Shown here piece after piece: positions 1 through 64,000 of a stretch of 64,000 nucleotides of DNA. This DNA is from Pseudomonas oryzihabitans (GTDB lineage: Bacteria > Pseudomonadota > Gammaproteobacteria > Pseudomonadales > Pseudomonadaceae): the NCBI RefSeq assembly GCF_014522265.1, contig NZ_CP017024.1:3260001-3324000 (forward strand). The letters run 5' to 3'. The position numbers and the translations under genes are program-made. Position 1 is the first letter of the stretch. Each line of letters opens with the position of its first letter. Below the pieces are notes generated by a model. It worked only from the letters and a program-made list of their open reading frames with translations. It did no database searches and had not been told where the DNA came from.

Positions 1-1032
1 AGCCACAGGTTCGACATCAGCATCGAAGTGGACCTCATCGAAGAACTGGCGCGCCTCTATGGCTACAACCAGCTGCCGATCCGCTTCCCCCAGGCGCGCC
101 TGGCGCCGCAGCCCCTGCCCGAGAGCAAGGGCGAGCTGAGCCAGCTGCGTCGCCTGCTGGTGGCCCGTGGTTACCAGGAAGCCATCACCTACAGCTTCAT
201 CGACGAAAAGACCTTCCGTCTGTTCGCCCCTGAGGCCCAGCCGGTAATGCTCGCCAATCCCATCTCCACCGACATGGCCGCCATGCGCTCGTCGCTGTGG
301 CCGGGTCTGGTCAAGGCCGTGCAGTACAACCTCAACCGTCAGCAGGACCGCGTCCGGCTGTTCGAGTCGGGTCTGAGATTCGTCGGTCAGCTGGACGGCC
401 TGGTACAGGAAAACGTCCTGGCTGGCGCCGTCTGCGGTTCGCGTCTGCCGGAGAGCTGGTCGTCCGGGCGTGAGGCGGTGGACTTCTTCGACGTCAAGGC
501 CGATGTCGAGGCGCTGCTGGCGCAGTCCGGTGCAGGTAATGACTTCCGCTTCGTCGCAGGCGAGCATCCGGCCTTGCACCCGGGGCAGACCGCGCTGATC
601 GAAAGGGCAGGGCAGCCAGTCGGCTACCTGGGCGCCCTGCATCCGGAAGTGGCACGCGAGCTGGACGTGGATCGTCCGGTGTTCCTCTTCGAGCTGGTGC
701 TGGATGCTCTGACCACTGGCAGCCTGCCGCGCTTTGGCGAGCTGTCGCGCTTCCCGGAAGTGCGTCGTGACCTGGCGCTGGTGGTGGACGAAACCGTAGC
801 CGCGGGCGACCTCCTGGCCGACATCCGCGAAAACGCCGGAGAAGGCCTCAAGGAGCTGCGTCTGTTCGACGTCTACCAAGGCAAAGGTATTGATCCACAT
901 AGAAAAAGCGTCGCCATCGGCTTGACCTTGCAACATCCATCGCGCACATTAACCGATGAAGAAGTCAACGAAACGACGCAGAAAATCCTCGTTTCTCTGG
1001 AAAGAAGGTTCAACGCCACCTTAAGGAAATAG
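1..1032 (+). CDS. pheT: Phenylalanine--tRNA ligase beta subunit, C-terminal part (5' end outside window)
   Basis: The reading frame is open from base 1, so the gene starts upstream; 343 codons of the C-terminal part are present. PheT pairs with PheS in the cytoplasmic alpha2-beta2 enzyme that charges tRNA-Phe. The last about 95 residues (from about base 730, beginning RFGELSRFPEVRRDLALVV) match the FDX-ACB anticodon-binding domain that ends bacterial PheT. It stops three bases before the ihfA start, the usual pheST-ihfA arrangement in Pseudomonas and enterics. No frame damage is seen. The identification is firm; only the missing 5' part limits it. Confidence 0.96.
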   Translation, partial: SHRFDISIEVDLIEELARLYGYNQLPIRFPQARLAPQPLPESKGELSQLRRLLVARGYQEAITYSFIDEKTFRLFAPEAQPVMLANPISTDMAAMRSSLWPGLVKAVQYNLNRQQDRVRLFESGLRFVGQLDGLVQENVLAGAVCGSRLPESWSSGREAVDFFDVKADVEALLAQSGAGNDFRFVAGEHPALHPGQTALIERAGQPVGYLGALHPEVARELDVDRPVFLFELVLDALTTGSLPRFGELSRFPEVRRDLALVVDETVAAGDLLADIRENAGEGLKELRLFDVYQGKGIDPHRKSVAIGLTLQHPSRTLTDEEVNETTQKILVSLERRFNATLRK

Positions 1033-1035
1033 TGC

Positions 1036-1338
1036 ATGGGGGCCCTGACGAAAGCTGAGATGGCCGAACGTCTGTTTGAAGAGCTCGGTCTGAACAAACG
1101 TGAAGCCAAGGAATTGGTCGAACTGTTCTTCGAAGAAATTCGTCATGCGCTCGAAAGCAACGAGCAGGTCAAGTTGTCCGGTTTCGGCAACTTCGACCTG
1201 CGCGACAAGCGCCAGCGCCCCGGACGCAATCCCAAGACAGGGGAGGAAATACCCATCACGGCTCGCCGTGTGGTGACCTTCCGCCCCGGGCAGAAACTCA
1301 AAGCCAGGGTCGAGGCCTATGCTGGAACCAAGTCATAA
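1036..1338 (+). CDS. ihfA: Integration host factor subunit alpha
   Basis: A 100-residue HU/IHF-family protein, normal length for IhfA. It forms a heterodimer with IhfB that sharply bends DNA for recombination, replication and transcription. The DNA-intercalating arm motif [14 protein letters not shown] lies near residues 60-73 and the N-terminal helices begin [20 protein letters not shown]. It follows pheT by three bases and its 3' end overlaps the MerR gene by 20 bases, so the three are probably co-transcribed and translationally coupled. The pheT linkage separates it from ihfB or hupB. Confidence 0.97.
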
Positions 1339-1678
1339 CGACGAACTGCCGGTCATACCGGGCAAGCGCTACTTCACCATCGGTGAGGTGAGCGACCTTT
1401 GCCTGGTCAAGCCGCACGTGCTGCGCTACTGGGAGCAGGAATTTCCCCAGCTGAACCCGGTGAAGCGCCGCGGCAACCGGCGCTACTACCAGCGCCACGA
1501 CGTGCTGATGATCCGCCAGATCCGCTCTCTGCTGTACAACGAAGGCTTCACCATCGGCGGGGCGCGCCAGCGCCTCACCCAGGGCGACGAGACCCGCGAC
1601 GAGGGTTCGCAGTACCACCAGCTCATCCGCCAGATGATCAGCGAACTCGAAGAAGTCCTCGTCGTACTGAAGAAGTGA
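1319..1678 (+). CDS. MerR family transcriptional regulator
   Basis: A 119-residue protein with an N-terminal MerR winged helix (about residues 17-85). The recognition region reads [20 protein letters not shown] and a RRGNRRYY wing follows. The C-terminal helix ([20 protein letters not shown]) is a short dimerisation coiled coil with no metal-binding cysteines, so it is not a metal sensor of the classic MerR type. This gene follows ihfA in most pseudomonads; its ligand and targets are not evident. The ATG at 1319 lies inside ihfA, consistent with translational coupling. Confidence 0.9.
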
Positions 1679-1742
1679 AAAAAAAGCTTCCACTAATCAA
1701 AGCGTTGCAGTAAGATGCACGCCGTTCCCTAGAGGAACACAG

Positions 1743-1820
<78 letters not shown>

Positions 1821-1827
1821 AATATAG

Positions 1828-1862
1828 AAAACCCAGTCACTTAGCGGTGACTGGGTTTTTTT
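1828..1862 (+). terminator. Intrinsic terminator after tRNA-Pro
   Basis: An 11-bp perfect stem (AACCCAGTCAC at 1830-1840 with GTGACTGGGTT at 1847-1857) with a six-base loop is followed by a T tract to 1862. It is A-rich on its left side, so it could act in both directions. Confidence 0.9.
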
Positions 1863-2232
1863 ATGCCTGCTTGTTTTTGGCGGACTCTAGGGAGTAGGCG
1901 TTTTGGTTGCCCATTGAGATTGGCTTATGACGACCATCAGTGATTCCTCTACCCATTCAGCTCGCGACATCACCGTGCTGACCGTGCTGACCGTGCTGAC
2001 CGTGCTGACCGTGCTGACTGCGCGGGCTATCAGCGGGGAGCCTGCTGAACAGCGGAGATCCTGACAAGGACGATACGGCTTTATCCCTTATGGGAAGATC
2101 TAACCTAGGAAGGCGATGTGGGTCATAGGGCGTCAAGCTGATGCGCTTGCGCGCACCTGCTTTTTATCTTCAAACGTCATCAGGTACTTAGCAGCAATTG
2201 ATAGTACTGACTAAGTATTTGATCCAACTTAT
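1863..2232. other. Intergenic region, left edge of the defence island
   Basis: These 370 bp lie between the tRNA-Pro terminator and the 3' end of res. Apart from the 9-bp tandem repeat I see no gene, no integrase remnant and no clear second copy of the tRNA 3' end. Composition becomes more AT-rich than in the flanking core genes, which fits the start of acquired DNA. Confidence 0.6.
1972..2016 (+). repeat. Five perfect tandem copies of a 9-bp unit (ACCGTGCTG)
   Basis: Five head-to-tail identical 9-mers start at 1972, 1981, 1990, 1999 and 2008, followed by a truncated ACTG. There is no spacer, so this is a microsatellite and not a CRISPR. It lies in the non-coding strip between tRNA-Pro and the defence operon, where replication slippage would be tolerated. 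Confidence 0.95.
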
Positions 2233-5200
2233 CTAACTCAGCGCGCCCGTAATCACGTCATCCAAACTACTGGCTCGACCGAAGCGGAAGCTGGCTTCAT
2301 CCGTTGCAAGTAGTTTGAAATGAGCGGTACCGCAGTCGATCTTGGCTTGCTCAATAGGGCGAAGGTCATCATTGAACAAGCTGCTTTTGGTTTCCACCAC
2401 AAAGTAGAGGCGTTCGGCACCGTCTTGCTCAACCAGTATTGCCCAGTCGGGGTTGTAGCTGCCTAGTGGCGTGGGGATGCGGAACCAGCCTGGCAGCTTG
2501 GCATACACCTTCACGGCGTCGTTGTTTTCGAGTGCTTGAGCGAAGTCGCGCTCGATGGCTGAGTCGTAGACCACGTGCTCGTAGACGGATTTTTCGGTGT
2601 TGAGCAGCATGTTTTTCAGGTAGCCGGTGAGCTCTTGCTGCTCGAATAGCTCCTGGGCATAGAAACTGTCTTCGCCCAGCTTCACGTACCTGATGCCGTC
2701 CACCAACGCCAGGCGCTTGCAGCGGTTGATGATTTCGCCCGCCAGCTCAATGAACTGCTGGGGGTTACGCTTGAAGTCATCTAGGCGCTTGCTCTCAGTG
2801 AGGATGCGCACAAGGGTGCGGCGAGTGAGCTGTGTGCGATCCTGCAGGTCGGTCAGAATGTCCGGCAGCTCGATATCGCTCTCGTCCAGGGTGACGGTGT
2901 AAGCACCTTTTTTCTCATTAGCTTCCACGCCCGACTTGCCGATGGCTAAATCCGCTTTGCGCCATTGCAGGCGAGGGCGGAACACTGCTGGTGCTTTCTG
3001 CAGATTGTCGATGCAGTCGGTGATCAGCTGTTCGTTGTTGAAGTCAACGCGATAGGTCGTCTGATGCTTGATTCGATCCCAAAGTGCTTTGAACTCTTCG
3101 CTGTGCAACACGGCTTGGCGAGTCGGGACGGCACGGCGCTCATCAGCGTTTTTGATCTCCAGGCGTCCGGAGACTTTCTTCAACAGCTCAACTATTTGTG
3201 AGCGCTGCGCCTCGAACTCGGGGGGAGTTGCAGCAGGCCATCTTTGAGTGCCTGCTTCAGTGAGTCCTGCACTTTGCCCTTGGCGTCCACGTACTGCTGA
3301 GCTTTCAAGAAATCCCAGAGTACTTTTGATTGCTCAAAGCCAAGCGGTTTTGACTCGCCATCTGCGCTGGTGATGGCAACAGCAGCGAACTGGTGCTCCT
3401 CGACGATGCCGAAGCGAATGCCCGTGTCTTCTTCAATCTCTTTCTGCAGATTTTCAGCGAAGGCTTCATAGCTCTCAGTGGCAATCACGGTGAGGGTGTT
3501 CACCTCGAACCCGCGCACCCTATCGCCGTTTTGGTTGACGCACAGGCGCAGGCCGCGGCCGATGGTCTGTCGGCGCTCACGCTCGGATTGAATGTCCCGC
3601 AGTGTGCAGAGCTGGAACACGTTGGGGTTGTCCCAGCCTTCCTTGAGTGCCGAGTGGGAAAAGATAAACTTCAGCGGTGTGCTGAAGCTGAGCAGCTTTT
3701 CCTTGTCCTTCATGATCAGGTTGTAGGCGCGCTCAGCGTTCTCTCGGTTGCCGGCGTTATTCTCAGCGGTGTCAGACCAGCCGCCCTTTTTGTCGATGGA
3801 GAAGTAGCCGTTATGCACCTCTTCAGCGCTGTGGTTGAAGTCGACCTCGCTGAACAGGCTTTGGTAGTCCGGGTGCTTGGCGAAACGTTTGTATTCTTCT
3901 TCGAAGATGGTCGCGTACACGCCTTTCACTGGATTGCCGTCAGCGTCGTACTGGCGATAACGCTCGACCGTATCGATGAAAAATAGCGACAGCACCTTGA
4001 TGCCCATGGGGCGAAAGCGCTTTTCCTTGTCCAGGTGCTCCTTGATCGTGCGGCGGATCATTTCGCGCTGAATCGCCAACGGTTCCACGCCGCCATGGAC
4101 CTCACCAATGCGCAGGTACTTCTCGCCACCTGGGTAGCGCAGCTCGACGAACTCCTCGCCTTTGGCGGTGTTGATTTCGCCGATGCGAAGGTCTTTATAG
4201 ACGGCGCGCTTGGTTGCCTGCTCCAAATCGTCGCCGTCGTAAACCGTGACCTCTTGGGTGGATACGCCACCTGTGGCTGTGCCCAGATCCAGCTCGACCT
4301 TGGCTGAAATCGTGCCGCGCTTGTTGCTGACCGCTACCAGCCGCACAAACGGCTTATTGTGGGCATCCTCAATCGTTGCCGAGGCCACCTCGATTTGCTT
4401 GACCAAGCGGCGCTCATAGGCGTCCACCGCGTCCAGCCGGTAGACCATGTGGTGCTTGTCTACATGAGTTGCGGAATAGCGCAGGGTGCACAGCGGGTTC
4501 ATCGCATCCAGGGCGGTCTTGCCGGCCCCTTTAAGGCCGCCATCGACGCTCTGCGGCTCGTCGACAATGAGGATCGGGCGAGTTGCCTTGATCAGGTCGA
4601 TGGGCTTCTCGCCGCCGGTCTTCTCGCTGTCCTTGTAGAGGTTGTTGACGTCCTTCTTGTTGATCGCGCCTACGGTCACCACCATGATCTGGATGGTTGA
4701 ACTGGTCGCAAAGTTGCGCACCTCGCCGAGCTTGTTCGAGTCGTACAGGAAGTAGTCGTAGGGCACGCCGGCATAAAGGCTTTTGAAGTGCTCCTCGGTG
4801 ATCTGCAGGGACTTGTAGACGCCTTCCTTGATCGCAACCGACGGCACCACGATGACGAACTTGGTAAAGCCGTAGCGTTTATTCAGTTCAAAGATGCTGC
4901 GCAGGTACACGTAGGTTTTGCCCGTGCCGGTTTCCATTTCGACGGTAAAGTCGCCTGACGTGAGCAAGCCGGAAGGCGGGAGCCCGCCGCGCAGTTGGAT
5001 GTCTCTAAGGTTCTTGTGCAGTTCATCATCAAGCAGGGTCAGGCGATTACCAACGCCCAGGTCGGATTCGGCAATGCCCAGGGCGAACTGCTGTGGCGCG
5101 TCGCTCGGGTCGCTTTCGGCCGGGGCAGGGGCCTTCATGGTGACCGTGAACTCGGTACGGCACGCTTCCTGGCCACGGAACAGATCGCATACCGCTTCGA

Positions 5201-5246
5201 TAGCCTGTAGTTGATAGTCGAGATCCGGCTCGAAGTGCAGTTTCAT
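2233..5246 (-). pseudogene. res: Type III restriction enzyme Res subunit, frameshifted as sequenced
   Basis: ATP-dependent translocase and endonuclease subunit that would partner Mod. The first part (5246 to about 3226) is a superfamily 2 helicase with Walker A METGTGKTYV, a DEPQ Walker B box (LIVDEPQSVDG) and motif VI TIGRGLRLCVN. The second part (to 2233) holds the nuclease motif: PDW followed about 16 residues later by VETK, a PD-(D/E)XK site. The parts are in different frames; one extra G in the run at 3220-3225 joins them into about 1004 residues, normal Res length. The start at 5246 (MKLHFEPDLDYQ) matches family N-termini better than the in-frame ATG at 5279. If the shift were real, the helicase would lose its nuclease. 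Confidence 0.88.
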
Positions 5247-5358
5247 GTTCAATCCATTTTCAAGCTCGCCTTCAGGCAAGGGTGAGAAATTCTGTCAGTT
5301 AGCTGCTCGACTCCCCATGCCGCGAGGCGGCAGGGGGAGTCAGATTCAGGGTGTCTTT

Positions 5359-6416
5359 TCAGGCGCTCAGGGCTATGGGCTCGATCCAGCCTTTGCTTGC
5401 CAGTACATCTACGGCGATACCGATCTGGCGTGGCGTGAATTGCTTCTTGCGAGCGTTCCAGGCGTAGGTGCGGGCGACTACCTCTTCGACGCTGGAAACT
5501 GGATCACCCTCTTTGACGATCCAGTGCACGGTCGCAAGCAGCTCCAAGCCGAAGGGCGTTTCAAAGCCTTCTACCAGCTCTCCGACGCGGTCGAATCGGG
5601 CGCGGGTTTCAGCATTCGCTTCCAGGAAGGCGTTAGCGTCATCGACTGCGCCAGGCACCAGCGTCAACGGCTTTTCTGGGGCATCTCCGCCGTCTGCATA
5701 ACCCGCGACCAGATGACCTTCAATCGCGCGCAATACGTGCCGAAGATTCTCGGCGTACGGGCCGTAGGGGCTTGGACGTACTTGAGGCGCAGCGGCTCGC
5801 CCGCTGCCTGCATGAAGTACATCAGCTTGTGTACTTCCAGCAGGCTAATCGTTGGGTCAAGCAGGCCGCGAACATAGCGATTCATCAGCTCCACCAGTGC
5901 GGCGCGCCCAGCGGTCATGCTCGGCACTTCGCGACTGTGGTGCATGGTGTCTGCAGCGGGGGCGCCCTTGGGTTCGTAGACGCGCACGTGCACGTCCGGT
6001 AGATCGGCCATGGCTGCTTCGATACGCGGGCGCACCTCTGCCCAATCAAGCCCACCCAAACCGCTGCCCAACGGTGGGATGGCGACGGAGCGGATACCAC
6101 GGCGGTGAATCTCGGCCACCAGGGCGCTGAGCCCTGCGTCTATGTCTTGCAGGCGACTCTTGCCACGCCAGTGGCGCTTGGTAGGGAAGTTAATGATGTA
6201 ACGTGGCGACGTGAGCTGGTTGGTGTCGAACACGAACATCCGGCCAGGCTGCACCTCTTCACGCTTGCAGGCCGCCTCGTAAGCCTTGAAGTTCTCCGGC
6301 CACATATTCTTGAACTGCAAGGCAATGCCACGGCCCATTACACCGACACAGTTCACGGTGTTGATGATGGCTTCGGAGTCATCCCGCAGGATGTCGCCGC
6401 TGGTAAATTCGATCAT
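5359..6416 (-). pseudogene. darG: DarG-like macrodomain antitoxin (DNA ADP-ribosyl glycohydrolase), frameshifted as sequenced
   Basis: The N-terminal about 155 residues are a macrodomain: FTSGDI, NTVNCVGVMGRGIALQFK and the phosphate loop PPLGSGLGGL. In DarTG systems this domain removes ADP-ribose that DarT places on thymidine in DNA, and the C-terminal domain binds and blocks DarT. The C-terminal part lies in another frame; one extra C/G at 5767-5770 joins LRLKYVQAP to a continuation beginning YGPYAENLRHVLRAIEG, giving about 352 residues, normal for DarG. The start at 6416 is preceded by GAAGAG. It lies 14 bases after the DarT stop, so toxin and antitoxin are co-translated. Confidence 0.85.
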
Positions 6417-6430
6417 GACAGGCTCTTCAC

Positions 6431-7065
6431 TCAGTAATACCACTCAGGGCGCAGCTCGACCGCTGGTCTATGCCCCTGTGCAGGCAGTGCATTCGCTACC
6501 TGCGTATAAATTTGCCGCGACTGTACGCCGATACGCTTGACCAAGTGCCATGGAAAGCTCTGTTCAAGTAGGAACTCTGCTTGCTTAGGCTCTTTGCACT
6601 GGTGCCAGATCCGCGCTGCGACGGCATCCCAATCGATCTCGTTCAGTTGCGCCAGATCTGCACGATCCTCGAAGTAGTTCGAACCTGCATTGGACAATGT
6701 GAATGCCCAGCGTCTGGCTTGGGCATTAGCCCACTGTACGGTCGCATGCAGGTCAGCCTGCAAATGCACGATAGGCCCTTGGCCGCCGTTGTAGGCGAGG
6801 TCTTGATGGCCCGGCTGATCAGGAACAGCATCACCGAGCGTGGGCAGAAGTAGAACGGCACACATTCACCGACATGCAGGCCCGGATGGCTATCCAGCTC
6901 CAGTTGCAGGCGGCGCTGCTTGATATGGTTCATGCCAATGACAGTGCCTGGCAACGCCTGATTCAACAGTACCGCATCGGACAGCAAGCCAGCGCTGGCG
7001 ATGATGGACGGCAAACGGTCCACATGGCAGATATGGTAAATCTTGGGTTGCGCTGGCACGGCCAT
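6431..7065 (-). pseudogene. darT: DarT-like DNA ADP-ribosyltransferase toxin, frameshifted as sequenced
   Basis: DUF4433/DarT family: transfers ADP-ribose from NAD+ to thymidine in DNA, stalling replication of phage or host. Visible motifs are the N-terminal IYHICHVDRLPSIIASAGLL, the GMNHIKQRRLQLEL segment after it, and near the C-terminus KQAEFLLEQ, where the E corresponds to the family's catalytic glutamate. The frame breaks at about 6808-6814; adding one C/G to the CCC run turns LISRA into LISRGHQDLAYNGGQG and restores about 211 residues, normal for DarT. The start at 7065 lies one base after the mod stop, so it is expressed with the modification gene. Confidence 0.85.
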
Positions 7066-7066
7066 T

Positions 7067-9091
7067 TTACAGGCTCCGCACGTTTTTGATGCCAGCCTGA
7101 CTGAGGATTGCGGCCAGGTTGGTTTTGGCAATGTCGTCGGCAAAGGCACTGTCGCGAAAAACGCAGGTGCTGTCGCTGGCTGGGGCTTGCGCCTTGTGCC
7201 ATGCAACAATGCCCTGAGCCAGGTCTTCCACTTGACCGCGGGTTATCTGCTCGGTCAGGCAGGCCAGCAGAACGCCACCGCCGATGCTGTGCACGGTTTT
7301 GCCGGCGATCTGCTGCTGCTCGATGGGGACGCACAGGTCCAGACCGAGCTTAAGCAGCAGCTCGTAGAGAATGTCAGATTCGCTCCGGCCTTCAATAAGG
7401 TGGTTTTCGTGAGCTAAAAGATCTGCCGCTAAGTCAGCTGGTGCGTGGTTCCATACGCGGATGTTACTAGTGTCAAGTTTAAAGACTCGAAAACCTGTAT
7501 CACCAGAAAAACTAGGATTTTTTGCTTTAACTCTTTTTGCGGCTCTACGAAGACGCTCTTTGGTCAATTCGGAAATTGTGCGGGGTTTCCCCATTGCGTC
7601 GCAGTAGTCAGCCGCTGCTTTCTGATTTTTATTCTCAGAAGATAGCGGCTCAGGAAGTTGCACAACAACGTAGCGTCTATTGGCCATGTCCAGGGCATTC
7701 TGCGCCATAACTGCGTGCGCGGTTGTGCCCGATCCTGCAAAAAAATCTACTATTAAATCGCCTTCGCTGGTCATCATTCCGATGAGTTCCTGTAAGACTG
7801 TCTCATCCTTAGGAAAATCGAAACAGTCTTCTCCCATAAGTTCGCGAAGGCGCTTAGTCGCAGCCCGACCATCCTGATAGAAAACACTGTAAGGAGCTTG
7901 GTATTCTTGATCCTTAAGATAGGCCTTGAGGCAAGGGACTGATGTTTCGTCAACACCAAAATGGACTCTATTTTCGTCTATCCAGCCCTGCATTTTATCC
8001 GGGGAAGGTGTAATCCATCCTCGCGCGGGTACCTTGACTGGCTTTTGTGTGACTGGATGCAAAACCTCATACTTTGGACCGCCGCCACCTGGCCAGGAAA
8101 TATCCGCCGCGAAATAAATCCCGCTTGTATCTATCTGGCAGTAGTGCTTGTGTGCTTTGGCCGGATGACCATCTGCAAGGTCCCGGTACCAGCTCTTAAG
8201 ACCTGCTGTCATAGCAACAGTATCAGCGCCAAATTCACGCTTCAGCTTTTCGTACTGCGCATAAATGTCTTCAAGGCCTTTTTTGCGCTGTCGCCACTCA
8301 ATTTTTTGTTCCGTTAGGAACGCTTTGTTGCGTGCATAACAGATTATGTACTCGTGAGAAATCGATATTAGCCGGGAGTCATTCTTGCGGCCGGCAGCCC
8401 AGACCATATCCGCTACAAAATTCTCTTCGCCAAAGATCTCATCCATCGCAACGCGCAGTCGGGCTTGCTCACCCTCATCGCAAGAGACGAAAATTGCACC
8501 GTCTTGTTGCAGTAGGTTTTGCGCTAGTTTAAGTCTAGGGTAAATCATATTTAGCCAGTCGGTATGGAATCGCCCGCTGGTCTCTGTGTTGCTGCTGTTT
8601 GAAATGCCGTCGGAGTTAACTTGGCCAGTAATCTCTTTGTAGTTGCGGATGCTGTCCTGGAAGTTATCCGGATATACGAAATCCTTGCCAGTGTTATAGG
8701 GCGGGTCAATATAGATCAGCTTAACCTTGCCCGCATAGCTCTTTTGCAGCAGTTTGAGTACTTCGAGGTTATCGCCCTCGATCATCAGGTTCTGTGTAGT
8801 GTCCCAATCCACACTTTCATCCGGGTAGGACAGTAGCGTACCGGTGCTGGGCGTGAGCGCCAGTTGGCGCGCTGCGCGCTTGCCGTGCCAGTTCAGGCCG
8901 TACTTTTCGTCGGCGTCCGTTACGGTGGCGTCGCCGACTAGCTGTTTGAGCACGTCCTGGTTGACGGCCACGCCATTGGGGCCTTCGGTGATCAGCTCAG
9001 GGAACAAGGCTTTGAGTTTGTCGATGTTCTCGGCCTTGAGGTCGGCGCTGTGCGCTTCCGGCGACTGTGCGTCGATTTTTTGCATGGTCAT
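7067..9091 (-). CDS. mod: Type III adenine-specific DNA methyltransferase (Mod)
   Basis: A 674-residue beta-class N6-adenine methyltransferase. The catalytic motif IV DPPYNTGKDF (about residues 151-160) precedes the AdoMet-binding motif DFFAGSGTTAHA, the order that defines the beta class and type III Mod. The stretch between them is the target recognition region. It would set the recognition sequence for Res and protect host DNA. The start at 9091 has GGAA seven bases upstream. The central part (about 7440-8600) is clearly more AT-rich than the ends. It is intact, unlike its sequenced neighbours. Confidence 0.93.
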   Translation of the reverse strand: MTMQKIDAQSPEAHSADLKAENIDKLKALFPELITEGPNGVAVNQDVLKQLVGDATVTDADEKYGLNWHGKRAARQLALTPSTGTLLSYPDESVDWDTTQNLMIEGDNLEVLKLLQKSYAGKVKLIYIDPPYNTGKDFVYPDNFQDSIRNYKEITGQVNSDGISNSSNTETSGRFHTDWLNMIYPRLKLAQNLLQQDGAIFVSCDEGEQARLRVAMDEIFGEENFVADMVWAAGRKNDSRLISISHEYIICYARNKAFLTEQKIEWRQRKKGLEDIYAQYEKLKREFGADTVAMTAGLKSWYRDLADGHPAKAHKHYCQIDTSGIYFAADISWPGGGGPKYEVLHPVTQKPVKVPARGWITPSPDKMQGWIDENRVHFGVDETSVPCLKAYLKDQEYQAPYSVFYQDGRAATKRLRELMGEDCFDFPKDETVLQELIGMMTSEGDLIVDFFAGSGTTAHAVMAQNALDMANRRYVVVQLPEPLSSENKNQKAAADYCDAMGKPRTISELTKERLRRAAKRVKAKNPSFSGDTGFRVFKLDTSNIRVWNHAPADLAADLLAHENHLIEGRSESDILYELLLKLGLDLCVPIEQQQIAGKTVHSIGGGVLLACLTEQITRGQVEDLAQGIVAWHKAQAPASDSTCVFRDSAFADDIAKTNLAAILSQAGIKNVRSL

Positions 9092-9225
9092 TCGCTATTT
9101 CCTTCACGATCTACCTGCACGTATGTGTTTGCAGGCGCGGTGTAATGCTGGCTGGCATGGTATTCCATTTCGACAGCCTTTTAATGCTTGGCGGCCAGGT
9201 TTTGCTGCTTGCTAGAAGCATCGGC

Positions 9226-9981
9226 CTAGAGTCTTGCTTGGGCTTCGCTGAGCGCTTGCTGTAGCTGCTTCAGTTGCAGGTTTAGCTCCACCTGACGGGC
9301 AATCTGCTGAGTCTTTTGCGCCTGGGCGCGCAATGTGGCGATCTGCCCTTGTAGCTCGATGCAGGCTTGCAGGGCTTGGCGTCGGGCAGAGGCATCGAGC
9401 AGGTTGTTGACGGCGCGAAAACTTCCCGTGTGCTGCGCTGCCTGCAGGGCAAGCAAGGTATCTACCCAGCCCTGATAAAAGACGCTCAGGTCACTACGCG
9501 GTTGACGCTCCAGACTGATCGCATCGAGAAAGGCTGTGGTGATCTGAGGGGCGGCTGGCAGCACCGTAGCGGTAGTGATTTCACCATCGAGCACGGTCTT
9601 GCTGGCTTCGTTCTGCGCCCAACGTTTATGGCTGAGGGAGAGCTGTACCGATTCCGGTGTGCTGACCATTAGCAAGATTGGGTGAGGGACGGCGCGGTGC
9701 AGCAGTTCAATGAGCCTGGCTGGTCGAGCTGACGGGCGCAGGGTGAGGCGCAGCACGGCGACTTCCACGTATTCACGTTGGGCGTCGCGGTAAGCGGGTA
9801 TGCCGCAATTGCCGGGCTTTAGCGCGGCAACCCACTGGACCTCCTCAATGCCTTCATTGATCTGCTGGCGATCCGCTGCTGTCGGAGCCAGATTATCGAT
9901 CAGCAGCTTTTTGGATACGCGCTGATTGACCCGTGCCTGCTCAGGTAGTTGCAGGGCTGCAATGATGTCCTCGGCAACCAC
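9226..9981 (-). CDS. DUF4391 domain-containing protein of the defence operon
   Basis: A 251-residue protein starting with GTG three bases after the helicase stop, so translationally coupled. It resembles the DUF4391 family, which is often found beside SNF2-like helicases and Mod/Res genes. The C-terminal about 60 residues (ASARRQALQACIELQGQIAT onwards) are rich in Q, A and L heptads and should form a coiled coil. No catalytic motif is obvious. An adaptor or specificity role between helicase and modification enzyme is inference from position only. A 134-bp gap separates it from mod, which may have its own signals. Confidence 0.7.
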   Translation of the reverse strand: MVAEDIIAALQLPEQARVNQRVSKKLLIDNLAPTAADRQQINEGIEEVQWVAALKPGNCGIPAYRDAQREYVEVAVLRLTLRPSARPARLIELLHRAVPHPILLMVSTPESVQLSLSHKRWAQNEASKTVLDGEITTATVLPAAPQITTAFLDAISLERQPRSDLSVFYQGWVDTLLALQAAQHTGSFRAVNNLLDASARRQALQACIELQGQIATLRAQAQKTQQIARQVELNLQLKQLQQALSEAQARL

Positions 9982-9984
9982 GGC

Positions 9985-12900
9985 TCACTCCTGGGGCAGT
10001 ATGACCATGAAGGCGATCACTTCGAAGTCGTTGCTGCCGGCGAACTCGCCCTTCATCGCATGGCTACCGGCTGGGTTGAATAAGCTGGCGACGGCCCGCT
10101 CTTCACTCTTGCCGGCTACGGATGACACTGCAGCTGCCAGCAGGCTTTGTGCATAGCGCATGTCTTCGCCTAGCTTGGTGAGCTCGTCGAATCGGTTGCC
10201 AGCGGTGGCGTCAGGCAGTTCGCGGCCAAGGGCCAGGCGCTTGAGGCGATCCAGAATGCGCTTGGCCTGGGTGAAGGGCAGTAGCACGGTTTGGTCTTCT
10301 GCCACATGGATGAGGTAGTGGGGTGCAAGTGGGTAGCCATCGCTGATCTTGTCGGCGGCTTCTCCCTCAGCACGCAGGCAAAAAATAATGCCGGGCGGTA
10401 TGTCCTCGTCACGTGTTGTAGTGATGGCACAGGCACCCAGCGGCATGTTCTCCAACACCCCCGGATGGGCCTTGAGGTACTGGGCGAGGTCGATACGGAA
10501 GTCGGTGAGGGTGAGGTCGGTAATCGATACGCCACTGGACAGGTCTTCCAGGTCGATGACGGCATCCTGCAGCTTGAGCAGCTGCTTGCGGCGGTATTCC
10601 AGATCGTTCATCGCATCGCCGGACTGCGCTTCGATCAGGTTCTCTTCCCCGGTGGCGGATACGTCTAGCAGAACCATACGACCACTGACGCGTTGCTCCA
10701 GGTTGATATATTCCTCCAGCTCCATATTGGGCCAGAAGTTGACCAACTGGATGTGCTGGTTGGGTGAACCGATACGGTCGATTCGACCAAAGCGCTGGAT
10801 GATCCGCACCGGGTTCCAGTGAATGTCGTAGTTGATCAGCCAGTCGCAGTCCTGCAGGTTTTGGCCTTCGGAAATGCAGTCGGTGGCAATCAGCAGATCC
10901 AGCTCGCCTTCCTCGGCCATGTCGGCAGGGCGCTCTTTCGAGCGTGGAGAGAAGGTAGTCAGTATGGATGCCAGATCGGTACGCAGACCGGGGATCGTAG
11001 TTTGGTTGCGGCCGGAGCCGGTGACCAAGGCCGTTTGCACGCCCAAGGTTTCATTGGCCCAGGAGGCGAGCTGCTCGTACAAGTAGCGCGCCGTGTCGGC
11101 AAAGGCGGTGAAGATAATGACTTTGCGATTGCCAGGATTGATCGGGCTCTGGCACTTCTCAGCGAGCATCTTGCGCAGCTCTGCCAGTTTGGCATCACGC
11201 TGGGGTTGTACTTGTTGTGCTGCAGATAGCAGCGTGGCCAGGCGATTGCGATCTTCCAGCAGATCTTGCTTCCAGCGCACCAGGTCGACGTCACTCAGTA
11301 GCACCTTGACCTTGCGTCCGACCAGCAGTGCTTCAAACGCCGGATCGTCGATGTCGACATCGGCGATGTCGATTTCTTCAATTTCGTGGGCGTGCTGCTC
11401 GATACGTTCGAGGGTGCGTTCGACATCTTTGAGTTGCCGTTCGAGGGTCAGCGCAAACGACGACACCGCGCTTTCCATGCGCTTGAGGACGTTGATGCGC
11501 AGCAGGTGGATCAGACTCTCCTCGCGGTCAGCCTGGCGGAAGAAGCTTTCGCCACCGCGGATCTCGGTGCTGTATTTGGCGTCGTAAGCCGCTTGCTTGT
11601 GCTGCAGGACGTAGCGCAGCGGCGCATAGCTTGCGAGGTTGAGCCGGCGAATCTCTTGGTTGATTTCGCGAATGGCGCGAAATTGCCCAGCAGCATCCAC
11701 GTCAGCCTTGATGTTGATCGGGGGCAAGCGTGTGGGGAAACGGCCGGTTTCGGTGGTGCCGTAGTACTTCTCGATATGTCGACGCGAGCGGGCGATGGTC
11801 AGCAGGTCGAGAAGGGTAAAGTAGTCGAAGCCAAGCATTTCGACCAGGCGCTCCGGGGTCTTCTCGCGCTCGTCCAGATCCAGCCAGCGATTGAACTGCA
11901 GCTGGGCTTTGCGGGTGGTGGCTTCGATGCTGCTGATACCGTGCTCAAACAGAGCGTTGTCATCACCCTCGGTCACGAAAGCGATCTGGTTACGCAGGTC
12001 AGCCAGCCGGTTGTTGACCGGGGTGGCGGACAGCATCAGGACTCGGGTTTTTACACCCTCGCGGATGATTCTGCGCATGAGGCGGTCGTAGCGTGTTTCC
12101 TGCCCCTGGCGTGGGGCTTTCTTGTTGCGGAAGTTATGCGACTCATCGATCACGACCAGGTCATAGTTGCCCCAGTTGATGTGGGACAGATCGAGGTCGC
12201 CGGAAAGTCCGGCCTCGCGAGAAAGGTCGGTATGATTGAGAACGTCATAGTTGAAACGGTCTGACGCCAGCACGTTGCGCCGGTCATTTGCCTTGTAGAG
12301 CGTCCAGTTGTCACGCAAGCGCTTTGGACACAGCACCAGCACACGGTCGTTGCGCAGTTCGTGGTATTTGATGACGGCAAGTGCTTCGAAGGTCTTACCC
12401 AGGCCCACACTGTCGGCAATGATGCAGCCGCCAAAGCGGTTGAGCTTGTCGATGGCCCCCACGACGCCATCGCGTTGAAATTTGAAGAGCTTGTTCCAAA
12501 CCACCGTGTTGCGGATGCCAGTGGCGGATTTCACCACGCGATCCTCATCCAGCCCGTCGTCCTTTTCTTTGAAGAGCTGATGGAGAACCAGGTTGTACAG
12601 CGTGGCCGGCGAGCGCTGCTCGGCAATTTCGCGCAGTGCATTCAGCAGCTCGGTTTTATCGCCGGGGCGGGCATTCAGGGTTTGCCATTGGTTATCAAAC
12701 CAAGGTGCAAACATGGCCGCCTCCTGGGGCGACTCGCTGGCTTGGATCAGGCTCATGGGGTTGCCCGGCGTGATACCGAGGCCATCGGTGGTCAGCGCGA
12801 AGGAGCCCATGACGACCTGGTCGGGCGCGCCGACAGCATCCCTCAGTAAACCGATCCCTTGAGGGATAACTGAATTAGCGCGTTTCAGCTCGACCTTGGC

Positions 12901-13173
12901 ATTCAGCCAATCGTGGCAGCGTTTGGCGAGGCTTCGGGTAGTGAGGCGATTACGTGCGGCTCGGTCTGCTTCTCCGCCGAGCAGTTCCAGGCTCTCGCTA
13001 TCGGACGGCAGAATCAACTGAACTTTGCGCAGCTGAGCAAGGGCTTTGGCCAGTTCAGAGAATGCAAACAAGGAGAGCCTTGGGGAGGCACAGGCTAGCT
13101 GGTGATCCGCTTTCATTCGCTCGTTGAGCAAATCGATCACTCGGTCTTGGCCGGCGTTCTGAATCAGTCTCAT
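9985..13173 (-). CDS. SNF2-family DEAD/DEAH helicase of the defence operon
   Basis: About 1062 residues. The N-terminal about 200 residues resemble the phospholipase-D-like front domain of related helicases, without a clear HKD motif. The ATPase core follows: Walker A ADSVGLGKTFEAL, Walker B VIDESHNFRN, motif III LSATPVNNR, motif V TDCISEGQNLQDCD and motif VI IIQRFGRIDRIGS. A coiled-coil insertion sits between the two RecA lobes. I place the start at 13173 (MRLIQNAGQDRVIDLL) because AAAGG lies eight bases upstream and family proteins begin there; an in-frame ATG at 13275 would add 34 residues. It is the first gene of the operon and probably drives translocation along foreign DNA. Confidence 0.85.
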   Translation of the reverse strand: MRLIQNAGQDRVIDLLNERMKADHQLACASPRLSLFAFSELAKALAQLRKVQLILPSDSESLELLGGEADRAARNRLTTRSLAKRCHDWLNAKVELKRANSVIPQGIGLLRDAVGAPDQVVMGSFALTTDGLGITPGNPMSLIQASESPQEAAMFAPWFDNQWQTLNARPGDKTELLNALREIAEQRSPATLYNLVLHQLFKEKDDGLDEDRVVKSATGIRNTVVWNKLFKFQRDGVVGAIDKLNRFGGCIIADSVGLGKTFEALAVIKYHELRNDRVLVLCPKRLRDNWTLYKANDRRNVLASDRFNYDVLNHTDLSREAGLSGDLDLSHINWGNYDLVVIDESHNFRNKKAPRQGQETRYDRLMRRIIREGVKTRVLMLSATPVNNRLADLRNQIAFVTEGDDNALFEHGISSIEATTRKAQLQFNRWLDLDEREKTPERLVEMLGFDYFTLLDLLTIARSRRHIEKYYGTTETGRFPTRLPPINIKADVDAAGQFRAIREINQEIRRLNLASYAPLRYVLQHKQAAYDAKYSTEIRGGESFFRQADREESLIHLLRINVLKRMESAVSSFALTLERQLKDVERTLERIEQHAHEIEEIDIADVDIDDPAFEALLVGRKVKVLLSDVDLVRWKQDLLEDRNRLATLLSAAQQVQPQRDAKLAELRKMLAEKCQSPINPGNRKVIIFTAFADTARYLYEQLASWANETLGVQTALVTGSGRNQTTIPGLRTDLASILTTFSPRSKERPADMAEEGELDLLIATDCISEGQNLQDCDWLINYDIHWNPVRIIQRFGRIDRIGSPNQHIQLVNFWPNMELEEYINLEQRVSGRMVLLDVSATGEENLIEAQSGDAMNDLEYRRKQLLKLQDAVIDLEDLSSGVSITDLTLTDFRIDLAQYLKAHPGVLENMPLGACAITTTRDEDIPPGIIFCLRAEGEAADKISDGYPLAPHYLIHVAEDQTVLLPFTQAKRILDRLKRLALGRELPDATAGNRFDELTKLGEDMRYAQSLLAAAVSSVAGKSEERAVASLFNPAGSHAMKGEFAGSNDFEVIAFMVILPQE

Positions 13174-13547
13174 TAAGTATACCTTTGCATGATTCACATC
13201 CTGCTGATCAGCATAGACGTCCTGACCCTCATTCCTCACCTCGCCCGAATTTATGACTTTGCGTCCATCTTTCACAGTGAGGCAGCTGATCTACTCAGCG
13301 AGGCCAGCCCGCAGCGATGATCGGCGCTATTGATCCTGTCATTTTCCTCAGCTATCTGAGCGCGCCCGCATGGCGACTATCGAAACTCTGGTGGCTGGTC
13401 AAGCACCGTGGCTGCCTCTAAAGCTCGCCGCAGGGGAGCGCATTCTGCTCGATGCTCGTGCCCAATTCCTCTTTCGTATTCTTGAACCACGCCGTGAGAA
13501 CCGATCGCCCGGATCACTTTGGTGCTAAATAAGCCCTGCGAATGGTT
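13174..13547. other. Intergenic region at the right edge of the defence island
   Basis: These 374 bp separate the first defence gene from the LysR gene. They must hold the promoter of the minus-strand defence operon, but I see no unambiguous -35/-10 pair. The only other content is the doubtful small ORF at 13370-13528. I found no integrase, transposase or repeat of the tRNA-Pro 3' end that would define an attachment site. Confidence 0.5.
13370..13528 (+). CDS. Possible small ORF or gene remnant, 52 residues
   Basis: ATG to TAA gives 52 residues beginning MATIETLVAGQAPWLPLKLA. It has no clear ribosome binding site and no neighbour on the same strand. The LKLAAGERILLDARAQFLF stretch is faintly like a DUF2917-type beta segment, but the similarity is too weak to name it. 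It may be a decayed end of a core gene disrupted when the island was acquired, or chance. Confidence 0.2.
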   Translation: MATIETLVAGQAPWLPLKLAAGERILLDARAQFLFRILEPRRENRSPGSLWC

Positions 13548-14441
13548 TTAGTAAGGGAAATGAATCGAGTAATGCTTACGTAAAGCTTGAATAAAGTCCG
13601 TCGCCAGCGGCGTCTGGCCCGACCCCGCCGGTGCAACTACGTAAACCGGAAACAACAGCTCGGGCTCGAAGCGGTGGATGGTGATGCCCTTGTGCAGGAA
13701 GTCTTGGGCGACGTTCGGGCTCATGAGGGCTGCGCCCATTCCGGCGGCCACCATTTCGCAGGTGATTGAGCTGTATTGGCCTTCCACGGCGAGCTTGCGT
13801 TCGACACCGGCCTGCTCGAAGACCCTGTCCATCTGCTCGCGGGTGCCGTCGCCGTGGCAGAGCGAGACGAAGTTCTCGCCGTGGAGATCCTGAGCCCTGA
13901 TGACCTCCCGTGACGCTAGGCGATGGCCTGGTGGTAGCACGCAGACGGCGCGGAGTCGGGTGATCAGTAGTGTTTCCAGAGGGCCAGCGTCGCTGGGCTG
14001 GACTACTACGCCAAGATCGCAGAATTGAGACTGCACCCACTGCACCACTGTGGGCGAGGCGTTCATGTGCAGGGAGACGGTCAGCTCTGGACGGGTCGCA
14101 ACGAAGTCCTTGATGACGTGGGGAATGAGCGTGAGTCCGGTAGAGGGTACCGCGGCGATACGCAGGCGGCCGGTACCGAGGTTACGGATGTTCTTGGCTG
14201 ACTGACGCAGGCTGTCCAGCCCTACATATGCCCGTTCCACTTCCTGGAAGAAGGCGCTGCCTTCCTTCGTGGGTATCAGCCGTACCCCCGCGCGCTCGAA
14301 CAGTTTGAGTCCGGTGCTCAACTCAAGCTGGGCGATAAGTCGGCTGACATTGGGCTGCGAGGTGTGCAGGGCTTCGGCGGCCGCGGTCATGGAGCCTAGA
14401 CGCATCACGCTGCGGAAGGCTTCGATCTGCCTGAGATTCAA
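13548..14441 (-). CDS. LysR family transcriptional regulator
   Basis: A 297-residue LysR-type regulator. The N-terminal winged HTH (LRQIEAFRSVMRLGSMTAAA then HTSQPNVSRLIAQLE) is followed by a substrate-binding effector domain with the typical TGRLRIAAVPSTGL start. I choose the TTG at 14441 because GGAG lies seven bases upstream and the HTH then begins at residue 2; the frame is open further upstream but that part has no family match. It is divergent from the ABC importer/oxidase operon and very probably controls it in response to the imported compound. Confidence 0.85.
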   Translation of the reverse strand: MNLRQIEAFRSVMRLGSMTAAAEALHTSQPNVSRLIAQLELSTGLKLFERAGVRLIPTKEGSAFFQEVERAYVGLDSLRQSAKNIRNLGTGRLRIAAVPSTGLTLIPHVIKDFVATRPELTVSLHMNASPTVVQWVQSQFCDLGVVVQPSDAGPLETLLITRLRAVCVLPPGHRLASREVIRAQDLHGENFVSLCHGDGTREQMDRVFEQAGVERKLAVEGQYSSITCEMVAAGMGAALMSPNVAQDFLHKGITIHRFEPELLFPVYVVAPAGSGQTPLATDFIQALRKHYSIHFPY

Positions 14442-14455
14442 CAGAGCTCTCCATA

Positions 14456-14492
14456 TCAAATATGAATACTTAACCCGTACCTTCGTATTTGA
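14456..14492. promoter_or_regulatory. Candidate LysR operator (inverted repeat)
   Basis: TCAAATATG (14456-14464) and CGTATTTGA (14484-14492) form a 9-bp inverted repeat with one mismatch, separated by 19 bp. It sits directly upstream of the LysR start in the divergent promoter region, where LysR regulators usually bind. It is AT-rich in otherwise GC-rich DNA. Assignment is by position and symmetry only. Confidence 0.4.
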
Positions 14493-14664
14493 CCCTATGG
14501 GTTTAGGCTGACAATACTCGGTCACAAGCCAAATGGCCCCATAAAAAGAAAGCGTTTCCGAATGGCGGTTACCGCGATGTCCTCGGAGGCGGATGCATGG
14601 ATCTTCCGGTCGTGTTCTCACGACGTTCTCGATCTGCCGCAACGCAAAAAAGGGAGCATTGCCC

Positions 14665-15738
14665 GTGACCAGTCCGTATCTCGTCCGTACCTCATCCATC
14701 TCCTTGCGTCAGGGGTTGTCCGCGCTGCTGTTGGCCGCAGCGGGCGCTGGCATGACGCTTCCCGCTCACGCTGAAACGACGCTCTACGTGGCCGGCGTCG
14801 GCGGTTCTACCGAGCAGATGTACAAGACCCGCGTCATTCCCGCCTTCGAGAAGGCGCATGGGGTCAAGGTCGTGTATGTGTCGGGCAACTCGACTGAAAC
14901 GCTGGCCAAGCTGCAGGCGCAGAAGGGGCGGCAGCAGATCAACGTCGCCATGATGGACGACGGCCCCATGTACCAGGCGCTGCAGCTTGGGTTCTGCGAA
15001 AAGCTCACGGATGCGCCTGTCTACCAGGACCTGTATCCCCTGGCGCGCCTGAGTCCCGAGGCCACGGCAGTGGGTATGGTCGCCACCGGGATCGGCTACA
15101 ACGAAGAAGCCTTCAAGAAGCGCGGTTGGGCGGCCCCGACGTCCTGGACCGATCTTGAAGATCCCAAATATCGGCAACTGCTGGGCATGCCGCCGATCAC
15201 CAATACCTATGGATTGCATTCACTGATCGAGATGGCGCGGCTGAATGGCGGCGGCGAGAAAGACATCGATCCGGGCTTCGCGGTGTTCGAGAAGAAGATC
15301 GCGCCCAACGTGCTGGCCTGGGTGAGTGCGCCGGGCGAGATGGACGGGATGATGCAGAACGGTGATGTGGTCATGGCGGTGTACGGCAGTGGCCGGGCGG
15401 TGGCGTTGCAGAACACCGGCTTTCCGCTCAAGTTCATCTATCCGAAGGAGGGTGCCGTAGCCCTCCAGGTGGCCGCCTGCTCCGTCACGCCCAATGCGCA
15501 GTCCGAACTCTCCCAGCAATTCATTCAGTACGTGCTGTCGCCAGAAATCCAGAAGATCCAGTCCGAAAGTAACGGCTTCGCGCCGGTGAATCGCACCGTG
15601 AAGCTGCCGCCAGAACTGGCTGCCCGTATGCCTTACGGACAGGAAAAGGTCGACAGCCTGCTCAAGGTCGATTGGGACACCATCAACCAGAAGCGTTCCG
15701 AGTGGACGACGCGCTGGAACAGGACCATCGAGCGGTAA
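14665..15738 (+). CDS. ABC transporter periplasmic substrate-binding protein (PotD/AfuA-like)
   Basis: A 357-residue extracellular solute-binding protein of the spermidine/putrescine-type group. From the GTG at 14665 (AGGGAG eight bases upstream) the N-terminus is a signal peptide: RQGLSALLLAAAGAGMTLPAHA, cleaved before ETTLYVAGVGG. A longer ATG start at 14593 would bury the signal peptide. The mature protein would capture the substrate for the permeases at 17031 and 17909. Neighbouring oxidases suggest an amine, amino acid or opine ligand. The 232-bp gap to the ATPase gene contains a GAAGGCGCCTTC palindrome (15792-15803) that could lower downstream expression. Confidence 0.88.
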   Translation: MTSPYLVRTSSISLRQGLSALLLAAAGAGMTLPAHAETTLYVAGVGGSTEQMYKTRVIPAFEKAHGVKVVYVSGNSTETLAKLQAQKGRQQINVAMMDDGPMYQALQLGFCEKLTDAPVYQDLYPLARLSPEATAVGMVATGIGYNEEAFKKRGWAAPTSWTDLEDPKYRQLLGMPPITNTYGLHSLIEMARLNGGGEKDIDPGFAVFEKKIAPNVLAWVSAPGEMDGMMQNGDVVMAVYGSGRAVALQNTGFPLKFIYPKEGAVALQVAACSVTPNAQSELSQQFIQYVLSPEIQKIQSESNGFAPVNRTVKLPPELAARMPYGQEKVDSLLKVDWDTINQKRSEWTTRWNRTIER

Positions 15739-15970
15739 AGGGCATGTCGACCAGACGGCGATGAAGTGACACCGGGATTGCGGCTGGGGAGGAAGGCGCC
15801 TTCGGGCTACTTATCTACCCGCCACAGCGCCAAGCCCTGAATCCATTTCACCATCGTCCGGTTCCGACTCGCTCAATGATCGAGTGGCTGGTTTTTCCCT
15901 AGGAACCGGTCGCTCCCACCTCCCTTGTACGAACAGTGATCACGCCCTCGTGATCGCCGGAGGCATGCCC

Positions 15971-17044
15971 ATGGCTTTCCTGATCCTCGACGGACTCGTC
16001 AAAACCTATGGTGACTTCACCGCCATTGCCGGACTCGATCTGGCCGTGGAGAAAGGCGAATTTCTTTCCCTGCTCGGCCCTTCGGGTTGCGGCAAGACCA
16101 CGACGCTGCAAAGTGTTGCGGGTTTCGTACAGCCCAGCGCCGGGCGCATCGTGCTGGACGGTCGTGACATCACCCATGTCCGCCCGGAAAAGCGCGGACT
16201 GGGGATGGTGTTCCAGAGCTATGCCCTGTTTCCCCACATGACCGTGGCCGAGAACGTCAGCTTCGGCCTGGAGATGCGCGGTGTCCCGCGTAGCGAAAGG
16301 GCAGAGCTGGTGAAGTCGGCGCTCGACATGGTTAGGCTGCAGGGCCTGGGCGAACGCTATCCCAAGGCATTGTCCGGCGGGCAGCGCCAGCGGGTGGCCA
16401 TCGCCCGGGCACTGGCGATCCGCCCGGACCTGTTGCTGCTGGACGAGCCGATGTCGAACCTTGACGCCAAGCTGCGCGAGGACATGCACATCGAGTTGCG
16501 CGCCATCCAGCGCGACCTCGGCATCACCACCATCCTGGTCACCCACGACCAGGTTGAAGCGATGACCATGAGCGACCGCATCGCGGTGATGCACGGCGGG
16601 CGCATCGTGCAGATCGGTTCGCCGTTCGAGACCTACGAGCGGCCCCAGTCGCCCTTCGCCTCGAGCTTCCTGGGCAAGACCAATGCCTTCCCTGGCGCCG
16701 TCCATAACCGCAAGCCACGCTGCTACGAGGTCAAGGTCGATGGCCTGATGCTGCACGTCCCTCATGAGGGGCATCAGTTCGACGGCGATGTAAACGTCTA
16801 CCTGCGTCCGGAAAAGATTCGCCTGGCCGATCCTGCCGACGCACGCTTGCGCGGCACGGTGCGCATGCGGGTGTTCCTCGGCAACCTCTGGCTGATCGGT
16901 GTCGAGAGCCACCTGGGGCCGGTGAATCTGACGCAACCAAACCTCGGCGCGCCGCCGCCGCTGGAAGGGGAGGAGGTGGGCCTGACCTGGCTGGACGATG
17001 ACCTGCGCCTGCTCGGCCGGGAGGTGTCCCATGACCACCTATGA
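15971..17044 (+). CDS. ABC transporter ATP-binding protein (PotA-like)
   Basis: A 357-residue ABC ATPase with Walker A GPSGCGKTTT, signature LSGGQRQRVAIARALA, Walker B LLLLDEPMSNLD and the H-loop VTHDQVEAM. A C-terminal TOBE-like domain follows, typical of the spermidine/putrescine and iron families. The ATG at 15971 is preferred because GGAGG lies seven bases upstream; the nearby ATG at 15965 is too close to it. Its 3' end overlaps the first permease gene by 14 bases. It energises uptake through the inner membrane. Confidence 0.92.
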   Translation: MAFLILDGLVKTYGDFTAIAGLDLAVEKGEFLSLLGPSGCGKTTTLQSVAGFVQPSAGRIVLDGRDITHVRPEKRGLGMVFQSYALFPHMTVAENVSFGLEMRGVPRSERAELVKSALDMVRLQGLGERYPKALSGGQRQRVAIARALAIRPDLLLLDEPMSNLDAKLREDMHIELRAIQRDLGITTILVTHDQVEAMTMSDRIAVMHGGRIVQIGSPFETYERPQSPFASSFLGKTNAFPGAVHNRKPRCYEVKVDGLMLHVPHEGHQFDGDVNVYLRPEKIRLADPADARLRGTVRMRVFLGNLWLIGVESHLGPVNLTQPNLGAPPPLEGEEVGLTWLDDDLRLLGREVSHDHL

Positions 17045-17903
17045 TGCCGAGCGTGTCGGCAGCGCGCCCTGGCTGCTGACCGGGCCTGCGCTCCTCGTGT
17101 TCCTGACCTTGCTGGCAGCGCCGCTGGTGCTTACGGCCATGCTGTCGTTGAACCTGTTCAGCGACACCAAGGGCGTCATTCCCGTGTACTCGCTCGCCAA
17201 CTACCTGGAGGTATTCGGCGACGACTATTTCCACGAGATCTTCTTGCGTACGGGCGGAATGGCGCTCGCCGTGACCGTGTGCTCGGTCCTGATCGGCGTG
17301 CCGGAGACGCTCATCATCGCTCGCATGCGAGCACCCTGGCGGTCGCTATTCCTGCTCGTGGTGCTCGGTCCGCTGCTCATCTCGGTGGTGGTGCGCACCT
17401 TGGGATGGGCCATCCTGCTGGGCAACAACGGGCTGATCAACCAGGCGTTGCAGGCGTTGGGCATCATCGATTTCCCTATCCGCATGATGTTCACCCAGTT
17501 CGGCGTGGTGCTGGCGCTGACCCATGTGCTGGTGCCCTTCATGGTGATCGCCGTCTGGGCCAGCCTGCAGAAGCTCGATCTGCAGGTGGAGCAGGCCGGC
17601 CTGTCGTTGGGCGCTTCGCGGATGACGACCTTCAGGCGGGTGGTGCTCCCGCAGATCGTGCCGGGGATCCTCTCGGGCTCGATCATCGTCTTCGCCCTGG
17701 CGGCCTCGGCTTTCGCCACCCCCGCGATCATTGGCGGACGTCGCCTCAAGGTGGTCGCCACGGCCGCCTACGACGAATTCCTGGGTTCGCTGAACTGGCC
17801 GCTGGGCGCCGCCATCGCGGTGCTACTGCTGATCGCCAACCTGGTGATCGTGGTGGGCTGCAGCCGGCTGGCCGAGCGCCGTTTCAAACACGTCTTCGAG
17901 TGA
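17031..17903 (+). CDS. ABC transporter permease 1 (PotB-like)
   Basis: A 290-residue inner-membrane protein with about six hydrophobic helices and a BPD_transp_1 domain. The ATPase-contacting EAA loop is visible as QAGLSLGASRMTTFRRVVLP near residue 190. The start at 17031 follows GGGAGG and lies inside the ATPase gene. It pairs with the permease at 17909 to form the channel. The large first periplasmic segment (LNLFSDTKGVIPVYSLANY) is typical of PotB-type subunits. Confidence 0.92.
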   Translation: MTTYDAERVGSAPWLLTGPALLVFLTLLAAPLVLTAMLSLNLFSDTKGVIPVYSLANYLEVFGDDYFHEIFLRTGGMALAVTVCSVLIGVPETLIIARMRAPWRSLFLLVVLGPLLISVVVRTLGWAILLGNNGLINQALQALGIIDFPIRMMFTQFGVVLALTHVLVPFMVIAVWASLQKLDLQVEQAGLSLGASRMTTFRRVVLPQIVPGILSGSIIVFALAASAFATPAIIGGRRLKVVATAAYDEFLGSLNWPLGAAIAVLLLIANLVIVVGCSRLAERRFKHVFE

Positions 17904-17908
17904 TCGCC

Positions 17909-18706
17909 ATGTACCGGAACGGTTTCTTCTCCCTTGCCTTTCATACGCTCTTCATCGCCTTCATCGTCGCGCCGCTGGTGGTGGTGATGGCGGTGTCCTT
18001 TACCGGCGAAGGCTTCATCTCGCTGCCCTCCGGTGGCCTGTCGCTGCGCTGGTTCCAGGCACTGTGGGCCAATCAGGAAATGGTCGATGCCTTCTGGCTG
18101 TCGCTCAAGCTGGGCCTGGTGTCGGCGACGGTCGCCACCCTGCTAGCGGTCCCCGCGGCGCTGGCCATCAGTCGCTACGACTTTCCCGGCCGCGGGGCGA
18201 TCACGGGCTTCCTGATGTCGCCGCTGATGATTCCCTCGGTGGTGCTGGGGATCGCCTTCCTGCGCTTCTTTTCCCTCGCCCAGGTGGGCGGCTCGCTGTG
18301 GGCCCTGAGCATCACCCACGTCATCGTCGTGCTGCCCTATGCCTTGCGGCTGACCCTGGCGTCCACCATCGGCCTCGAGCGCGATGCGGAGCACGCGGCG
18401 CTGTCCCTGGGCGCCAATCGGCTGCAGACCTTCTGGCGGGTGATCCTGCCGCGGATCCGCACCGGCGTGGTGGGTGGCTGGCTGCTCGCCTTCATCCAGA
18501 GTTTCGACGAGCTGACCATGACGGTCTTCGTCGCCACGCCAGGCACCACGACCCTGCCGGTCGCCATGTACAACCAGATCGCCCAGACCATCGATCCCCT
18601 GATCACGGCGGCCTCTACGGTGCTGATCCTGGGGACCCTGGCGGTGATGCTGCTGCTGGATCGGCTCGTTGGCCTGGATCGCGTGCTGATCGGAGAGAAG
18701 CAATGA
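17909..18706 (+). CDS. ABC transporter permease 2 (PotC-like)
   Basis: A 265-residue inner-membrane protein with six predicted helices and the EAA loop AALSLGANRLQTFWRVILP. It starts five bases after the first permease and ends with ATGA, overlapping the first oxidase gene by four bases. This tight coupling of importer and oxidase genes supports a single catabolic operon. It forms a heterodimeric channel with the preceding permease. Confidence 0.92.
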   Translation: MYRNGFFSLAFHTLFIAFIVAPLVVVMAVSFTGEGFISLPSGGLSLRWFQALWANQEMVDAFWLSLKLGLVSATVATLLAVPAALAISRYDFPGRGAITGFLMSPLMIPSVVLGIAFLRFFSLAQVGGSLWALSITHVIVVLPYALRLTLASTIGLERDAEHAALSLGANRLQTFWRVILPRIRTGVVGGWLLAFIQSFDELTMTVFVATPGTTTLPVAMYNQIAQTIDPLITAASTVLILGTLAVMLLLDRLVGLDRVLIGEKQ

Positions 18707-19842
18707 ACGACAGCAGCATGTCCACCTCGGCAGAGGTCATCGTGGTTGGCGGTGGATTGGTCGGCATGGCGGTCGCCTATGGCCTGGCAAAGGCCGGTAC
18801 CAGGACGCTGGTGCTCGACCAGGGCGATGACGCCTTCCGCGCCTCGCGAGGCAACTTCGGCCTGGTCTGGGTGCAGGGCAAGGGCTTCGACCGCCTCGAA
18901 TATTCCCGCTGGACGCGGTCCTCGGCGCTGGCCTGGGCAGGGCTGGCCGAGGACTTGCTGCAGGAGACGGACGTCGATGTCCGCCTGAAGCAGCCCGGCG
19001 GCTTTCATATGTGCTTTTCCGATCAGGAGTTGGCAGAGCGGCAGGCGCGGCTGGCCGGTATGCAGGCGGGCCTGGGTGATTACCCCTTCGAGATGCTCGA
19101 CCGAGCAGATCTGCGGGCACGCTTGCCCGGTATCGGTCCGAAGGTCGTCGGGGCGAGCTACACGCCCATGGATGGCCACGTGAATCCGCTCAAGCTGCTG
19201 CGCGCTCTGTACGCCGGGGCGCGGCACCACGGGGCGACGATACTGGGGCGGATGTCGGTCGAGCGGATCGATTCCGCGCCGGGCGAATTCGCCGTGGTCA
19301 CGCCGGGGCAGCGCTTCACCGCGCCGCGCCTGGTGCTGGCGGCAGGCCTGGGCAATCGAGCGCTGGGGGAGCAGGTCGGGCTGCATGCGCCGGTCGCGCC
19401 GAATCGGGGGCAGGTATTGGTCAGTGAGCGGGTTCGCCCCTTCCTCGACTACCCGACGATCAATGTGCGCCAGACCGACGAGGGCAGCGTGCAGCTCGGC
19501 GATTCCATGGAGGAGGTCGGCTTCAACGACCTGACCACTACCGACGTGCTCGCCCGGATCGCCCAGCGCGGCGTCAACACCTTTCCGCTGCTGGCTGATG
19601 TACGCCTGGTGCGCGCCTGGGGCGCCTTGCGCGTCATGAGCCCGGACGGCTATCCGATCTATCAGGAGTCCGCTTCGCATCCCGGTGCCTTCGTCGTCAC
19701 CTGCCACAGCGGCGTGACCCTGGCCGCGGCGCACGCGACCCGGATCGCGCCCTGGGTCCGCGGCGGTGTTCAGCCGGAAGAGCTGGCGGTGTTCGCTGGC
19801 GAACGTTTTCTTACGGGGGAGGTGTTTTCCCATGCCCACTGA
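18703..19842 (+). CDS. FAD-dependent oxidoreductase, DadA/HcnC-like (first copy)
   Basis: A 379-residue DAO-family flavoprotein. The FAD-binding Rossmann motif VVGGGLVGMAVAYGLAKAG lies near residues 11-29, and a C-terminal region (HSGVTLAAAHATRIAPWV) closes the FAD site. Such enzymes oxidise D-amino acids, sarcosine, glycine or opines to imines. It overlaps the permease stop by four bases. With the next two genes it resembles the gamma, alpha and beta parts of multi-subunit oxidases (HcnABC, octopine/nopaline oxidase). Which amine is used cannot be read from the sequence. Confidence 0.85.
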   Translation: MNDSSMSTSAEVIVVGGGLVGMAVAYGLAKAGTRTLVLDQGDDAFRASRGNFGLVWVQGKGFDRLEYSRWTRSSALAWAGLAEDLLQETDVDVRLKQPGGFHMCFSDQELAERQARLAGMQAGLGDYPFEMLDRADLRARLPGIGPKVVGASYTPMDGHVNPLKLLRALYAGARHHGATILGRMSVERIDSAPGEFAVVTPGQRFTAPRLVLAAGLGNRALGEQVGLHAPVAPNRGQVLVSERVRPFLDYPTINVRQTDEGSVQLGDSMEEVGFNDLTTTDVLARIAQRGVNTFPLLADVRLVRAWGALRVMSPDGYPIYQESASHPGAFVVTCHSGVTLAAAHATRIAPWVRGGVQPEELAVFAGERFLTGEVFSHAH

Positions 19843-20179
19843 TTCCTTGTTTCGCCGCATCGATGCCGAAGGCGGCCGCCTCATCACCCTGACCTTCGAT
19901 GACCAGGCCTTCCAGGTACCGAGCGGTCTCACGGTTGCCGCCGCCTTGCTGCTGGCCGGCGTACGGCAGTTCCGCACCTCGCCGGTGGGCGGTGAAGCCC
20001 GTGCACCCTATTGCATGATGGGCGTGTGCTTCGAATGCCTGGTTGAGATCGACGGGGTGCCGAGTCGCCAGAGCTGCCTGATCGAGGCGGCCGACGGCAT
20101 GCGTATCCGTTCGCAGCAGGGCGCCCGGGAGCTGCCCTTCACCGCTGCCGAACCCGTGGTGATGGAGGTGCAGCCATGA
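19832..20179 (+). CDS. (2Fe-2S)-binding protein, HcnA-like oxidase small subunit
   Basis: A 115-residue Fer2_4-type ferredoxin-fold protein. Cysteines in APYCMMGVCFECLVEI and RQSCLIEA give the pattern C-x4-C-x2-C...C expected for a plant-type [2Fe-2S] cluster. It is homologous to the N-terminal domain of sarcosine oxidase alpha and to HcnA. It overlaps the upstream oxidase by 11 bases and the next gene by four, so stoichiometric expression is likely. It would pass electrons between the flavin subunits and the respiratory chain. Confidence 0.88.
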   Translation: MPTDSLFRRIDAEGGRLITLTFDDQAFQVPSGLTVAAALLLAGVRQFRTSPVGGEARAPYCMMGVCFECLVEIDGVPSRQSCLIEAADGMRIRSQQGARELPFTAAEPVVMEVQP

Positions 20180-21561
20180 ATCTCGAACCTGTGGACGTCG
20201 TCGTCATCGGCGCGGGCCCGGCCGGCATGGCCGGGGCCCGCACCCTGGCGGACCTGGGACTCTCCGTCGTGCTGCTGGATGAGCAGTCGGCGGTGGGCGG
20301 ACAGATCTATCGCGGTATCGACAGCGCCTCAGCGGCACGGCGTACGCTGCTCGGGCCGGATTATGCGGCTGGCGCCGACTTGGCGAATGCGGTGAAGAGC
20401 ACGACCTTGCGCCATGAGACGGGTGCCTCCGTCTGGCAGATCACCCGCGAGCGTCAGGTGCACTATCTCAAGAACGGACAGGTACGCTCCTTCGCCGCCA
20501 GGGCCGTGCTGCTGGCGACCGGTGCGATGGAGCGACCCTTTCCCATTCCCGGCTGGACCCTGCCCGGTGTGATGACCGCCGGAGCCGCGCAGATCCTGCT
20601 CAAGACCGCTGGCATCGGTCCGCAGGGACCGGTGGTGCTGGCCGGGTGCGGACCGCTGCTCTACCTGCTCGGCTGGCAATACCTGCGGGCGGGTATACCC
20701 ATTGCGGGCCTGGTGGACACCAGTCGACGTGAGGATTACTGGCGCGCCCGTGGGCACCTGCTGGCGGCGCTGCGGGCCTGGCCCTATCTGCGCAAGGGCG
20801 TCTCGCTGCTGCGCGCCCTGCGCAAAGGAGAGGTCCCGCACTACACCGGTGCCGAACAACTCCAGGTCGAGGGGGAAGGGCAGGCGCAGGCGCAGGCGCT
20901 TCGCTTCGTCGTCGATGGGCAGTCGCATCGCTTGCCGGCCAGCACCGTGCTGCTGCACCAGGGTGTGGTGCCGAACATCCAGTTCACCCAGGCGCTCAGG
21001 GCCCAGCATCGTTGGGATGACGCGCAGCTGTGCTTCGTCCCGGAAGTCGATCAGTGGGGCGCGCTCGACGTGCCCTTCATCTCGGTGGCCGGCGATGGCG
21101 CGGGCATCGGTGGTGCCCAGGCGGCCGCGCTGCAAGGACAACTCTCGGCACTGGGGCTGGCGCGTAGTCTTGGCCAGATCACCCCGGCCCAGCGCGATGC
21201 CCAGGCCGCTCCCTTGCGTGCGGAGCTGGAGCGCAACCTGCGTATCCGCCCCTTCCTCGATGCCCTGTATCGCCCGCGCGAGGAGAACCGGATTCCCGCG
21301 CGTGACGACGTCACCATCTGCCGCTGCGAAGAGGTAACGGCGGGCGACGTCCGGCGCTTCGTCGAGCTGGGCTGCAGCGGGCCCAATCAGGCGAAATCCT
21401 TCGGGCGCTGCGGCATGGGTCCCTGTCAGGGACGCATGTGCGGACTGACCGTCACCGAGATCATCGCCAAGTCACGCGGACTCACGCCCGACGAGGTGGG
21501 CTACTACCGCATTCGGCCACCGATCAAACCCATCACCCTGGGAGAACTCGCCAGTGGCTGA
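20176..21561 (+). CDS. FAD/NAD(P)-binding oxidoreductase with C-terminal [2Fe-2S] domain (HcnB-like)
   Basis: A 461-residue pyridine-nucleotide-disulfide-type flavoprotein. The N-terminal FAD motif VIGAGPAGMAGARTLADLG is near residues 11-29, a second nucleotide motif VVLAGCGPLLYLLGWQ is near residue 154, and a C-terminal BFD-like cysteine cluster (ICRCEEV then CGMGPCQGRMCG) binds [2Fe-2S]. This architecture matches HcnB and the OoxA/NoxA subunits of octopine/nopaline oxidases. It overlaps the next oxidase gene by eight bases. Confidence 0.88.
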   Translation: MNLEPVDVVVIGAGPAGMAGARTLADLGLSVVLLDEQSAVGGQIYRGIDSASAARRTLLGPDYAAGADLANAVKSTTLRHETGASVWQITRERQVHYLKNGQVRSFAARAVLLATGAMERPFPIPGWTLPGVMTAGAAQILLKTAGIGPQGPVVLAGCGPLLYLLGWQYLRAGIPIAGLVDTSRREDYWRARGHLLAALRAWPYLRKGVSLLRALRKGEVPHYTGAEQLQVEGEGQAQAQALRFVVDGQSHRLPASTVLLHQGVVPNIQFTQALRAQHRWDDAQLCFVPEVDQWGALDVPFISVAGDGAGIGGAQAAALQGQLSALGLARSLGQITPAQRDAQAAPLRAELERNLRIRPFLDALYRPREENRIPARDDVTICRCEEVTAGDVRRFVELGCSGPNQAKSFGRCGMGPCQGRMCGLTVTEIIAKSRGLTPDEVGYYRIRPPIKPITLGELASG

Positions 21562-22741
21562 CAGGACGGCGGACGTGATCGTCATTGGCGCCGGGCTGCA
21601 TGGGTTGAGCACGGCCTGGCATCTCGCGCAGCGCGGCGTGCGGGTGGTCGTGCTCGAAGCCGACTATGCCGGGCGACATGCCTCCGGGGTGAACGCCGGC
21701 GGGGTGCGGACGCTTGGCCGGCACCTGGCGGAAATCCCCCTGGCGCTGGCGTCGCGCGCGCTCTGGCACAACCTGCCGGCGCTGCTGGGGACGGATGCGA
21801 GCTTTGTCGCCAGCGGTCAGCTCAAGCTGGCCGAAAGCGACGAGGAGCTGCAGGAATGTCGGGACCGAGTCGCTCACCTCCAGGCGCATGGTTTCTCCCA
21901 TGAGGTGCTCGTCGATCGGCAGGAGGTCTTCGAACTCCTGCCGACGGTGGCGCCCCATGTGGTGGGAGGCATCTGGGTGGCGGACGATGGCTACGCGACG
22001 CCTTACCGGGTAGTGACGGCGGTTCGGCAGGCAGCGGAGCGCCTGGGCGTGGTGCTGCATGAGCAGACGCCTGCGCTAGCCATCATGCAGCGAGGCACCC
22101 GTTGGCAGGTCGAGACGCGCCAAGGGCGGTTCGCGGCGGACCAGCTGGTGGTGACGGCCGGTGCCTGGGCGGGGCGCCTGGCTGCCGAAGTGGGCGAGCC
22201 GGTACCCACCTATCCGCAAGGCCTGATGTTGATGGTGACCCACCGGGTAGCGCCCTTCTGCAGGCAGGTACTCGGCGCCACCGGCCGCGCCCTGTCCTTC
22301 AAGCAATTCGACAACGGCACGGTGGTCATTGGCGGCAAGTTGATCGGAGCCCTGGACTTCGATGCCCGCCACGGCGAGGTCGATATCGCTCGGCTCGTGA
22401 CCAGCGCCCAGACCGTGACGGATCTCTTTCCGCACCTCAGGCATTTGGGCATCAACCGCGCCTGGTCCGGTATCGAAGCCTTCACCGAAGACGATCTGCC
22501 CGTCATCTCAAGCAGCAGTCGCGCCAGTGGCCTGACCTACTCGTTCGGTTACTGCGGCAGCGGTTTCCAGATGAGTCTCGGCACCGGCCAGCGCGTCGCG
22601 CAGCTGGTGCTGGGCGAGTCTTCACCCATCGATCTCGCGGCCTTTGCCATCGATCGCTTCCACAGAGATTTCTCAACCCCCAGGCAACCCAAGGAGCCTA
22701 TATGCAACCCATTACCCGTATCGAAACCAACCAGCGCATGA
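21554..22741 (+). CDS. FAD-dependent oxidoreductase, DadA/HcnC-like (second copy)
   Basis: A 395-residue DAO-family flavoprotein with N-terminal FAD motif VIGAGLHGLSTAWHLAQRG and C-terminal YCGSGFQMSLGTGQRVAQLV. It is the second DadA-like enzyme in the operon and is only distantly similar to the first, so the operon may encode two oxidases that share the small and middle subunits, or one that acts on a downstream product. Its last 40 bases overlap the RidA gene, so its final residues (beginning about QPKEPICNPLP) are unlikely to be structurally important. Confidence 0.85.
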   Translation: MADRTADVIVIGAGLHGLSTAWHLAQRGVRVVVLEADYAGRHASGVNAGGVRTLGRHLAEIPLALASRALWHNLPALLGTDASFVASGQLKLAESDEELQECRDRVAHLQAHGFSHEVLVDRQEVFELLPTVAPHVVGGIWVADDGYATPYRVVTAVRQAAERLGVVLHEQTPALAIMQRGTRWQVETRQGRFAADQLVVTAGAWAGRLAAEVGEPVPTYPQGLMLMVTHRVAPFCRQVLGATGRALSFKQFDNGTVVIGGKLIGALDFDARHGEVDIARLVTSAQTVTDLFPHLRHLGINRAWSGIEAFTEDDLPVISSSSRASGLTYSFGYCGSGFQMSLGTGQRVAQLVLGESSPIDLAAFAIDRFHRDFSTPRQPKEPICNPLPVSKPTSA

Positions 22742-23061
22742 GCCGGGTCGTCCAGTACAAGGGCGGCATCACCTTCGTCGGCGGCCAGACGGCCAATGAT
22801 CGCACCCAGGACATCAAGGGGCAGACCGCGCAGGTGCTGCAGAAGATCGACGACTACCTGGCCAAGGTCGGCCTGGACAAAACGCGCATCCTCAGCGCCC
22901 AGGTGTGGCTGTCGGACATCCAGGCCAACTTCGCCGGCATGAACGAGGTGTGGGACGCCTGGGCCCCGGAAGGGCAGGCACCTGCACGGGCTACGGTGGA
23001 GTCCAGGCTGGCGGCGCCGGAATTGCTGGTCGAGATCGCCATCGTCGCGGCGGGGGAGTGA
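22702..23061 (+). CDS. RidA family protein (enamine/imine deaminase)
   Basis: A 119-residue YjgF/YER057c/UK114 protein. The substrate-carboxylate arginine lies in ARATVESRL near the C-terminus, and the N-terminal YKGGITFVGGQTANDR is typical. RidA-type enzymes hydrolyse reactive enamine/imine products to ketones plus ammonia, the expected clean-up step after the amine oxidases upstream. The ATG at 22702 has AAGGAG about six bases upstream and lies inside the oxidase gene. This gene is a main reason to read the operon as imine-producing. Confidence 0.9.
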   Translation: MQPITRIETNQRMSRVVQYKGGITFVGGQTANDRTQDIKGQTAQVLQKIDDYLAKVGLDKTRILSAQVWLSDIQANFAGMNEVWDAWAPEGQAPARATVESRLAAPELLVEIAIVAAGE

Positions 23062-23159
23062 GGCAGGGCGCATCGACTCGCGTGAGGCGGTGCGCCTATC
23101 CGTAATCACCCGCGGTTGGCGACGCCGGGGGCAGGTCGCTCAGGACACCACTTCGACCC

Positions 23160-23900
23160 TTACCAGGCCCTGCTGCCTGAAGGGGTCAGGACCTCGCTCG
23201 CCGTCGCATCGGTGATCAGCGTCCAGTCCGTCTTGAGCGGCGTCCAGTGTTGCTGGCGATCACGCCCCAGCTTGGTCGAGTCGGCAAGCACGAAGACCTC
23301 GGCGGCCTGCTGGATCATCAGCTCCTTGAGGTAGGCCTGCTCGGTACTGGCCTCGCAAAGGCCGCGGCCGGCGACCACGCCGTCGGCGCTGAGGAAGACC
23401 TTGTCGGCCGACAGCCGCTCCAGCATGGTGAAGGCCGCCGGGCCGAAGGTGGACATGCTGCCGGGGCGCAGGTCGCCGCCGAGCAGGGTGACGTGGCCTT
23501 CAGGCAGATCACGCAGCAGCGGCACCGCCAGCAGGTTGTTGGTGATGACGTGCAGACCACGTCTTTCGTTGAGCAGCTTGGCCAGGGCTGCGGTTGTCGT
23601 GCCGCCGTCCAGCACCAGGGTGTCGTGGTCGTTGATATGGGCGAGGGCGGCGCGGGCCAGCAGGGCCTTTTCCGGACCGGACTGGTTGCTGCGTTGCTCC
23701 AGGGACGGTTCGGGCTCACGGGTGCCGATGTGCGTCGCGCCGCCATAGGTCCGCAGGATCTGGCCTTCTTCCGCGAGGGCGGTCAGGTCGCGGCGGACCG
23801 TGGCTTCGGACACCCCCAGATGCCGGCACAGGGTTTCGACGTTGGTGTGACCGGCGAGAACCAGTTCGAGGATGGCCTGGCGACGTTTGGCGACCTTCAT
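23160..23900 (-). CDS. DeoR family transcriptional regulator
   Basis: A 246-residue DeoR/GlpR-type repressor. The N-terminal HTH reads RRQAILELVLAGHTNVETLC followed by LGVSEATVRRDLTALAEEG. The C-terminal DeoRC sensor domain contains LVLDGGTTTAALAKLL and a phosphosugar-type loop. These proteins typically respond to phosphorylated sugars or sugar acids. It is the last gene of the ten-gene catabolic operon on this strand, 55 bp downstream of the SDR gene, and is the natural candidate to bind the palindromes at 33898-33946. Confidence 0.9.
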   Translation of the reverse strand: MKVAKRRQAILELVLAGHTNVETLCRHLGVSEATVRRDLTALAEEGQILRTYGGATHIGTREPEPSLEQRSNQSGPEKALLARAALAHINDHDTLVLDGGTTTAALAKLLNERRGLHVITNNLLAVPLLRDLPEGHVTLLGGDLRPGSMSTFGPAAFTMLERLSADKVFLSADGVVAGRGLCEASTEQAYLKELMIQQAAEVFVLADSTKLGRDRQQHWTPLKTDWTLITDATASEVLTPSGSRAW

Positions 23901-23955
23901 GAGGAATCCATCGGGAGAGACCGCGCTACTCTAGCGCAGTCACGCTTCCCCCACA

Positions 23956-24639
23956 TCACAGCGACGCGCCACCGCAGACCGTCAGCGTCTGGCCGGTGAG
24001 GGCGCCGGCATCCGGACCGAGCAGGAAGGCGGTCAGGCCCGCGACCTCTTCGGGCTGCACGTAGCGACCCAGTGGCGGCAGTCGCGGCGGCGTGCCGGCG
24101 CGACCCGGATCGCGCAGCATGGGCGTCTCGGTCGCCCCGGGCGCCACCAGGTTCACGGTGATGCCACGCGAGGCCAACTCCAGCGCCCAGGAGCGTACAA
24201 GACCCACCAGGGCTGCCTTGGTGGCGGCGTACTGGCTGCGTCCAGCTGCGCCTTGCATAGTGCGGCTGCCAATCAGCACGATACGACCGCCTGCGGCGAG
24301 GCGCTCGATCAGGCGGTCCACCAGCCGGCTGGCCACGGCGACGTGCAGGTGCCACATGGCGGCGCCATCGGCCGGATCCAGGGTGCCCAGCGGTGCTGTA
24401 CGCATGAAGCCCGCCGCATGGACGATGGCGTCCAGCGGGCCAATATCAGCCAGCACGGCATCCAGTGCCTGGTCATCGGCCAGGTCGACGCCGATCCAGG
24501 TCAGCGCCGGGTGCGGCTGCTCGGGCGGGCGGCGGCTGAGGCCGGTCACCTGCCAGCCCTCGGCGAGCAGGCGCTGGGCGATGGCGGCGCCGATGCCGGA
24601 GCTGACGCCGGTAATCAGGGCATGAGGCTGAGTTGTCAT
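23956..24639 (-). CDS. SDR family oxidoreductase
   Basis: A 227-residue classical short-chain dehydrogenase. It has the NAD(P) motif TGVSSGIG at residues 10-17, the NAG-like HAAG, the catalytic serine in LIGSRTMQG and YAATK of the active site. The family oxidises or reduces hydroxyl groups of sugars and sugar acids. It starts 11 bases after the Asp-box gene and is co-transcribed with the sugar-acid genes, so it probably interconverts a hydroxy and keto acid in that route. Confidence 0.88.
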   Translation of the reverse strand: MTTQPHALITGVSSGIGAAIAQRLLAEGWQVTGLSRRPPEQPHPALTWIGVDLADDQALDAVLADIGPLDAIVHAAGFMRTAPLGTLDPADGAAMWHLHVAVASRLVDRLIERLAAGGRIVLIGSRTMQGAAGRSQYAATKAALVGLVRSWALELASRGITVNLVAPGATETPMLRDPGRAGTPPRLPPLGRYVQPEEVAGLTAFLLGPDAGALTGQTLTVCGGASL

Positions 24640-24650
24640 CGCCGTCTCCT

Positions 24651-25781
24651 CTAACGCAGCGCGGCCAGCGGCAGGCGGACGTGCTTGATGCGCTGACGAA
24701 AGTAGGTGAAAGCCAGGTGGAGATCACCGTCGGGCGCTTGCACCAGGCTCGGATAGGAGTACTCGCGATTGAGCTTTTCGGTGGAGTTGTTGGTCAGGCA
24801 ATAGCCATCGCCAGCCTCGATATCCAGGCGCCGCCAGCTCTGACCCTCATCCGTGGACACGGCCAGGCTCATGGGGCCGCGCGGCACGCCCCAGACGGCG
24901 CTACGCTCACCGTCCTTCGCCACCGGATCGACGCGACTGTCGCCGTCGTCGATCTCGTCATAGAGCGAGGCGCGGCGTTCGCTGTAGTCGGCGGCGCTGG
25001 TGGGGTTGTAGGCCACGACCAGTTCGCCGCTGGTGAGGCGAACGAACTGGATGGAGGAGTTGTTGTTGGGCAGGGCCGTCGGGGTGGGGACGCTCCAGCT
25101 GCGCCCGCCATCCTGGGAGCGGCTGGCGTGGATGAAGTCGGCCCAGCGACTGCGGAACAGCGCCAGCAGGCTGCCGTCACCCAGCAGCTGGATATTCATG
25201 TGCACGCAGCCGGTGCTCTCGGGTACCGCATGTTCGGTCCAGCTGCGGCCCTGATCGCTGGAAAGCAGCACGGCGCTGGTGTCATGGCTACCCACCCATT
25301 TCTCGCCGGGGCGGGCGATGCAATGGAAGATCGGCAGCAGCCAGTCACCATTGGCGAGCACCACCGGCGGCTGGCGAACAAAGGTCCCGGGGGTGTCGAT
25401 CAGGGTCTCGATGGCGCCCCAGCTGTGGCCGCCATCCGTGGACAGCCGACGACGGACGATAGCGGTGTCCTGATTGCCAGCCACCTGGGCCGTCCATAGC
25501 AGCCACAGCGGGCCATTCGGCGCTTGGAACAGGATGGGGTTCTGCTCGGAGCGGGTCGAGTCGTCCGACAGTTGCACGGGATCGCTCCAGGTACCACTAG
25601 CCGGATCGCGGCGGCTTAGCAGCACCGAGATGTCGGCCTTGCCTTCCTGGGTCCCGGCGAACCAGGTGCACAGCAGGGTGCCGTCGGGCTGAGCCAGCAG
25701 GTTGGCGGCGTGGTTCTGTGGATAGGGCGTCGGCAGGAAGCTGTCCTGGCGGCCGGCGATGGCGATTTCAGTGGTGGGCAT
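24651..25781 (-). CDS. Asp-box (BNR) sialidase-fold protein without signal peptide
   Basis: A 376-residue six-bladed propeller candidate with at least four Asp-boxes of the type S-x-D-x-G-x-x-W: STDGGHSW, SSDQGRSW, SQDGGRSW and STDEGQSW. An N-terminal arginine/asparagine region (NHAANLLAQPDGTLLCTWF) is like the PF13088 sialidase group. There is no signal peptide, so it acts in the cytoplasm, unlike secreted sialidases. It overlaps the symporter gene by 14 bases. No other sialic-acid genes are present, so it more likely acts on an imported sugar-acid conjugate; that is inference. Confidence 0.75.
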   Translation of the reverse strand: MPTTEIAIAGRQDSFLPTPYPQNHAANLLAQPDGTLLCTWFAGTQEGKADISVLLSRRDPASGTWSDPVQLSDDSTRSEQNPILFQAPNGPLWLLWTAQVAGNQDTAIVRRRLSTDGGHSWGAIETLIDTPGTFVRQPPVVLANGDWLLPIFHCIARPGEKWVGSHDTSAVLLSSDQGRSWTEHAVPESTGCVHMNIQLLGDGSLLALFRSRWADFIHASRSQDGGRSWSVPTPTALPNNNSSIQFVRLTSGELVVAYNPTSAADYSERRASLYDEIDDGDSRVDPVAKDGERSAVWGVPRGPMSLAVSTDEGQSWRRLDIEAGDGYCLTNNSTEKLNREYSYPSLVQAPDGDLHLAFTYFRQRIKHVRLPLAALR

Positions 25782-27180
25782 GGGGGACCTCGGCAGGGGC
25801 GGCTTTGGCGGCAGACTGGGGGAAGAGACGTTCGATGACCACGACGATGGCGGGCGTCGCCAGGGCAACGTACATGTTGTCGATGCCATAGGGATTGCCC
25901 AGCAGATACCAGACGCTGGTGGTGATGGTCGAGGCCAGCAGGCCCAGGGTCGCACCGCGGTTGGTGGCGAACAGCGGCAGGTAGATCGCGATCATGGCGA
26001 TCACCGCGATGGACAGGCGCAGCGCCCGGGTGAAGAACGACAGGTTGAGGATCTCGGGCACGAAGAACACGAAGAACAGCGGCACGAAGCCGATGATCAG
26101 GGAGATCACCCGGGTGGCCTTGAATTCACGCTCGGGCGTGGGCTTGCGCAGCGGCACGTAGAAGTCGCGGACCACCAGCGAGGCGATGGCCAGGGCCACG
26201 GTGCTGACGCTGACGAAGATGGAGGCGACCAGGGAGATGGTCACCACACCGGCCAGCACCGGATGCATTGACTGCAGGAAGACGGGCAGCGCGTAGAGGC
26301 TGCTCATCTCCGGATGCAGGTACCTGGACGCGACCCCGATGAAGCCCAGCGCCAGGGAGATGGGGATGCACAGCAGCGAGGCATGGAAGGTGGAGCGTTG
26401 CGCGGCCCGGGCATCCTTGGTCGAGGAGATTGCCTGGATGATGAACTGGGTGGAGAAGATCGCCCCGACGGTACCGATGATCCAGGCGAAGATCTTGCTG
26501 CCGCCAATGGCGCCGTCCCAGGTGAAGTAGTGCTCCGGCATGTTCTGCATGACCGGGGTGAAACCACCGGTCATGTGCAGGGCCACGCCCGTGACGATGA
26601 GCACGCCCACGTACTTGACCGCGGTATGCAGGATGCTGACGTAGGCCACGCTGTTCAGCCCGCCGAACGCGTAGTACAGGGTACTGACGATGGCGGTGAT
26701 GAAGGCCGCGGTGGGCAGGTTGATCTTGAGTACCGTGGCGATGGCCGCGGCGCCGCTGACGTAGTTGCCCACGTTCACCAGCAGGAGGGCGTAGATCATG
26801 ATGATCGACACCATCAGCTTGGTGGACAGGCCGTACTTCTGGGCGATGAAACCGGAGATGGTGAATTCGCCGGAGGCGTAGAGCTTGCGCGCCATCAGCA
26901 GGCCGAACAGTGGGAAGCCGATGGCCGCGGCGATCACCGACCAGGAGGCGGCGAAACCGCTCTCGAAGGCCGCCTGGGCGGTGCCCACCGTGGACTTGGC
27001 GCCGATGAACTCCGACATCATCAGGATACCCACCACGAAGGCCGGCATGCTGCGCGCGGCCACCATGAATTCGCCGCTGGTGCGGCTGCGCAGGCGGATG
27101 CTGAGCCAGGTGGTGAAGAGGATGTAGACCACCACCATCCCGATGATGATGGCGGTGCTTTGCACGTCGAACGTCTGCAT
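25768..27180 (-). CDS. Sodium:solute symporter (SSS family)
   Basis: A 470-residue inner-membrane protein with about 13 hydrophobic helices. SEFIGAKSTVGTAQAAFESG near residue 68 and the GGLNSVAYVSILHTAVKYVG region match SSS transporters such as PanF, PutP and NanT-type symporters. The start at 27180 has GGAG about eight bases upstream; an ATG at 27219 would add 13 polar residues. It would bring the substrate of the sugar-acid operon in with Na+. The operon encodes a second transporter of a different family (MFS at 27259). Confidence 0.9.
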   Translation of the reverse strand: MQTFDVQSTAIIIGMVVVYILFTTWLSIRLRSRTSGEFMVAARSMPAFVVGILMMSEFIGAKSTVGTAQAAFESGFAASWSVIAAAIGFPLFGLLMARKLYASGEFTISGFIAQKYGLSTKLMVSIIMIYALLLVNVGNYVSGAAAIATVLKINLPTAAFITAIVSTLYYAFGGLNSVAYVSILHTAVKYVGVLIVTGVALHMTGGFTPVMQNMPEHYFTWDGAIGGSKIFAWIIGTVGAIFSTQFIIQAISSTKDARAAQRSTFHASLLCIPISLALGFIGVASRYLHPEMSSLYALPVFLQSMHPVLAGVVTISLVASIFVSVSTVALAIASLVVRDFYVPLRKPTPEREFKATRVISLIIGFVPLFFVFFVPEILNLSFFTRALRLSIAVIAMIAIYLPLFATNRGATLGLLASTITTSVWYLLGNPYGIDNMYVALATPAIVVVIERLFPQSAAKAAPAEVPHAHH

Positions 27181-27258
27181 GGAAATCGCTCCGTGTTGTT
27201 GTTGTACGAGCTTTTTCACAGGGCGCCGACAGGCCGCCGGCGCCCTGAACGAGGAACG

Positions 27259-28584
27259 TCAGTGGCTGGGTTGGCCGGCGCCCAGCAGGTCCGCCTCCGG
27301 GTCGTCGTCGGTGACGATGGGTTCCACCCGGCCGAGCAGGAACAGGTAGTTGAGGATGGCCGCCACGATCAGCGCCGCCGAGAACAGCAGGGCGATGTTG
27401 AAGGAGCCGGTGGTGGCGACGATGAAGCCGGTGACGATGGGGCCGACCACGCCGCCCATGTTGGAAACCGAGTTCTGCAGGCCGGCCAGCATCGAAGTCA
27501 TGCCGCGCGGGGCGATATCGCCGGGCATGGCCCACACCTGGGTGGCAGCCACGGTGGTGCCGGACTTGGCGATGCACAGCAGCACGATGGCGATCCAGGC
27601 CGACTCGGCGAAGGCGGCCAGGCCGATGCAGGAGGCCATCAGCAGGCCGACGATCAGAAAGGTCTTGCGGATCGTGGTCAGCGAATAGCGGCCACTGCGG
27701 TAGATGCGGTCCGACAGCCAGCCGGCGAAGACTTCCACCACCATGGCGATCAGCAGCGGCAGCGCCGCCATGAAGCCCATGGAGATGAGGTCCATGCCCT
27801 TTTCCTTGACCAGGTAGGTGGGCAGCCAGGTGATGAAGAAGTAGGAGTTGTAGTTGATGAAGAAGAAGCCCAGGCACATGGCCCAGACGTTGCGGTAGCG
27901 CAGCAGCTCGTACCAGCGCATGGCCGGCTTCTCGCCATTGCCTTCGCGGCGCCGCTGGCCTTCGCGGATGTAGCGCAGCTCGGCCTCGTTGATGCGCGGG
28001 TGGTCTTCCGGATCGTTGCGGTAGAAGGCGAACCAGGCCAGGGCCCAGAGGATGCCGAGGGCGCCGCTGATGACGAAGGTCAGCTTCCAGCCGAACAGTG
28101 CGATCAGGCCGACGATCAGCGGCATGGCCACCGCGCCGCCGAACTTGGAACCGCTGTCGAAGATGCCCGAGACGGTGGCGCGCTCCTTGTCGGGAAACCA
28201 GCGCGAGGTGATGCCGGCGTTGCTCGGGTAGGCCGCCGCCTCGCCGATGCCCAGTCCGATGCGCAAGGCGAACAGCGACTTGAAGCCCGTAGCGAGGCCG
28301 GTCAGGGCAGTCGCCAGCGACCACCAGAGCACCGCGCCGCCCAGCGTGGCCTTCTGACCGAAGCGGTCGGCCAGCCAGCCCGCGGGCAACTGCAGCAGGG
28401 CGTACGACCAGAAGAAGGCCGACATGATCAGCCCCATCTCGGTCGCGTTGAGGGCGAATTCCTTGCTGATGAAGGGGGCGGCGGCGGAGAGCACCACCCG
28501 GTCGATGTAGTTGATGGCGATCGCTGTCCACATCAGTCCGGCGATGATCCAGCGAATCCTGGTGGCCTTGTTGTTGTTATCCAT
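27259..28584 (-). CDS. MFS transporter, anion:cation symporter family (sugar-acid uptake)
   Basis: A 441-residue protein with 12 predicted helices and two MFS repeats. The signature between helices 2 and 3 is WLADRFGQKATLGGAV, and NYIDRVVLS in helix 1 is typical of the ACS group (glucarate, galactonate, hexuronate and tartrate carriers). A cytoplasmic loop rich in charged residues (RREGNGEKPAMRWYELL) divides the halves. It starts 27 bases after the 2-hydroxyacid dehydrogenase gene and is likely the proton-coupled importer of the acid degraded by this operon. Confidence 0.9.
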   Translation of the reverse strand: MDNNNKATRIRWIIAGLMWTAIAINYIDRVVLSAAAPFISKEFALNATEMGLIMSAFFWSYALLQLPAGWLADRFGQKATLGGAVLWWSLATALTGLATGFKSLFALRIGLGIGEAAAYPSNAGITSRWFPDKERATVSGIFDSGSKFGGAVAMPLIVGLIALFGWKLTFVISGALGILWALAWFAFYRNDPEDHPRINEAELRYIREGQRRREGNGEKPAMRWYELLRYRNVWAMCLGFFFINYNSYFFITWLPTYLVKEKGMDLISMGFMAALPLLIAMVVEVFAGWLSDRIYRSGRYSLTTIRKTFLIVGLLMASCIGLAAFAESAWIAIVLLCIAKSGTTVAATQVWAMPGDIAPRGMTSMLAGLQNSVSNMGGVVGPIVTGFIVATTGSFNIALLFSAALIVAAILNYLFLLGRVEPIVTDDDPEADLLGAGQPSH

Positions 28585-28611
28585 GATCAGGTTCCGAAAG
28601 GGGTAGGGGGG

Positions 28612-29562
28612 TCAGGGGGCGACGACGACGGACTCCAGGGGGCCGTTGCCGGTGAGGGCGGCGACCACGTTGCGGGCGCAGGTGAGGCTGAGGATGTCCA
28701 GGGCGCCGGGGGTGTAGCCGGCGATGTGCGGCGACACCACCACGGTGGGTAGCTGGTACAGCGGGTGCTGGTTGGCCGGTTCGTCCTCGAACACGTCCAG
28801 GGCCGCGCCGCCCAGGTGGCCGCTGAGCAGTGCCTGGTAGAGCGCCTCTTCGTCGACGATGCCGCCGCGGGCCGCATTGATCAGGTGGGCGCCGGGCTTC
28901 ATCAGGCCGAGGCGACGGCCGTCCAGCAGGTGGCGCGTGGCATCGGACAGGCCGATGTGCAGGGTGACGAAGTCGGCTTCGGCGAGGAGCTCGTCGAGGT
29001 CGCGGAATTCGATACGTTCGCGGTCGGCGAAGGCCTGGTCGGGGTAGGGGTCGTGGGCGATGACGCGCATGGCGAAGCCGCTGGCGCGCCGCGCGACCTC
29101 CTTGCCGATGCTGCCCAGGCCGACGATGCCCAGGGTCTTGCCGTGGACGTCCGCGCCGAACAGCCGTGGCCAGTCGCCGGCGCGGGTCTCGCGGTCGGCG
29201 CGGGCCACCTGGCGCGCCGAGGCCAGCAGCAGGGCGAAGGTGTAGTCGGCCACCGCATGGCGGTTGGAGTTGGGCACGTTGCAGACGGTCACGCCGTGGG
29301 CGCGGGCCGCGTCCAGGTCGAGGTTGTCGACCCCGACGCCGTGCTTGCACACCAGGCGCAGCCCCGGCAGCGCGGCGAAGGTGGCGGCGTCGAACAGGTT
29401 GAAGGCGGTGATGGCCGCCTGGCAGTCGCCGGCCGCGGCGATGAAGCCCTGGACATCGATGTCGGCCGGGACCACCACCAGCTCGATGCCGTGGCGGGCC
29501 AGCAGCTCCAGCGGTTCCCGGGAGTACTTGGCGAAAGAGGGCGAGGTGCAGATGACTTTCAT
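28612..29562 (-). CDS. D-2-hydroxyacid dehydrogenase (phosphoglycerate dehydrogenase-like)
   Basis: A 316-residue NAD-dependent enzyme. The nucleotide-binding motif GLGSIG is near residue 148, the catalytic arginine is in NAARGGIVDEEAL, the glutamate in LDVFEDEP and the histidine in SPHIAGYT. The family interconverts 2-keto acids and D-2-hydroxy acids. Length and motifs are complete, without the ACT domain of SerA. It lies 11 bases after pdxA2, so it works in the same sugar-acid pathway rather than in serine synthesis. Confidence 0.9.
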   Translation of the reverse strand: MKVICTSPSFAKYSREPLELLARHGIELVVVPADIDVQGFIAAAGDCQAAITAFNLFDAATFAALPGLRLVCKHGVGVDNLDLDAARAHGVTVCNVPNSNRHAVADYTFALLLASARQVARADRETRAGDWPRLFGADVHGKTLGIVGLGSIGKEVARRASGFAMRVIAHDPYPDQAFADRERIEFRDLDELLAEADFVTLHIGLSDATRHLLDGRRLGLMKPGAHLINAARGGIVDEEALYQALLSGHLGGAALDVFEDEPANQHPLYQLPTVVVSPHIAGYTPGALDILSLTCARNVVAALTGNGPLESVVVAP

Positions 29563-29573
29563 GGTCGGCCTCC

Positions 29574-30587
29574 TCAGGCAGCCTGGCTGGCGCGCTGCCG
29601 GCTGGCCAGTTCGGTGGCCTGGCGCAGCGCCTCGATGAGGCTGCGCTCGTCAGCGATGCCCTTGCCGGCGATGTCGAAGGCGGTGCCGTGGTCCACCGAG
29701 GTACGGATCACCGGCAGGCCGACGGTGACGTTGACGCCGGCCTCCAGGCCCATGACCTTGACCGGGCCGTGGCCCTGGTCGTGGTACATGGCCACGACGC
29801 AATCGAAGTCACCGCGCCCGGCGCGGAAGAACAGGGTGTCGGCGGGCAGCGGGCCTTCCACGCGCCAACCACGGGCGCGTAGCTCCTCGATGGCCGGCTG
29901 GATCTTGGTTTCTTCCTCGCCGTAGCCGAACAGGCCGTTCTCGCCGGCGTGGGGATTGATGCCGCAGACGGCGATCAGCGGGTCCTGGATGCCGGCGCGT
30001 TGCAGGGTGGCGTGGGCGCGTTCGATGGTGCGCTTGACCAGGCCCGGCTCGATACGGGCGATGGCATCAATGATGCCGATGTGGGTGGTGACGTGGATAA
30101 CCTTGAGGATCGGCGTCATCAGCATCATCGACACCTCCTCGGTGCCGGTGAGGTGCGCCAGCAACTCGGTGTGGCCGGGGAAGATGTGGCCGCCCGCGTG
30201 CAGGGCTTCCTTGTTCAGCGGGGCGGTGCAGATGGCATCGAGTTCACCGGCCGAGGTGAGCTGCACGGTGCGTTCGATGTAGCGATAGGCGGCGTCGCCG
30301 GCCAGGGCCGACAGCTTGCCGTAGGGCAGGTCGGCGGGGATCAGGCCGAGGTCGATGCAGTCCACCACCCCCGGTTGGAAGCGCGCCTGGTTGGGTCGCT
30401 CGATGGCGTTGATCTGCAGCGTGCCACCGACGATGCGATTGGCGTCTTCCAGGCGGCCGGCGTCGCCGATGACCAGCGGGCGGCAGCTATCGTAGACCGC
30501 GGCGTGGGCCAGGGACTTCATGATGATCTCGGGACCGACGCCGGTGGCGTCACCCATGGTGATGCCGATGACGGGACGTTCAGACAT
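29574..30587 (-). CDS. pdxA2: 4-phospho-D-threonate 3-dehydrogenase family (PdxA2-like)
   Basis: A 337-residue PdxA-family metal-dependent dehydrogenase. The N-terminal ITMGDATGVGPEIIMKSL and the metal-binding histidines in GHTELLAH, VTTHIGIID and MYHDQGHGPVK are conserved. True pyridoxine PdxA is usually found with ksgA; here it overlaps a DUF1537 kinase gene by eight bases. That pairing defines the PdxA2 branch, which oxidises 4-phospho-D-threonate or -erythronate and decarboxylates it to dihydroxyacetone phosphate. The start at 30587 follows the kinase frame and gives the usual MSERPVIGITMGD N-terminus. Confidence 0.9.
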   Translation of the reverse strand: MSERPVIGITMGDATGVGPEIIMKSLAHAAVYDSCRPLVIGDAGRLEDANRIVGGTLQINAIERPNQARFQPGVVDCIDLGLIPADLPYGKLSALAGDAAYRYIERTVQLTSAGELDAICTAPLNKEALHAGGHIFPGHTELLAHLTGTEEVSMMLMTPILKVIHVTTHIGIIDAIARIEPGLVKRTIERAHATLQRAGIQDPLIAVCGINPHAGENGLFGYGEEETKIQPAIEELRARGWRVEGPLPADTLFFRAGRGDFDCVVAMYHDQGHGPVKVMGLEAGVNVTVGLPVIRTSVDHGTAFDIAGKGIADERSLIEALRQATELASRQRASQAA

Positions 30588-31833
30588 GGTGGGCTTCCTT
30601 CTGCAGGGAGGCCGTGGCGGCCTGTGCGGGTAGGCTGGCGCGCAGGTGGCGCCAGGCATCGAGGAGGGTGTCGGGTTGGCCGAAGCCGCCGGCCTTGGTC
30701 ACTATCCGCAGGGCGCGACCGCGCCAGCGGGTGCTGGCCAGGGCCACGCCCGGGGCGAGGGCGCCGTGCAGGTCCAGCGCCGTGATGCCGGCCTGGGCGA
30801 GCAGGGCGCGAGCGGTCTCGCCACCGGTGGCCATGACGGCAGCGGCTTCCTGCAGGACGGGCTGCAGCAGTTCGGCCAGGGCCTGGCTCAGGGCCACAGC
30901 CTGGCGCGGGTCGCGGGCCTGCTGGTCAAGGCTCACCAGGACGTCTTCGCCGCGGGCGAGCTGCCGAGCGAGGGCCGCGGCCAGCGCGGTACGCTCGGCG
31001 GCGTGCTGCGGCTCCAGCAGCCAGGCAGGGGCCAGCCGCTGCCAGTGTTGGCCGCTCCCCGCCACCAGTCGCTCGGCCTGGGCCTGGGAGTGTCGTGACA
31101 TGCTGCCCACCACCGTGAGGATCGGGCCGTCCCCATGAGGGCGGAGTGCGGTGTGGCCGGTCAGGCCCAGGGCTGCAGGCAGCGCCTCGGCCAGGCCTGC
31201 GGAGCCGACCCAGAACAGCTGCTGCGCCACGGGCGCGGAAGCCCGGGCCAGTGCCTCCAGGTCCGTTTGCCGCTCGGCGTCGCAGACCAGCGCGGGCAGA
31301 CCACTGTCCAGCGCGCGGCGCAGGGCGGCGGCCAGGGCCACCGGCTGACGAAGGGTGGCGAGATCCAGCCGCGCACAGCTGATGCCGTGATCGGTCAGTT
31401 GAGCAACCAGATCGGCACTGCCGGTCAGGCCTTCGTTGCGCCAGACATCGGTCTGGTCGACCGGTACGCCGTCCAGGTACTGGATACCCCCCAGGGTGGT
31501 GCGGCCCAGTGCCGGGTAGGCGGGCGCGACCAGGGCCAGGCCGCGCGGGGTGAGGGCCGCCACCTCGGCGGCGACATTGCCACGCAGGGTGGAGTCGATC
31601 TTCTTGTAGAGCGCGGCGCCCGCCAACGCCGGGTGCCCGAGCAGCGCGGCGTGGCGTGCGGCCGCCGCACGCGCATCCAGTCGACGGCTGTCCAGATCCA
31701 GTGCCGTCACCGGCGCCTGGGCGTCCAGGGCCTCGGCGTCGAGCAGCACCCGGGTCGCCTGGGCCTTGGCAAAGCCCAGGGCGCAGTCGGCGGCGCCGCT
31801 GAGGTCGTCGGCCAGGATCAGCAGGCGGGTCAT
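30580..31833 (-). CDS. dtnK: Four-carbon acid sugar kinase (DUF1537; D-threonate/erythronate kinase-like)
   Basis: A 417-residue DUF1537 protein. The N-terminal acid-sugar site is ILADDLSGAADCALGFA and KKIDSTLRGN; the C-terminal nucleotide-binding part has TVVGSMSRHSQAQ, VMATGGETAR and TKAGGFGQPD. The family phosphorylates four-carbon sugar acids, which PdxA2 then oxidises to dihydroxyacetone phosphate. The start is placed at 31833 (MTRLLILADD), overlapping the alcohol dehydrogenase gene by four bases. D-threonate, D-erythronate and L-erythronate kinases cannot be told apart by eye, so the symbol is provisional. Confidence 0.85.
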   Translation of the reverse strand: MTRLLILADDLSGAADCALGFAKAQATRVLLDAEALDAQAPVTALDLDSRRLDARAAAARHAALLGHPALAGAALYKKIDSTLRGNVAAEVAALTPRGLALVAPAYPALGRTTLGGIQYLDGVPVDQTDVWRNEGLTGSADLVAQLTDHGISCARLDLATLRQPVALAAALRRALDSGLPALVCDAERQTDLEALARASAPVAQQLFWVGSAGLAEALPAALGLTGHTALRPHGDGPILTVVGSMSRHSQAQAERLVAGSGQHWQRLAPAWLLEPQHAAERTALAAALARQLARGEDVLVSLDQQARDPRQAVALSQALAELLQPVLQEAAAVMATGGETARALLAQAGITALDLHGALAPGVALASTRWRGRALRIVTKAGGFGQPDTLLDAWRHLRASLPAQAATASLQKEAHHV

Positions 31834-32996
31834 GGCAGCAGGCGCCGGTACAGCGCCTGGATGTCGTCCAGGCTCAGCGGCTTGGGATTGTTGACCATCA
31901 GCCGAGTGACCTTGGAGGCCGCCACGGCCATCTCCGGCAGATGCTCCTCGCGCACGCCAAAGGCGGCCAGGTCCTGGGGGATTTCCAGGGTGGCGGTCCA
32001 GGCGGCGATCTGCTCGATCAGCTGGTGCGCGGCGGCTTCGTCGCTGTCTTCCGCGCGGGCCAGGCCGCAGACCATGGCGGCGCGCTTCAGGCGCGGCGCG
32101 CAACTGTCCAGATTGAAGGCCATGACATGGGGTAGCAGCATGGCGTTGGCCACCCCGTGGGTGACGTGGAACTTGCCACCGAGGGGATAGGCCAGCGCAT
32201 GGACCGCGGCCGTACCGGCGGCGGTCAGGGCCACGCCGCCGTAGGTGGAGCCGAGCAGCATGTCGCTGCGGGCGCGCACCGAGTCCGGCTGCTGATAGGC
32301 CTCGACGATACTGCCGGCGATCAGGCGCATGGACTCCAGGGCAAAGGTATCGCTGACCGGGTTGGCCTTGTTGGAGATGAAGGACTCCAGCGAATGGGTG
32401 AATGCATCCATCCCGGTAGCCGCGGTGATGGCCTTGGGCAGGCTCAGCGTCAGCAGCGGATCGAGCAGCACCAGCGCGGGCAGCAGGTGGCGGCTGACCA
32501 CGCCCACTTTCAACTCTTCGTCGGGCAGGGTGACGATGGCATTGGGCGTCACTTCCGAGCCGGTGCCGGCGGTGGTCGGGACCAGCACGGTGGGCAGCCC
32601 GGCGCGGGCGACCTGGTCGATGCCGAGCATGGATCTGAGCGACTGCTCGTTGGTGAGCATGACCGCGAACAGCTTGGCGGCATCCAGCACCGAGCCGCCG
32701 CCGATGGCGAGCAGGGCGTCCGGTTGGCGCGGCGAGACCTGTTCGCGAAAGACCTGCTCGATGTTCTCGAGGGTCGGCTCGATCTCGACGTTGTCGATGA
32801 CGGCCACGTCGATGTCGCGGGCGGCCAGTTGCGCCTTGACGCGCTCGGTCACGCCCAGGCCATGCATGGCGTTCTGGGTGACCAGCACCACGCGGCGCAG
32901 CGGGACATCGAGGAGGGCGAGCTTGTCGCCGAGCTGATCCAGGGCGCCGGCGCCGTGGACCAGGTGTTTGACGGTCTGGAAATGATAGAGGGACAT
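31830..32996 (-). CDS. Iron-containing alcohol dehydrogenase
   Basis: A 388-residue group III alcohol dehydrogenase. The NAD-binding loop AIGGGSVLDAAKLFAV and metal-ligand histidines in TGMDAFTHSLESFIS and HGVANAMLLPHVM are present. Members act on lactaldehyde, 1,3-propanediol, 4-hydroxybutyrate, glycerol or sugar acids. It sits between the lyase and the kinase in one operon with a four-base overlap to the latter, so it probably oxidises or reduces a sugar-acid intermediate. The exact substrate is unclear. Confidence 0.9.
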   Translation of the reverse strand: MSLYHFQTVKHLVHGAGALDQLGDKLALLDVPLRRVVLVTQNAMHGLGVTERVKAQLAARDIDVAVIDNVEIEPTLENIEQVFREQVSPRQPDALLAIGGGSVLDAAKLFAVMLTNEQSLRSMLGIDQVARAGLPTVLVPTTAGTGSEVTPNAIVTLPDEELKVGVVSRHLLPALVLLDPLLTLSLPKAITAATGMDAFTHSLESFISNKANPVSDTFALESMRLIAGSIVEAYQQPDSVRARSDMLLGSTYGGVALTAAGTAAVHALAYPLGGKFHVTHGVANAMLLPHVMAFNLDSCAPRLKRAAMVCGLARAEDSDEAAAHQLIEQIAAWTATLEIPQDLAAFGVREEHLPEMAVAASKVTRLMVNNPKPLSLDDIQALYRRLLP

Positions 32997-33008
32997 GGGC
33001 GCTCCGGG

Positions 33009-33890
33009 TCAGTCGCGATAGATGGCCAGCAGGCCTTCGAGCTTGTGCACCGTGGCTTCGTCCAGCGGCGCGACCGGAGCGCGGCAGGGGCCGACCGGGA
33101 CGTTGAGCAGGTCGGCGGCCTTCTTCAGTACCGATGGCATGGTGCCCAGGGCGAAGGCATCGCGCAGCGGCCGCAGCTTTTCCTGGGCGGCGCGGGCGGT
33201 GGCGTGATCGCCGGCCTGGAAGGCGTTCCAGATGGTCATGACGACCTGAGGTACCGCGTTGGCCGTGGCGGCCACCGCGCCATCGCCGCCGGCCAGCAGG
33301 TTCCAGTAGATGAGGGAGTCGGTACCGGCGAAGACGGCGAAGTCATCGCTGCGGTACTTCATCATCTGCACCAGGGCGTCGAAGTTGCCCGCGCTGTCCT
33401 TGATCCCCTTGATCTGCGGATGCTGGCTCAAGGTGGCCACGGCGCCGATGCCGATCGACATGCCGGTCTTGGCCGGAATGTTGTAGAGCATGAGCGGCAG
33501 TGGGGAGGCGTCGCCAATGGCTTCGTAATGAGTGATCAGCTCTTTCTGGCTGACAGCATTGAAGTAGGGCGTGATCACCGACAGGGCATCGACGCCGCGA
33601 TCCGCCATCTTTTTGTTCAGTTCAATCACTTCGTGCGTCGCGAAGGCACCGGTACCGGCTACGACCGGGACCCGGCCGCCCGCGGCGTCCACCGTGAGCT
33701 CGGCGATACGCAGCTTTTCGGCTTCGGAGAGAGCGAAGAACTCGCCGTTGGTGCCCAATACGAACAGGCCGTGGACGCCGGCGCCAATCAGGTTTTCGAT
33801 CAAACCGCGCAAAGCGTTTTCATCGACACGTTGTTGGGCGTCAAAGGGGGTAACGAGGGCGGGAACGATGCCGCGGAATTTCATGGTCAT
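33009..33890 (-). CDS. DapA/NanA superfamily aldolase or dehydratase (first gene of sugar-acid operon)
   Basis: A 293-residue class I aldolase-family protein. The GTNGEFFALSEAEK loop, the catalytic tyrosine in LYNIPAKTG and the Schiff-base lysine in IKGIKDSAGN are all present. The family covers dihydrodipicolinate synthase, N-acetylneuraminate lyase, 2-keto-3-deoxy-acid aldolases and 5-dehydro-4-deoxyglucarate dehydratase. Operon context favours a 2-keto acid aldolase or dehydratase over lysine synthesis. AAGG lies five bases before the ATG at 33890; a second ATG at 33884 is possible. It is the promoter-proximal gene. Confidence 0.85.
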   Translation of the reverse strand: MTMKFRGIVPALVTPFDAQQRVDENALRGLIENLIGAGVHGLFVLGTNGEFFALSEAEKLRIAELTVDAAGGRVPVVAGTGAFATHEVIELNKKMADRGVDALSVITPYFNAVSQKELITHYEAIGDASPLPLMLYNIPAKTGMSIGIGAVATLSQHPQIKGIKDSAGNFDALVQMMKYRSDDFAVFAGTDSLIYWNLLAGGDGAVAATANAVPQVVMTIWNAFQAGDHATARAAQEKLRPLRDAFALGTMPSVLKKAADLLNVPVGPCRAPVAPLDEATVHKLEGLLAIYRD

Positions 33891-33897
33891 GCCTACC

Positions 33898-33918
33898 TTG
33901 TGATTGTTCTGATCACAA
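33898..33918. promoter_or_regulatory. Palindromic operator candidate 1 upstream of the sugar-acid operon
   Basis: TTGTGAT (33898-33904) and ATCACAA (33912-33918) are a perfect 7-bp inverted repeat with a 7-bp spacer. It lies just upstream of, and nearly touches, the ribosome binding site of the first operon gene, where a bound repressor would block transcription. The TGTGA/TCACA spacing is nine, not the six of a Crp site. Confidence 0.5.
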
Positions 33919-33929
33919 TAAAGCATGTT

Positions 33930-33946
33930 TTGATCTAATCGATCAA
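33930..33946. promoter_or_regulatory. Palindromic operator candidate 2 upstream of the sugar-acid operon
   Basis: TTGATC (33930-33935) and GATCAA (33941-33946) form a perfect 6-bp inverted repeat with a 5-bp spacer, 11 bp upstream of the first palindrome. The two share a TGATC core, as expected for two sites of one regulator. The DeoR protein at the end of the operon is the obvious candidate. Confidence 0.4.
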
Positions 33947-34246
33947 TAGCGACCCGATGGTTTTGCGTGGTCGATGGGCCTGTGCACTTCCGGAAAGCAA
34001 CGGCCCTTCGTGAGCCCACTGTCGACTCGGGTCGCTGGCAATAGAGAGGGATCAAGGCAACGGGAGCCTCGGCGCGTTACCCACGCGCCGCGAGGCAGGA
34101 ATGTCAACGCTGCGGGCGAGGGGTGACGCTGTCGGGTCGGGACAGCTATCTCGCTGATCCTTCTGACAAAATTGTCATTCTGCAGTACCCGTTCCTGACC
34201 GAACGATCAGGATAGGTTGGCGGGGTCATCTCCTGGACCTCGAATC

Positions 34247-34723
34247 ATGTCGCGCTTTCTTTCCTCTCTCACCCTCGCGCTGCTGGGCGCTGCCGCCCTC
34301 GGTCAGGCGCAGGCGGCGCTGCCGCAGCACCCCGATCTCGACCTCGCGGCCGCGCAGCGCCTGGCGCAGGCCGCGCCCTGCAGCGCCGCGCTGGCGGTGC
34401 TCGACCGCAGCGGTCAGTTGATCCTCCTGCAACGCGATACCCGCGTCGGACCGCACAACGCCGAGGCGGCGCGGCGCAAGGCCTTTACCGCCCTGTCCAC
34501 CCGCACCCCGTCGCAGGCGCTGGCCGAGCGCGCCCGGCAGAACCCGGATGCGGCCAATCTCGTCACCCTGCCCGAATTGCTGCTGCTCGGCGGTGGCATC
34601 CCCCTTTACGAAGGCGACCAGCTGGTCGGCGCCCTGGGCATCGCCGGTGCCGGCGGTGGCGGGGCGGACGAGCGCTGTGCGCTGGCGGCCGCTGAACACC
34701 TCAACCTCACCTCTCATCCTTGA
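34247..34723 (+). CDS. Exported GlcG/HbpS-family (DUF336) protein
   Basis: A 158-residue protein with an N-terminal signal peptide (RFLSSLTLALLGAAALGQAQA, cleaved near residue 22) and a GlcG/HbpS domain. Features are ALAVLDRSGQLILLQRD, EAARRKAFTAL and LLLGGGIPLYEGDQLVGALG. HbpS members bind haem or cobalamin-like ligands; others sit beside glycolate or alcohol oxidation genes. The start at 34247 gives the signal peptide. It is 11 bp upstream of the HIUase-like gene and shares its operon. Confidence 0.8.
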   Translation: MSRFLSSLTLALLGAAALGQAQAALPQHPDLDLAAAQRLAQAAPCSAALAVLDRSGQLILLQRDTRVGPHNAEAARRKAFTALSTRTPSQALAERARQNPDAANLVTLPELLLLGGGIPLYEGDQLVGALGIAGAGGGGADERCALAAAEHLNLTSHP

Positions 34724-34734
34724 AGGAGATCTCC

Positions 34735-35133
34735 ATGAAGACGTTCGTACTGTTGTCGGGTCTGGCCCTGTCCGGCTTCGCGGTCGCCGCGCCCAATCCC
34801 CTGAGTGTCCATGTGCTCAACCTGGAGGACGGCAAGCCGTCGGCGGGGGTGCACGTGACCCTGGAACGCCAGGTAGGGCAGGGCTGGCAGCCGCTGGCGG
34901 AAGAGGTCACCAACGAGCAGGGCCGGGTGCCGGCGCTGTTTCCCAAGGAAAAGACCTTCGAGAAGGGCGAGTACCGGGTGGTCTTCAAGACCGGCGACTA
35001 CTATCGCCAGCAGGGCCGCAGCGCCTTTTTCCCTGAGATCCCGGTGGTGTTCGACGTCACCCAGCCGGAACAGCACTACCATATCCCGCTGTTGCTCAGC
35101 CCCTACGGCTTCAGCACCTACCGCGGTTCCTAG
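34735..35133 (+). CDS. Periplasmic transthyretin-like 5-hydroxyisourate hydrolase
   Basis: A 132-residue protein: signal peptide (MKTFVLLSGLALSGFAVA) followed by a transthyretin-fold domain. The N-terminal HVLNLEDGKPSAGVHVTL and the C-terminal tetrapeptide YRGS, which helps form the active site, mark 5-hydroxyisourate hydrolases. A histidine in QHYHIPLLLSP is also typical. The enzyme converts 5-hydroxyisourate to OHCU in urate breakdown. No uricase or OHCU decarboxylase is nearby. GAAGGAG lies six bases before the ATG. Confidence 0.85.
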   Translation: MKTFVLLSGLALSGFAVAAPNPLSVHVLNLEDGKPSAGVHVTLERQVGQGWQPLAEEVTNEQGRVPALFPKEKTFEKGEYRVVFKTGDYYRQQGRSAFFPEIPVVFDVTQPEQHYHIPLLLSPYGFSTYRGS

Positions 35134-35399
35134 CGGCAAGGCCTTCCAGGCTGGCTAGTATCCAGCCTCGGAGGCGTCAGGGCAGCAGCGGTCATGACTC
35201 AACGCCGGACTTTGTAAGGATCCGGATACAAGGTGGCGACGGACTTTTACCTGGGGTAGAAATCCAGCAGCGGCAGGTTCACGCACAATGGGCGACGGGA
35301 CCGCAGCGCTGTCCAGTGCTGGGCCCTGTCACGTGGCGCGTTCGCTAGTGGTCGATCGCCGCGCCAGGTCTGGTCATCGTCACTCCGAGGAGTCGTACC

Positions 35400-36221
35400 T
35401 TGTACCTTTCACCCCTCTCGTTCCACCCGACCGAAGCTGTGAGTTCGAGTGCTGGCGCCTTCGCCGCCTGGCGCAATGCCTACCGCGGCCCCGTGCTGCT
35501 GCTGGCCTCGGGGCCGTCGGCGGGCAGGCTCAACCTCCCGGTCTGGCGGGACATTCCGGTCATCACCATGAATGGCGCCATCGCCAAGTTGCTGGGCAGT
35601 CCCCTGAGTCCGCTGTTCTACGTCTGCAGCGATCTCAGTTTCGCGCAGCAGCAACCCGAGCTCTATCGACAGGGACTGGAGCGGGCCACCCGGCTGGCGC
35701 TCTGGCCGGAAGCCATCCAGGCCCTGCCCGCGGAACTGGCCGCCAAGGCGCATCCGTTGCACCGCGCGCCAGCCACACGCCTGGAGCACCACCTGGGCGC
35801 CGAGCAGGAACAGGCGCAACGGCTGCCCGCCTGGTTCAGTCGTCGCGCCCGGGATATCGGCTTCAGCTGCAACCTGGATTACGGCATCTTCGATGTCCGC
35901 ACGGTGGCCTTCATCGCCCTGCAACTGGCCTATCACCTGGGATTCACCGAGATCTATCTTGCCGGCGTCGATCTCGACAGCGACCGTCCGCGGTTCTACG
36001 AGGATGGCCGCTCGCCGGCGTCGCCCTGCGGCCTCGACGAGCACCTGCACAGTCGCATCCTGCCCGGCCTGCAGGTCATGCAGACCGCGATGCGCGCCGC
36101 GGGTCGCCAGGTGTTCAACCTGTCGAACTGCAGTCGTATTCCCGCTGACCTGATTCCGCTTGCCGATCTCGCCGCCGTGGAAACGCGCTGGTTGTGGCGC
36201 CGCCGGCGTCAGCTTGGTTAG
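35400..36221 (+). CDS. DUF115-like / LPS-biosynthesis-type protein
   Basis: A 273-residue cytoplasmic protein. The region GPVLLLASGPSAGRLNLPVW, followed by VITMNGAIAKL and FYVCSDLSF, matches proteins of the DUF115/MptE-like group and sialyltransferase-like LPS enzymes, which bind a sugar nucleotide or pterin diphosphate. LGFTEIYLAGVDLD is a second conserved segment. The start is a TTG at 35400 with GAGGAG seven bases upstream. Its role is unknown; surface glycan modification is a plausible inference. A 266-bp leader with no recognised site precedes it. Confidence 0.6.
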   Translation: MYLSPLSFHPTEAVSSSAGAFAAWRNAYRGPVLLLASGPSAGRLNLPVWRDIPVITMNGAIAKLLGSPLSPLFYVCSDLSFAQQQPELYRQGLERATRLALWPEAIQALPAELAAKAHPLHRAPATRLEHHLGAEQEQAQRLPAWFSRRARDIGFSCNLDYGIFDVRTVAFIALQLAYHLGFTEIYLAGVDLDSDRPRFYEDGRSPASPCGLDEHLHSRILPGLQVMQTAMRAAGRQVFNLSNCSRIPADLIPLADLAAVETRWLWRRRRQLG

Positions 36222-36241
36222 CGAACGATAGCCAGGCCGAC

Positions 36242-36682
36242 TCAGCGCCAACCCAGGGCAAGACCCCAGACCACGGTGTAGCGCGTGGCCTTGGCCAGGG
36301 TCACCACCAGCAGAAAGCGCCACAGCGGTTCGCGCATCACCCCGGCCACCAGGGTCAGGGGATCGCCGATCACGGGCGTCCAGCTGAGCAGCAGCGAACA
36401 CCAGCCCCAGCGCTGGTAGGCCGCCTGGATACGGTCAAGACGTTGCGGCGACAGCGGAAACCAGCGGCGTTGGCGAAAGCGTTCGAGGTGGGTGCCCAGC
36501 CACCAGTTCAGCGTCGAGCCGGCGACATTGCCCAGCGTCGCGGCCAGCAGCAGGAGCGCCGTGGCATAGCGCTCGGTGAGCAGCAGCCCGGCCAGGGCCG
36601 CTTCCGATTGCAGGGGTAGCAGGGTGGCCGCACCGAAGGCGAGGGCGGCCAGGCCCAGGTAGACGCTCAGGGCTTCCAGGAT
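36242..36682 (-). CDS. yqaA: YqaA family (SNARE-associated/DedA-like) inner-membrane protein, non-ATG start
   Basis: A 146-residue open frame reading ILEALSVYLGLAALAFGAAT at the start and ending KATRYTVVWGLALGWR. Three hydrophobic segments, LPLQSEAALAGLLL, GNVAGSTLNWWLG and SWTPVIGDPLTLVAGVMREP are the hallmarks of YqaA/DedA-like proteins, implicated in lipid or small-molecule handling at the inner membrane. No ATG, GTG or TTG lies in frame near the start; the first codons are ATC (36682) and CTG (36679), with GGAG seven bases before the CTG. Either CTG is the start or a base is wrong here. It converges with the LPS-type gene, leaving 20 bp. Confidence 0.75.
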   Translation of the reverse strand: MLEALSVYLGLAALAFGAATLLPLQSEAALAGLLLTERYATALLLLAATLGNVAGSTLNWWLGTHLERFRQRRWFPLSPQRLDRIQAAYQRWGWCSLLLSWTPVIGDPLTLVAGVMREPLWRFLLVVTLAKATRYTVVWGLALGWR

Positions 36683-36791
36683 GAGTCTCCAGCGGGGAGG
36701 GCCATCAAGGGTCTGTCTCGGGTCGGGACGGGGCCGCCGAGCATAGCGCGAGTGGTCAGGCTACGCCGCCTCTCGACCCTGGGCCTGCTGC

Positions 36792-37331
36792 TCAACCCAG
36801 TCGAGCGAGCCAGTCCGCGACCGAATCCCCGCTGCTGATATCGAGCTGCACCAGGCCATCGATCATGAAGGTCGGCGAGACATGGATACCGTTCTGCCGG
36901 GCGTACTTGCAGTGCCACTTGATGGCGTGCTGCAGGTCCGGATTGGCGAAGGCGTCGGCCAGGGCCAGGCCGCTGTAGCCTTCCAGGCGCGCGATGATGT
37001 CGTTGGGCGTGGCGTCGCGGTTGGGTCCGGTGGCGTGATCCTTGAACTCGAATTCCTCGCGATGGGCCGCCACCGCGGCCAGCACCGCCTTGGCGCTTTC
37101 CCTGCCGCCGTCGAGGGTGGCGGCGGCCAGCACGCAGCGCACCACCACCCCGGAGAACAGGTGCCAGGGTTGGGATTGCAGGCGGATCTTCAGGGTGATC
37201 CGCTCGGGGCCGGCCTGGGTCAGCAGGTCGTCGAGCTTGTTGAAGGCCTTGACCGAAAAGGGGCAGGTGGGCTCGAGAAAGACTTCGAAGGTGCGGGGGC
37301 CATGGCCCCAGGTGAGGGTGTCGGCGTACAA
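36792..37331 (-). CDS. DsbA-family thioredoxin-fold protein
   Basis: A 179-residue thioredoxin-fold protein. The N-terminal strand FEVFLEPTCPFSVKAFNKL carries CPFS instead of CxxC, so it lacks a classical dithiol pair, and the cis-proline region is NGIHVSPTFMIDG. This pattern fits DsbA-like glutathione-dependent oxidoreductases or FrnE-type proteins in the cytoplasm; there is no signal peptide. The start is a TTG at 37331 with GGAG seven bases upstream. It is followed by 109 bp before the YqaA gene. Confidence 0.75.
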   Translation of the reverse strand: MYADTLTWGHGPRTFEVFLEPTCPFSVKAFNKLDDLLTQAGPERITLKIRLQSQPWHLFSGVVVRCVLAAATLDGGRESAKAVLAAVAAHREEFEFKDHATGPNRDATPNDIIARLEGYSGLALADAFANPDLQHAIKWHCKYARQNGIHVSPTFMIDGLVQLDISSGDSVADWLARLG

Positions 37332-37416
37332 GGTAGGACTCCAATGGCGAGACGTTGGGGTTGAGACCGCATGTCGTCCCGGGCGTTTTGCCTCTATCGG
37401 GACGGTGCGGGATGCC

Positions 37417-38459
37417 TCAGGGAATCAGTCGCCGCCGACGCATGTCCTCCAGGTGCGCGAGCAGGACCTCGTCCGATCTCAGGACCATCTGCCCGAAGCC
37501 GGCCTGCCGCGCCTTGGTCACATCGAAGATGGCGTCCTTCTCGACATGGAAGATGAAGTCGCCGAAGGCCCCGGGCGCAATCCGCTCGGGATTGGCCTCG
37601 GCCAGTCCTTCCCTTGCGCCAGCGTCTGCCAGAGCGGCTTCAGCGCGGTCAGGCGCTGGGCCAGGGAGATGGGTTGCGGCTCGCCCACGTCCAGCCCGAA
37701 CCAGTCGGCCAGCTGTGGCCAGACGTGACTCCAGCGAAAGACATCGCCGTTGGTGAGGTTGAAGGCGCCATCGTGCTGCTCTTCGGCGGCCCAGACCGCG
37801 GCTTCGCCCAGCAGCGGCGCGGCCGTGACGTTGACCAGGGCGCCGCGATAGGCCTGCTCGGTTCCGGGGAATTGCATGGCGGTGCCGGTCGCCTTGCACA
37901 GGGCGCCGTAGAGACCGATCAGGTTGCCCAGGTTCATGGCCGAGCCCAGTGAGTGACCGATGACGATGTCGGGGCGCAGGGCGGTCCAGCGGATGCCGTC
38001 GGCCTCCAGGCTGCGCACGAAGTCTTCATGGCGGAAATAGAGGTTGGGCGGGAAGTGGCGGCTGTCATCCTCGCGGGCTGGGGTCTTGTACACCCCCAGG
38101 TGGGCGCCGTAGATCTTGCCGCCCTGGACGAAGGTGATGCGGGCCAGGGGGGCGCCGGCATCCCGTACCGCGGCGACCAGGTTCTCCAGCATGGCGGCGT
38201 TTTCGTCCGCCTCGACGCCTGGGTCGGGGTTGGGCTTGAGGGCGCTGTAGAAGAGATGGGTCACGCCGGCGAGATCGGCCTTGGCCGCGGCCAGGCTGGC
38301 CGGGTCCAGCAGGTCGGCGGTCAGATGAGGAAAGCGACTGGGTGCCTGTCGCGAGCGGCCGACGGTGGTGATGGACCAGCCGGCCTTGGCGAAGGCGTCC
38401 AGCACGGCCTGGCCGATGATGCCGCTGGCGCCGGCGATGAGGAGTTGTCGTGCGGTCAT
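37417..38459 (-). pseudogene. PRISE-like SDR/NAD-dependent epimerase, frameshifted as sequenced
   Basis: An atypical SDR. The N-terminal NAD(P) motif ITGA-like LIAGASGIIGQAVLDAFAKA, the FYSALKPNP segment and PNLYFRHEDF resemble the progesterone-5-beta-reductase/iridoid-synthase-like (PRISE) group, which reduces activated double bonds. The frame breaks at the CCC run 37611-37613; one more C/G joins WQTLAQG to EGLAEANPERIAPGAFG, ending at 37417, and gives about 347 residues, normal for the family. Substrate unknown. It is probably intact in the cell. Confidence 0.75.
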
Positions 38460-38629
38460 GGGGTCTCCCGATAGCGTGGGTGGGCTGATGAAGGGGAGAC
38501 CCAGGCAGAGGGCGATTTGTCCCCGTGTCGCGCTGGACGGTAGACGGACGAACGCCGGTGTCCTGCTCGCGCAGGCAGGGCTACTGTGAGAGCACTGCCT
38601 GCTGCCGCGGAGGACCCCACCCGTCCCGT

Positions 38630-40007
38630 ACGCCTGCCGTCTTTCAATCCCTGCTCGACGAACTCGTCACCGCCCTGGATCTGTCTGCCGCCCAGGCGGC
38701 GAATCTGCAGGTCCGGGGCAACGATAGCCTGGCCTCCTGCTTTCCGGTCAGCGACCTCGCCACGGCGGCGATCGGGGTCGCCGGCCTGGCCGCCGCCGAT
38801 CTGCTGGCCGAAGGGGCACCCGGATTGCCGGTGCAGGTGGACCGGCACCTGGCCGCGGCCTGGTTCAAGACCTCCCTGCGTTCCCTGGGCTGGGAATTGC
38901 CCGCCGTCTGGGATGCGATCACCGGCGACTACCGTACCCGCGACGGCTGGCTACGGTTGCACGCCAATGCGCCTCATCACCGGGAGCGTGCCCTCGCCGT
39001 GCTGGGCTGTGGCAATAGCCAGGCTGCCGTCGCCGAGGCCATGGCCGACTGGCCTGGCGAAGCCCTGGAGACGGCCATTGTCGCGGCGGGTGGCTGCGCG
39101 GCCAGGCTGCGCACCCAGGCGGAGTGGCAAGCGCATCCCCAGGGGCAAGCGGTGCGCGCCGAATCCCTGATCGCCCAGGAATGGACAGCCATTGCCATCG
39201 CGCGCGACTGGCGCCCCGATCCACAACGCCCCTTGCAGGGCATTCGCATCCTCGACCTGACCCGCATCCTCGCCGGACCCATCGCCACCCGCCTGCTGGC
39301 CGGGCTGGGCGCCGAGGTGCTGCGGATCGATCCCCCGACTGGGACGAACCGGCCCAGGCACCCGAGGTGACGCTGGGCAAGCGCTGCGCGCGACTGGACC
39401 TGCGCCGGCCGGCCGACCGTCGGGTGTTCGAAGCCTTGCTGGAGGAGGCGGATGTCCTGGTGCACGGCTATCGCGCCGACGCTCTAGAGCGGCTCGGCTA
39501 TGGTGCCGCCCAGCGCCGGGCATTGCAGCCGGCGCTGATCGACGTGTCCCTGTGCGCCTACGGCTGGACCGGGCCCTGGGCCCTGCGGCGCGGCTACGAC
39601 AGCCTGGTGCAGCTGTCCTGCGGCATCGCCGCGGCCGGGCGCGACTGGCAGCAGGCGCAGCAGCCGGTGCCTTTGCCGGTTCAGGCCCTCGACCACGCCA
39701 CCGGTTACCTGATGGCGGCCGCGGTCATCCGCGGCATCACCGGTCGCCTGCGCGAGGGCCGTGTGCTGAGCGCGCGCCTGTCGCTGGCGCGTACCGCCTG
39801 CCTGCTGACCGAGCATCCCGCCGTGGCCTGCGCGCCCCTTTATACCGGCGTGCAGGACGCCGACTACGATGCCACCCCGAGCCCACCGCCTGGGGGCCGG
39901 CGCAGCGGTTGCGCCCGCCGCTGCAGATCGGCGACCTGCGCCTGCACTGGCAGCGGCCGGCTACGCGGCTGGGATCGGCGAGTGCGGCCTGGTCGAGCGC
40001 AGGCTGA
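38630..40007 (+). pseudogene. CoA-transferase family III (CaiB/BaiF) protein, frameshifted twice as sequenced; start uncertain
   Basis: About 459 residues of a family III CoA-transferase. The N-terminal half includes [19 protein letters not shown] and the family motif [20 protein letters not shown], followed by [11 protein letters not shown]. The C-terminal half has DVSLCAYGWTGPWALRRGYD and the dimer-interface region. Two breaks, at the CCCCC run 39332-39336 and CCCC run 39875-39878, are each fixed by one extra C. No normal start codon lies in frame after the GGAGGA at 38609-38614; an ACG at 38630 is the nearest, so the start is doubtful and may be another base error. It ends five bases from baeR. 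Confidence 0.7.
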
Positions 40008-40012
40008 GCGGG

Positions 40013-40684
40013 TCAAGTCTCCAGGCAATAGCCCACGCCATAGATGGAGCGGATCAGCTCGCAGTCCGGGTCGAGGCGGTGCAGCTTGCGGCGGACGTTG
40101 CGCACGTGGCTGTCGACGGTGCGGTCGGTGAGGATGCGGTAGTCGGTGTGCAGGTGGTTGAGCAACTGGTCGCGCGAAAGCACCTTGCCGGGGTGCTGGG
40201 CCAGGGTCGCCAGCAGGCGGAATTCCACCGGGGTCAGCTCCAGCGGCCGCCCGTTGAAGCTGGCCTGGTAGGTCTCGGTGTCCAGCTGCAGGCCGCTGGG
40301 CGCGGGCCGGCCGTCCGGCACGCTGCTGCGGCGCAGCACGGCCTTGACCCGGGCCACCACCTCGCGCGGGCTGAAGGGTTTGCAGATGTAGTCGTCGGCG
40401 CCCAGTTCCAGGCCGAGCAGGCGGTCGATCTCGTCGACCCGGGCGGTGACCATGATGATCGGCAGGGCGCTGAAGGTGCGTACCGCGCGGCAGATCTCCA
40501 GGCCGTCGAGGCCGGGCAGCATCAGGTCGAGCAGCAGCAGGTCGGGTGGCGTGGCGCGGAGGACGGCCAGGGCCTGTTCGCCGTCGGCGTGCCAGTCGCA
40601 GGTGAAGCCGGCGGCCTTGAGGTAGTCACCCAGCAGGGCGGCGAGCTTGGGTTCGTCTTCCACCAGCAGGATGGTCTGGCTCAT
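40013..40684 (-). CDS. baeR: OmpR-family response regulator (BaeR)
   Basis: A 223-residue two-component regulator. The receiver domain has the acid pair VEDEPKL, the phosphoacceptor aspartate in LLLDLMLPG, threonine VTARVD and lysine CKPFSPRE. The C-terminal winged helix has [20 protein letters not shown] and [10 protein letters not shown]. In E. coli BaeR activates mdtABC under envelope stress; here it is encoded directly downstream of that operon's counterpart and overlaps the sensor gene by four bases, so autoregulation through muxABC is likely. Confidence 0.92.
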
Positions 40685-42090
40685 GCCGGGCTCCGGTCAG
40701 CGAGGGCGGGCAACCGCAGTTCGAGCCAGAGGCCGCCAAGCGGTGATTCCTTGGCCTGCAGCTGACCGCCATGCACCTCGGCGATGCCGCGACAGATGGC
40801 CAGGCCCAGGCCGGCGCCGCCGCTGCGGCGGCTGCGCGAGCCTTCGACGCGGTAGAACCGCTCGAACAGCCGTTCGCGGTCGGCCGCGGGAACGCCGGGC
40901 GCGGAGTCCTGCAGATCGACCTGCAGCCGGTTGCCGACCTGGCGCGCGGAAAGGTGCACCTGACCAGGGGCTTCGGTGTACCTCAGGCTGTTCTCCAGCA
41001 GGTTGTAGAACAGCTGGCCCAGGCGCGCCTCATCGCCGCGGATCAGCAGCGGGGCGTCCGGCAGCTCCAGCCGCAGTTCCAGGCCGGCCTGGCGATAGCG
41101 CGGGCGCCAGGCATCGGCGGTCAGCGCCAGCAGGGTCGCCAGGTCCAGCGCTTCGTGGCGGTAGGTGGGGCCGCCGACTTCGGCCAGCGACAATTCGAAG
41201 AGATCGTCCACCAGCTTGTTCAGCGAGCCGACCTCGGTCTGCAGCGACTTCAGCCCGCTCACGTCCAGCGGGCGGATTCCGTCCTCCATGGCTTCCAGTT
41301 CACCCCTGAGCACCGCCAGGGGCGTCCGCAACTCGTGGGAGATGTCGGCCATGAAGGCGCGGCGCTGCAGCTCGTTGCTGGCCAGGACGCGGGCCAGGCG
41401 GTTGAAGTCCTGGGCCAGCTGGCCGGCCTCGTCGGCGGAGCGGATGGGCAGCTGGATGCCGTAGTCGCCGGCCGCCAGGCGATGGGTGGCGCCGGCCACG
41501 GTGCGGATCGGGCGCAGCAGGGTGCGGGCGATCCACCAGGCCAGGGCGGCGGCCAGCAGCAGGCAGACGAAGGCGATCACCAGGCTGGAGCGGATCTGGC
41601 TCTGCTGGAAGCGGCGGTCGCCGTCGCTGATGACCGCCTCGAAGGGCGTCAGCGCCAGCCAGCCGACCACCCGGCCCTGCCAGTGGATGGCCCGCAACAG
41701 CGGGACGGGCGGCAGGTCGCGAAAGCCGATCAGGTAGCGATGCTCGGCATCCAGCAGCGAGAAGCGCAGAAAGGCGCCGGTGAGATCCGACACCGGCGGG
41801 GAGGGGCGGACGCTGGTATTGGCGGGCAATTCCGGGCGCAGCAGCTGGATCCAGGCCTCGGGCGGGTGCTGGTTGAGCAGGAAATTCCAGTCGCCATGCT
41901 CGGCGTAGGCGTGCTCGAAGCGCGGCACCAGGGCATCCAGCCGCTGTTCGGCCTGGCCGTTGAGATAGCCGAGGAAATCCCGCGAGAAACTCAGGTAGGA
42001 GGCCCAGGCCATGCCCAGCACGGCGAAGGCGCAGAGCGCCAGGGCGGCGAGAAAGACCTTGGCGGAAAGGGACAGACGCAGCAGGCCCAT
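40681..42090 (-). CDS. baeS: Envelope-stress sensor histidine kinase (BaeS)
   Basis: A 469-residue inner-membrane sensor. Two membrane helices (about residues 10-32 and 165-185) flank a periplasmic domain, followed by a HAMP linker, the phosphorylation H-box [19 protein letters not shown]-box [10 protein letters not shown], and G-box [14 protein letters not shown] use ATG at 42090 ([12 protein letters not shown]); a GTG at 42120 would add ten residues. It phosphorylates BaeR. A 158-bp palindromic element lies between it and opmB. Confidence 0.9.
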
Positions 42091-42145
42091 GCGGATCTCG
42101 ACGGCGGAAGGTAAGGGCACGCTAGCAGCTCCACGGGTGGCTGTC

Positions 42146-42303
42146 AGAACCTATTCTTGATCTGCTGCGCGTCGGCCAAACGGCGTTGAAAATAGCTTCG
42201 GAATGCTCATTTACCACTCGTAAACTCGAACGCGAGTGCGATCCGCTTCCTCAACCATTTTCACCTTGTTTGTCTCTAGCTCGCGAGATCGAGAACAGGT
42301 TCT
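42146..42303. repeat. MITE-like palindromic element, copy A
   Basis: Imperfect terminal inverted repeats AGAACCTATTCTTGATCT (42146-42163) and AGATCGAGAACAGGTTCT (42286-42303) match at 16 of 18 positions. The core CTTCGGAATGCTCATTTACC and the following ACTCGTAAACTC are shared with copy B at 53600-53740. The core contains the small hairpin TTTAC-CACTC-GTAAA and the arms GAAAAT/ATTTTC, so the whole can fold as one long hairpin. Its right edge coincides with the opmB stop codon. It has no coding capacity. Confidence 0.75.
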
Positions 42304-43739
42304 CAGGGGGCGTCGGCCAGACGCGCGGCCTGCCAGTCGCCACCCAGCGCCATCTGCAGCTGGACGCTGGTTACCAGCTGGCTGGATTCCAGTTGCAGCA
42401 GGCTCTGCTCCTGGCTCAGCTGGGTCGCCTGGGTGGTGGCCACGTCCAGGTAGTCGATGATGCCGGCTTCGTACTGGTCGCGGGTCACGCTGGCCGAATC
42501 GCGGGCGGCGGCCACGGCGCGGCGCTGGGCGGCGAGTTCGGGGCCGAGCACCTGCAGCGCCACCAGGTCGTCTTCCACCTCGCCCAGGGCGGTGAGCACC
42601 GTCTGCCGGTAGCTCGCCACCTTGGCGTAGTAGGCCGCGCGCGCCTGGTCGACGCTCGCGCGGGTGGCACCGAAATCGAACAGGGTACCGGAGAGGGTCG
42701 GTCCCAGTGACCAGAAGCGGCTCGGCGTCTTGAGCAGCTCGCCGAGCAGGCTGCTCTGGTAGCCGCCGCTGGCGCTCAGGGTCAGGTCGGGGTAGTAGGC
42801 GGCGGTGGCCACGCCGATGGCGGCATTGGCGGCGGCCACCTGGCGCTCGGCCTGGGCGATGTCCGGGCGGCGCTCCAGCAGGGCAGTGGGCAGGCCGGCA
42901 GGAATGTCCGGCAGCCGGGCCTGCCACCGGGGATCGGCGGCCAGGGCGAAGTCCGCGGGCGGCTTGCCCAGCAGCAGGGCGATGGCGTGTTCCAGCTGGG
43001 CGCGCTGGGTGGTCAGGGCCAGCCGATTGGCGTCGGCGCTCTCCAACTGGGTCCGTGCCTGGGCGAGATCGGCACGGGAGGCGAGCTGTTCGTCGTACTT
43101 GTTCTGGATCACCGCGAGATAGCGTCGGTAATCGGCCAGGGTCTGCTCATAGAGCGCCAGACGCCGATCCAGCACGCGCAGCGCGAAGTAGTCCTGGGCC
43201 AGTTCCGCCTGGGCGCTGAGGGTGGCGTTGGCCAGCTCGGCGGCGCTGGCCTGGGCACTGGCGCGGTCTTCTTCCAGGGTGCGGCGCAGCCGGCCCCAGA
43301 GGTCCAGGTCCCAGCTCAGGCCGAGGCTGAGGCTGTCGGCGTTCCTGACCGTGGCGCCGCCGGCACTGGCACTGCCGCTGTCGCTGCTGCTGGCGTTCTC
43401 GCTGCGGGTGGTCTTGGCGTCCAGGGTGGCGCTGGGCAGGGTCTCGGCGCGGCTTTCGCGGACCAGGGCGCGTGCCTGGCGATAGAGCGCCTGGTACTGG
43501 GCGACGTTCTGGTTGGAGACCGCCACCTGGGTCAGCAGGGCGCTGAGCTGGGGATCGTCGTAGCGTTGCCACCAGGCGCCCTTGGCCTGGTCGTCGCGCG
43601 GATGGGCGGCCTTCCAGCCGGCCGCCTCCTTGAATTGCGTCGACAGCGGGGCGCTGGGCCTTTGGTAGTCGGGCCCCACGGTGCAGCCGGCAAGCAGGGT
43701 CAGCAGGAGCAGCGGGGGCAGGAGGCGCGGGAGCGGCAT
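42303..43739 (-). CDS. opmB: Outer-membrane efflux lipoprotein (OpmB, OprM/NodT family)
   Basis: A 478-residue TolC-like outer-membrane factor. The lipoprotein signal ends in LLAGCTVGPDYQRP, and the two OEP repeats each contain the family's long amphipathic helices (for example DRRLALYEQTLADYRRYLAV). It forms the trans-periplasmic exit duct for MuxABC. It follows muxC by 11 bases. The stop codon TGA at 42305-42303 touches the end of the palindromic element. The length is complete. Confidence 0.93.
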   Translation of the reverse strand: MPLPRLLPPLLLLTLLAGCTVGPDYQRPSAPLSTQFKEAAGWKAAHPRDDQAKGAWWQRYDDPQLSALLTQVAVSNQNVAQYQALYRQARALVRESRAETLPSATLDAKTTRSENASSSDSGSASAGGATVRNADSLSLGLSWDLDLWGRLRRTLEEDRASAQASAAELANATLSAQAELAQDYFALRVLDRRLALYEQTLADYRRYLAVIQNKYDEQLASRADLAQARTQLESADANRLALTTQRAQLEHAIALLLGKPPADFALAADPRWQARLPDIPAGLPTALLERRPDIAQAERQVAAANAAIGVATAAYYPDLTLSASGGYQSSLLGELLKTPSRFWSLGPTLSGTLFDFGATRASVDQARAAYYAKVASYRQTVLTALGEVEDDLVALQVLGPELAAQRRAVAAARDSASVTRDQYEAGIIDYLDVATTQATQLSQEQSLLQLESSQLVTSVQLQMALGGDWQAARLADAP

Positions 43740-43750
43740 GGTCGTTACCT

Positions 43751-46700
43751 TCAGGCCGCGGCGCGGCGCAGATGCTGGCGCCAGAACCGGCGGCTGGCGC
43801 GGCTCAGGCGGTCGAGACAGAGGAATACCACCGGGGTGGTGAAGAGGGTCAGCACCTGGCTCAGCGCCAGGCCGCCAGCGATGGCCAGCCCCAGGGGCTG
43901 GCGCAGGGCGTCGTCGCAGCCGCTGCCCAGCGCCAGCGGCAGGGCGCCGAAGAAGGCCGCCAGGGTGGTCATCAGGATCGGCCGGAATCTCAGCCGGCAG
44001 GCCTCGCGGATGGCGGCCTCGGGCGAGAGGCCGCGGTCGCGCTCGGCGACCAGGGCGAAGTCCACCAGCAGGATGGCGTTCTTCTTGACGATGCCGATCA
44101 GCAGCAGGATGCCGATCAGGGCGATGAGGGTCAGCTGGGTGCCGGTCGCCAGCAGCAACAACAGGGCACCGACCCCGGCCGAGGGCAGGGTGGAGAGAAT
44201 GGTCAGCGGATGGATGTAGCTCTCGTAGAGCATGCCCAGCACCAGGTAGATGGCCGCCAGGGCCGCGGCCACCAGCCAGGGAATCTGCGCGACCAGGGTG
44301 GCGAAGGCCTGGGCGGTGCCCTGGAAGCCGGACTGGATCTCCCGCGGCAGGCCGACCTTGACCAGCGCCGCCTGGATCGCCGCCTGGGCCTGCTCCAGGG
44401 AGACCCCGTCGGCCAGGTTGAAGGCCAGGGTGCTGGTGGCCATCTGGCCCTGGTGCGCCACTGCCAGGGGCGCGTTGCCGCCGGTGAAGCGGGCAAAGGC
44501 GGCCAGCGGGACCTGGGCACCGCTGCCGGTCACCACGTACAGCTGCTTGAGCACCTCGGGGTCCTGGGTGTAGGCCGGCGCCAGCCCCAGCACCACGTGG
44601 TACTGGTTGAGGGTGCGATAGAGGGTGGCCACCTGGCGCTGGCTGAAGGCGTTGTCCAGCAGGGTGTCGAGGTCCTTGACGCTCACCCCCAGGCGACTCG
44701 CCGCGGCGCGGTCGATCTCCAGGCGCACCTCCTGGCCGCCGTTCTGCGCATCGGAATCCACCCCGGTGAGTTCCGGCAGGGTCTTGAAGGCGGCTTCCAC
44801 CTTGGGTGTCCAGCGGCGCAGTTCGTCGAGGTCGTCGGCCTGCAGGCTGAATTGATAGGTGGCGTTGGCGCTGCGCCCGCCGACCCGCAGATCCTGGGCC
44901 GGCATGAGGAACAGCTGGATGCCGGCATGGCGGCTGCCAAGCTGGCTGAGGCGATTGGCGATCCGCTGGGCGCTGTCCTGGCGCTCGTTGTAGTCCTTGA
45001 GGCGGATGAAGAATTGCGCCGAGTTGCGCGAGCCGAACATGCCGCCGCCCGTAGAGGCCATCACCGCCGCCACGTCGGGATCGTCACGCAAGCGGGCGGC
45101 GATCTCCTTCACATGGGGCGCCAGGGCCTGGTAGGAGATGCTCTGGTCGGCACGAATGGCGCCGAGCACCACCCCGGTATCCTGGTCCGGAAAGAAGCCC
45201 TTGGGCACCACCACATAGAGGTAGACGTTGAGCCCCACGGTCAGCGCCAGGCTCGCAAGAGTCAGCAGCGGGTGCCGCAGCACCCAGTCCAGGCCGCGCA
45301 GATAGCCGCCTTGCAGGCGCGCCAGGCCGTTCTCGATCCACCGATAAAGCGCCGGCACAGTTGCTTCGGGTGAGCGCTCGCGCAGTACCCGCGCGCAGAG
45401 CATGGGGGTGAGGGTCAGCGACAGCAGCATGGAGATGACCAGGGCCACGCTGAGGGTCACGGCGAATTCGCGGAACAGCCGGCCGACGATGCCACCCATG
45501 AGCAGCAGCGGGATGAACACGGCGATCAGCGACAGCGTCATGGACAGCACGGTGAAGGCCACCTCGCGGCTGCCGATCAGTGCCGCGCGCAGCGGACCGC
45601 GACCCAGCTCGCGGTGGCGGGTGACGTTCTCCAGTACCACGATGGCGTCGTCCACCACGAAACCGGTGGCGATGATCAGCGCCATCAGCGACAGGTTGTC
45701 CAGGCTGTAGTCCAGCAGGTACATGACCGCGCAGGTGCCGATCAGCGACAGCGGCAGGGCCACGGCGGGTACCAGGGTGGCCCGCAGGTCGCGCAGGAAG
45801 ACGAACACCACCGCGATCACCAGCAGCATCGCCACCAGCAGGGTCTCTTCGGTGGAGTGCAGCGAGGCGCGGATGCTGGCGGAGCGGTCGATCACCGGCA
45901 CCAGGTCCACGTCGCCGGGCACCAGAGCCTGCAGCACCGGCAGCTGGGCCTTGATGGCGTCCAGGGTCTGCAGCATGTTGGCGCCGGCCTGGCGGGTGAC
46001 GCCCAGGGTCACCGAGGGCTGGCCGTTCAGCGAGCCGCTGACGTAGACGTCCTCGACCGTGGCGTAGACCCGCGCCACGTCGCTCAGGCGCACCGCGGCG
46101 CCCTGCTGGTAGCCGACGATCAGCTGCGCATAGTCCGCCGCCTGCTCCAGCTGGCCGTTGCTCTCAATGGACCAGGTCTGGCCCTCGGCATGCAGCACGC
46201 CCTTGGCGCCATGGGTGGTGGCGTTGGCGATGGCCGCGCGCACGCTGTCCAGGGCGATGCCGGCATGGGCCAGTTGCTGGGGCTGCAGGTCGATGCGGAT
46301 CGCCGGCAGCGAACTGCCGCGGATCGATACCTGGCCGACGCCCTGCACCTGGGCGATCTTCTGCTGCAGGATGCTCGACGCCAGGTCATAGAGTTCGCCC
46401 GGGCTGCGCGTCTTGGAGGTCAGCGCCAGCATCAGGATCGGCGATTCCGTGGGATTGGCCTTGCGATAGGTGGGCAGGCTGGGCATGCCGCTGGGCAGCA
46501 GGCTACGGGCGGCATTGATGCCGGCCTGGACGTCGCGGGCGGCGCCGTCGATGTTGCGCGACAGGTCGAATTGCAGGATCAGGGTGGTGGCGCCCTGGCT
46601 GCTACTGGAGGTCAGCTCGGTGATTCCGGCGATCTGGCCGAGGCTGCGCTCCAGCGGCGTGGCCACGGTGGCGGCCATGGTCTCGGGGCTGGCGCCCGGC

Positions 46701-46852
46701 AGGCTGGCGGTGACCACGATGGTGGGGAAGTCCACCTTGGGCAGCGGCGCCACCGGCAAGCGGGCGTAGCCGAGCAGGCCGAGCAACAGCACCGCCAGAC
46801 TCAGCAACAGGGTGGCGACCGGCTTGAGCACGAACAGGCGGATGGGATTCAT
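43751..46852 (-). CDS. muxC: RND efflux pump permease MuxC (MdtC-like)
   Basis: A 1033-residue RND transporter with 12 membrane helices and two large periplasmic loops. The proton-relay aspartates in helix 4 lie in [15 protein letters not shown], and the N-terminus [20 protein letters not shown] is characteristic. With MuxB it forms a heterotrimeric pump, unusual among RND systems, that exports antibiotics and stress compounds. It overlaps muxB by four bases. Confidence 0.95.
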
Positions 46853-49800
46853 CGTCCGCCGCTCCGCTGCCAGCGCCGCCCCAGTCGTTCGCCGAGTCTA
46901 TCGAAGACCAGGTAGATCACCGGCGTGGTGTAGAGCGTCAGCACCTGGCTGACCAGCAGCCCGCCGACGATCACCAGCCCCAGCGGCCGGCGCAGTTCGG
47001 CGCCGGAGCCACTGGCGAACATCAGCGGCAGGGCGCCGAGCAGGGCGGCCAGGGTGGTCATCAGGATGGGTCTCAGGCGCAGCAGGCAGGCGCGGTGAAT
47101 GGCCTCCCGCGGCGCCAGGTGCAGCTGCTGGCGTCCCTCCAGGGCGAAGTCCACCATCATGATGGCGTTCTTCTTGACGATGCCGATCAGCAGCACCACG
47201 CCGATCAGGGCGATCAGGGAGAACTCGGTGCCCGTCAGTAGCAGGAGCAGCAGGGCGCCGATGGCCGCCGAGGGCAGGGTGGAGAGGATGGTCACCGGGT
47301 GGATGAAGCTCTCGTAGAGCACCCCCAGCACGATGTACATCACCACCACCGCGGCCAGGATCAGCCACAGGGTATTGCCCGCCGCCTGCTGGAAGGCCTG
47401 GGCCGCGCCCTGGTACCTCAGGGTGACGCTACTCGGTGCCTGGGCCTCGGCCATGCTCTGGGCGATGGCCTGCTGCGCCTGCTCCAGGGAGTAGCCGTCG
47501 GCCAGGTTGAAGGACAGCGTCACCGCCGGGAATTGCCCCAGGCGCGTCAGGGACAGGGGGCCCGGGCGCTGCTCGATGCGGGCGATGTCGGTGAGGCGTA
47601 CCAGGCCCTTGGGGGTGCTGGTGGTCGTTGTCGTACTGCTGCTGGTGCCACTGGCCGTGGCGGTGGTCGCCGGCGCCAGGTAGATGTCGCCGAAGGCCGC
47701 CGGCGTCGCCCGGAAGGCACCGGGCACCTGCAGCACCACCCGGTACTGGTTGGCCTGGGTGAAGATGGTGGAGATCAGCCGTTGGCCGAAGGCGTTGTAG
47801 AGCGCGGTGTCCACGTCGGCGGCGGTGATGCCGAAACGGGCGGCGGCGGCGCGGTCCAGCTCCACCTGGGCGGTGAGGCCCTGGTCTTCCAGGTCGTCGA
47901 GCACGTCGCGCAATTCCGGCCGGGCCTGTAGACGCGGCATCAGCCGCGGCAGCAGGGCGGCCAGCCGGGTGCCGTCGGCATCGTCCAGGGTGAACTGGTA
48001 CTGGCTGGGCGTGAGCTGGTCGTCCACCGTCAGCTCCTGGTTGGCTACCAGGTCCAGGCGAATACCGGCGACGCCCGCGGCGCCCTGCTTGAGGCGCTGG
48101 ATGATGGCCGGCGCCCGCTCGCTGCGCTCGTCGAAGGGCTTGAGCTGGATCTGCAGGCGGCCCTGGTTGAGGGTGGCGTTGCTGCCGTCGACGCCGAGGG
48201 TCGAGGTGACCGTCGCCACCGCCGGATCGGCCAGCACCTGCTCGACCAGCGCCTGCTGGCGGCGGGCCATGGCGTCGAAGGAGACATCCTGGGAGGCGCG
48301 GGTGAAACCGACGATCAGCCCGGTGTCTTCGCCGGGAAAGAAGCCCTTGGGCACCAGCAGATAGAGCAGGGCGGTCAGCGCCACGGTGGCCACGGCCACC
48401 AGCAGGGTCAGCCGCTGATGGTCCAGCACCACGCTCAGGGTGCGGTCGTAACCCGCTACCAGGCGTTCGAATTGCCGCTCGCCCCAGCGCGCGAAGCGGC
48501 TCTGGCGCTCCGGCGGCACGTGCTGCAGCAGCCGGCCGCAGAGCATCGGCGTGAGCGTCAGGGAGACGAACATGGAGACCAGGATGGCCACCGCCAGGGT
48601 GATGGCGAATTCGCGGAACAGCCGACCCACCACGTCGCCCATGAACAGCAGCGGGATCAGCACGGCGATCAGCGAGAAGGTCAGGGAAATGATGGTGAAG
48701 CCGATCTCCCGCGAACCGCGCAGCGCCGCCTGCAGCGGCGGCTCGCCCTCTTCCAGGTGGCGGGCGATGTTTTCCACCACCACGATGGCGTCGTCGATGA
48801 CGAAGCCGGTGGCGATGGTCAGGGCCATCAGCGTCAGGTTGTTCAGCGAGAAGCCCGCGAGATACATGATCCCGAAGGTGCCCACCAGCGACAGCGGCAC
48901 CGCCAGGCTGGGAATCAGGGTCGCGGTGAGGTTGCGCAGGAAGAGGAAGGTCACCATCACCACCAGGGCGATGGACAGCAGCAACTCGAACTGCACGTCG
49001 GCAAGCGAGGCGCGGATGGTCTGGGTGCGATCGGCCAGCACCGTTAGCTGGACATTGTCGGGCAGGGCGGCCCGGAGCTTGGGCAACTGTTTCTGGATGG
49101 CGTCGACCACGCCGATGACGTTCGCCCCCGGTTGGCGCTGGATGTTGATGACGATGGCCGGCCGGCCGTTGGCGGTGGCCTGCAGATAGGCGTTTTCCGG
49201 TGCCTCTGCGACCGTGGCCACGTCCTCGAGGTGCAGGGCGGCGCCCTGCGCATAGCTGAGCACCAGCTCGCCGTACTCGGCGGCGCTGCGCAACTGGTCG
49301 TTGGCGTCGATGGTAATGGAGTGGTCGGGGCCGTCGAAGCCGCCCTTGGAGCCGTTGACGTTGGCGGCATTGACCACCGTGTAGACGTCTTCCAGGGTCA
49401 GGCCGTGGGCGGCCAGGGCCTTGGGGTCGACATCGATGCGCACCGCCGGCTGCTGGCCGCCGGCCAGGCTCACCAGGCCAACCCCGGAGATCTGCGACAG
49501 CTTCAGCGCCAGGCGGTTGCTGACCAGGTCCTGCACCCGGGTCAGCGGCAGGCTGTCGGAGGTGGCGGCCAGGGTCAGCACCGGGGCGTCGGCGGGATTG
49601 ACCTTCTTGTAGGTGGGCGGATTGGGCAGGTCGTCCGGTAGATAGCTGTTGGCGGCGTTGATCGCGGCCTGCACCTCCTGCTCGGCGACGTCCAGCGACA
49701 GGCTGAGATCGAATTTCAGGGTAATGACCGAAGCGCCGGCCGAGCTGGTGGAGTACTGCTGCGCCAGGCCGGCCATCTGTCCCAGCTGGCGTTCCAGCGG

Positions 49801-49995
49801 CGCCGTCACTGCGGTGGCCAGCACCTTGGCGCTGGCGCCGGGGTAGAGGGTGGTCACCTGGATGATGGGATAGTCCACCTCCGGCAGCGCCGAGATGGGC
49901 AGCAGGCGATAGCCGAGCAGGCCGGCGAACAGCACCGCCACCATCAGCAGCACCGTGGCCACCGGTCGCTGGATGAACAGCCGTGACGGATTCAT
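46849..49995 (-). CDS. muxB: RND efflux pump permease MuxB (MdtB-like)
   Basis: A 1048-residue RND transporter partner of MuxC. The N-terminus [20 protein letters not shown] and helix-4 motif [15 protein letters not shown] with the paired aspartates are conserved. About residues 780-795 hold a low-complexity run of serine and threonine ([17 protein letters not shown]) in the second periplasmic loop, which is odd for this family. It overlaps muxA by four bases and muxC by four, consistent with coupled translation. Confidence 0.95.
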
Positions 49996-51176
49996 CGGCG
50001 GGCATCCGCCGCCGGCGCGCCTTCCACGCGGACCTGGGCGCCGTCGCGCAGGTGGTCGATGCCGCGAATGACCACCCGCTCATCGCCCGCGAGTCCCTGG
50101 GTGATGGCCAGCCGCTCGCCCAGTGCCGGCCCGGCGGTCACGCTGCGTCTTTGCACCCTGTCATCGGCGCCCACCACATAGACGAAGCTGCCGTCGCTGC
50201 TCAGCTGCACCGCGGCGGCGGGGACCACCACGGCGTTCTTCAGGGTGTCGGTCTGCAGGCGCACGTTGACGAACTGGTTGGGGTAGAGCTTCTCTTCCGG
50301 GTTGGCGAACACTGCCTTGAGCTTGAGGCTGCCGGTGCTGGTGTCGATCTCGTTGCTGATGAACTTCAACGCGCCATCGGCCAGCGTCGTACCGTCCAGC
50401 TGGCCGAGCGCGGTGACCGGCAGCGCCTGGCCCTGGCGGACCTTGGGCAGCAGGCTGGCAAGCGTCGCCTGGGGCAGGCTGAAGGTCACGGCGATGGGAT
50501 CGGTCTGGGTGATGCTGACGAGGCCGGTGGTGTCGCCGGCCGCGAGGTAGTTGCCCGGGTCCACCAGGCGCAGGCCGACATAGCCTTCCAGCGGCGCCAT
50601 GATGCGGGCGTACTGCAGATTCAACTGGGCGGCGGCGATCTGCGCCTGGTCCGCCTGCACCGCGCCCTGGTACTGGCCCACAGTGGCGACCTGGGTGTCC
50701 AGCTCCTGTTTGGCCAGGGAATCCTTGGCCACCAGCCGGCGATAGCGTTCCAGGGTCAGCTGGGCACTCTTGAGTTGCGCCTGGTTCTGCGCCAGGTCAC
50801 CGCGATACTGATCCAGGGTGGCCTGGTAGGGCCGCGGATCGATCTGCGCCAGGAGCTGGCCCTTCTTCACCCGCTGACCTTCGGTGAAGAACACCTGCTC
50901 CAGCTGACCGGCCACCCGGGTGGTCACCGTGACGCTGGCGTTGGCCACCACGGTGCCCAGGGCGGTGAGGGTGACCGGCACATCCGCATGCCCGGCCTGG
51001 CCCACTGCCACGGTGATCGCCTGGCCCTGTCCCGCGGCCGCGCCCCAGGCCCGGCCACCCTGGCTGCCATGCGCAGCGCTGCCGGCATTGGTCGAACGCC
51101 CGTGCAGCACCAGCCCCAGCGCCACGGCGGCACCGACCAAGACAACGACGACGAGAATGCGGGATTTCCTGCTCAT
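49992..51176 (-). CDS. muxA: RND efflux periplasmic adaptor MuxA (MdtA-like)
   Basis: A 394-residue membrane-fusion protein. A membrane anchor (about residues 5-25) is followed by biotinyl-lipoyl halves ([20 protein letters not shown] and [20 protein letters not shown]), a coiled-coil hairpin and beta-barrel domains. It links the MuxB/MuxC pump to OpmB. It is the first gene of the muxABC-opmB-baeSR operon. The promoter should lie in the 494-bp region upstream; BaeR is the expected activator. Confidence 0.93.
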
Positions 51177-51670
51177 GCCTGCCAGACCTGACTGAGATGG
51201 AAGTCAGGCTGCTGGGCAAATGTGCAGGAAATATGGAAAGGCGCTCAGCGCCTGCTAATGGGGTAGTCCAGACGCTCGCGCAGGAGTTGGCGAGCGCTTT
51301 GGGTCCGGTTCGGTATCTAGAGCTGGCCAGGGGCCGCGCAGGGCTATGGCGGCTTCAGCTCCGGTCACTCGCGATCAGGTTCCGCGCCAGTGGCAAATAG
51401 GTTGCGGCCGAGCACTGCAGTAGCGTGGAAAACGGCGCAGCCTTTTCCACTGGGCCTGGTGGCGAGAGGGCTTTTCGAGCAGGCGCTCATCTGCATCACC
51501 CTGGCAAAAAATCGGGATCAACTGTCGCCCCTTTCGTAGCAGCAACTGTCTTTATCGCGGCCATGGCGGTCCGCCGATGCGGCCGCTCCTACGGAAACAT
51601 CAAGCCTCTGTAGGAGCGGCCCATGGCCGCGATCAGCGAACCCAACGGCTCCGCTGACGTCTACCCCGCG
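51177..51670. other. Intergenic region upstream of muxA, containing a REP pair
   Basis: These 494 bp lie between the start of muxA and the 3' end of the GST gene. The left part should hold the muxA promoter and BaeR sites, which I cannot pinpoint. The right part (51554-51633) carries two inverted REP sequences. No coding frame looks real. Confidence 0.6.
51554..51633. repeat. REP doublet (REPIN-like)
   Basis: Two inverted copies of the Pseudomonas REP motif: ATCGCGGCCATGGCGG to GGCCGCTCCTACGG (51554-51593) and CTGTAGGAGCGGCCCATGGC to CGCGATC (51608-51633). Each folds into a GC-rich hairpin, and together they form a larger inverted unit. It lies at the 3' end of the GST gene, a typical REP location. 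Confidence 0.75.
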
Positions 51671-52504
51671 TCAATCCAGGTCGGCCGCCGAATGCCGCTC
51701 GGCCAGTTGCTCGCCCGGCTCGCCCCAGGTGCGATTGACCCGCCGACCGCGCTGCACCGCCGGCCGTGCGGCGATGGCCTGGGCCCAGCGCTGCACGTGG
51801 GTATAGTCCTGCACCGCGAGGAATTCCGCGGCGTTGTACAACTGGCCCAGCACCAGGTTGCCGTACCAGCTCCAGATGGCGATGTCGGCGATGCCGTAGT
51901 CCTCGCCGGCCACGTAGCTGCGCTCGGCCAGCAGGCGGTCGAGCACATCGAGTTGGCGCTTGGCTTCCATGGCGTAGCGGTTGATGGGGTATTCGAGCTT
52001 TTCCGGCGCATAGGCGTAGAAATGCCCGAAGCCGCCGCCGAGGAAGGGCGCCGAGCCCATCTGCCAGAACAGCCAGTTCAGCGTCTCGGTGCGACCGGCG
52101 TGATCCTTCGGGATGAAGGCGCCAAAGCTGTCGGCGAGATAGAGCAGGATGGCGCCGGACTCGAAGACGCGCAGCGGCTCGGCGCCGCGCCGATCCACCA
52201 GGGCCGGGATCTTGGAATTCGGATTGATCTCGACGAAGCCGCTGGAAAATTGCTCGCCCTCGCTGATGCGGATCAGCCAGGCATCGTATTCGGCGTCGCC
52301 ATGTCCGGCCGCCAGCAGCTCTTCCAGCAGGATGGTCACCTTCATGCCGTTGGGCGTGCCCAGCGAATACAGCTGGAAGGGATGCTCGCCGACCGGCAGC
52401 TCCTTGTCGTGGGTCGACCCGGCGATGGGGCGGTTGATGCTGGCGAAGTTACCGCCGGAGGTGGTGGGGGTCCAGACGCATGGGGGCGTGTAGGGTTCGC
52501 TCAT
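51671..52504 (-). CDS. yghU: Glutathione S-transferase family protein (YghU-like)
   Basis: A 277-residue GST with an N-terminal extension, as in YghU/YfcG-type disulfide-bond oxidoreductases. After about 45 residues the thioredoxin fold begins FQLYSLGTPNGMKVTILLEE; NPNSKIPALVDRR contains the cis-proline and the ESGAILLYLAD motif binds glutathione. The C-terminal helical domain ends with RPAVQRGRRVN. The ATG at 52504 is chosen because homologues begin MSEPYTPP. It faces the AraC gene across 112 bp in the same direction. Confidence 0.9.
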   Translation of the reverse strand: MSEPYTPPCVWTPTTSGGNFASINRPIAGSTHDKELPVGEHPFQLYSLGTPNGMKVTILLEELLAAGHGDAEYDAWLIRISEGEQFSSGFVEINPNSKIPALVDRRGAEPLRVFESGAILLYLADSFGAFIPKDHAGRTETLNWLFWQMGSAPFLGGGFGHFYAYAPEKLEYPINRYAMEAKRQLDVLDRLLAERSYVAGEDYGIADIAIWSWYGNLVLGQLYNAAEFLAVQDYTHVQRWAQAIAARPAVQRGRRVNRTWGEPGEQLAERHSAADLD

Positions 52505-52616
52505 GGTGGCTCTGTCCTCGGTCGGCACGGATGGGTAGTTCGATCATAACCGAACTTTGCGCCAGGTCTGTTCAGTGGCTCTCACGCTGGCAACAAACCG
52601 GATCAAGGAAAGCCGC

Positions 52617-53519
52617 TCAGGCGTTCTGTTCGGTCAGGCGCTGCACCGTCAGGCTGCGGTACTGGCGCGGGGTCATGCCCTTGAGCTGGTGGAAGCGTCG
52701 ATTGAAGTTCGAGATGTTGTTGAAGCCGGCCTCGAAGCAGATGTCGGTGACCGGCATGCTGCTGTGGGAGAGCATCTCGCAGGCCTTGCTGATACGCAGG
52801 CTGTTGACGAATTCGACGAAGGTGCGCCCGGTGGCCTGGCGGAAGAAACGCGAGAAATAGGTGGGCGTCATGCCCAGGTGCTCGGCCACTTCTTCCTGGG
52901 TGAAATCACGCTGGTAGTGATCGAAGATGAAATTCAGCGCCCGGTTGGTGCGATCCACGGCCTGCTCGCTGGCCGTGGCCGGCTCGACGCTGCCCGACAG
53001 CAGCTGATAGCGCTCCGAGGTGGCCAGTGCCTCCATCAGCACCAGGAAATGACCGAGTCGGGTGGCGCCGCCGCTCTCCGAAATCTGTTGCAGCAACGCC
53101 TCGGCGCGGGCGATCAGCTGCGGATCCTGGAATTCGATGCCGTAGCGGGCGCGCTCCAGCAGCGGCGCCAGGCCGCTGAGTTCGGGAAACACCGCGGTGG
53201 CGTTGTCCACCGTCTCGTTGGTGAAGTTGACCAGCATGTCGCGCTTGGCCACCACCTCGCCCTCGGCGACGCGGCTGATCCAGTTGTGCGGCAGATGCGG
53301 ACCGGTAAGGAAAAGGCTGCCCGGATAGAAGTTGCCGATGTAGTCGCCGATGAAGGCGGTCCCCGAACTGGCCACGATCAGGTGCAGCTCGTATTCCTTG
53401 TGGAAATGCCAGCGCACCAGCGGGCAGGGAAAGCCATGCTCCCGATAGATCACCGAGTGACCGCTCAGGTCCTCCATCAATTCGTAGGAGGGATTGCGCT
53501 TGCGCAAGGACTGACTCAT
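52617..53519 (-). CDS. AraC family transcriptional regulator
   Basis: A 300-residue regulator. The N-terminal about 150 residues form a cupin-type sensing domain (CPLVRWHFHKEYELHLIV contains the cupin histidines). The C-terminal AraC double HTH reads EVAEHLGMTPTYFSRFFRQA and VTDICFEAGFNNISNFNRRF. Its target is unknown; regulators of this layout often control carbon-source uptake. It is 80 bp from the MITE-like element and shares the minus strand with the GST and GNAT genes. Confidence 0.9.
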   Translation of the reverse strand: MSQSLRKRNPSYELMEDLSGHSVIYREHGFPCPLVRWHFHKEYELHLIVASSGTAFIGDYIGNFYPGSLFLTGPHLPHNWISRVAEGEVVAKRDMLVNFTNETVDNATAVFPELSGLAPLLERARYGIEFQDPQLIARAEALLQQISESGGATRLGHFLVLMEALATSERYQLLSGSVEPATASEQAVDRTNRALNFIFDHYQRDFTQEEVAEHLGMTPTYFSRFFRQATGRTFVEFVNSLRISKACEMLSHSSMPVTDICFEAGFNNISNFNRRFHQLKGMTPRQYRSLTVQRLTEQNA

Positions 53520-53599
53520 CGACCGCCCCGTGATTCTTGTTGGCCTTGATCCTGGCCCTGTTCGGCGTCCAGTACAACCCCGGGTTCAGCCGGCCCTTC

Positions 53600-53740
53600 G
53601 GTCCTGTACGAAAAGTGCCTGCGCTCGGTGATGCTTCGTTGAAAAAGGCTTCGGAATGCTCATTTACCACTCGTAAACTCCGCTTCCTCAGTCTTTTTCG
53701 CCTCGCCTGACCTTCGCTCGGCGACTTTTCGTACAGGACC
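53600..53740. repeat. MITE-like palindromic element, copy B, with 17-bp perfect inverted ends
   Basis: GGTCCTGTACGAAAAGT (53600-53616) and ACTTTTCGTACAGGACC (53724-53740) are perfect 17-bp terminal inverted repeats enclosing 107 bp. Inside, GAAAAAGGCTTCGGAATGC pairs imperfectly with CCGCTTCCTCAGTCTTTTTC around the TTTAC-CACTC-GTAAA hairpin. The core (CTTCGGAATGCTCATTTACC ACTCGTAAACTC) is identical to copy A. No transposase is encoded. It covers the 3' end of the GNAT/C39 gene. Confidence 0.85.
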
Positions 53741-54823
53741 TAGGATCACCGCTGCGCGCAGCTTGCCGCGGCCGAAGCGACTCATCTTGTCGAACTCGGC
53801 GTGGGACACCGGGATGTGCTGGCAGTCCAGTTCGCGGCGGTGCTGGCTGTGGTCGACATCGGGATCGTGCAGGTAGACGAAGTCCTCGTCGCAGTCGGTG
53901 ACCAGCACCCAGTGCGGTCCCTTGGCCTTGGTCAGCCGGAAGGAGCTGATCAGCACCAGCGGGAAGGCGCCCTGGTTGACCCAGTGGGCGATGTCCAGGC
54001 GCGTCCGGTAGAGGCGCTCGATGGGCGATTGCTTGATCTCGGCGCTGAAGTCCTCGTGCACCAGGCGCATGACCTCCTTCTTTTCTTCGCTGCGTACGCC
54101 GTCGAGGAACAGGGGGCCCCGGGTATTGACCTGCAGCGTGACCCTGAAGCCCCGGCGCAGCGCGGCCAGGGCCAGGCCATGGGGGCCGCAGCCGCCGTGC
54201 CCGGCGGTCATGTAGATGGTGGTGGCTTCGCGCCACAGCCGCAGTTCCTCGCGGCGCTCCAGCGGGCGACCAGGCTGCAGGGCGCCCATGGCCATCAGCA
54301 GGCTGGCCGGGCCGCAGGTGAAATCGGTGGTCTGGCGATAGAAGGGCACCGGGCGCGCCTGGCCTTCGCGCGGCTGGCGGATGCGCTTCTCGAAGCGCAG
54401 GGCCTGGCTATGGTCCTCGTAGTAGTCCTCCACCGTGGCGAAGGGCAGGTAGCCGTTGCGCTCATAGAGAGCGATGGCGGCGGCGTTGTCCGGCCGGACC
54501 TCAAGGCGCAGGTAGGCGCAATCGCGCTCCACCGCCTCGGCTTCGGCAGCCTCCAGCAGCCGCTGGCCCAGGCGATGGCCGCGCGCCGCGGGGTCGACGG
54601 CGATGGAATAGAGCCGCGCCAGCGAGGTGTTCTGGTGGAACAGCACCAGGGCGTAGCCCGCCACCTGGCGGTCGTTTTCCGCCAGGATCAGCACGGCGTT
54701 CGCCCGGGTGAGCATGTAGTGGAAATTGCGCCGGGAAAGGCGGTCATAGCTGAAGCAGCGCGCTTCCAAATCGACCAGCGCCGCCAGATCATCCAGCCCG
54801 GCGGGCCTGAGTGTGAAACTCAT
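53660..54823 (-). CDS. GNAT acetyltransferase fused to a C39-like peptidase domain
   Basis: A 387-residue two-domain protein. Residues 1-145 are a GNAT domain: acetyl-CoA loop SIAVDPAARGHRLGQRLLEA and ALYERNGYLPF. Residues about 160-360 are a C39-like (DUF3335) peptidase domain with the cysteine in FYRQTTDFTCGPASLLMAMG and a histidine in GPHWVLVTD followed by HDPD. The last 26 residues and the stop come from the inserted palindromic element, so the native C-terminus was replaced. It is divergent from an ATP-grasp ligase; the two probably act together on a peptide substrate (inference). Confidence 0.85.
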   Translation of the reverse strand: MSFTLRPAGLDDLAALVDLEARCFSYDRLSRRNFHYMLTRANAVLILAENDRQVAGYALVLFHQNTSLARLYSIAVDPAARGHRLGQRLLEAAEAEAVERDCAYLRLEVRPDNAAAIALYERNGYLPFATVEDYYEDHSQALRFEKRIRQPREGQARPVPFYRQTTDFTCGPASLLMAMGALQPGRPLERREELRLWREATTIYMTAGHGGCGPHGLALAALRRGFRVTLQVNTRGPLFLDGVRSEEKKEVMRLVHEDFSAEIKQSPIERLYRTRLDIAHWVNQGAFPLVLISSFRLTKAKGPHWVLVTDCDEDFVYLHDPDVDHSQHRRELDCQHIPVSHAEFDKMSRFGRGKLRAAVILGPVRKVAERRSGEAKKTEEAEFTSGK

Positions 54824-54962
54824 CGCGAAGGATTCTCCTGGAGCAGAGCGGGCAGCCTGGCATGGTTAAGCAACGGTTAATAGCACCCGCGTTACAACAG
54901 TTGGAGTGGTCCGGCGGCATCCGGGTTTCCGCCGGGACCACGCCCCGCAACCAGGAGGTCCA

Positions 54963-56455
54963 GTGAGCAAGCTGTATATCGTCGTGGAACGCAAGGAAGA
55001 CTGGTCGTCCTACTATCCCAGCGAAGACGTCATCACCGCCCAGGAATACCTGGAACAATCCAACGAACAGGACAATGGCAAACGCGTGCAGGTGATCAAT
55101 CTCTGCCGCAGCCAGAAGTACCTCGGCCACGGCTACTACTGCTCGCTGCTCGCCGAAGCCCGGGGCACAAGGTCATCCCCTCGGTGCGCACCATCAGCGA
55201 ACTGGCGCGCAAGTCGCTCTATGGCCTGGCGCTGGAGGACCTGGACAAGCTGCTGACCAAGGCGCTGGCCGGTCATCCCTATGGCAGCGCCGACGGCTTC
55301 ACCCTCACGCTCTATTTCGGCAACACCGACATCGCGCCCCTGCAGGATCTGGCGCGCCAGGTGTTCGAGGCCTTTCCCTGTCCACTGCTGCTGGTGGAAT
55401 TCCGCCGCGATCGCGCCGGCTGGCACATCGGCGGCCTCAAGCTGGGCAGCATCCACAAGTTGCACGAACAGCAGGAAGATCAATTCGCCAACGCCCTCGA
55501 CGGCTTCAGTCGCCGCGTCTGGCTCAAGCCGGGGCGGCGCGAAAAATACCGTTTCGACCTGGCCATCCTGCACGACCCCAAGGAAGCCTTTCCGCCGTCA
55601 GATGCCAAGGCGCTGAAGAATTTCGTGCGCGTCGGCAAGCACCTGGGGCTGGACGTGGAGCTGATCGAAAAGAAGGATTACGCACGGCTGGGTGAATTCG
55701 ACGCCCTGTTCATCCGCGAGACCACCGCCATCGACCACCACACCTATCGCTTCGCCAAGAAGGCCGAAAGCGAGGGCCTGGTGGTGATGGACGATCCACG
55801 TTCCATCCTGAGATGCACCAACAAGGTCTATCTGGCCGACCTGCTGCGCGCCCACAAGCTGGACATGCCGGCGACCGAGATCCTCTACAAGGACAATCCC
55901 GGTCAACTCGAAGACCTCGGCGAGCGCCTGGGCTTTCCGCTGGTGCTGAAGATCCCCGACGGCTCCTTTTCCCGCGGCGTCATCAAGGTCGAGGACGCGG
56001 CGCAGCTGCGCAAGGCCAGCGCCGAACTGTTCGAACGCTCGGTGCTGCTGCTGGCCCAGGAGTTCTTCTACACCGAATACGACTGGCGCATCGGCGTGCT
56101 GAACCAGGAGCCGATCTTCGCCTGCCAGTACTTCATGTCCAAGGGGCACTGGCAGATCTACGACCACAGCGCCAGCGCCACCGAGGTCAGTGGCGATTTC
56201 CGTACCCTGGCAGTGCAGGACGCGCCCCATGCGGTGGTCGAGCTGGCGGTACGCACCGCCAACCTGATCGGCGATGATCTCTATGGCGTGGATCTCAAGC
56301 AGGCGGGCGACAAGCTGGCGGTGATCGAGGTCAACGACAATCCCAACATCGATTGCGGGGTCGAGGACCTGGTGCTCAAGGACGATCTCTACGCCCTGGT
56401 GCTGGAGGAATTCATCCGGCGGCTGGAGTCGCAACGCGGCGGACAGCCCTGGTAA
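54963..56455 (+). pseudogene. RimK-family ATP-grasp ligase, frameshifted as sequenced
   Basis: A RimK-like alpha-L-glutamate ligase of about 497 residues after repair. The N-terminal about 65 residues (SKLYIVVERKEDWSSYYPSE) are in one frame and the rest in another; one extra G in GGGG at 55162-55165 joins LLAEARG to HKVIPSVRTISEL. The ATP-grasp core has FPLVLKIPDGSFSRGVIKV, GDDLYGVDLKQ and the metal-binding VIEVNDNPNIDCGVED. The start is the GTG at 54963 with AGGAGG upstream. Such enzymes add amino acids to protein or peptide carboxylates. It is divergent from the GNAT/C39 gene. Confidence 0.82.
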
Positions 56456-56475
56456 CGCGCCAGGGTCGCGGAGGG

Positions 56476-56566
56476 GTAGGTTGGGTTGAGACGGCGCTAT
56501 TGTCGAAGCCCAACCTGGCAGGTTCGACCCAGGCTGTTGGGCTTCGCTGCGCTCAGCCCAACCTAC
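56476..56566. repeat. Long stem-loop repeat (91 bp), copy 1
   Basis: Outer arms GTAGGTTGGGTTGAG (56476-56490) and CTCAGCCCAACCTAC pair with one mismatch, and inner arms GAAGCCCAAC and GTTGGGCTTC pair perfectly. It lies between the convergent ATP-grasp and SEC-C genes and could terminate both. A second copy lies at 62425-62518. Confidence 0.8.
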
Positions 56567-56576
56567 CGGGAAGTGC

Positions 56577-56774
56577 TCAGGCGCCGTGGCACTTCTTGAA
56601 TTTCTTCTCGCTGCCGCACGGGCAGGGATCGTTGCGACCCACTTCCTTCAGCGGATTGCGCACCGGCTCCTGGGCCGGGCCATGGTTGCAGTGCGGGCCG
56701 TGCACATGGTGCGCATGGCCATGATCGTGGTCATGGTCGTGATTACAATCGGGACCGTGGACGTGTTGGTTCAT
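56577..56774 (-). CDS. His-rich SEC-C motif protein
   Basis: A 65-residue protein. The first 35 residues are histidine-rich with repeated HGPDCNH/HGPHCNH units. The C-terminal SEC-C zinc motif is [16 protein letters not shown], the last ligand being histidine as in SecA. Such small proteins bind zinc or another metal and probably serve as metal or ribosome-associated accessory factors. Its start is one base before the stop of the lipoprotein gene, suggesting coupling. Confidence 0.85.
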
Positions 56775-56775
56775 C

Positions 56776-57258
56776 TCATAACTCCGGGATGTAGGCGCCA
56801 GGCACGAACTGCCCCTGGCGAGAAAAATGGACGCTGCGCCCGAACAGCCAGCCGGTCTTCACCCGACCGCGCAGCCGATAGTTGATCGGCTGGTTGGGGT
56901 CTTCCAGCATGCGACCGACGTCCTTCACATAGCGCCACAGATTGGTCTGCACCGGCACTGAGAAGCTGCGCTGACCGTTGGCCGGCACCGACGAATGCAG
57001 GTTGGCGGTCCCCTGGGACAGCAGCAGATCGTTCAGGTAGACGGTATAGGCCAGGCTGCGCACGGGCAGGGTGCTGTCGTTGGGATTCTGGACGCGGAAG
57101 TGCAGCACGAAGTCCTGGCTCCACAGCCGTGCGCGGATCAGCTCCACGCCGGTCAGTTCGACCTGGGGCTCCTCATAGTTGCGCCCGATGTAGGTACAAC
57201 CGCCAAGGCTGCTCAGCAGGACGCCGAGCAGGGTGATGAACAAGGCCTGGCGAAGCAT
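56776..57258 (-). CDS. LEA type 2 (WHy domain) lipoprotein
   Basis: A 160-residue lipoprotein. The signal peptide ends in SSLGGC, giving an N-terminal lipid-modified cysteine. The mature part contains a WHy/LEA-2 domain, seen in [20 protein letters not shown] and [23 protein letters not shown]-2 proteins stabilise membranes during water stress. The ATG at 57258 has GGGAG six bases upstream; an ATG at 57327 would place 23 charged residues before the signal peptide. Confidence 0.85.
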
Positions 57259-57333
57259 GCGGCACTCCCGTTTTCTGCGCAGTTTAACAAGCACCGATTG
57301 CTGCACAAGTCGGGGCCGCTTCGGCACAGGCTA

Positions 57334-57357
57334 ACAAAAAAACGCCTGGGCCAGGCG
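57334..57357 (-). terminator. Intrinsic terminator on the minus strand
   Basis: On the minus strand CGCCTGGCCCAGGCG (57357-57343) forms a tight palindrome followed by TTTTTTTG. It is oriented to stop transcription arriving from the right, opposite to the gene at 57428, so it would end antisense or read-through RNA coming from the YchJ side. The one-base centre makes a small loop, so strength is uncertain. Confidence 0.55.
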
Positions 57358-57427
57358 ACCGTGCGGACTGGACCCCTCCGGCGCGACGTTGCATCCTGCA
57401 GCTCTTGCCGTGACCGAGGAGGTCGTC

Positions 57428-57988
57428 ATGTCCGCTGTGCTCTATGAAATCGCCTTCCAGGGCGAGCTGGTCGCTGGCGCCGATGCGCAGCAGACCCGAC
57501 AGAATCTGATGCGGCTGTTTCAGGCGGATGAACAGCGCATCGCCGTGCTCTTCTCCGGTCGCCGCATGATCATCAAGAATCGTCTCGACGCCGCCACCGC
57601 CGAGCGCTATCGCGCCACCCTGGCCCAGGCCGGGGCGCGGGTCGAGGTGGCGCCCATGGCCGAGACGGGCGAGCCGGCTGCGGCACCCGTCGAGACCCAA
57701 GAGCCAGCCGCCACCGCACCTACCGCCGCGTCTGCCGCCGAGCGCGGGTCGCTGTCGGTCGCGCCCCGGGATGCCGTGATGGCGGCCTTCGTCGATGTCC
57801 AGGCACCGGATTTCGGCCTGGCTCCGGTGGGCGCCGATCTCCAGGACGAGGCCGCACCGGTAGCACCGTCGCGGGTCGATCTGTCGCACCTGAGTCTGGC
57901 GCCGGTGGGCAGCGACCTGGGCCCGGCCTCCGAGCCACTGCCCGTGGCGGTCCCGGATACCGATCACCTGACGCTGGTCAGGGAATAG
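57428..57988 (+). CDS. Hypothetical protein, Ala/Pro-rich C-terminus
   Basis: A 186-residue protein. The N-terminal about 75 residues (YEIAFQGELVAGADAQQTRQ, then VLFSGRRMIIKNRLDAATAE) form a compact domain met in pseudomonad membrane-associated proteins of unknown function. The remainder is low-complexity Ala/Pro/Val with two repeats, LAPVGADL and LAPVGSDL, spaced about 35 residues apart. There is no signal peptide or membrane helix. GAGGAGG lies six bases before the ATG at 57428. I do not assign a function. Confidence 0.65.
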   Translation: MSAVLYEIAFQGELVAGADAQQTRQNLMRLFQADEQRIAVLFSGRRMIIKNRLDAATAERYRATLAQAGARVEVAPMAETGEPAAAPVETQEPAATAPTAASAAERGSLSVAPRDAVMAAFVDVQAPDFGLAPVGADLQDEAAPVAPSRVDLSHLSLAPVGSDLGPASEPLPVAVPDTDHLTLVRE

Positions 57989-58000
57989 GCGCGGTCGGCG

Positions 58001-58474
58001 CTACAGGAAGCCGGCGCAGCACTTCTTGAACTTGGCGCCGCTGCCGCACAGGCAGGCGTCGTTGCGGCCTGGCAGGGGTCTGGCGGTCGGATCGAGAAAG
58101 TACCAGCGCCCCTCGCGCTGGACGAAGCCCGAGCGCTCTTCATGACGATGTGCGCCGCGCCCATCCTCCCAGCGCGCCACGAAGCTGACCCGCGCATGGT
58201 CAGGATCGCCGGGCTCGGGGCGATGCTCCAGTACCTGCAGACCCTGCCAGCGACTGCCCAGACTCCAGGCCGTCAGCGCTTCCCTGTCCAGCAGCGCCTG
58301 CTGCGCGGGGGCCGTGGTGGCCACGAGATAGTCGATCAGCCCCAGCGCATAGGCGCTGTAGCGCGAACGCATCAGGCGCTCGGCATCGGGCGCCGGCGTG
58401 CCGGCATGAAAGGCGCCGCAACAGTCGCCAAGCGACAGGTCCGAGCCACAGGGGCAGGGGGCCATGGAATGCAT
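58001..58474 (-). CDS. ychJ: YchJ family SEC-C protein
   Basis: A 157-residue protein with SEC-C zinc motifs at both ends: [13 protein letters not shown] near the N-terminus and [13 protein letters not shown] at the C-terminus. The middle ([20 protein letters not shown]) is the YchJ-type NTF2-like domain. The role of YchJ is unknown but the family is conserved. I use the ATG at 58474; ATG 58465 is possible. It lies one base after the next gene on this strand, so the two are co-transcribed. Confidence 0.85.
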
Positions 58475-58475
58475 C

Positions 58476-58973
58476 TCACCACCAGTACTTGCCGAAATTC
58501 TGCGGATTGGCCCAGAACCGGGCATTGAGCCAGTCCGGGACCTGCTTGTAGTCGTGCAGATCATAGCTGAACAGGGTGACTACCTGGCCGTCCCGGGCGA
58601 AGCGCTCGCTGGCCTGCAGGGCCAGGGCGTAGAAATCCGTCAGCTGCCATTCGCTGGCGGCCAGGTCCACCAGCACGGCCAGCCGCGAGGTGTTGAGGTT
58701 GCGCAGGCCGCCGAGCAATTCGCGGCCCGTTCGCAGCGGCAGATGTTCCAGGCAATCGGCGAGGATCACCAGATCGTAGCGTTCGGCCAGTAGGCTCGGC
58801 TCGTCCAGGGGGACCGCGGCCTGCACCAGCTGGCAGTGGGGATGGGCCTCGGCATAGGCCTGCAGCGCCGGTAGCGGCTCACGCGCGACGCAGAGCAGAC
58901 GTGCCGGGCGATGATGGTCGAGCAGGCTTGCCAGAGCCTGTTGCGGGGTACGGGACGAGAATATGTTTGCCAT
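58476..58973 (-). CDS. DUF6231-like / methyltransferase-fold protein
   Basis: A 165-residue protein with a Rossmann-like core: [32 protein letters not shown] and [20 protein letters not shown]. The DCLEHL segment is like motif IV of class I methyltransferases, but the glycine-rich AdoMet loop is absent, so activity is doubtful. The ATG at 58973 is chosen with AGGG just upstream. It is the first gene of a two-gene unit with ychJ. Confidence 0.65.
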
Positions 58974-59108
58974 TAAGGGAACCCTAATCAAATCGCGATT
59001 GACTAAGCAACCAGCGTTGTCAAGATGTGTACGCCACCATTAGTCTGACAGCGCACTACAACGAAAGACGAGCCTAACTCGCGGTACCTGGTCTATAGGA
59101 GACCCTTC

Positions 59109-59768
59109 ATGAGCAAGAGCATCGCAAGGACAGCTTTACCCCTCATCCTGGCAAGCACCGTGCTGGCCGGTTGCGCGGGCGGCGTACAGAAATCCGATTG
59201 GCCGGTGTGCGCTGCGGTCGGCGCCCTGGTCGGCGGTGCGGCCGGCGCTACCCAGAGCGGTAACGTCGCCGGCATGGCGGCCCTGGGCATAGGTACCACC
59301 GCTGGCGCCTATTGCTGGGTGCACGGCAAGGGCAACGAGCAGGTCGCCCGCATGGAGCCCGCTCCGGCCCCGGCTCCGGCGCCCGCACCGGCTCCCGCGC
59401 CGGCACCGCTGCCCAAGCAGGAAGTGATCACTGCGCGTGATCTGCACTTCGCCTTCGATTCCGCCGAAGTCAGTCCGCAGGATCGTGCTCAGCTCGACGG
59501 TATCGCCGGTCGTCTGCGTGGCGAAGCCGCCAGCACTCGTCTGTCGATCACCGGCCATACCGACAGCAAGGGTACCGACGCCTACAACCAGCGTCTGTCC
59601 GAGCGTCGCGCCAAGTCGGTCAGCAACTACCTGGTCCAGGCCGGTGTGCCGGCAGCCAGCATCGTCTCCGTGAAAGGCATGGGCGAGCGTCAGCCGATCG
59701 CCACCAACGAGACCGCTGAAGGCCGTGCCACCAACCGCCGCGTCGAAATCCAGATCGACCGCGAGTGA
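59109..59768 (+). CDS. OmpA-family lipoprotein
   Basis: A 219-residue lipoprotein. The signal peptide ends in STVLAGC. A glycine-rich segment (GALVGGAAGATQSGN) and an Ala-Pro repeat linker (residues about 83-101) lead to a C-terminal OmpA domain with the peptidoglycan-binding segment GHTDSKGTDAYNQRLSERRA. It would anchor the outer membrane to the cell wall. It ends in an intrinsic terminator. Length and domain order are normal. Confidence 0.92.
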   Translation: MSKSIARTALPLILASTVLAGCAGGVQKSDWPVCAAVGALVGGAAGATQSGNVAGMAALGIGTTAGAYCWVHGKGNEQVARMEPAPAPAPAPAPAPAPAPLPKQEVITARDLHFAFDSAEVSPQDRAQLDGIAGRLRGEAASTRLSITGHTDSKGTDAYNQRLSERRAKSVSNYLVQAGVPAASIVSVKGMGERQPIATNETAEGRATNRRVEIQIDRE

Positions 59769-59774
59769 TGCATC

Positions 59775-59808
59775 GGCGGCGGACCTAGGTCCGCCGCCTT
59801 TACTTTTT
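59775..59808 (+). terminator. Intrinsic terminator after the OmpA-family gene
   Basis: A perfect 11-bp stem GGCGGCGGACC (59775-59785) / GGTCCGCCGCC (59788-59798) with a 2-base centre is followed by TTTACTTTTT. Confidence 0.9.
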
Positions 59809-59858
59809 CCGGCTCCAGGCGTTATGGTCCGATCCATCTCGTCCTCCTGCTGGAATCC

Positions 59859-60119
59859 ATGAAAACCCTGTCCCTCACCGGCAAAGTCCTCCTCCTGCTG
59901 TTCTGGCTCGCCGCAGCCGCCGCTGTCGCCCTGCCTCTCGCTCGCCCGTTCCCCCAATTGCTCGCCCTGGTCGCCCTGGCCCTGCTGCTGCTGCACCTGG
60001 GTGAAGTCTTCGCCAGCCGTCGTGCCCTGCGCCTGCGCCGCCATCCCTGGCTCGATCGTCTGAGCCTGCTGATCTTCGGCGCCTTTCATCGGCTGCCGCC
60101 CCAGCTGCCGGGCGCCTGA
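59859..60119 (+). CDS. DUF1145 family small membrane protein
   Basis: An 86-residue inner-membrane protein with two hydrophobic helices (VLLLLFWLAAAAAVALPLA and LLALVALALLLLHLGEVF) and a conserved basic C-terminus (RRHPWLDRLSLLIFGAFHR). It matches the DUF1145 family, whose function is unknown. It lies between the OmpA-type terminator and the dinG promoter and probably has its own promoter. Confidence 0.8.
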   Translation: MKTLSLTGKVLLLLFWLAAAAAVALPLARPFPQLLALVALALLLLHLGEVFASRRALRLRRHPWLDRLSLLIFGAFHRLPPQLPGA

Positions 60120-60189
60120 GCGGCCTGCGACCTCAACGTCGGGCGCATCCTGACGACAGGCGCGTTATCATAGCGCCCAAGATCCATTA

Positions 60190-60205
60190 CTGTAGATGCA
60201 TACAG
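60190..60205. promoter_or_regulatory. LexA (SOS) box upstream of dinG
   Basis: CTGTAGATGCATACAG matches the gammaproteobacterial LexA consensus CTGT-N8-ACAG with perfect outer half-sites. It is 50 bp upstream of the dinG start, a normal operator position. Confidence 0.9.
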
Positions 60206-60254
60206 TGCTCGTCCGCCGGACGGGGCGCTGCTTTGCCATCGCCCGGAACCAGGC

Positions 60255-62399
60255 ATGCTCAGCACCGAACTCAAGACCCAGATCCAGGGCGCCTACACGC
60301 GTTTCCTCGAAGCCAAGTCGCTCAAGCCACGCTATGGCCAGCGCCTGATGATCGCGGAGACCGCCAAGGGCCTGGGTGGCATCGCCCAGGACGAGGAGGG
60401 CCATCGCGAAGGCGAGCCCGCCGTGGTGGCGGTGGAGGCGGGTACCGGTACCGGCAAGACCGTGGCCTATGCCCTGGCCGCCATTCCCGTGGCCAAGGCG
60501 GCCGGCAAGCGGCTGGTGATCGCCACGGCGACGGTGGCGCTGCAGGAGCAGATCGTGCACAAGGACCTGCCGGACATCCTGCGCAACAGCGGACTGTCCT
60601 TCAGCTTCGCGCTGGCCAAGGGCCGGGGGCGTTACCTGTGCCTGTCCAAGCTGGACATGCTGCTGCAGGAGGGTCAGGCGCAGAACGCCACCGCCCAGCT
60701 GTTCGCCGAGGATGGCTTCAAGATCGATGTGGACGAGGCGTCCAACGAACTGTTCGGCAAGATGATCGAGCGCCTGGCCGGCAATCGCTGGGACGGTGAT
60801 CGTGACAGCTGGCCGGAGGCCATCGAGGACGTCCAGTGGTCGCGCATCACCACCGACCATAGCCAGTGCACCAATCGTCACTGCCCGAATTTCCAGCAGT
60901 GCGCCTTCTACCGGGCGCGCGAAGGCATGACCAAGGTCGATGTCATCGTCACCAACCATGACCTGGTGCTGGCCGACCTGGCCCTGGGCGGCGGCGCCAT
61001 CCTGCCCGATCCCCGCGACACCCTCTATGTGTTCGACGAAGGCCACCACCTGCCGGACAAGGCCATCGGCCACTTCGCCCACTTCACCCGGCTGAGATCC
61101 ACCGCCGAGTGGCTGGAGCAGATCGCCAAGAATCTCACCAAGCTGCTGGCCCAGCATCCGCTGCCGGGTGATCTCGGTCGCCTGGTCGAGCAGGTGCCGG
61201 AGCTGGCGCGGGAGATCCGCACCCAGCAGCAGTTCATGTTCACCGCCTGCGAAGCCCTGGCGGATTTTCGCGCGGGCGAGGACATGGAAGGCCGCGAGCG
61301 GCCGCGGCACAGATTCGTCGGCGGGGTGATCCCCGAAGACCTGCGCGAGATGGGCATCGAGCTCAAGAAGGGCTTCGCCAAGCTTACCGACCTGTTCACC
61401 CGCCTGACCGAGATGCTCAAGCAGGCCATGGATGGCGAATCCAGCATCGGTCTGGCCAGCTACCAGGCCGAGGAGTGGTATCCGCTGTTCGGTAGTCTGC
61501 TGGCGCGCGCCCAGGGCAACTGGGAGTTGTGGACGGCCTTTACCTGCGAAGACCCGGAAGACAGCCCGCCCATGGCGCGCTGGATGACCCTGGCCGAAAC
61601 GGGTTCGCTGTACGACATCGAGGTCAACGCCAGCCCCATCCTCGCCGCCGAGATGCTGCGCCGTCACCTGTGGAACGTCGCCTTCGGCGCCCTGGTGACT
61701 TCGGCGACCCTGACCGCCCTGGGCACCTTCGACCGCTTTCGCATGAGATCCGGCCTGCCGCGCTCGGCGGCCACCGCCGTGGTGCCCAGTCCGTTCCGTC
61801 ACGCCGAGGCTGGGGTGCTGCGGGTGCCGGATCTCAAGGCCGATCCGCGCAACGCTGCCGAGCACACCGCGGCCATCGTCCGCGAATTGCCGGCGATGCT
61901 CGAAGGCGCGCGTGGCGCCCTGGTGCTGTTTTCCTCGCGGCGGCAGATGCAGGACGTCTTCGACGGCCTGGAACGGGACTGGCGCAAGCGGGTGCTGATC
62001 CAGGGCAACCTGTCCAAGCAGGAGACCCTGAACAAGCACAGGAAGCGTGTCGACGATGGCGAGGCCAGCGTGCTGTTCGGCCTGGCCAGCTTCGCCGAGG
62101 GGGTCGACCTGCCCGGCGCCTATTGCGAGCATGTGGTCATCGCCAAGATTCCCTTCGCCGTACCCGACGATCCGGTGGAAGCCGCCCTGGCCGAGTGGAT
62201 CGAGGCGCGCGGCGGCAATCCCTTCATGGAGATCGCCGTGCCCGACGCTTCCTTGCGGCTGATCCAGGCCTGCGGTCGGCTGCTGCGCACCGAGCAGGAC
62301 AGCGGCACCATCTCGCTGCTGGATCGCCGTCTGGTGACCCAGCGCTACGGCAAGGCCATCCTCAATGCGCTGCCGCCGTTTCGGCGGGAGATTCAATAA
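60255..62399 (+). CDS. dinG: ATP-dependent DNA helicase DinG
   Basis: A 714-residue XPD-like superfamily 2 helicase. Walker A is VEAGTGTGKTVAYAL, the iron-sulfur cysteines are in GRGRYLC and CTNRHCPNFQQC, the Walker B box is VFDEGHHLPD, motif III is SATLTALG and motif VI QACGRLLRTE. DinG unwinds D-loops, R-loops and forked DNA in repair and replication-transcription conflicts. A LexA box 50 bp upstream places it in the SOS regulon. Confidence 0.96.
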   Translation: MLSTELKTQIQGAYTRFLEAKSLKPRYGQRLMIAETAKGLGGIAQDEEGHREGEPAVVAVEAGTGTGKTVAYALAAIPVAKAAGKRLVIATATVALQEQIVHKDLPDILRNSGLSFSFALAKGRGRYLCLSKLDMLLQEGQAQNATAQLFAEDGFKIDVDEASNELFGKMIERLAGNRWDGDRDSWPEAIEDVQWSRITTDHSQCTNRHCPNFQQCAFYRAREGMTKVDVIVTNHDLVLADLALGGGAILPDPRDTLYVFDEGHHLPDKAIGHFAHFTRLRSTAEWLEQIAKNLTKLLAQHPLPGDLGRLVEQVPELAREIRTQQQFMFTACEALADFRAGEDMEGRERPRHRFVGGVIPEDLREMGIELKKGFAKLTDLFTRLTEMLKQAMDGESSIGLASYQAEEWYPLFGSLLARAQGNWELWTAFTCEDPEDSPPMARWMTLAETGSLYDIEVNASPILAAEMLRRHLWNVAFGALVTSATLTALGTFDRFRMRSGLPRSAATAVVPSPFRHAEAGVLRVPDLKADPRNAAEHTAAIVRELPAMLEGARGALVLFSSRRQMQDVFDGLERDWRKRVLIQGNLSKQETLNKHRKRVDDGEASVLFGLASFAEGVDLPGAYCEHVVIAKIPFAVPDDPVEAALAEWIEARGGNPFMEIAVPDASLRLIQACGRLLRTEQDSGTISLLDRRLVTQRYGKAILNALPPFRREIQ

Positions 62400-62424
62400 G
62401 AGGTGGCCCTGGCTGCGACAAGCC

Positions 62425-62518
62425 GTAGGTTGGGCTGAGACGGCTCTATCGTCGAAGCCCAACAGATCCGGCCCCGAGGCAACAGCTGTTGGGCTTCGCT
62501 ACGCTCAACCCAACCTAC
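62425..62518. repeat. Long stem-loop repeat (94 bp), copy 2
   Basis: Same family as 56476-56566: outer arms GTAGGTTGGGCTGAG and CTCAACCCAACCTAC, inner arms GAAGCCCAAC and GTTGGGCTTC. The centre sequence differs between copies, so the palindromic arms are what is conserved. It follows dinG and may end its transcript. Confidence 0.8.
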
Positions 62519-62593
62519 CGCGACCTTTGGCAGTGGCCGTATCAGCGGACCGTCTGACCCACGGCGCCAGCGCATCACCCGTAAGGAAAACCC

Positions 62594-63738
62594 ATGACCG
62601 TCCACGGCTATCACGACCTGAGATTCGAATCCGTCCGCGAGGCCTTCGCCGAGTTGTTGGCCGCCGGGCAGACCCGCGGGGCGGCGCTGTGCGTCCAGGT
62701 CGGCGGTGAAACGGTGCTGGATCTCTGGGGCGGCATGGCCGACAAGGACGGTCAGACGCCCTGGCACACCGATACCCTGCTCAATCTGTTCTCCTGCACC
62801 AAGGCCTTCACCGCGGTGGCGGCGCTGCAGCTGGTGGAGGAGGGCAAGCTGGCCCTCGATGCCCCGGTCGCCGAACGCTGGCCGGAATTCGCCACCGCCG
62901 GCAAGGCCGACGTTACGCTGCGACAGCTGCTCAGCCACAGATCCGGCGTCTCCGCCTTGCGCGAACGCCTGGCGGGTGACGCCCTGTACGACTGGGACAC
63001 CATGACCGCCGCGGTCGCCGCCGAGGCACCCTGGTGGACGCCCGGCACCGCCCATGGCTATGCCCCCATCACCTTTGGCTGGCTGCTGGGCGAACTGATC
63101 CGTCGCGCCGACGGCCGTGGCCCGGGCGAGGCCATCGTGGCCCGGACCGCCGAGCGCCTGGGCCTGGATTTTCACATCGGCCTGCCGGCCAGCGAAGACG
63201 AGCGCGTCGCCCATATCGTGCGGGCAAGGGCGTGCTGGGCGATGCCGCTGCGCAGCGCCTGCTCAAGACCACCCTGAGCGACCCCGTGGCGCTGCCGACC
63301 CTGGCCTTTGGCAATCCAGCCGGGGTGCTCACCAGCACCAACAAGGCCGAATGGCGGCGCTTCCAGCAGCCGGCGGCCAACGGCCACGGCCATGCGCGCA
63401 GTCTGGCGGGCTTCTATGCCGGTCTGCTGGCCGGCGATCTGCTGGAATGGGAGACACTGAGCGAGGCTCTGGTGGAGCACAGTCAGGGCGAGGACCGCAC
63501 CCTGCTCACGCCGACCCGCTTCGGGCTGGGCTTCATGCTCGACCAGCCGGACCAGGCCAATGCCACCTATGGTCTCGGCCCTCAGGCCTTCGGCCATCCG
63601 GGGGCGGGTGGCTCGACCGGCTTCGCCGATCCGGAGCGCGAGGTGGCCTTCGGCTTCGTCACCAATACCCTGGGGCCCTACGTGCTGATGGACCCACGCG
63701 CCCAGGCCCTGGCGCGCGCGGTAGGGGAGTGCCTCTAG
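62594..63738 (+). pseudogene. Serine beta-lactamase/EstB-like hydrolase, frameshifted as sequenced
   Basis: A class C beta-lactamase-fold hydrolase of about 381 residues after repair. The nucleophile motif S-x-x-K is SCTKAFTAVAAL near residue 67, the second-motif tyrosine is in GTAHGYAPITFGWL, and the C-terminal GHPGAGGSTG replaces KTG, as in EstB esterases. There is no signal peptide, so an esterase or peptidase role is likelier than resistance. The frame breaks at the GGG run 63222-63224; one extra G joins AHIVR to GKGVLGDAAAQRLL. Confidence 0.8.
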
Positions 63739-63747
63739 GGCGGTCGG

Positions 63748-64000
63748 CTAGCGGGCGATGGCCGCCTCGATGTCCTTGAATTCGATCACCCGGACATAGG
63801 GCGCGATCTCGCCGCTGATGGAGAAGTGCGCGCCGATCACCGTGACCTCGACCCCTTCGTTTTCCACCAGGTACTGCACCACCTCGTGGAAATCGCCGTC
63901 GCCCGCCACCAGGTAGAGCTTCTTCCAGCCGCGCTTGGCATGGGAGCGCATCAGATTGAAGGCCAGGCCGACATCCACGCCTTTCTGGCTCTTGGTGGTG
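63748..64000 (-). CDS. NYN domain (LabA/DUF88-like) protein, 5' end outside window
   Basis: The C-terminal about 84 codons of a PIN-like NYN ribonuclease-fold protein. TTKSQKGVDVGLAFNLM contains the aspartate typical of the NYN active site, and LYLVAGDGDFHEVVQYL carries the second acidic GDGDF motif. The frame runs open through base 64000, so the ATG at 63978 is internal and the gene begins beyond the window. It is convergent with the beta-lactamase-like gene, leaving nine bases. The function of the family includes RNA processing and regulation. Confidence 0.8.
   Translation of the reverse strand, partial: TTKSQKGVDVGLAFNLMRSHAKRGWKKLYLVAGDGDFHEVVQYLVENEGVEVTVIGAHFSISGEIAPYVRVIEFKDIEAAIAR

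Follow-up and report, generated by a model that had tools for sequence, protein, structure and literature searches.

An ERIC-type palindromic element with IS5-type ends at the 3' end of a GNAT/C39 gene in Pseudomonas

The 141-bp element that lies over the 3' end of a GNAT/C39 gene in Pseudomonas oryzihabitans is of the ERIC kind, with wider hosts and borrowed IS5-type ends, and is worth follow-up. Judged from its sequence and those of its relatives, it probably represents a set of ERIC-type hairpin bodies with exchangeable ends that are moved in trans by IS5-type transposases. The fusion of the element to the gene is real, yet most likely incidental. Strain typing makes wide use of ERIC repeats; "ERIC-type elements (broad sense)", as used below, is a term of this analysis. 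The gene was found in a 64-kb stretch of DNA (the window, i.e., the whole stretch that was analysed), which is part of a genome of 5.05 Mb denoted G000. Papers are cited by PMC number.

The Element and Its Insertion Site

A sequence-only reading of this DNA had claimed a 141-bp palindromic element with perfect 17-bp inverted ends over the 3' end of the gene. This was confirmed by the complementarity of the arms, 53600-53616 and 53724-53740, which are 17 nt each, 100% complementary and separated by 107 nt. The features of the window are as follows:

53600..53740, minus strand: ERIC-type MITE, 141 bp; the core strand is the minus strand, sense to the gene
53724..53740, minus strand: outer inverted repeat GGTCCTGTACGAAAAGT, end class A; the gene meets this end first
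53600..53616, minus strand: outer inverted repeat, far end
53741..53742, no strand: TA target copy, gene side
53598-53599: other TA target copy, mutated in G000, TA in G010
53633..53707, minus strand: structured core, 75 nt (covariance model R2, 85.5 bits; G000:C1:3313633-3313707)
53657..53683, minus strand: core motif GCGGAGTTTAC-GAGTG-GTAAATGAGCA, containing the gene's stop TGA 53662-53660
53660..54823, minus strand: host gene, GNAT acetyltransferase + Peptidase_C39-like (DUF3335), 387 aa
52617..53519, minus strand: AraC-type regulator gene, downstream, same strand
42180..42270, minus strand: another copy of this kind of element within the window (R2, 91-nt core match, 55.2 bits; G000:C1:3302180-3302270)

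Target-site duplications, proposed earlier as a check, were borne out in one genome. In G010, the flanks read atccTA-GGTCC..GGACC-TAaggg (hyphens mark the element boundaries), with TA on both sides, whereas in G000 and G005 they are TA/GA, the far copy reading GA. Duplication of a TA target is also described for ERIC (PMC2759123). The duplication, which may be TA, TNA or a longer CTAG type, is not visible in the flanks of several other copies.

No intrinsic terminator (a GC-rich stem followed by a U run) was found in 53450-53900, where shuffled sequences gave an average of 0.5, and no promoter-like patterns were found around the focal element. Rfam 15 gave no matches at E ≤ 1 across 52000-56000 of the window, and none at the gathering threshold in seven loci, two of which were ERIC loci.

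Copies in the Genome and Their Position Relative to Genes

That the element is non-autonomous and mobile, as had been claimed, is borne out by the comparison of empty and filled sites (see below) and by its copies in the genome. BLAST with the element gave at least 41 matches in G000 (the best 40 of 91 candidates were scored), and the R2 core model gave 68 matches with E values of up to 0.01, of which 64 reached E ≤ 0.001; the recurrence is therefore not due to chance. A search of G000 for exact paired 17-mers with a gap of 60-90 nt, shorter than the 107 nt of the focal copy, gave no matches. The second copy in the window (locus L346) has a longer core match (91 nt), and a predicted gene stops at its edge.

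Neighbouring genes were predicted by codon usage, not taken from annotation, for all 68 copies in G000 with their flanks. A predicted gene runs on into the core at the focal copy alone (1/68); in a second set of 68 copies, from GC-rich contigs of other genomes, a predicted gene overlaps the element in two (L085 and L179). Far more often, namely in 33 of the 68 G000 copies, the stop codon of a predicted gene sits at the element edge, as expected if the elements insert into the TA or TNA of a stop codon, or if the TA and the first G of the element together form TAG. Such edge-stop genes are more often antisense than sense to the core, by 27 to 10 in G000 (with both at four copies; p = 0.0076) and by 19 to 8 in the second set (p = 0.052). 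When every gene end up to 60 nt away is counted, G000 has a weak bias (40 antisense versus 28 sense, p = 0.18), though for the second set the ratio is 32 to 14 (p = 0.011). The antisense excess at the edges hints that a sense hairpin is costly in the mRNA.

These counts bear on the possibility that the element serves as an RNA device at the 3' end of the gene, its hairpin altering the stability of the mRNA or the coupling between the GNAT/C39 and AraC genes, by analogy with ERIC in Yersinia, where ERIC is reported to affect transcripts (cited in a 2024 review of MITEs, PMC10969869). The AraC gene follows in the same direction, so that codirectional genes flank the element, and its core is on the sense strand. 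The antisense bias of the edge-stop genes is compatible with an effect on transcripts, and a 2007 review (PMC2229807) describes orientation as crucial for the effects of ERIC on upstream transcripts. However, the focal copy has the sense orientation, which is the less common one, the bias within 60 nt is weak in G000, and neither a terminator nor a promoter pattern was detected nearby. We consider such a role possible but doubtful. The same terminator search also gave no support to the earlier suggestion that the long hairpin ends the transcript.

The Core Is a Conserved Hairpin

The core of the family is GCGGAG-UUUAC-N5-GUAAA-UGAGCA, placed between covarying stems with tandem G.A steps; other copies have GCGGAGTTTAC-N5-GTAAATGAGCA in common despite different ends. 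We examined 150 unique contexts that had been found by the exact core, pairing not being a criterion. The four base pairs adjoining the core were 90-95% Watson-Crick in these contexts, and the tandem G.A step was retained in 79-81%. Stem positions 7-10 were 77-81% Watson-Crick, with GC, CG, AT and TA pairs at positions 8-10, and a CAAGGC / AACGC loop recurs beyond the stem. The core strand had a more stable fold than its complement in 145 of the 150 contexts.

Covariation was counted in two alignments; a third, A3, combines different phyla and was set aside. The first, A1, was chosen for good pairing: 165 exact-core contexts were reduced to 113 with at least 7/10 stem positions paired, to 47 after near-identical sequences (≥87%) had been dropped, and to 30 with at least 9/10 positions paired, of which three out-of-register rows were removed to leave 27. 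In A1, both partners vary at 14 of the 23 pairs, and there are 108 cells with both-sided changes, compared to a mean of 26.7 upon shuffling and at most 29 when the partners were slid. The second alignment, A2, consists of 62 matches fitted to model R1 and includes the weak or mirror matches L242 1663, L105 4658 and L244 1602. It has 316 both-sided-change cells versus 79.3 after shuffling, and the apical stem, which is invariant by construction in the exact-core scan, covaries too. G-U occurred 37 times and A-C 11 times in 98 in-register sequences in which 11 or more of the 14 pairs were Watson-Crick; this preponderance of G-U wobbles points to the core strand as the folding strand.

The elements thus have the long single hairpin, maintained by pairing, of ERIC-type elements in the broad sense. 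The data favour selection acting on the core strand as a single strand, either RNA or DNA. Alternatively, strand-switch repair of palindromes could preserve the pairing without selection, and this counts against our reading of a selected fold.

Distribution of the Core among Bacteria

When 369 genomes of the class were searched with a pattern that tolerated two mismatches, four genomes gave matches, among them G000 with 47; a backward control pattern gave none. An exact core scan of species genomes yielded at least 118 stretches, and the core was found in Gammaproteobacteria, Nitrosomonadales and Bacteroidota. Among the 80 matches listed were Pseudomonas, Halomonas, Salinicola, Marinospirillum, Methylophaga and Nitrosomonadales and, in the Bacteroidota, Alistipes, Tidjanibacter, Pedobacter and Lentimicrobiaceae; the Bacteroidota copies among the matches listed mostly form a separate subtype. 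With the narrower model R1, 95 of 398 genomes of the phylum had a match at E ≤ 0.001, 45 of them from family f220. Many of these genomes are metagenome bins, so that single taxon assignments may be wrong.

Copies were counted with R2 in 11 further genomes, chosen because the core was present, and nine of these had at least 10 (Rikenellaceae L111, 50; Alistipes L077, 48; L119, 60; L191, 10; Lentimicrobiaceae L145, 90; Tidjanibacter L152, 37; Pedobacter MAG L105, 25; Nitrosomonadales L076, at least 150; Methylophaga L083, 4; L061, 66; L062, 7).

Several further observations were made on these copies. Family f220 (45 small genomes) carries related cores; two copies from genome G429 (L233 and L248) were read, and the apical stem is CUUAC/GUAAG, as in ERIC, in one and CGUAC/GUACG in the other. 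The core gave no match in phage records, while the exact core occurs in six viral-contig stretches (L193-L198, with L194 and L196 from one contig). An extra module (..CCGGGCTGGCGATCCAG.. or a close variant) occupies one and the same position within the right stem of L007, L009, L017, L030 and L072 despite the different ends of these elements, and other modules occur in the left stem. The sharing of modules within elements looks like recurrent module exchange.

A literature search with core sequence strings returned no paper on repeats of this kind among the matches listed. Searches for ERIC outside enterobacteria and for IS5-type ends on an ERIC-type core, mainly in freely available literature, returned nothing describing the wider family, although a paper on ERIC in Gammaproteobacteria (Zo 2011) may bear on it.

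Terminal Repeats Shared with Insertion Sequences

By a motif test of their ends, the 68 G000 copies were divided into class B (35), A (11), A2 (10), D (5), mixed (4) and none (3). In 66 insertion sequence (IS) loci, obtained by transposase-domain searches of 13 genomes of the genus, we found inverted pairs of these ends with up to two mismatches and 700-1500 bp apart for class A (six), B (three), A2 (five) and D (four). By our count, these 18 locus matches correspond to nine separate ISs, several of which were fetched twice. Shuffled ends gave no matches in 20 repeats for every class. Matching ISs included the following:

Class A: IS L278, 910 bp; 0 and 1 mismatch over 17; TA flanks
Class B: IS L283, 833 bp; 0 and 0 mismatches; TNA-type flanks
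Class A2: IS L291; 1 and 1 mismatch over 16
Class D: ISs L369 and L370, 868 bp; 1 and 1 mismatch

The focal end GGTCCTGTACGAAAAGT has one mismatch to end GGTTCTGTACGAAAAGT of IS L278. The ISs with matching ends are 760-910 bp long, carry IS5-type transposase domains and are found in sister genomes, and element classes A, B, A2 and D thus share their ends with autonomous-looking ISs. Their assignment as IS5-type rests on the DDE_Tnp_1 and DUF4096 domains, which we take to be linked to IS5, and on their size and TA/TNA targets.

Among 13 genomes of the genus, DDE_Tnp_1 and DUF4096 were each found in six and DDE_3 in four. In G000, profile searches for DDE_3, DDE_Tnp_1 and DUF4096 gave no match to PF13358, PF01609 or PF13340, and its copies therefore have no such partner in that genome now, which weighs against our main reading. 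G005 has 22 DUF4096 matches and G000 none, i.e., element copies persist without likely movers. An IS630-type DDE_3 partner was considered and rejected: DDE_3 is missing from G000, and the matching ends belong to elements with DDE_Tnp_1 or DUF4096.

A rival account takes the element for an ordinary MITE, the product of internal deletion in an IS5-type element, with nothing between its ends but functionless remnants of the IS. In its favour, the ends match those of IS5-type ISs, as was proposed for MITEPsy1 and ISPsy2 (PMC3189936). However, the likeness between the elements and the ISs that were read ends after ≈17 bp, and the loose core pattern was absent from 64 of the 66 IS loci, including the first 36 fetched. 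The core matches in the remaining two, L381 and L392, were discarded as chance since neither has a paired apical stem. The interior does not come from these ISs; rather than shortened copies, the elements are IS ends on an ERIC-type body. Furthermore, the elements that share this core have no fewer than four kinds of ends, the core is not confined to one phylum, and its stems covary. An origin as an ordinary MITE is therefore unlikely.

From the shared ends and the target type, we infer that IS5-type transposases move the ERIC-type bodies in trans, as would be expected by analogy with known elements. MITEPsy1 of Pseudomonas syringae is a 100-bp MITE with ends like those of ISPsy2 (listed as "IS5?") and a CTAG or YTAA target; it can alter the 3' end of a gene and has been shown to transpose (PMC3189936). 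Its printed ends differ from those of the focal family, the comparison being one of ends and description alone. RUP of Streptococcus pneumoniae has ends that match IS630-Spn1 and a TA target, and trans mobilisation was proposed for it (PMC2229807); compared by ends and target alone, it differs in that its partner is IS630 and not IS5-type.

Relation to ERIC

ERIC (also IRU or RU-1) resembles the focal family in being an imperfect palindrome of ≈130 bp with a TA target and a long hairpin, and is likewise described at gene 3' ends, where it can supply protein C-termini. The ERIC core was confirmed in 5375 of 5426 E. coli genomes. ERIC sites in E. coli and others follow the same plan, GGCGACAAGCGAG..GAG-CTTAC-ATAA-GTAAG-TGA..GAGCGAACGCAG..ACGCAGCA. 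Common to ERIC and the family are the apical GAG-YUUAC-loop-GUAAR-UGA and the loop pair CAAGG / AACGCAG, while the apical part of the family is slightly longer in the model alignment.

The R2 covariance model was built without ERIC sequences. We applied it to six ERIC sites: the E. coli ybhJ/ybhI site, which was present in two strains and counted once, and five sites picked for spread from 40 listed plasmid rows, Salmonella rows being excluded. In five of the six, the best match of R2 in the locus falls on the ERIC core, consistent with membership of ERIC-type elements in the broad sense. The scores were 21.1 and 19.4 bits in the two E. coli strains, 31.6 bits in Pantoea (E = 3.6e-6), 25.3 in Klebsiella (E = 1.5e-4), 23.3 in Lelliottia (E = 4.9e-4) and 15.9 in Rahnella (E = 0.04). 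The site that R2 missed (1/6) is a divergent ERIC, L262, on an E. coli plasmid. For the E. coli site, the scores of R1 were 17.2 and 15.1 bits. At ≈20 bits, an ERIC would probably be lost in the background of a whole enterobacterial genome.

Common descent with ERIC, or a very close functional likeness to it, is thus well supported, although not proven. The focal element is nevertheless distinct from ERIC proper. Its terminal repeat GGTCCTGTACGAAAAGT is unlike the ERIC ends in L199 and L258-L262, the ends of the focal family being IS5-type. Unlike those of ERIC, its hosts lie far outside the Enterobacterales and Vibrionales (Pseudomonas, Halomonas, Nitrosomonadales, Alistipes and others). An IS with the end of ERIC itself was sought in plasmids, and 243 records matched; no annotated feature lay under any of the 60 matches listed, and L426, examined for the same purpose, gave no lead.

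The Host Gene and Its New C-Terminus

The host protein comprises an N-terminal GNAT domain (residues 15-125) and DUF3335 (residues 159-361). The DUF3335 match stops at residue 361, and residues 362-387 are encoded by the element: the frame enters it at 53740 and stops at the TGA at 53662-53660, giving a tail, GPVRKVAERRSGEAKKTEEAEFTSGK, of 26 residues. The reading of the frame thus upholds the earlier claim that the element gives the protein its last 26 residues and stop codon.

The gene was searched in 37 related genomes and was whole or nearly so in 12 of the same genus, G000 included. (In G001 the match begins at residue 37, and G004 has weak matches only; L047, L049 and L050, which gave no usable match, are left out of the comparison.) Three of the 12 orthologues carry the element, at the same TA: G000, G005 (L032) and G010 (L034). 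The other nine (L033, L035-L040, L041 and L042) are without it. Seven of these (L033 and L035-L040) have the same downstream context, and their proteins end in LRAAVILRTG, LRAAVILRAG, LRAAVVLRAG or LRAAVVLRPA, followed by the stop; L041 and L042 are in a different downstream context. None of the nine ends in the 26 residues, in agreement with the sequence-only reading. In the carriers, the ancestral ending of the gene (..GGCTGAACCC) is still found downstream of the element.

The tail is 26 residues long in G000 (ending at TGA), 30 in G005 (TAA) and 14 in G010 (TAG), and its first 14 residues are common to the three. The differences in length and stop codon are caused by differences in the inner parts of the element. 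The comparison of empty and filled sites therefore indicates that one insertion swapped three residues for a new tail that has not been held constant. With its C39 domain intact and a tail that drifts, the fusion has most likely been neutral.

The "mobile C-terminal tag" of the sequence-only reading is not supported, and that the tail was recruited because it is useful to the GNAT/C39 protein is highly improbable: the frame is open in all three genomes and the first 14 residues agree, but the tails vary both in length and in sequence, they lie beyond the end of the domain match, nine orthologues of the same genus do without, and a single G000 copy in 68 is read into the core. By comparison, Rickettsia palindromic elements are also read in frame within genes, and there such insertion is described as frequent (review, PMC10969869). 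This type of fusion, in which an ERIC-like repeat supplies a C-terminus, is already known: in an amidase gene, ERIC (RU-1) at the 3' end removed the stop and added residues past the domain (Delihas 2007, PMC2759123), which is the same event as the GNAT/C39 insertion.

Discussion

In the mechanism that we propose, the element is a non-autonomous body of ≈100 nt, which would fold as a single long hairpin whose internal loops are conserved, between terminal repeats of ≈17 bp that match those of IS5-type insertion sequences. One such IS would have provided the transposase in trans for its insertion in an ancestor of G000, G005 and G010, at the TA of a leucine codon (CTA) that stood four codons ahead of the stop. 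CTA-GG would read through rather than form TAG, and translation would run on to the in-frame stop in the core, so that three residues were replaced by 26. Selection would act on the body and not on the tail, the stems changing by compensatory pairs and the loops being fixed, and the ends would be open to exchange.

A wider reading, to which we give about even chances, is that ERIC belongs, as one branch among others, to an ancient class of hairpin parasites which spans phyla and whose members swap their ends for those of the IS5-type IS active in the host. The folded core, as RNA or single-stranded DNA, would then have been kept by compensatory change in both Pseudomonadota and Bacteroidota. 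The core would be the functional unit, perhaps as a site for a host factor or as a means of reducing cost to the host, and the ends would be disposable.

The R2 model gives annotators a handle on a repeat that was unmatched by Rfam 15 here. A family whose core crosses phyla and whose ends match ISs opens both the mover of ERIC and the conservation of its core to testing. If true, the cross-phylum reading would suggest where to seek the enzyme that mobilises ERIC.
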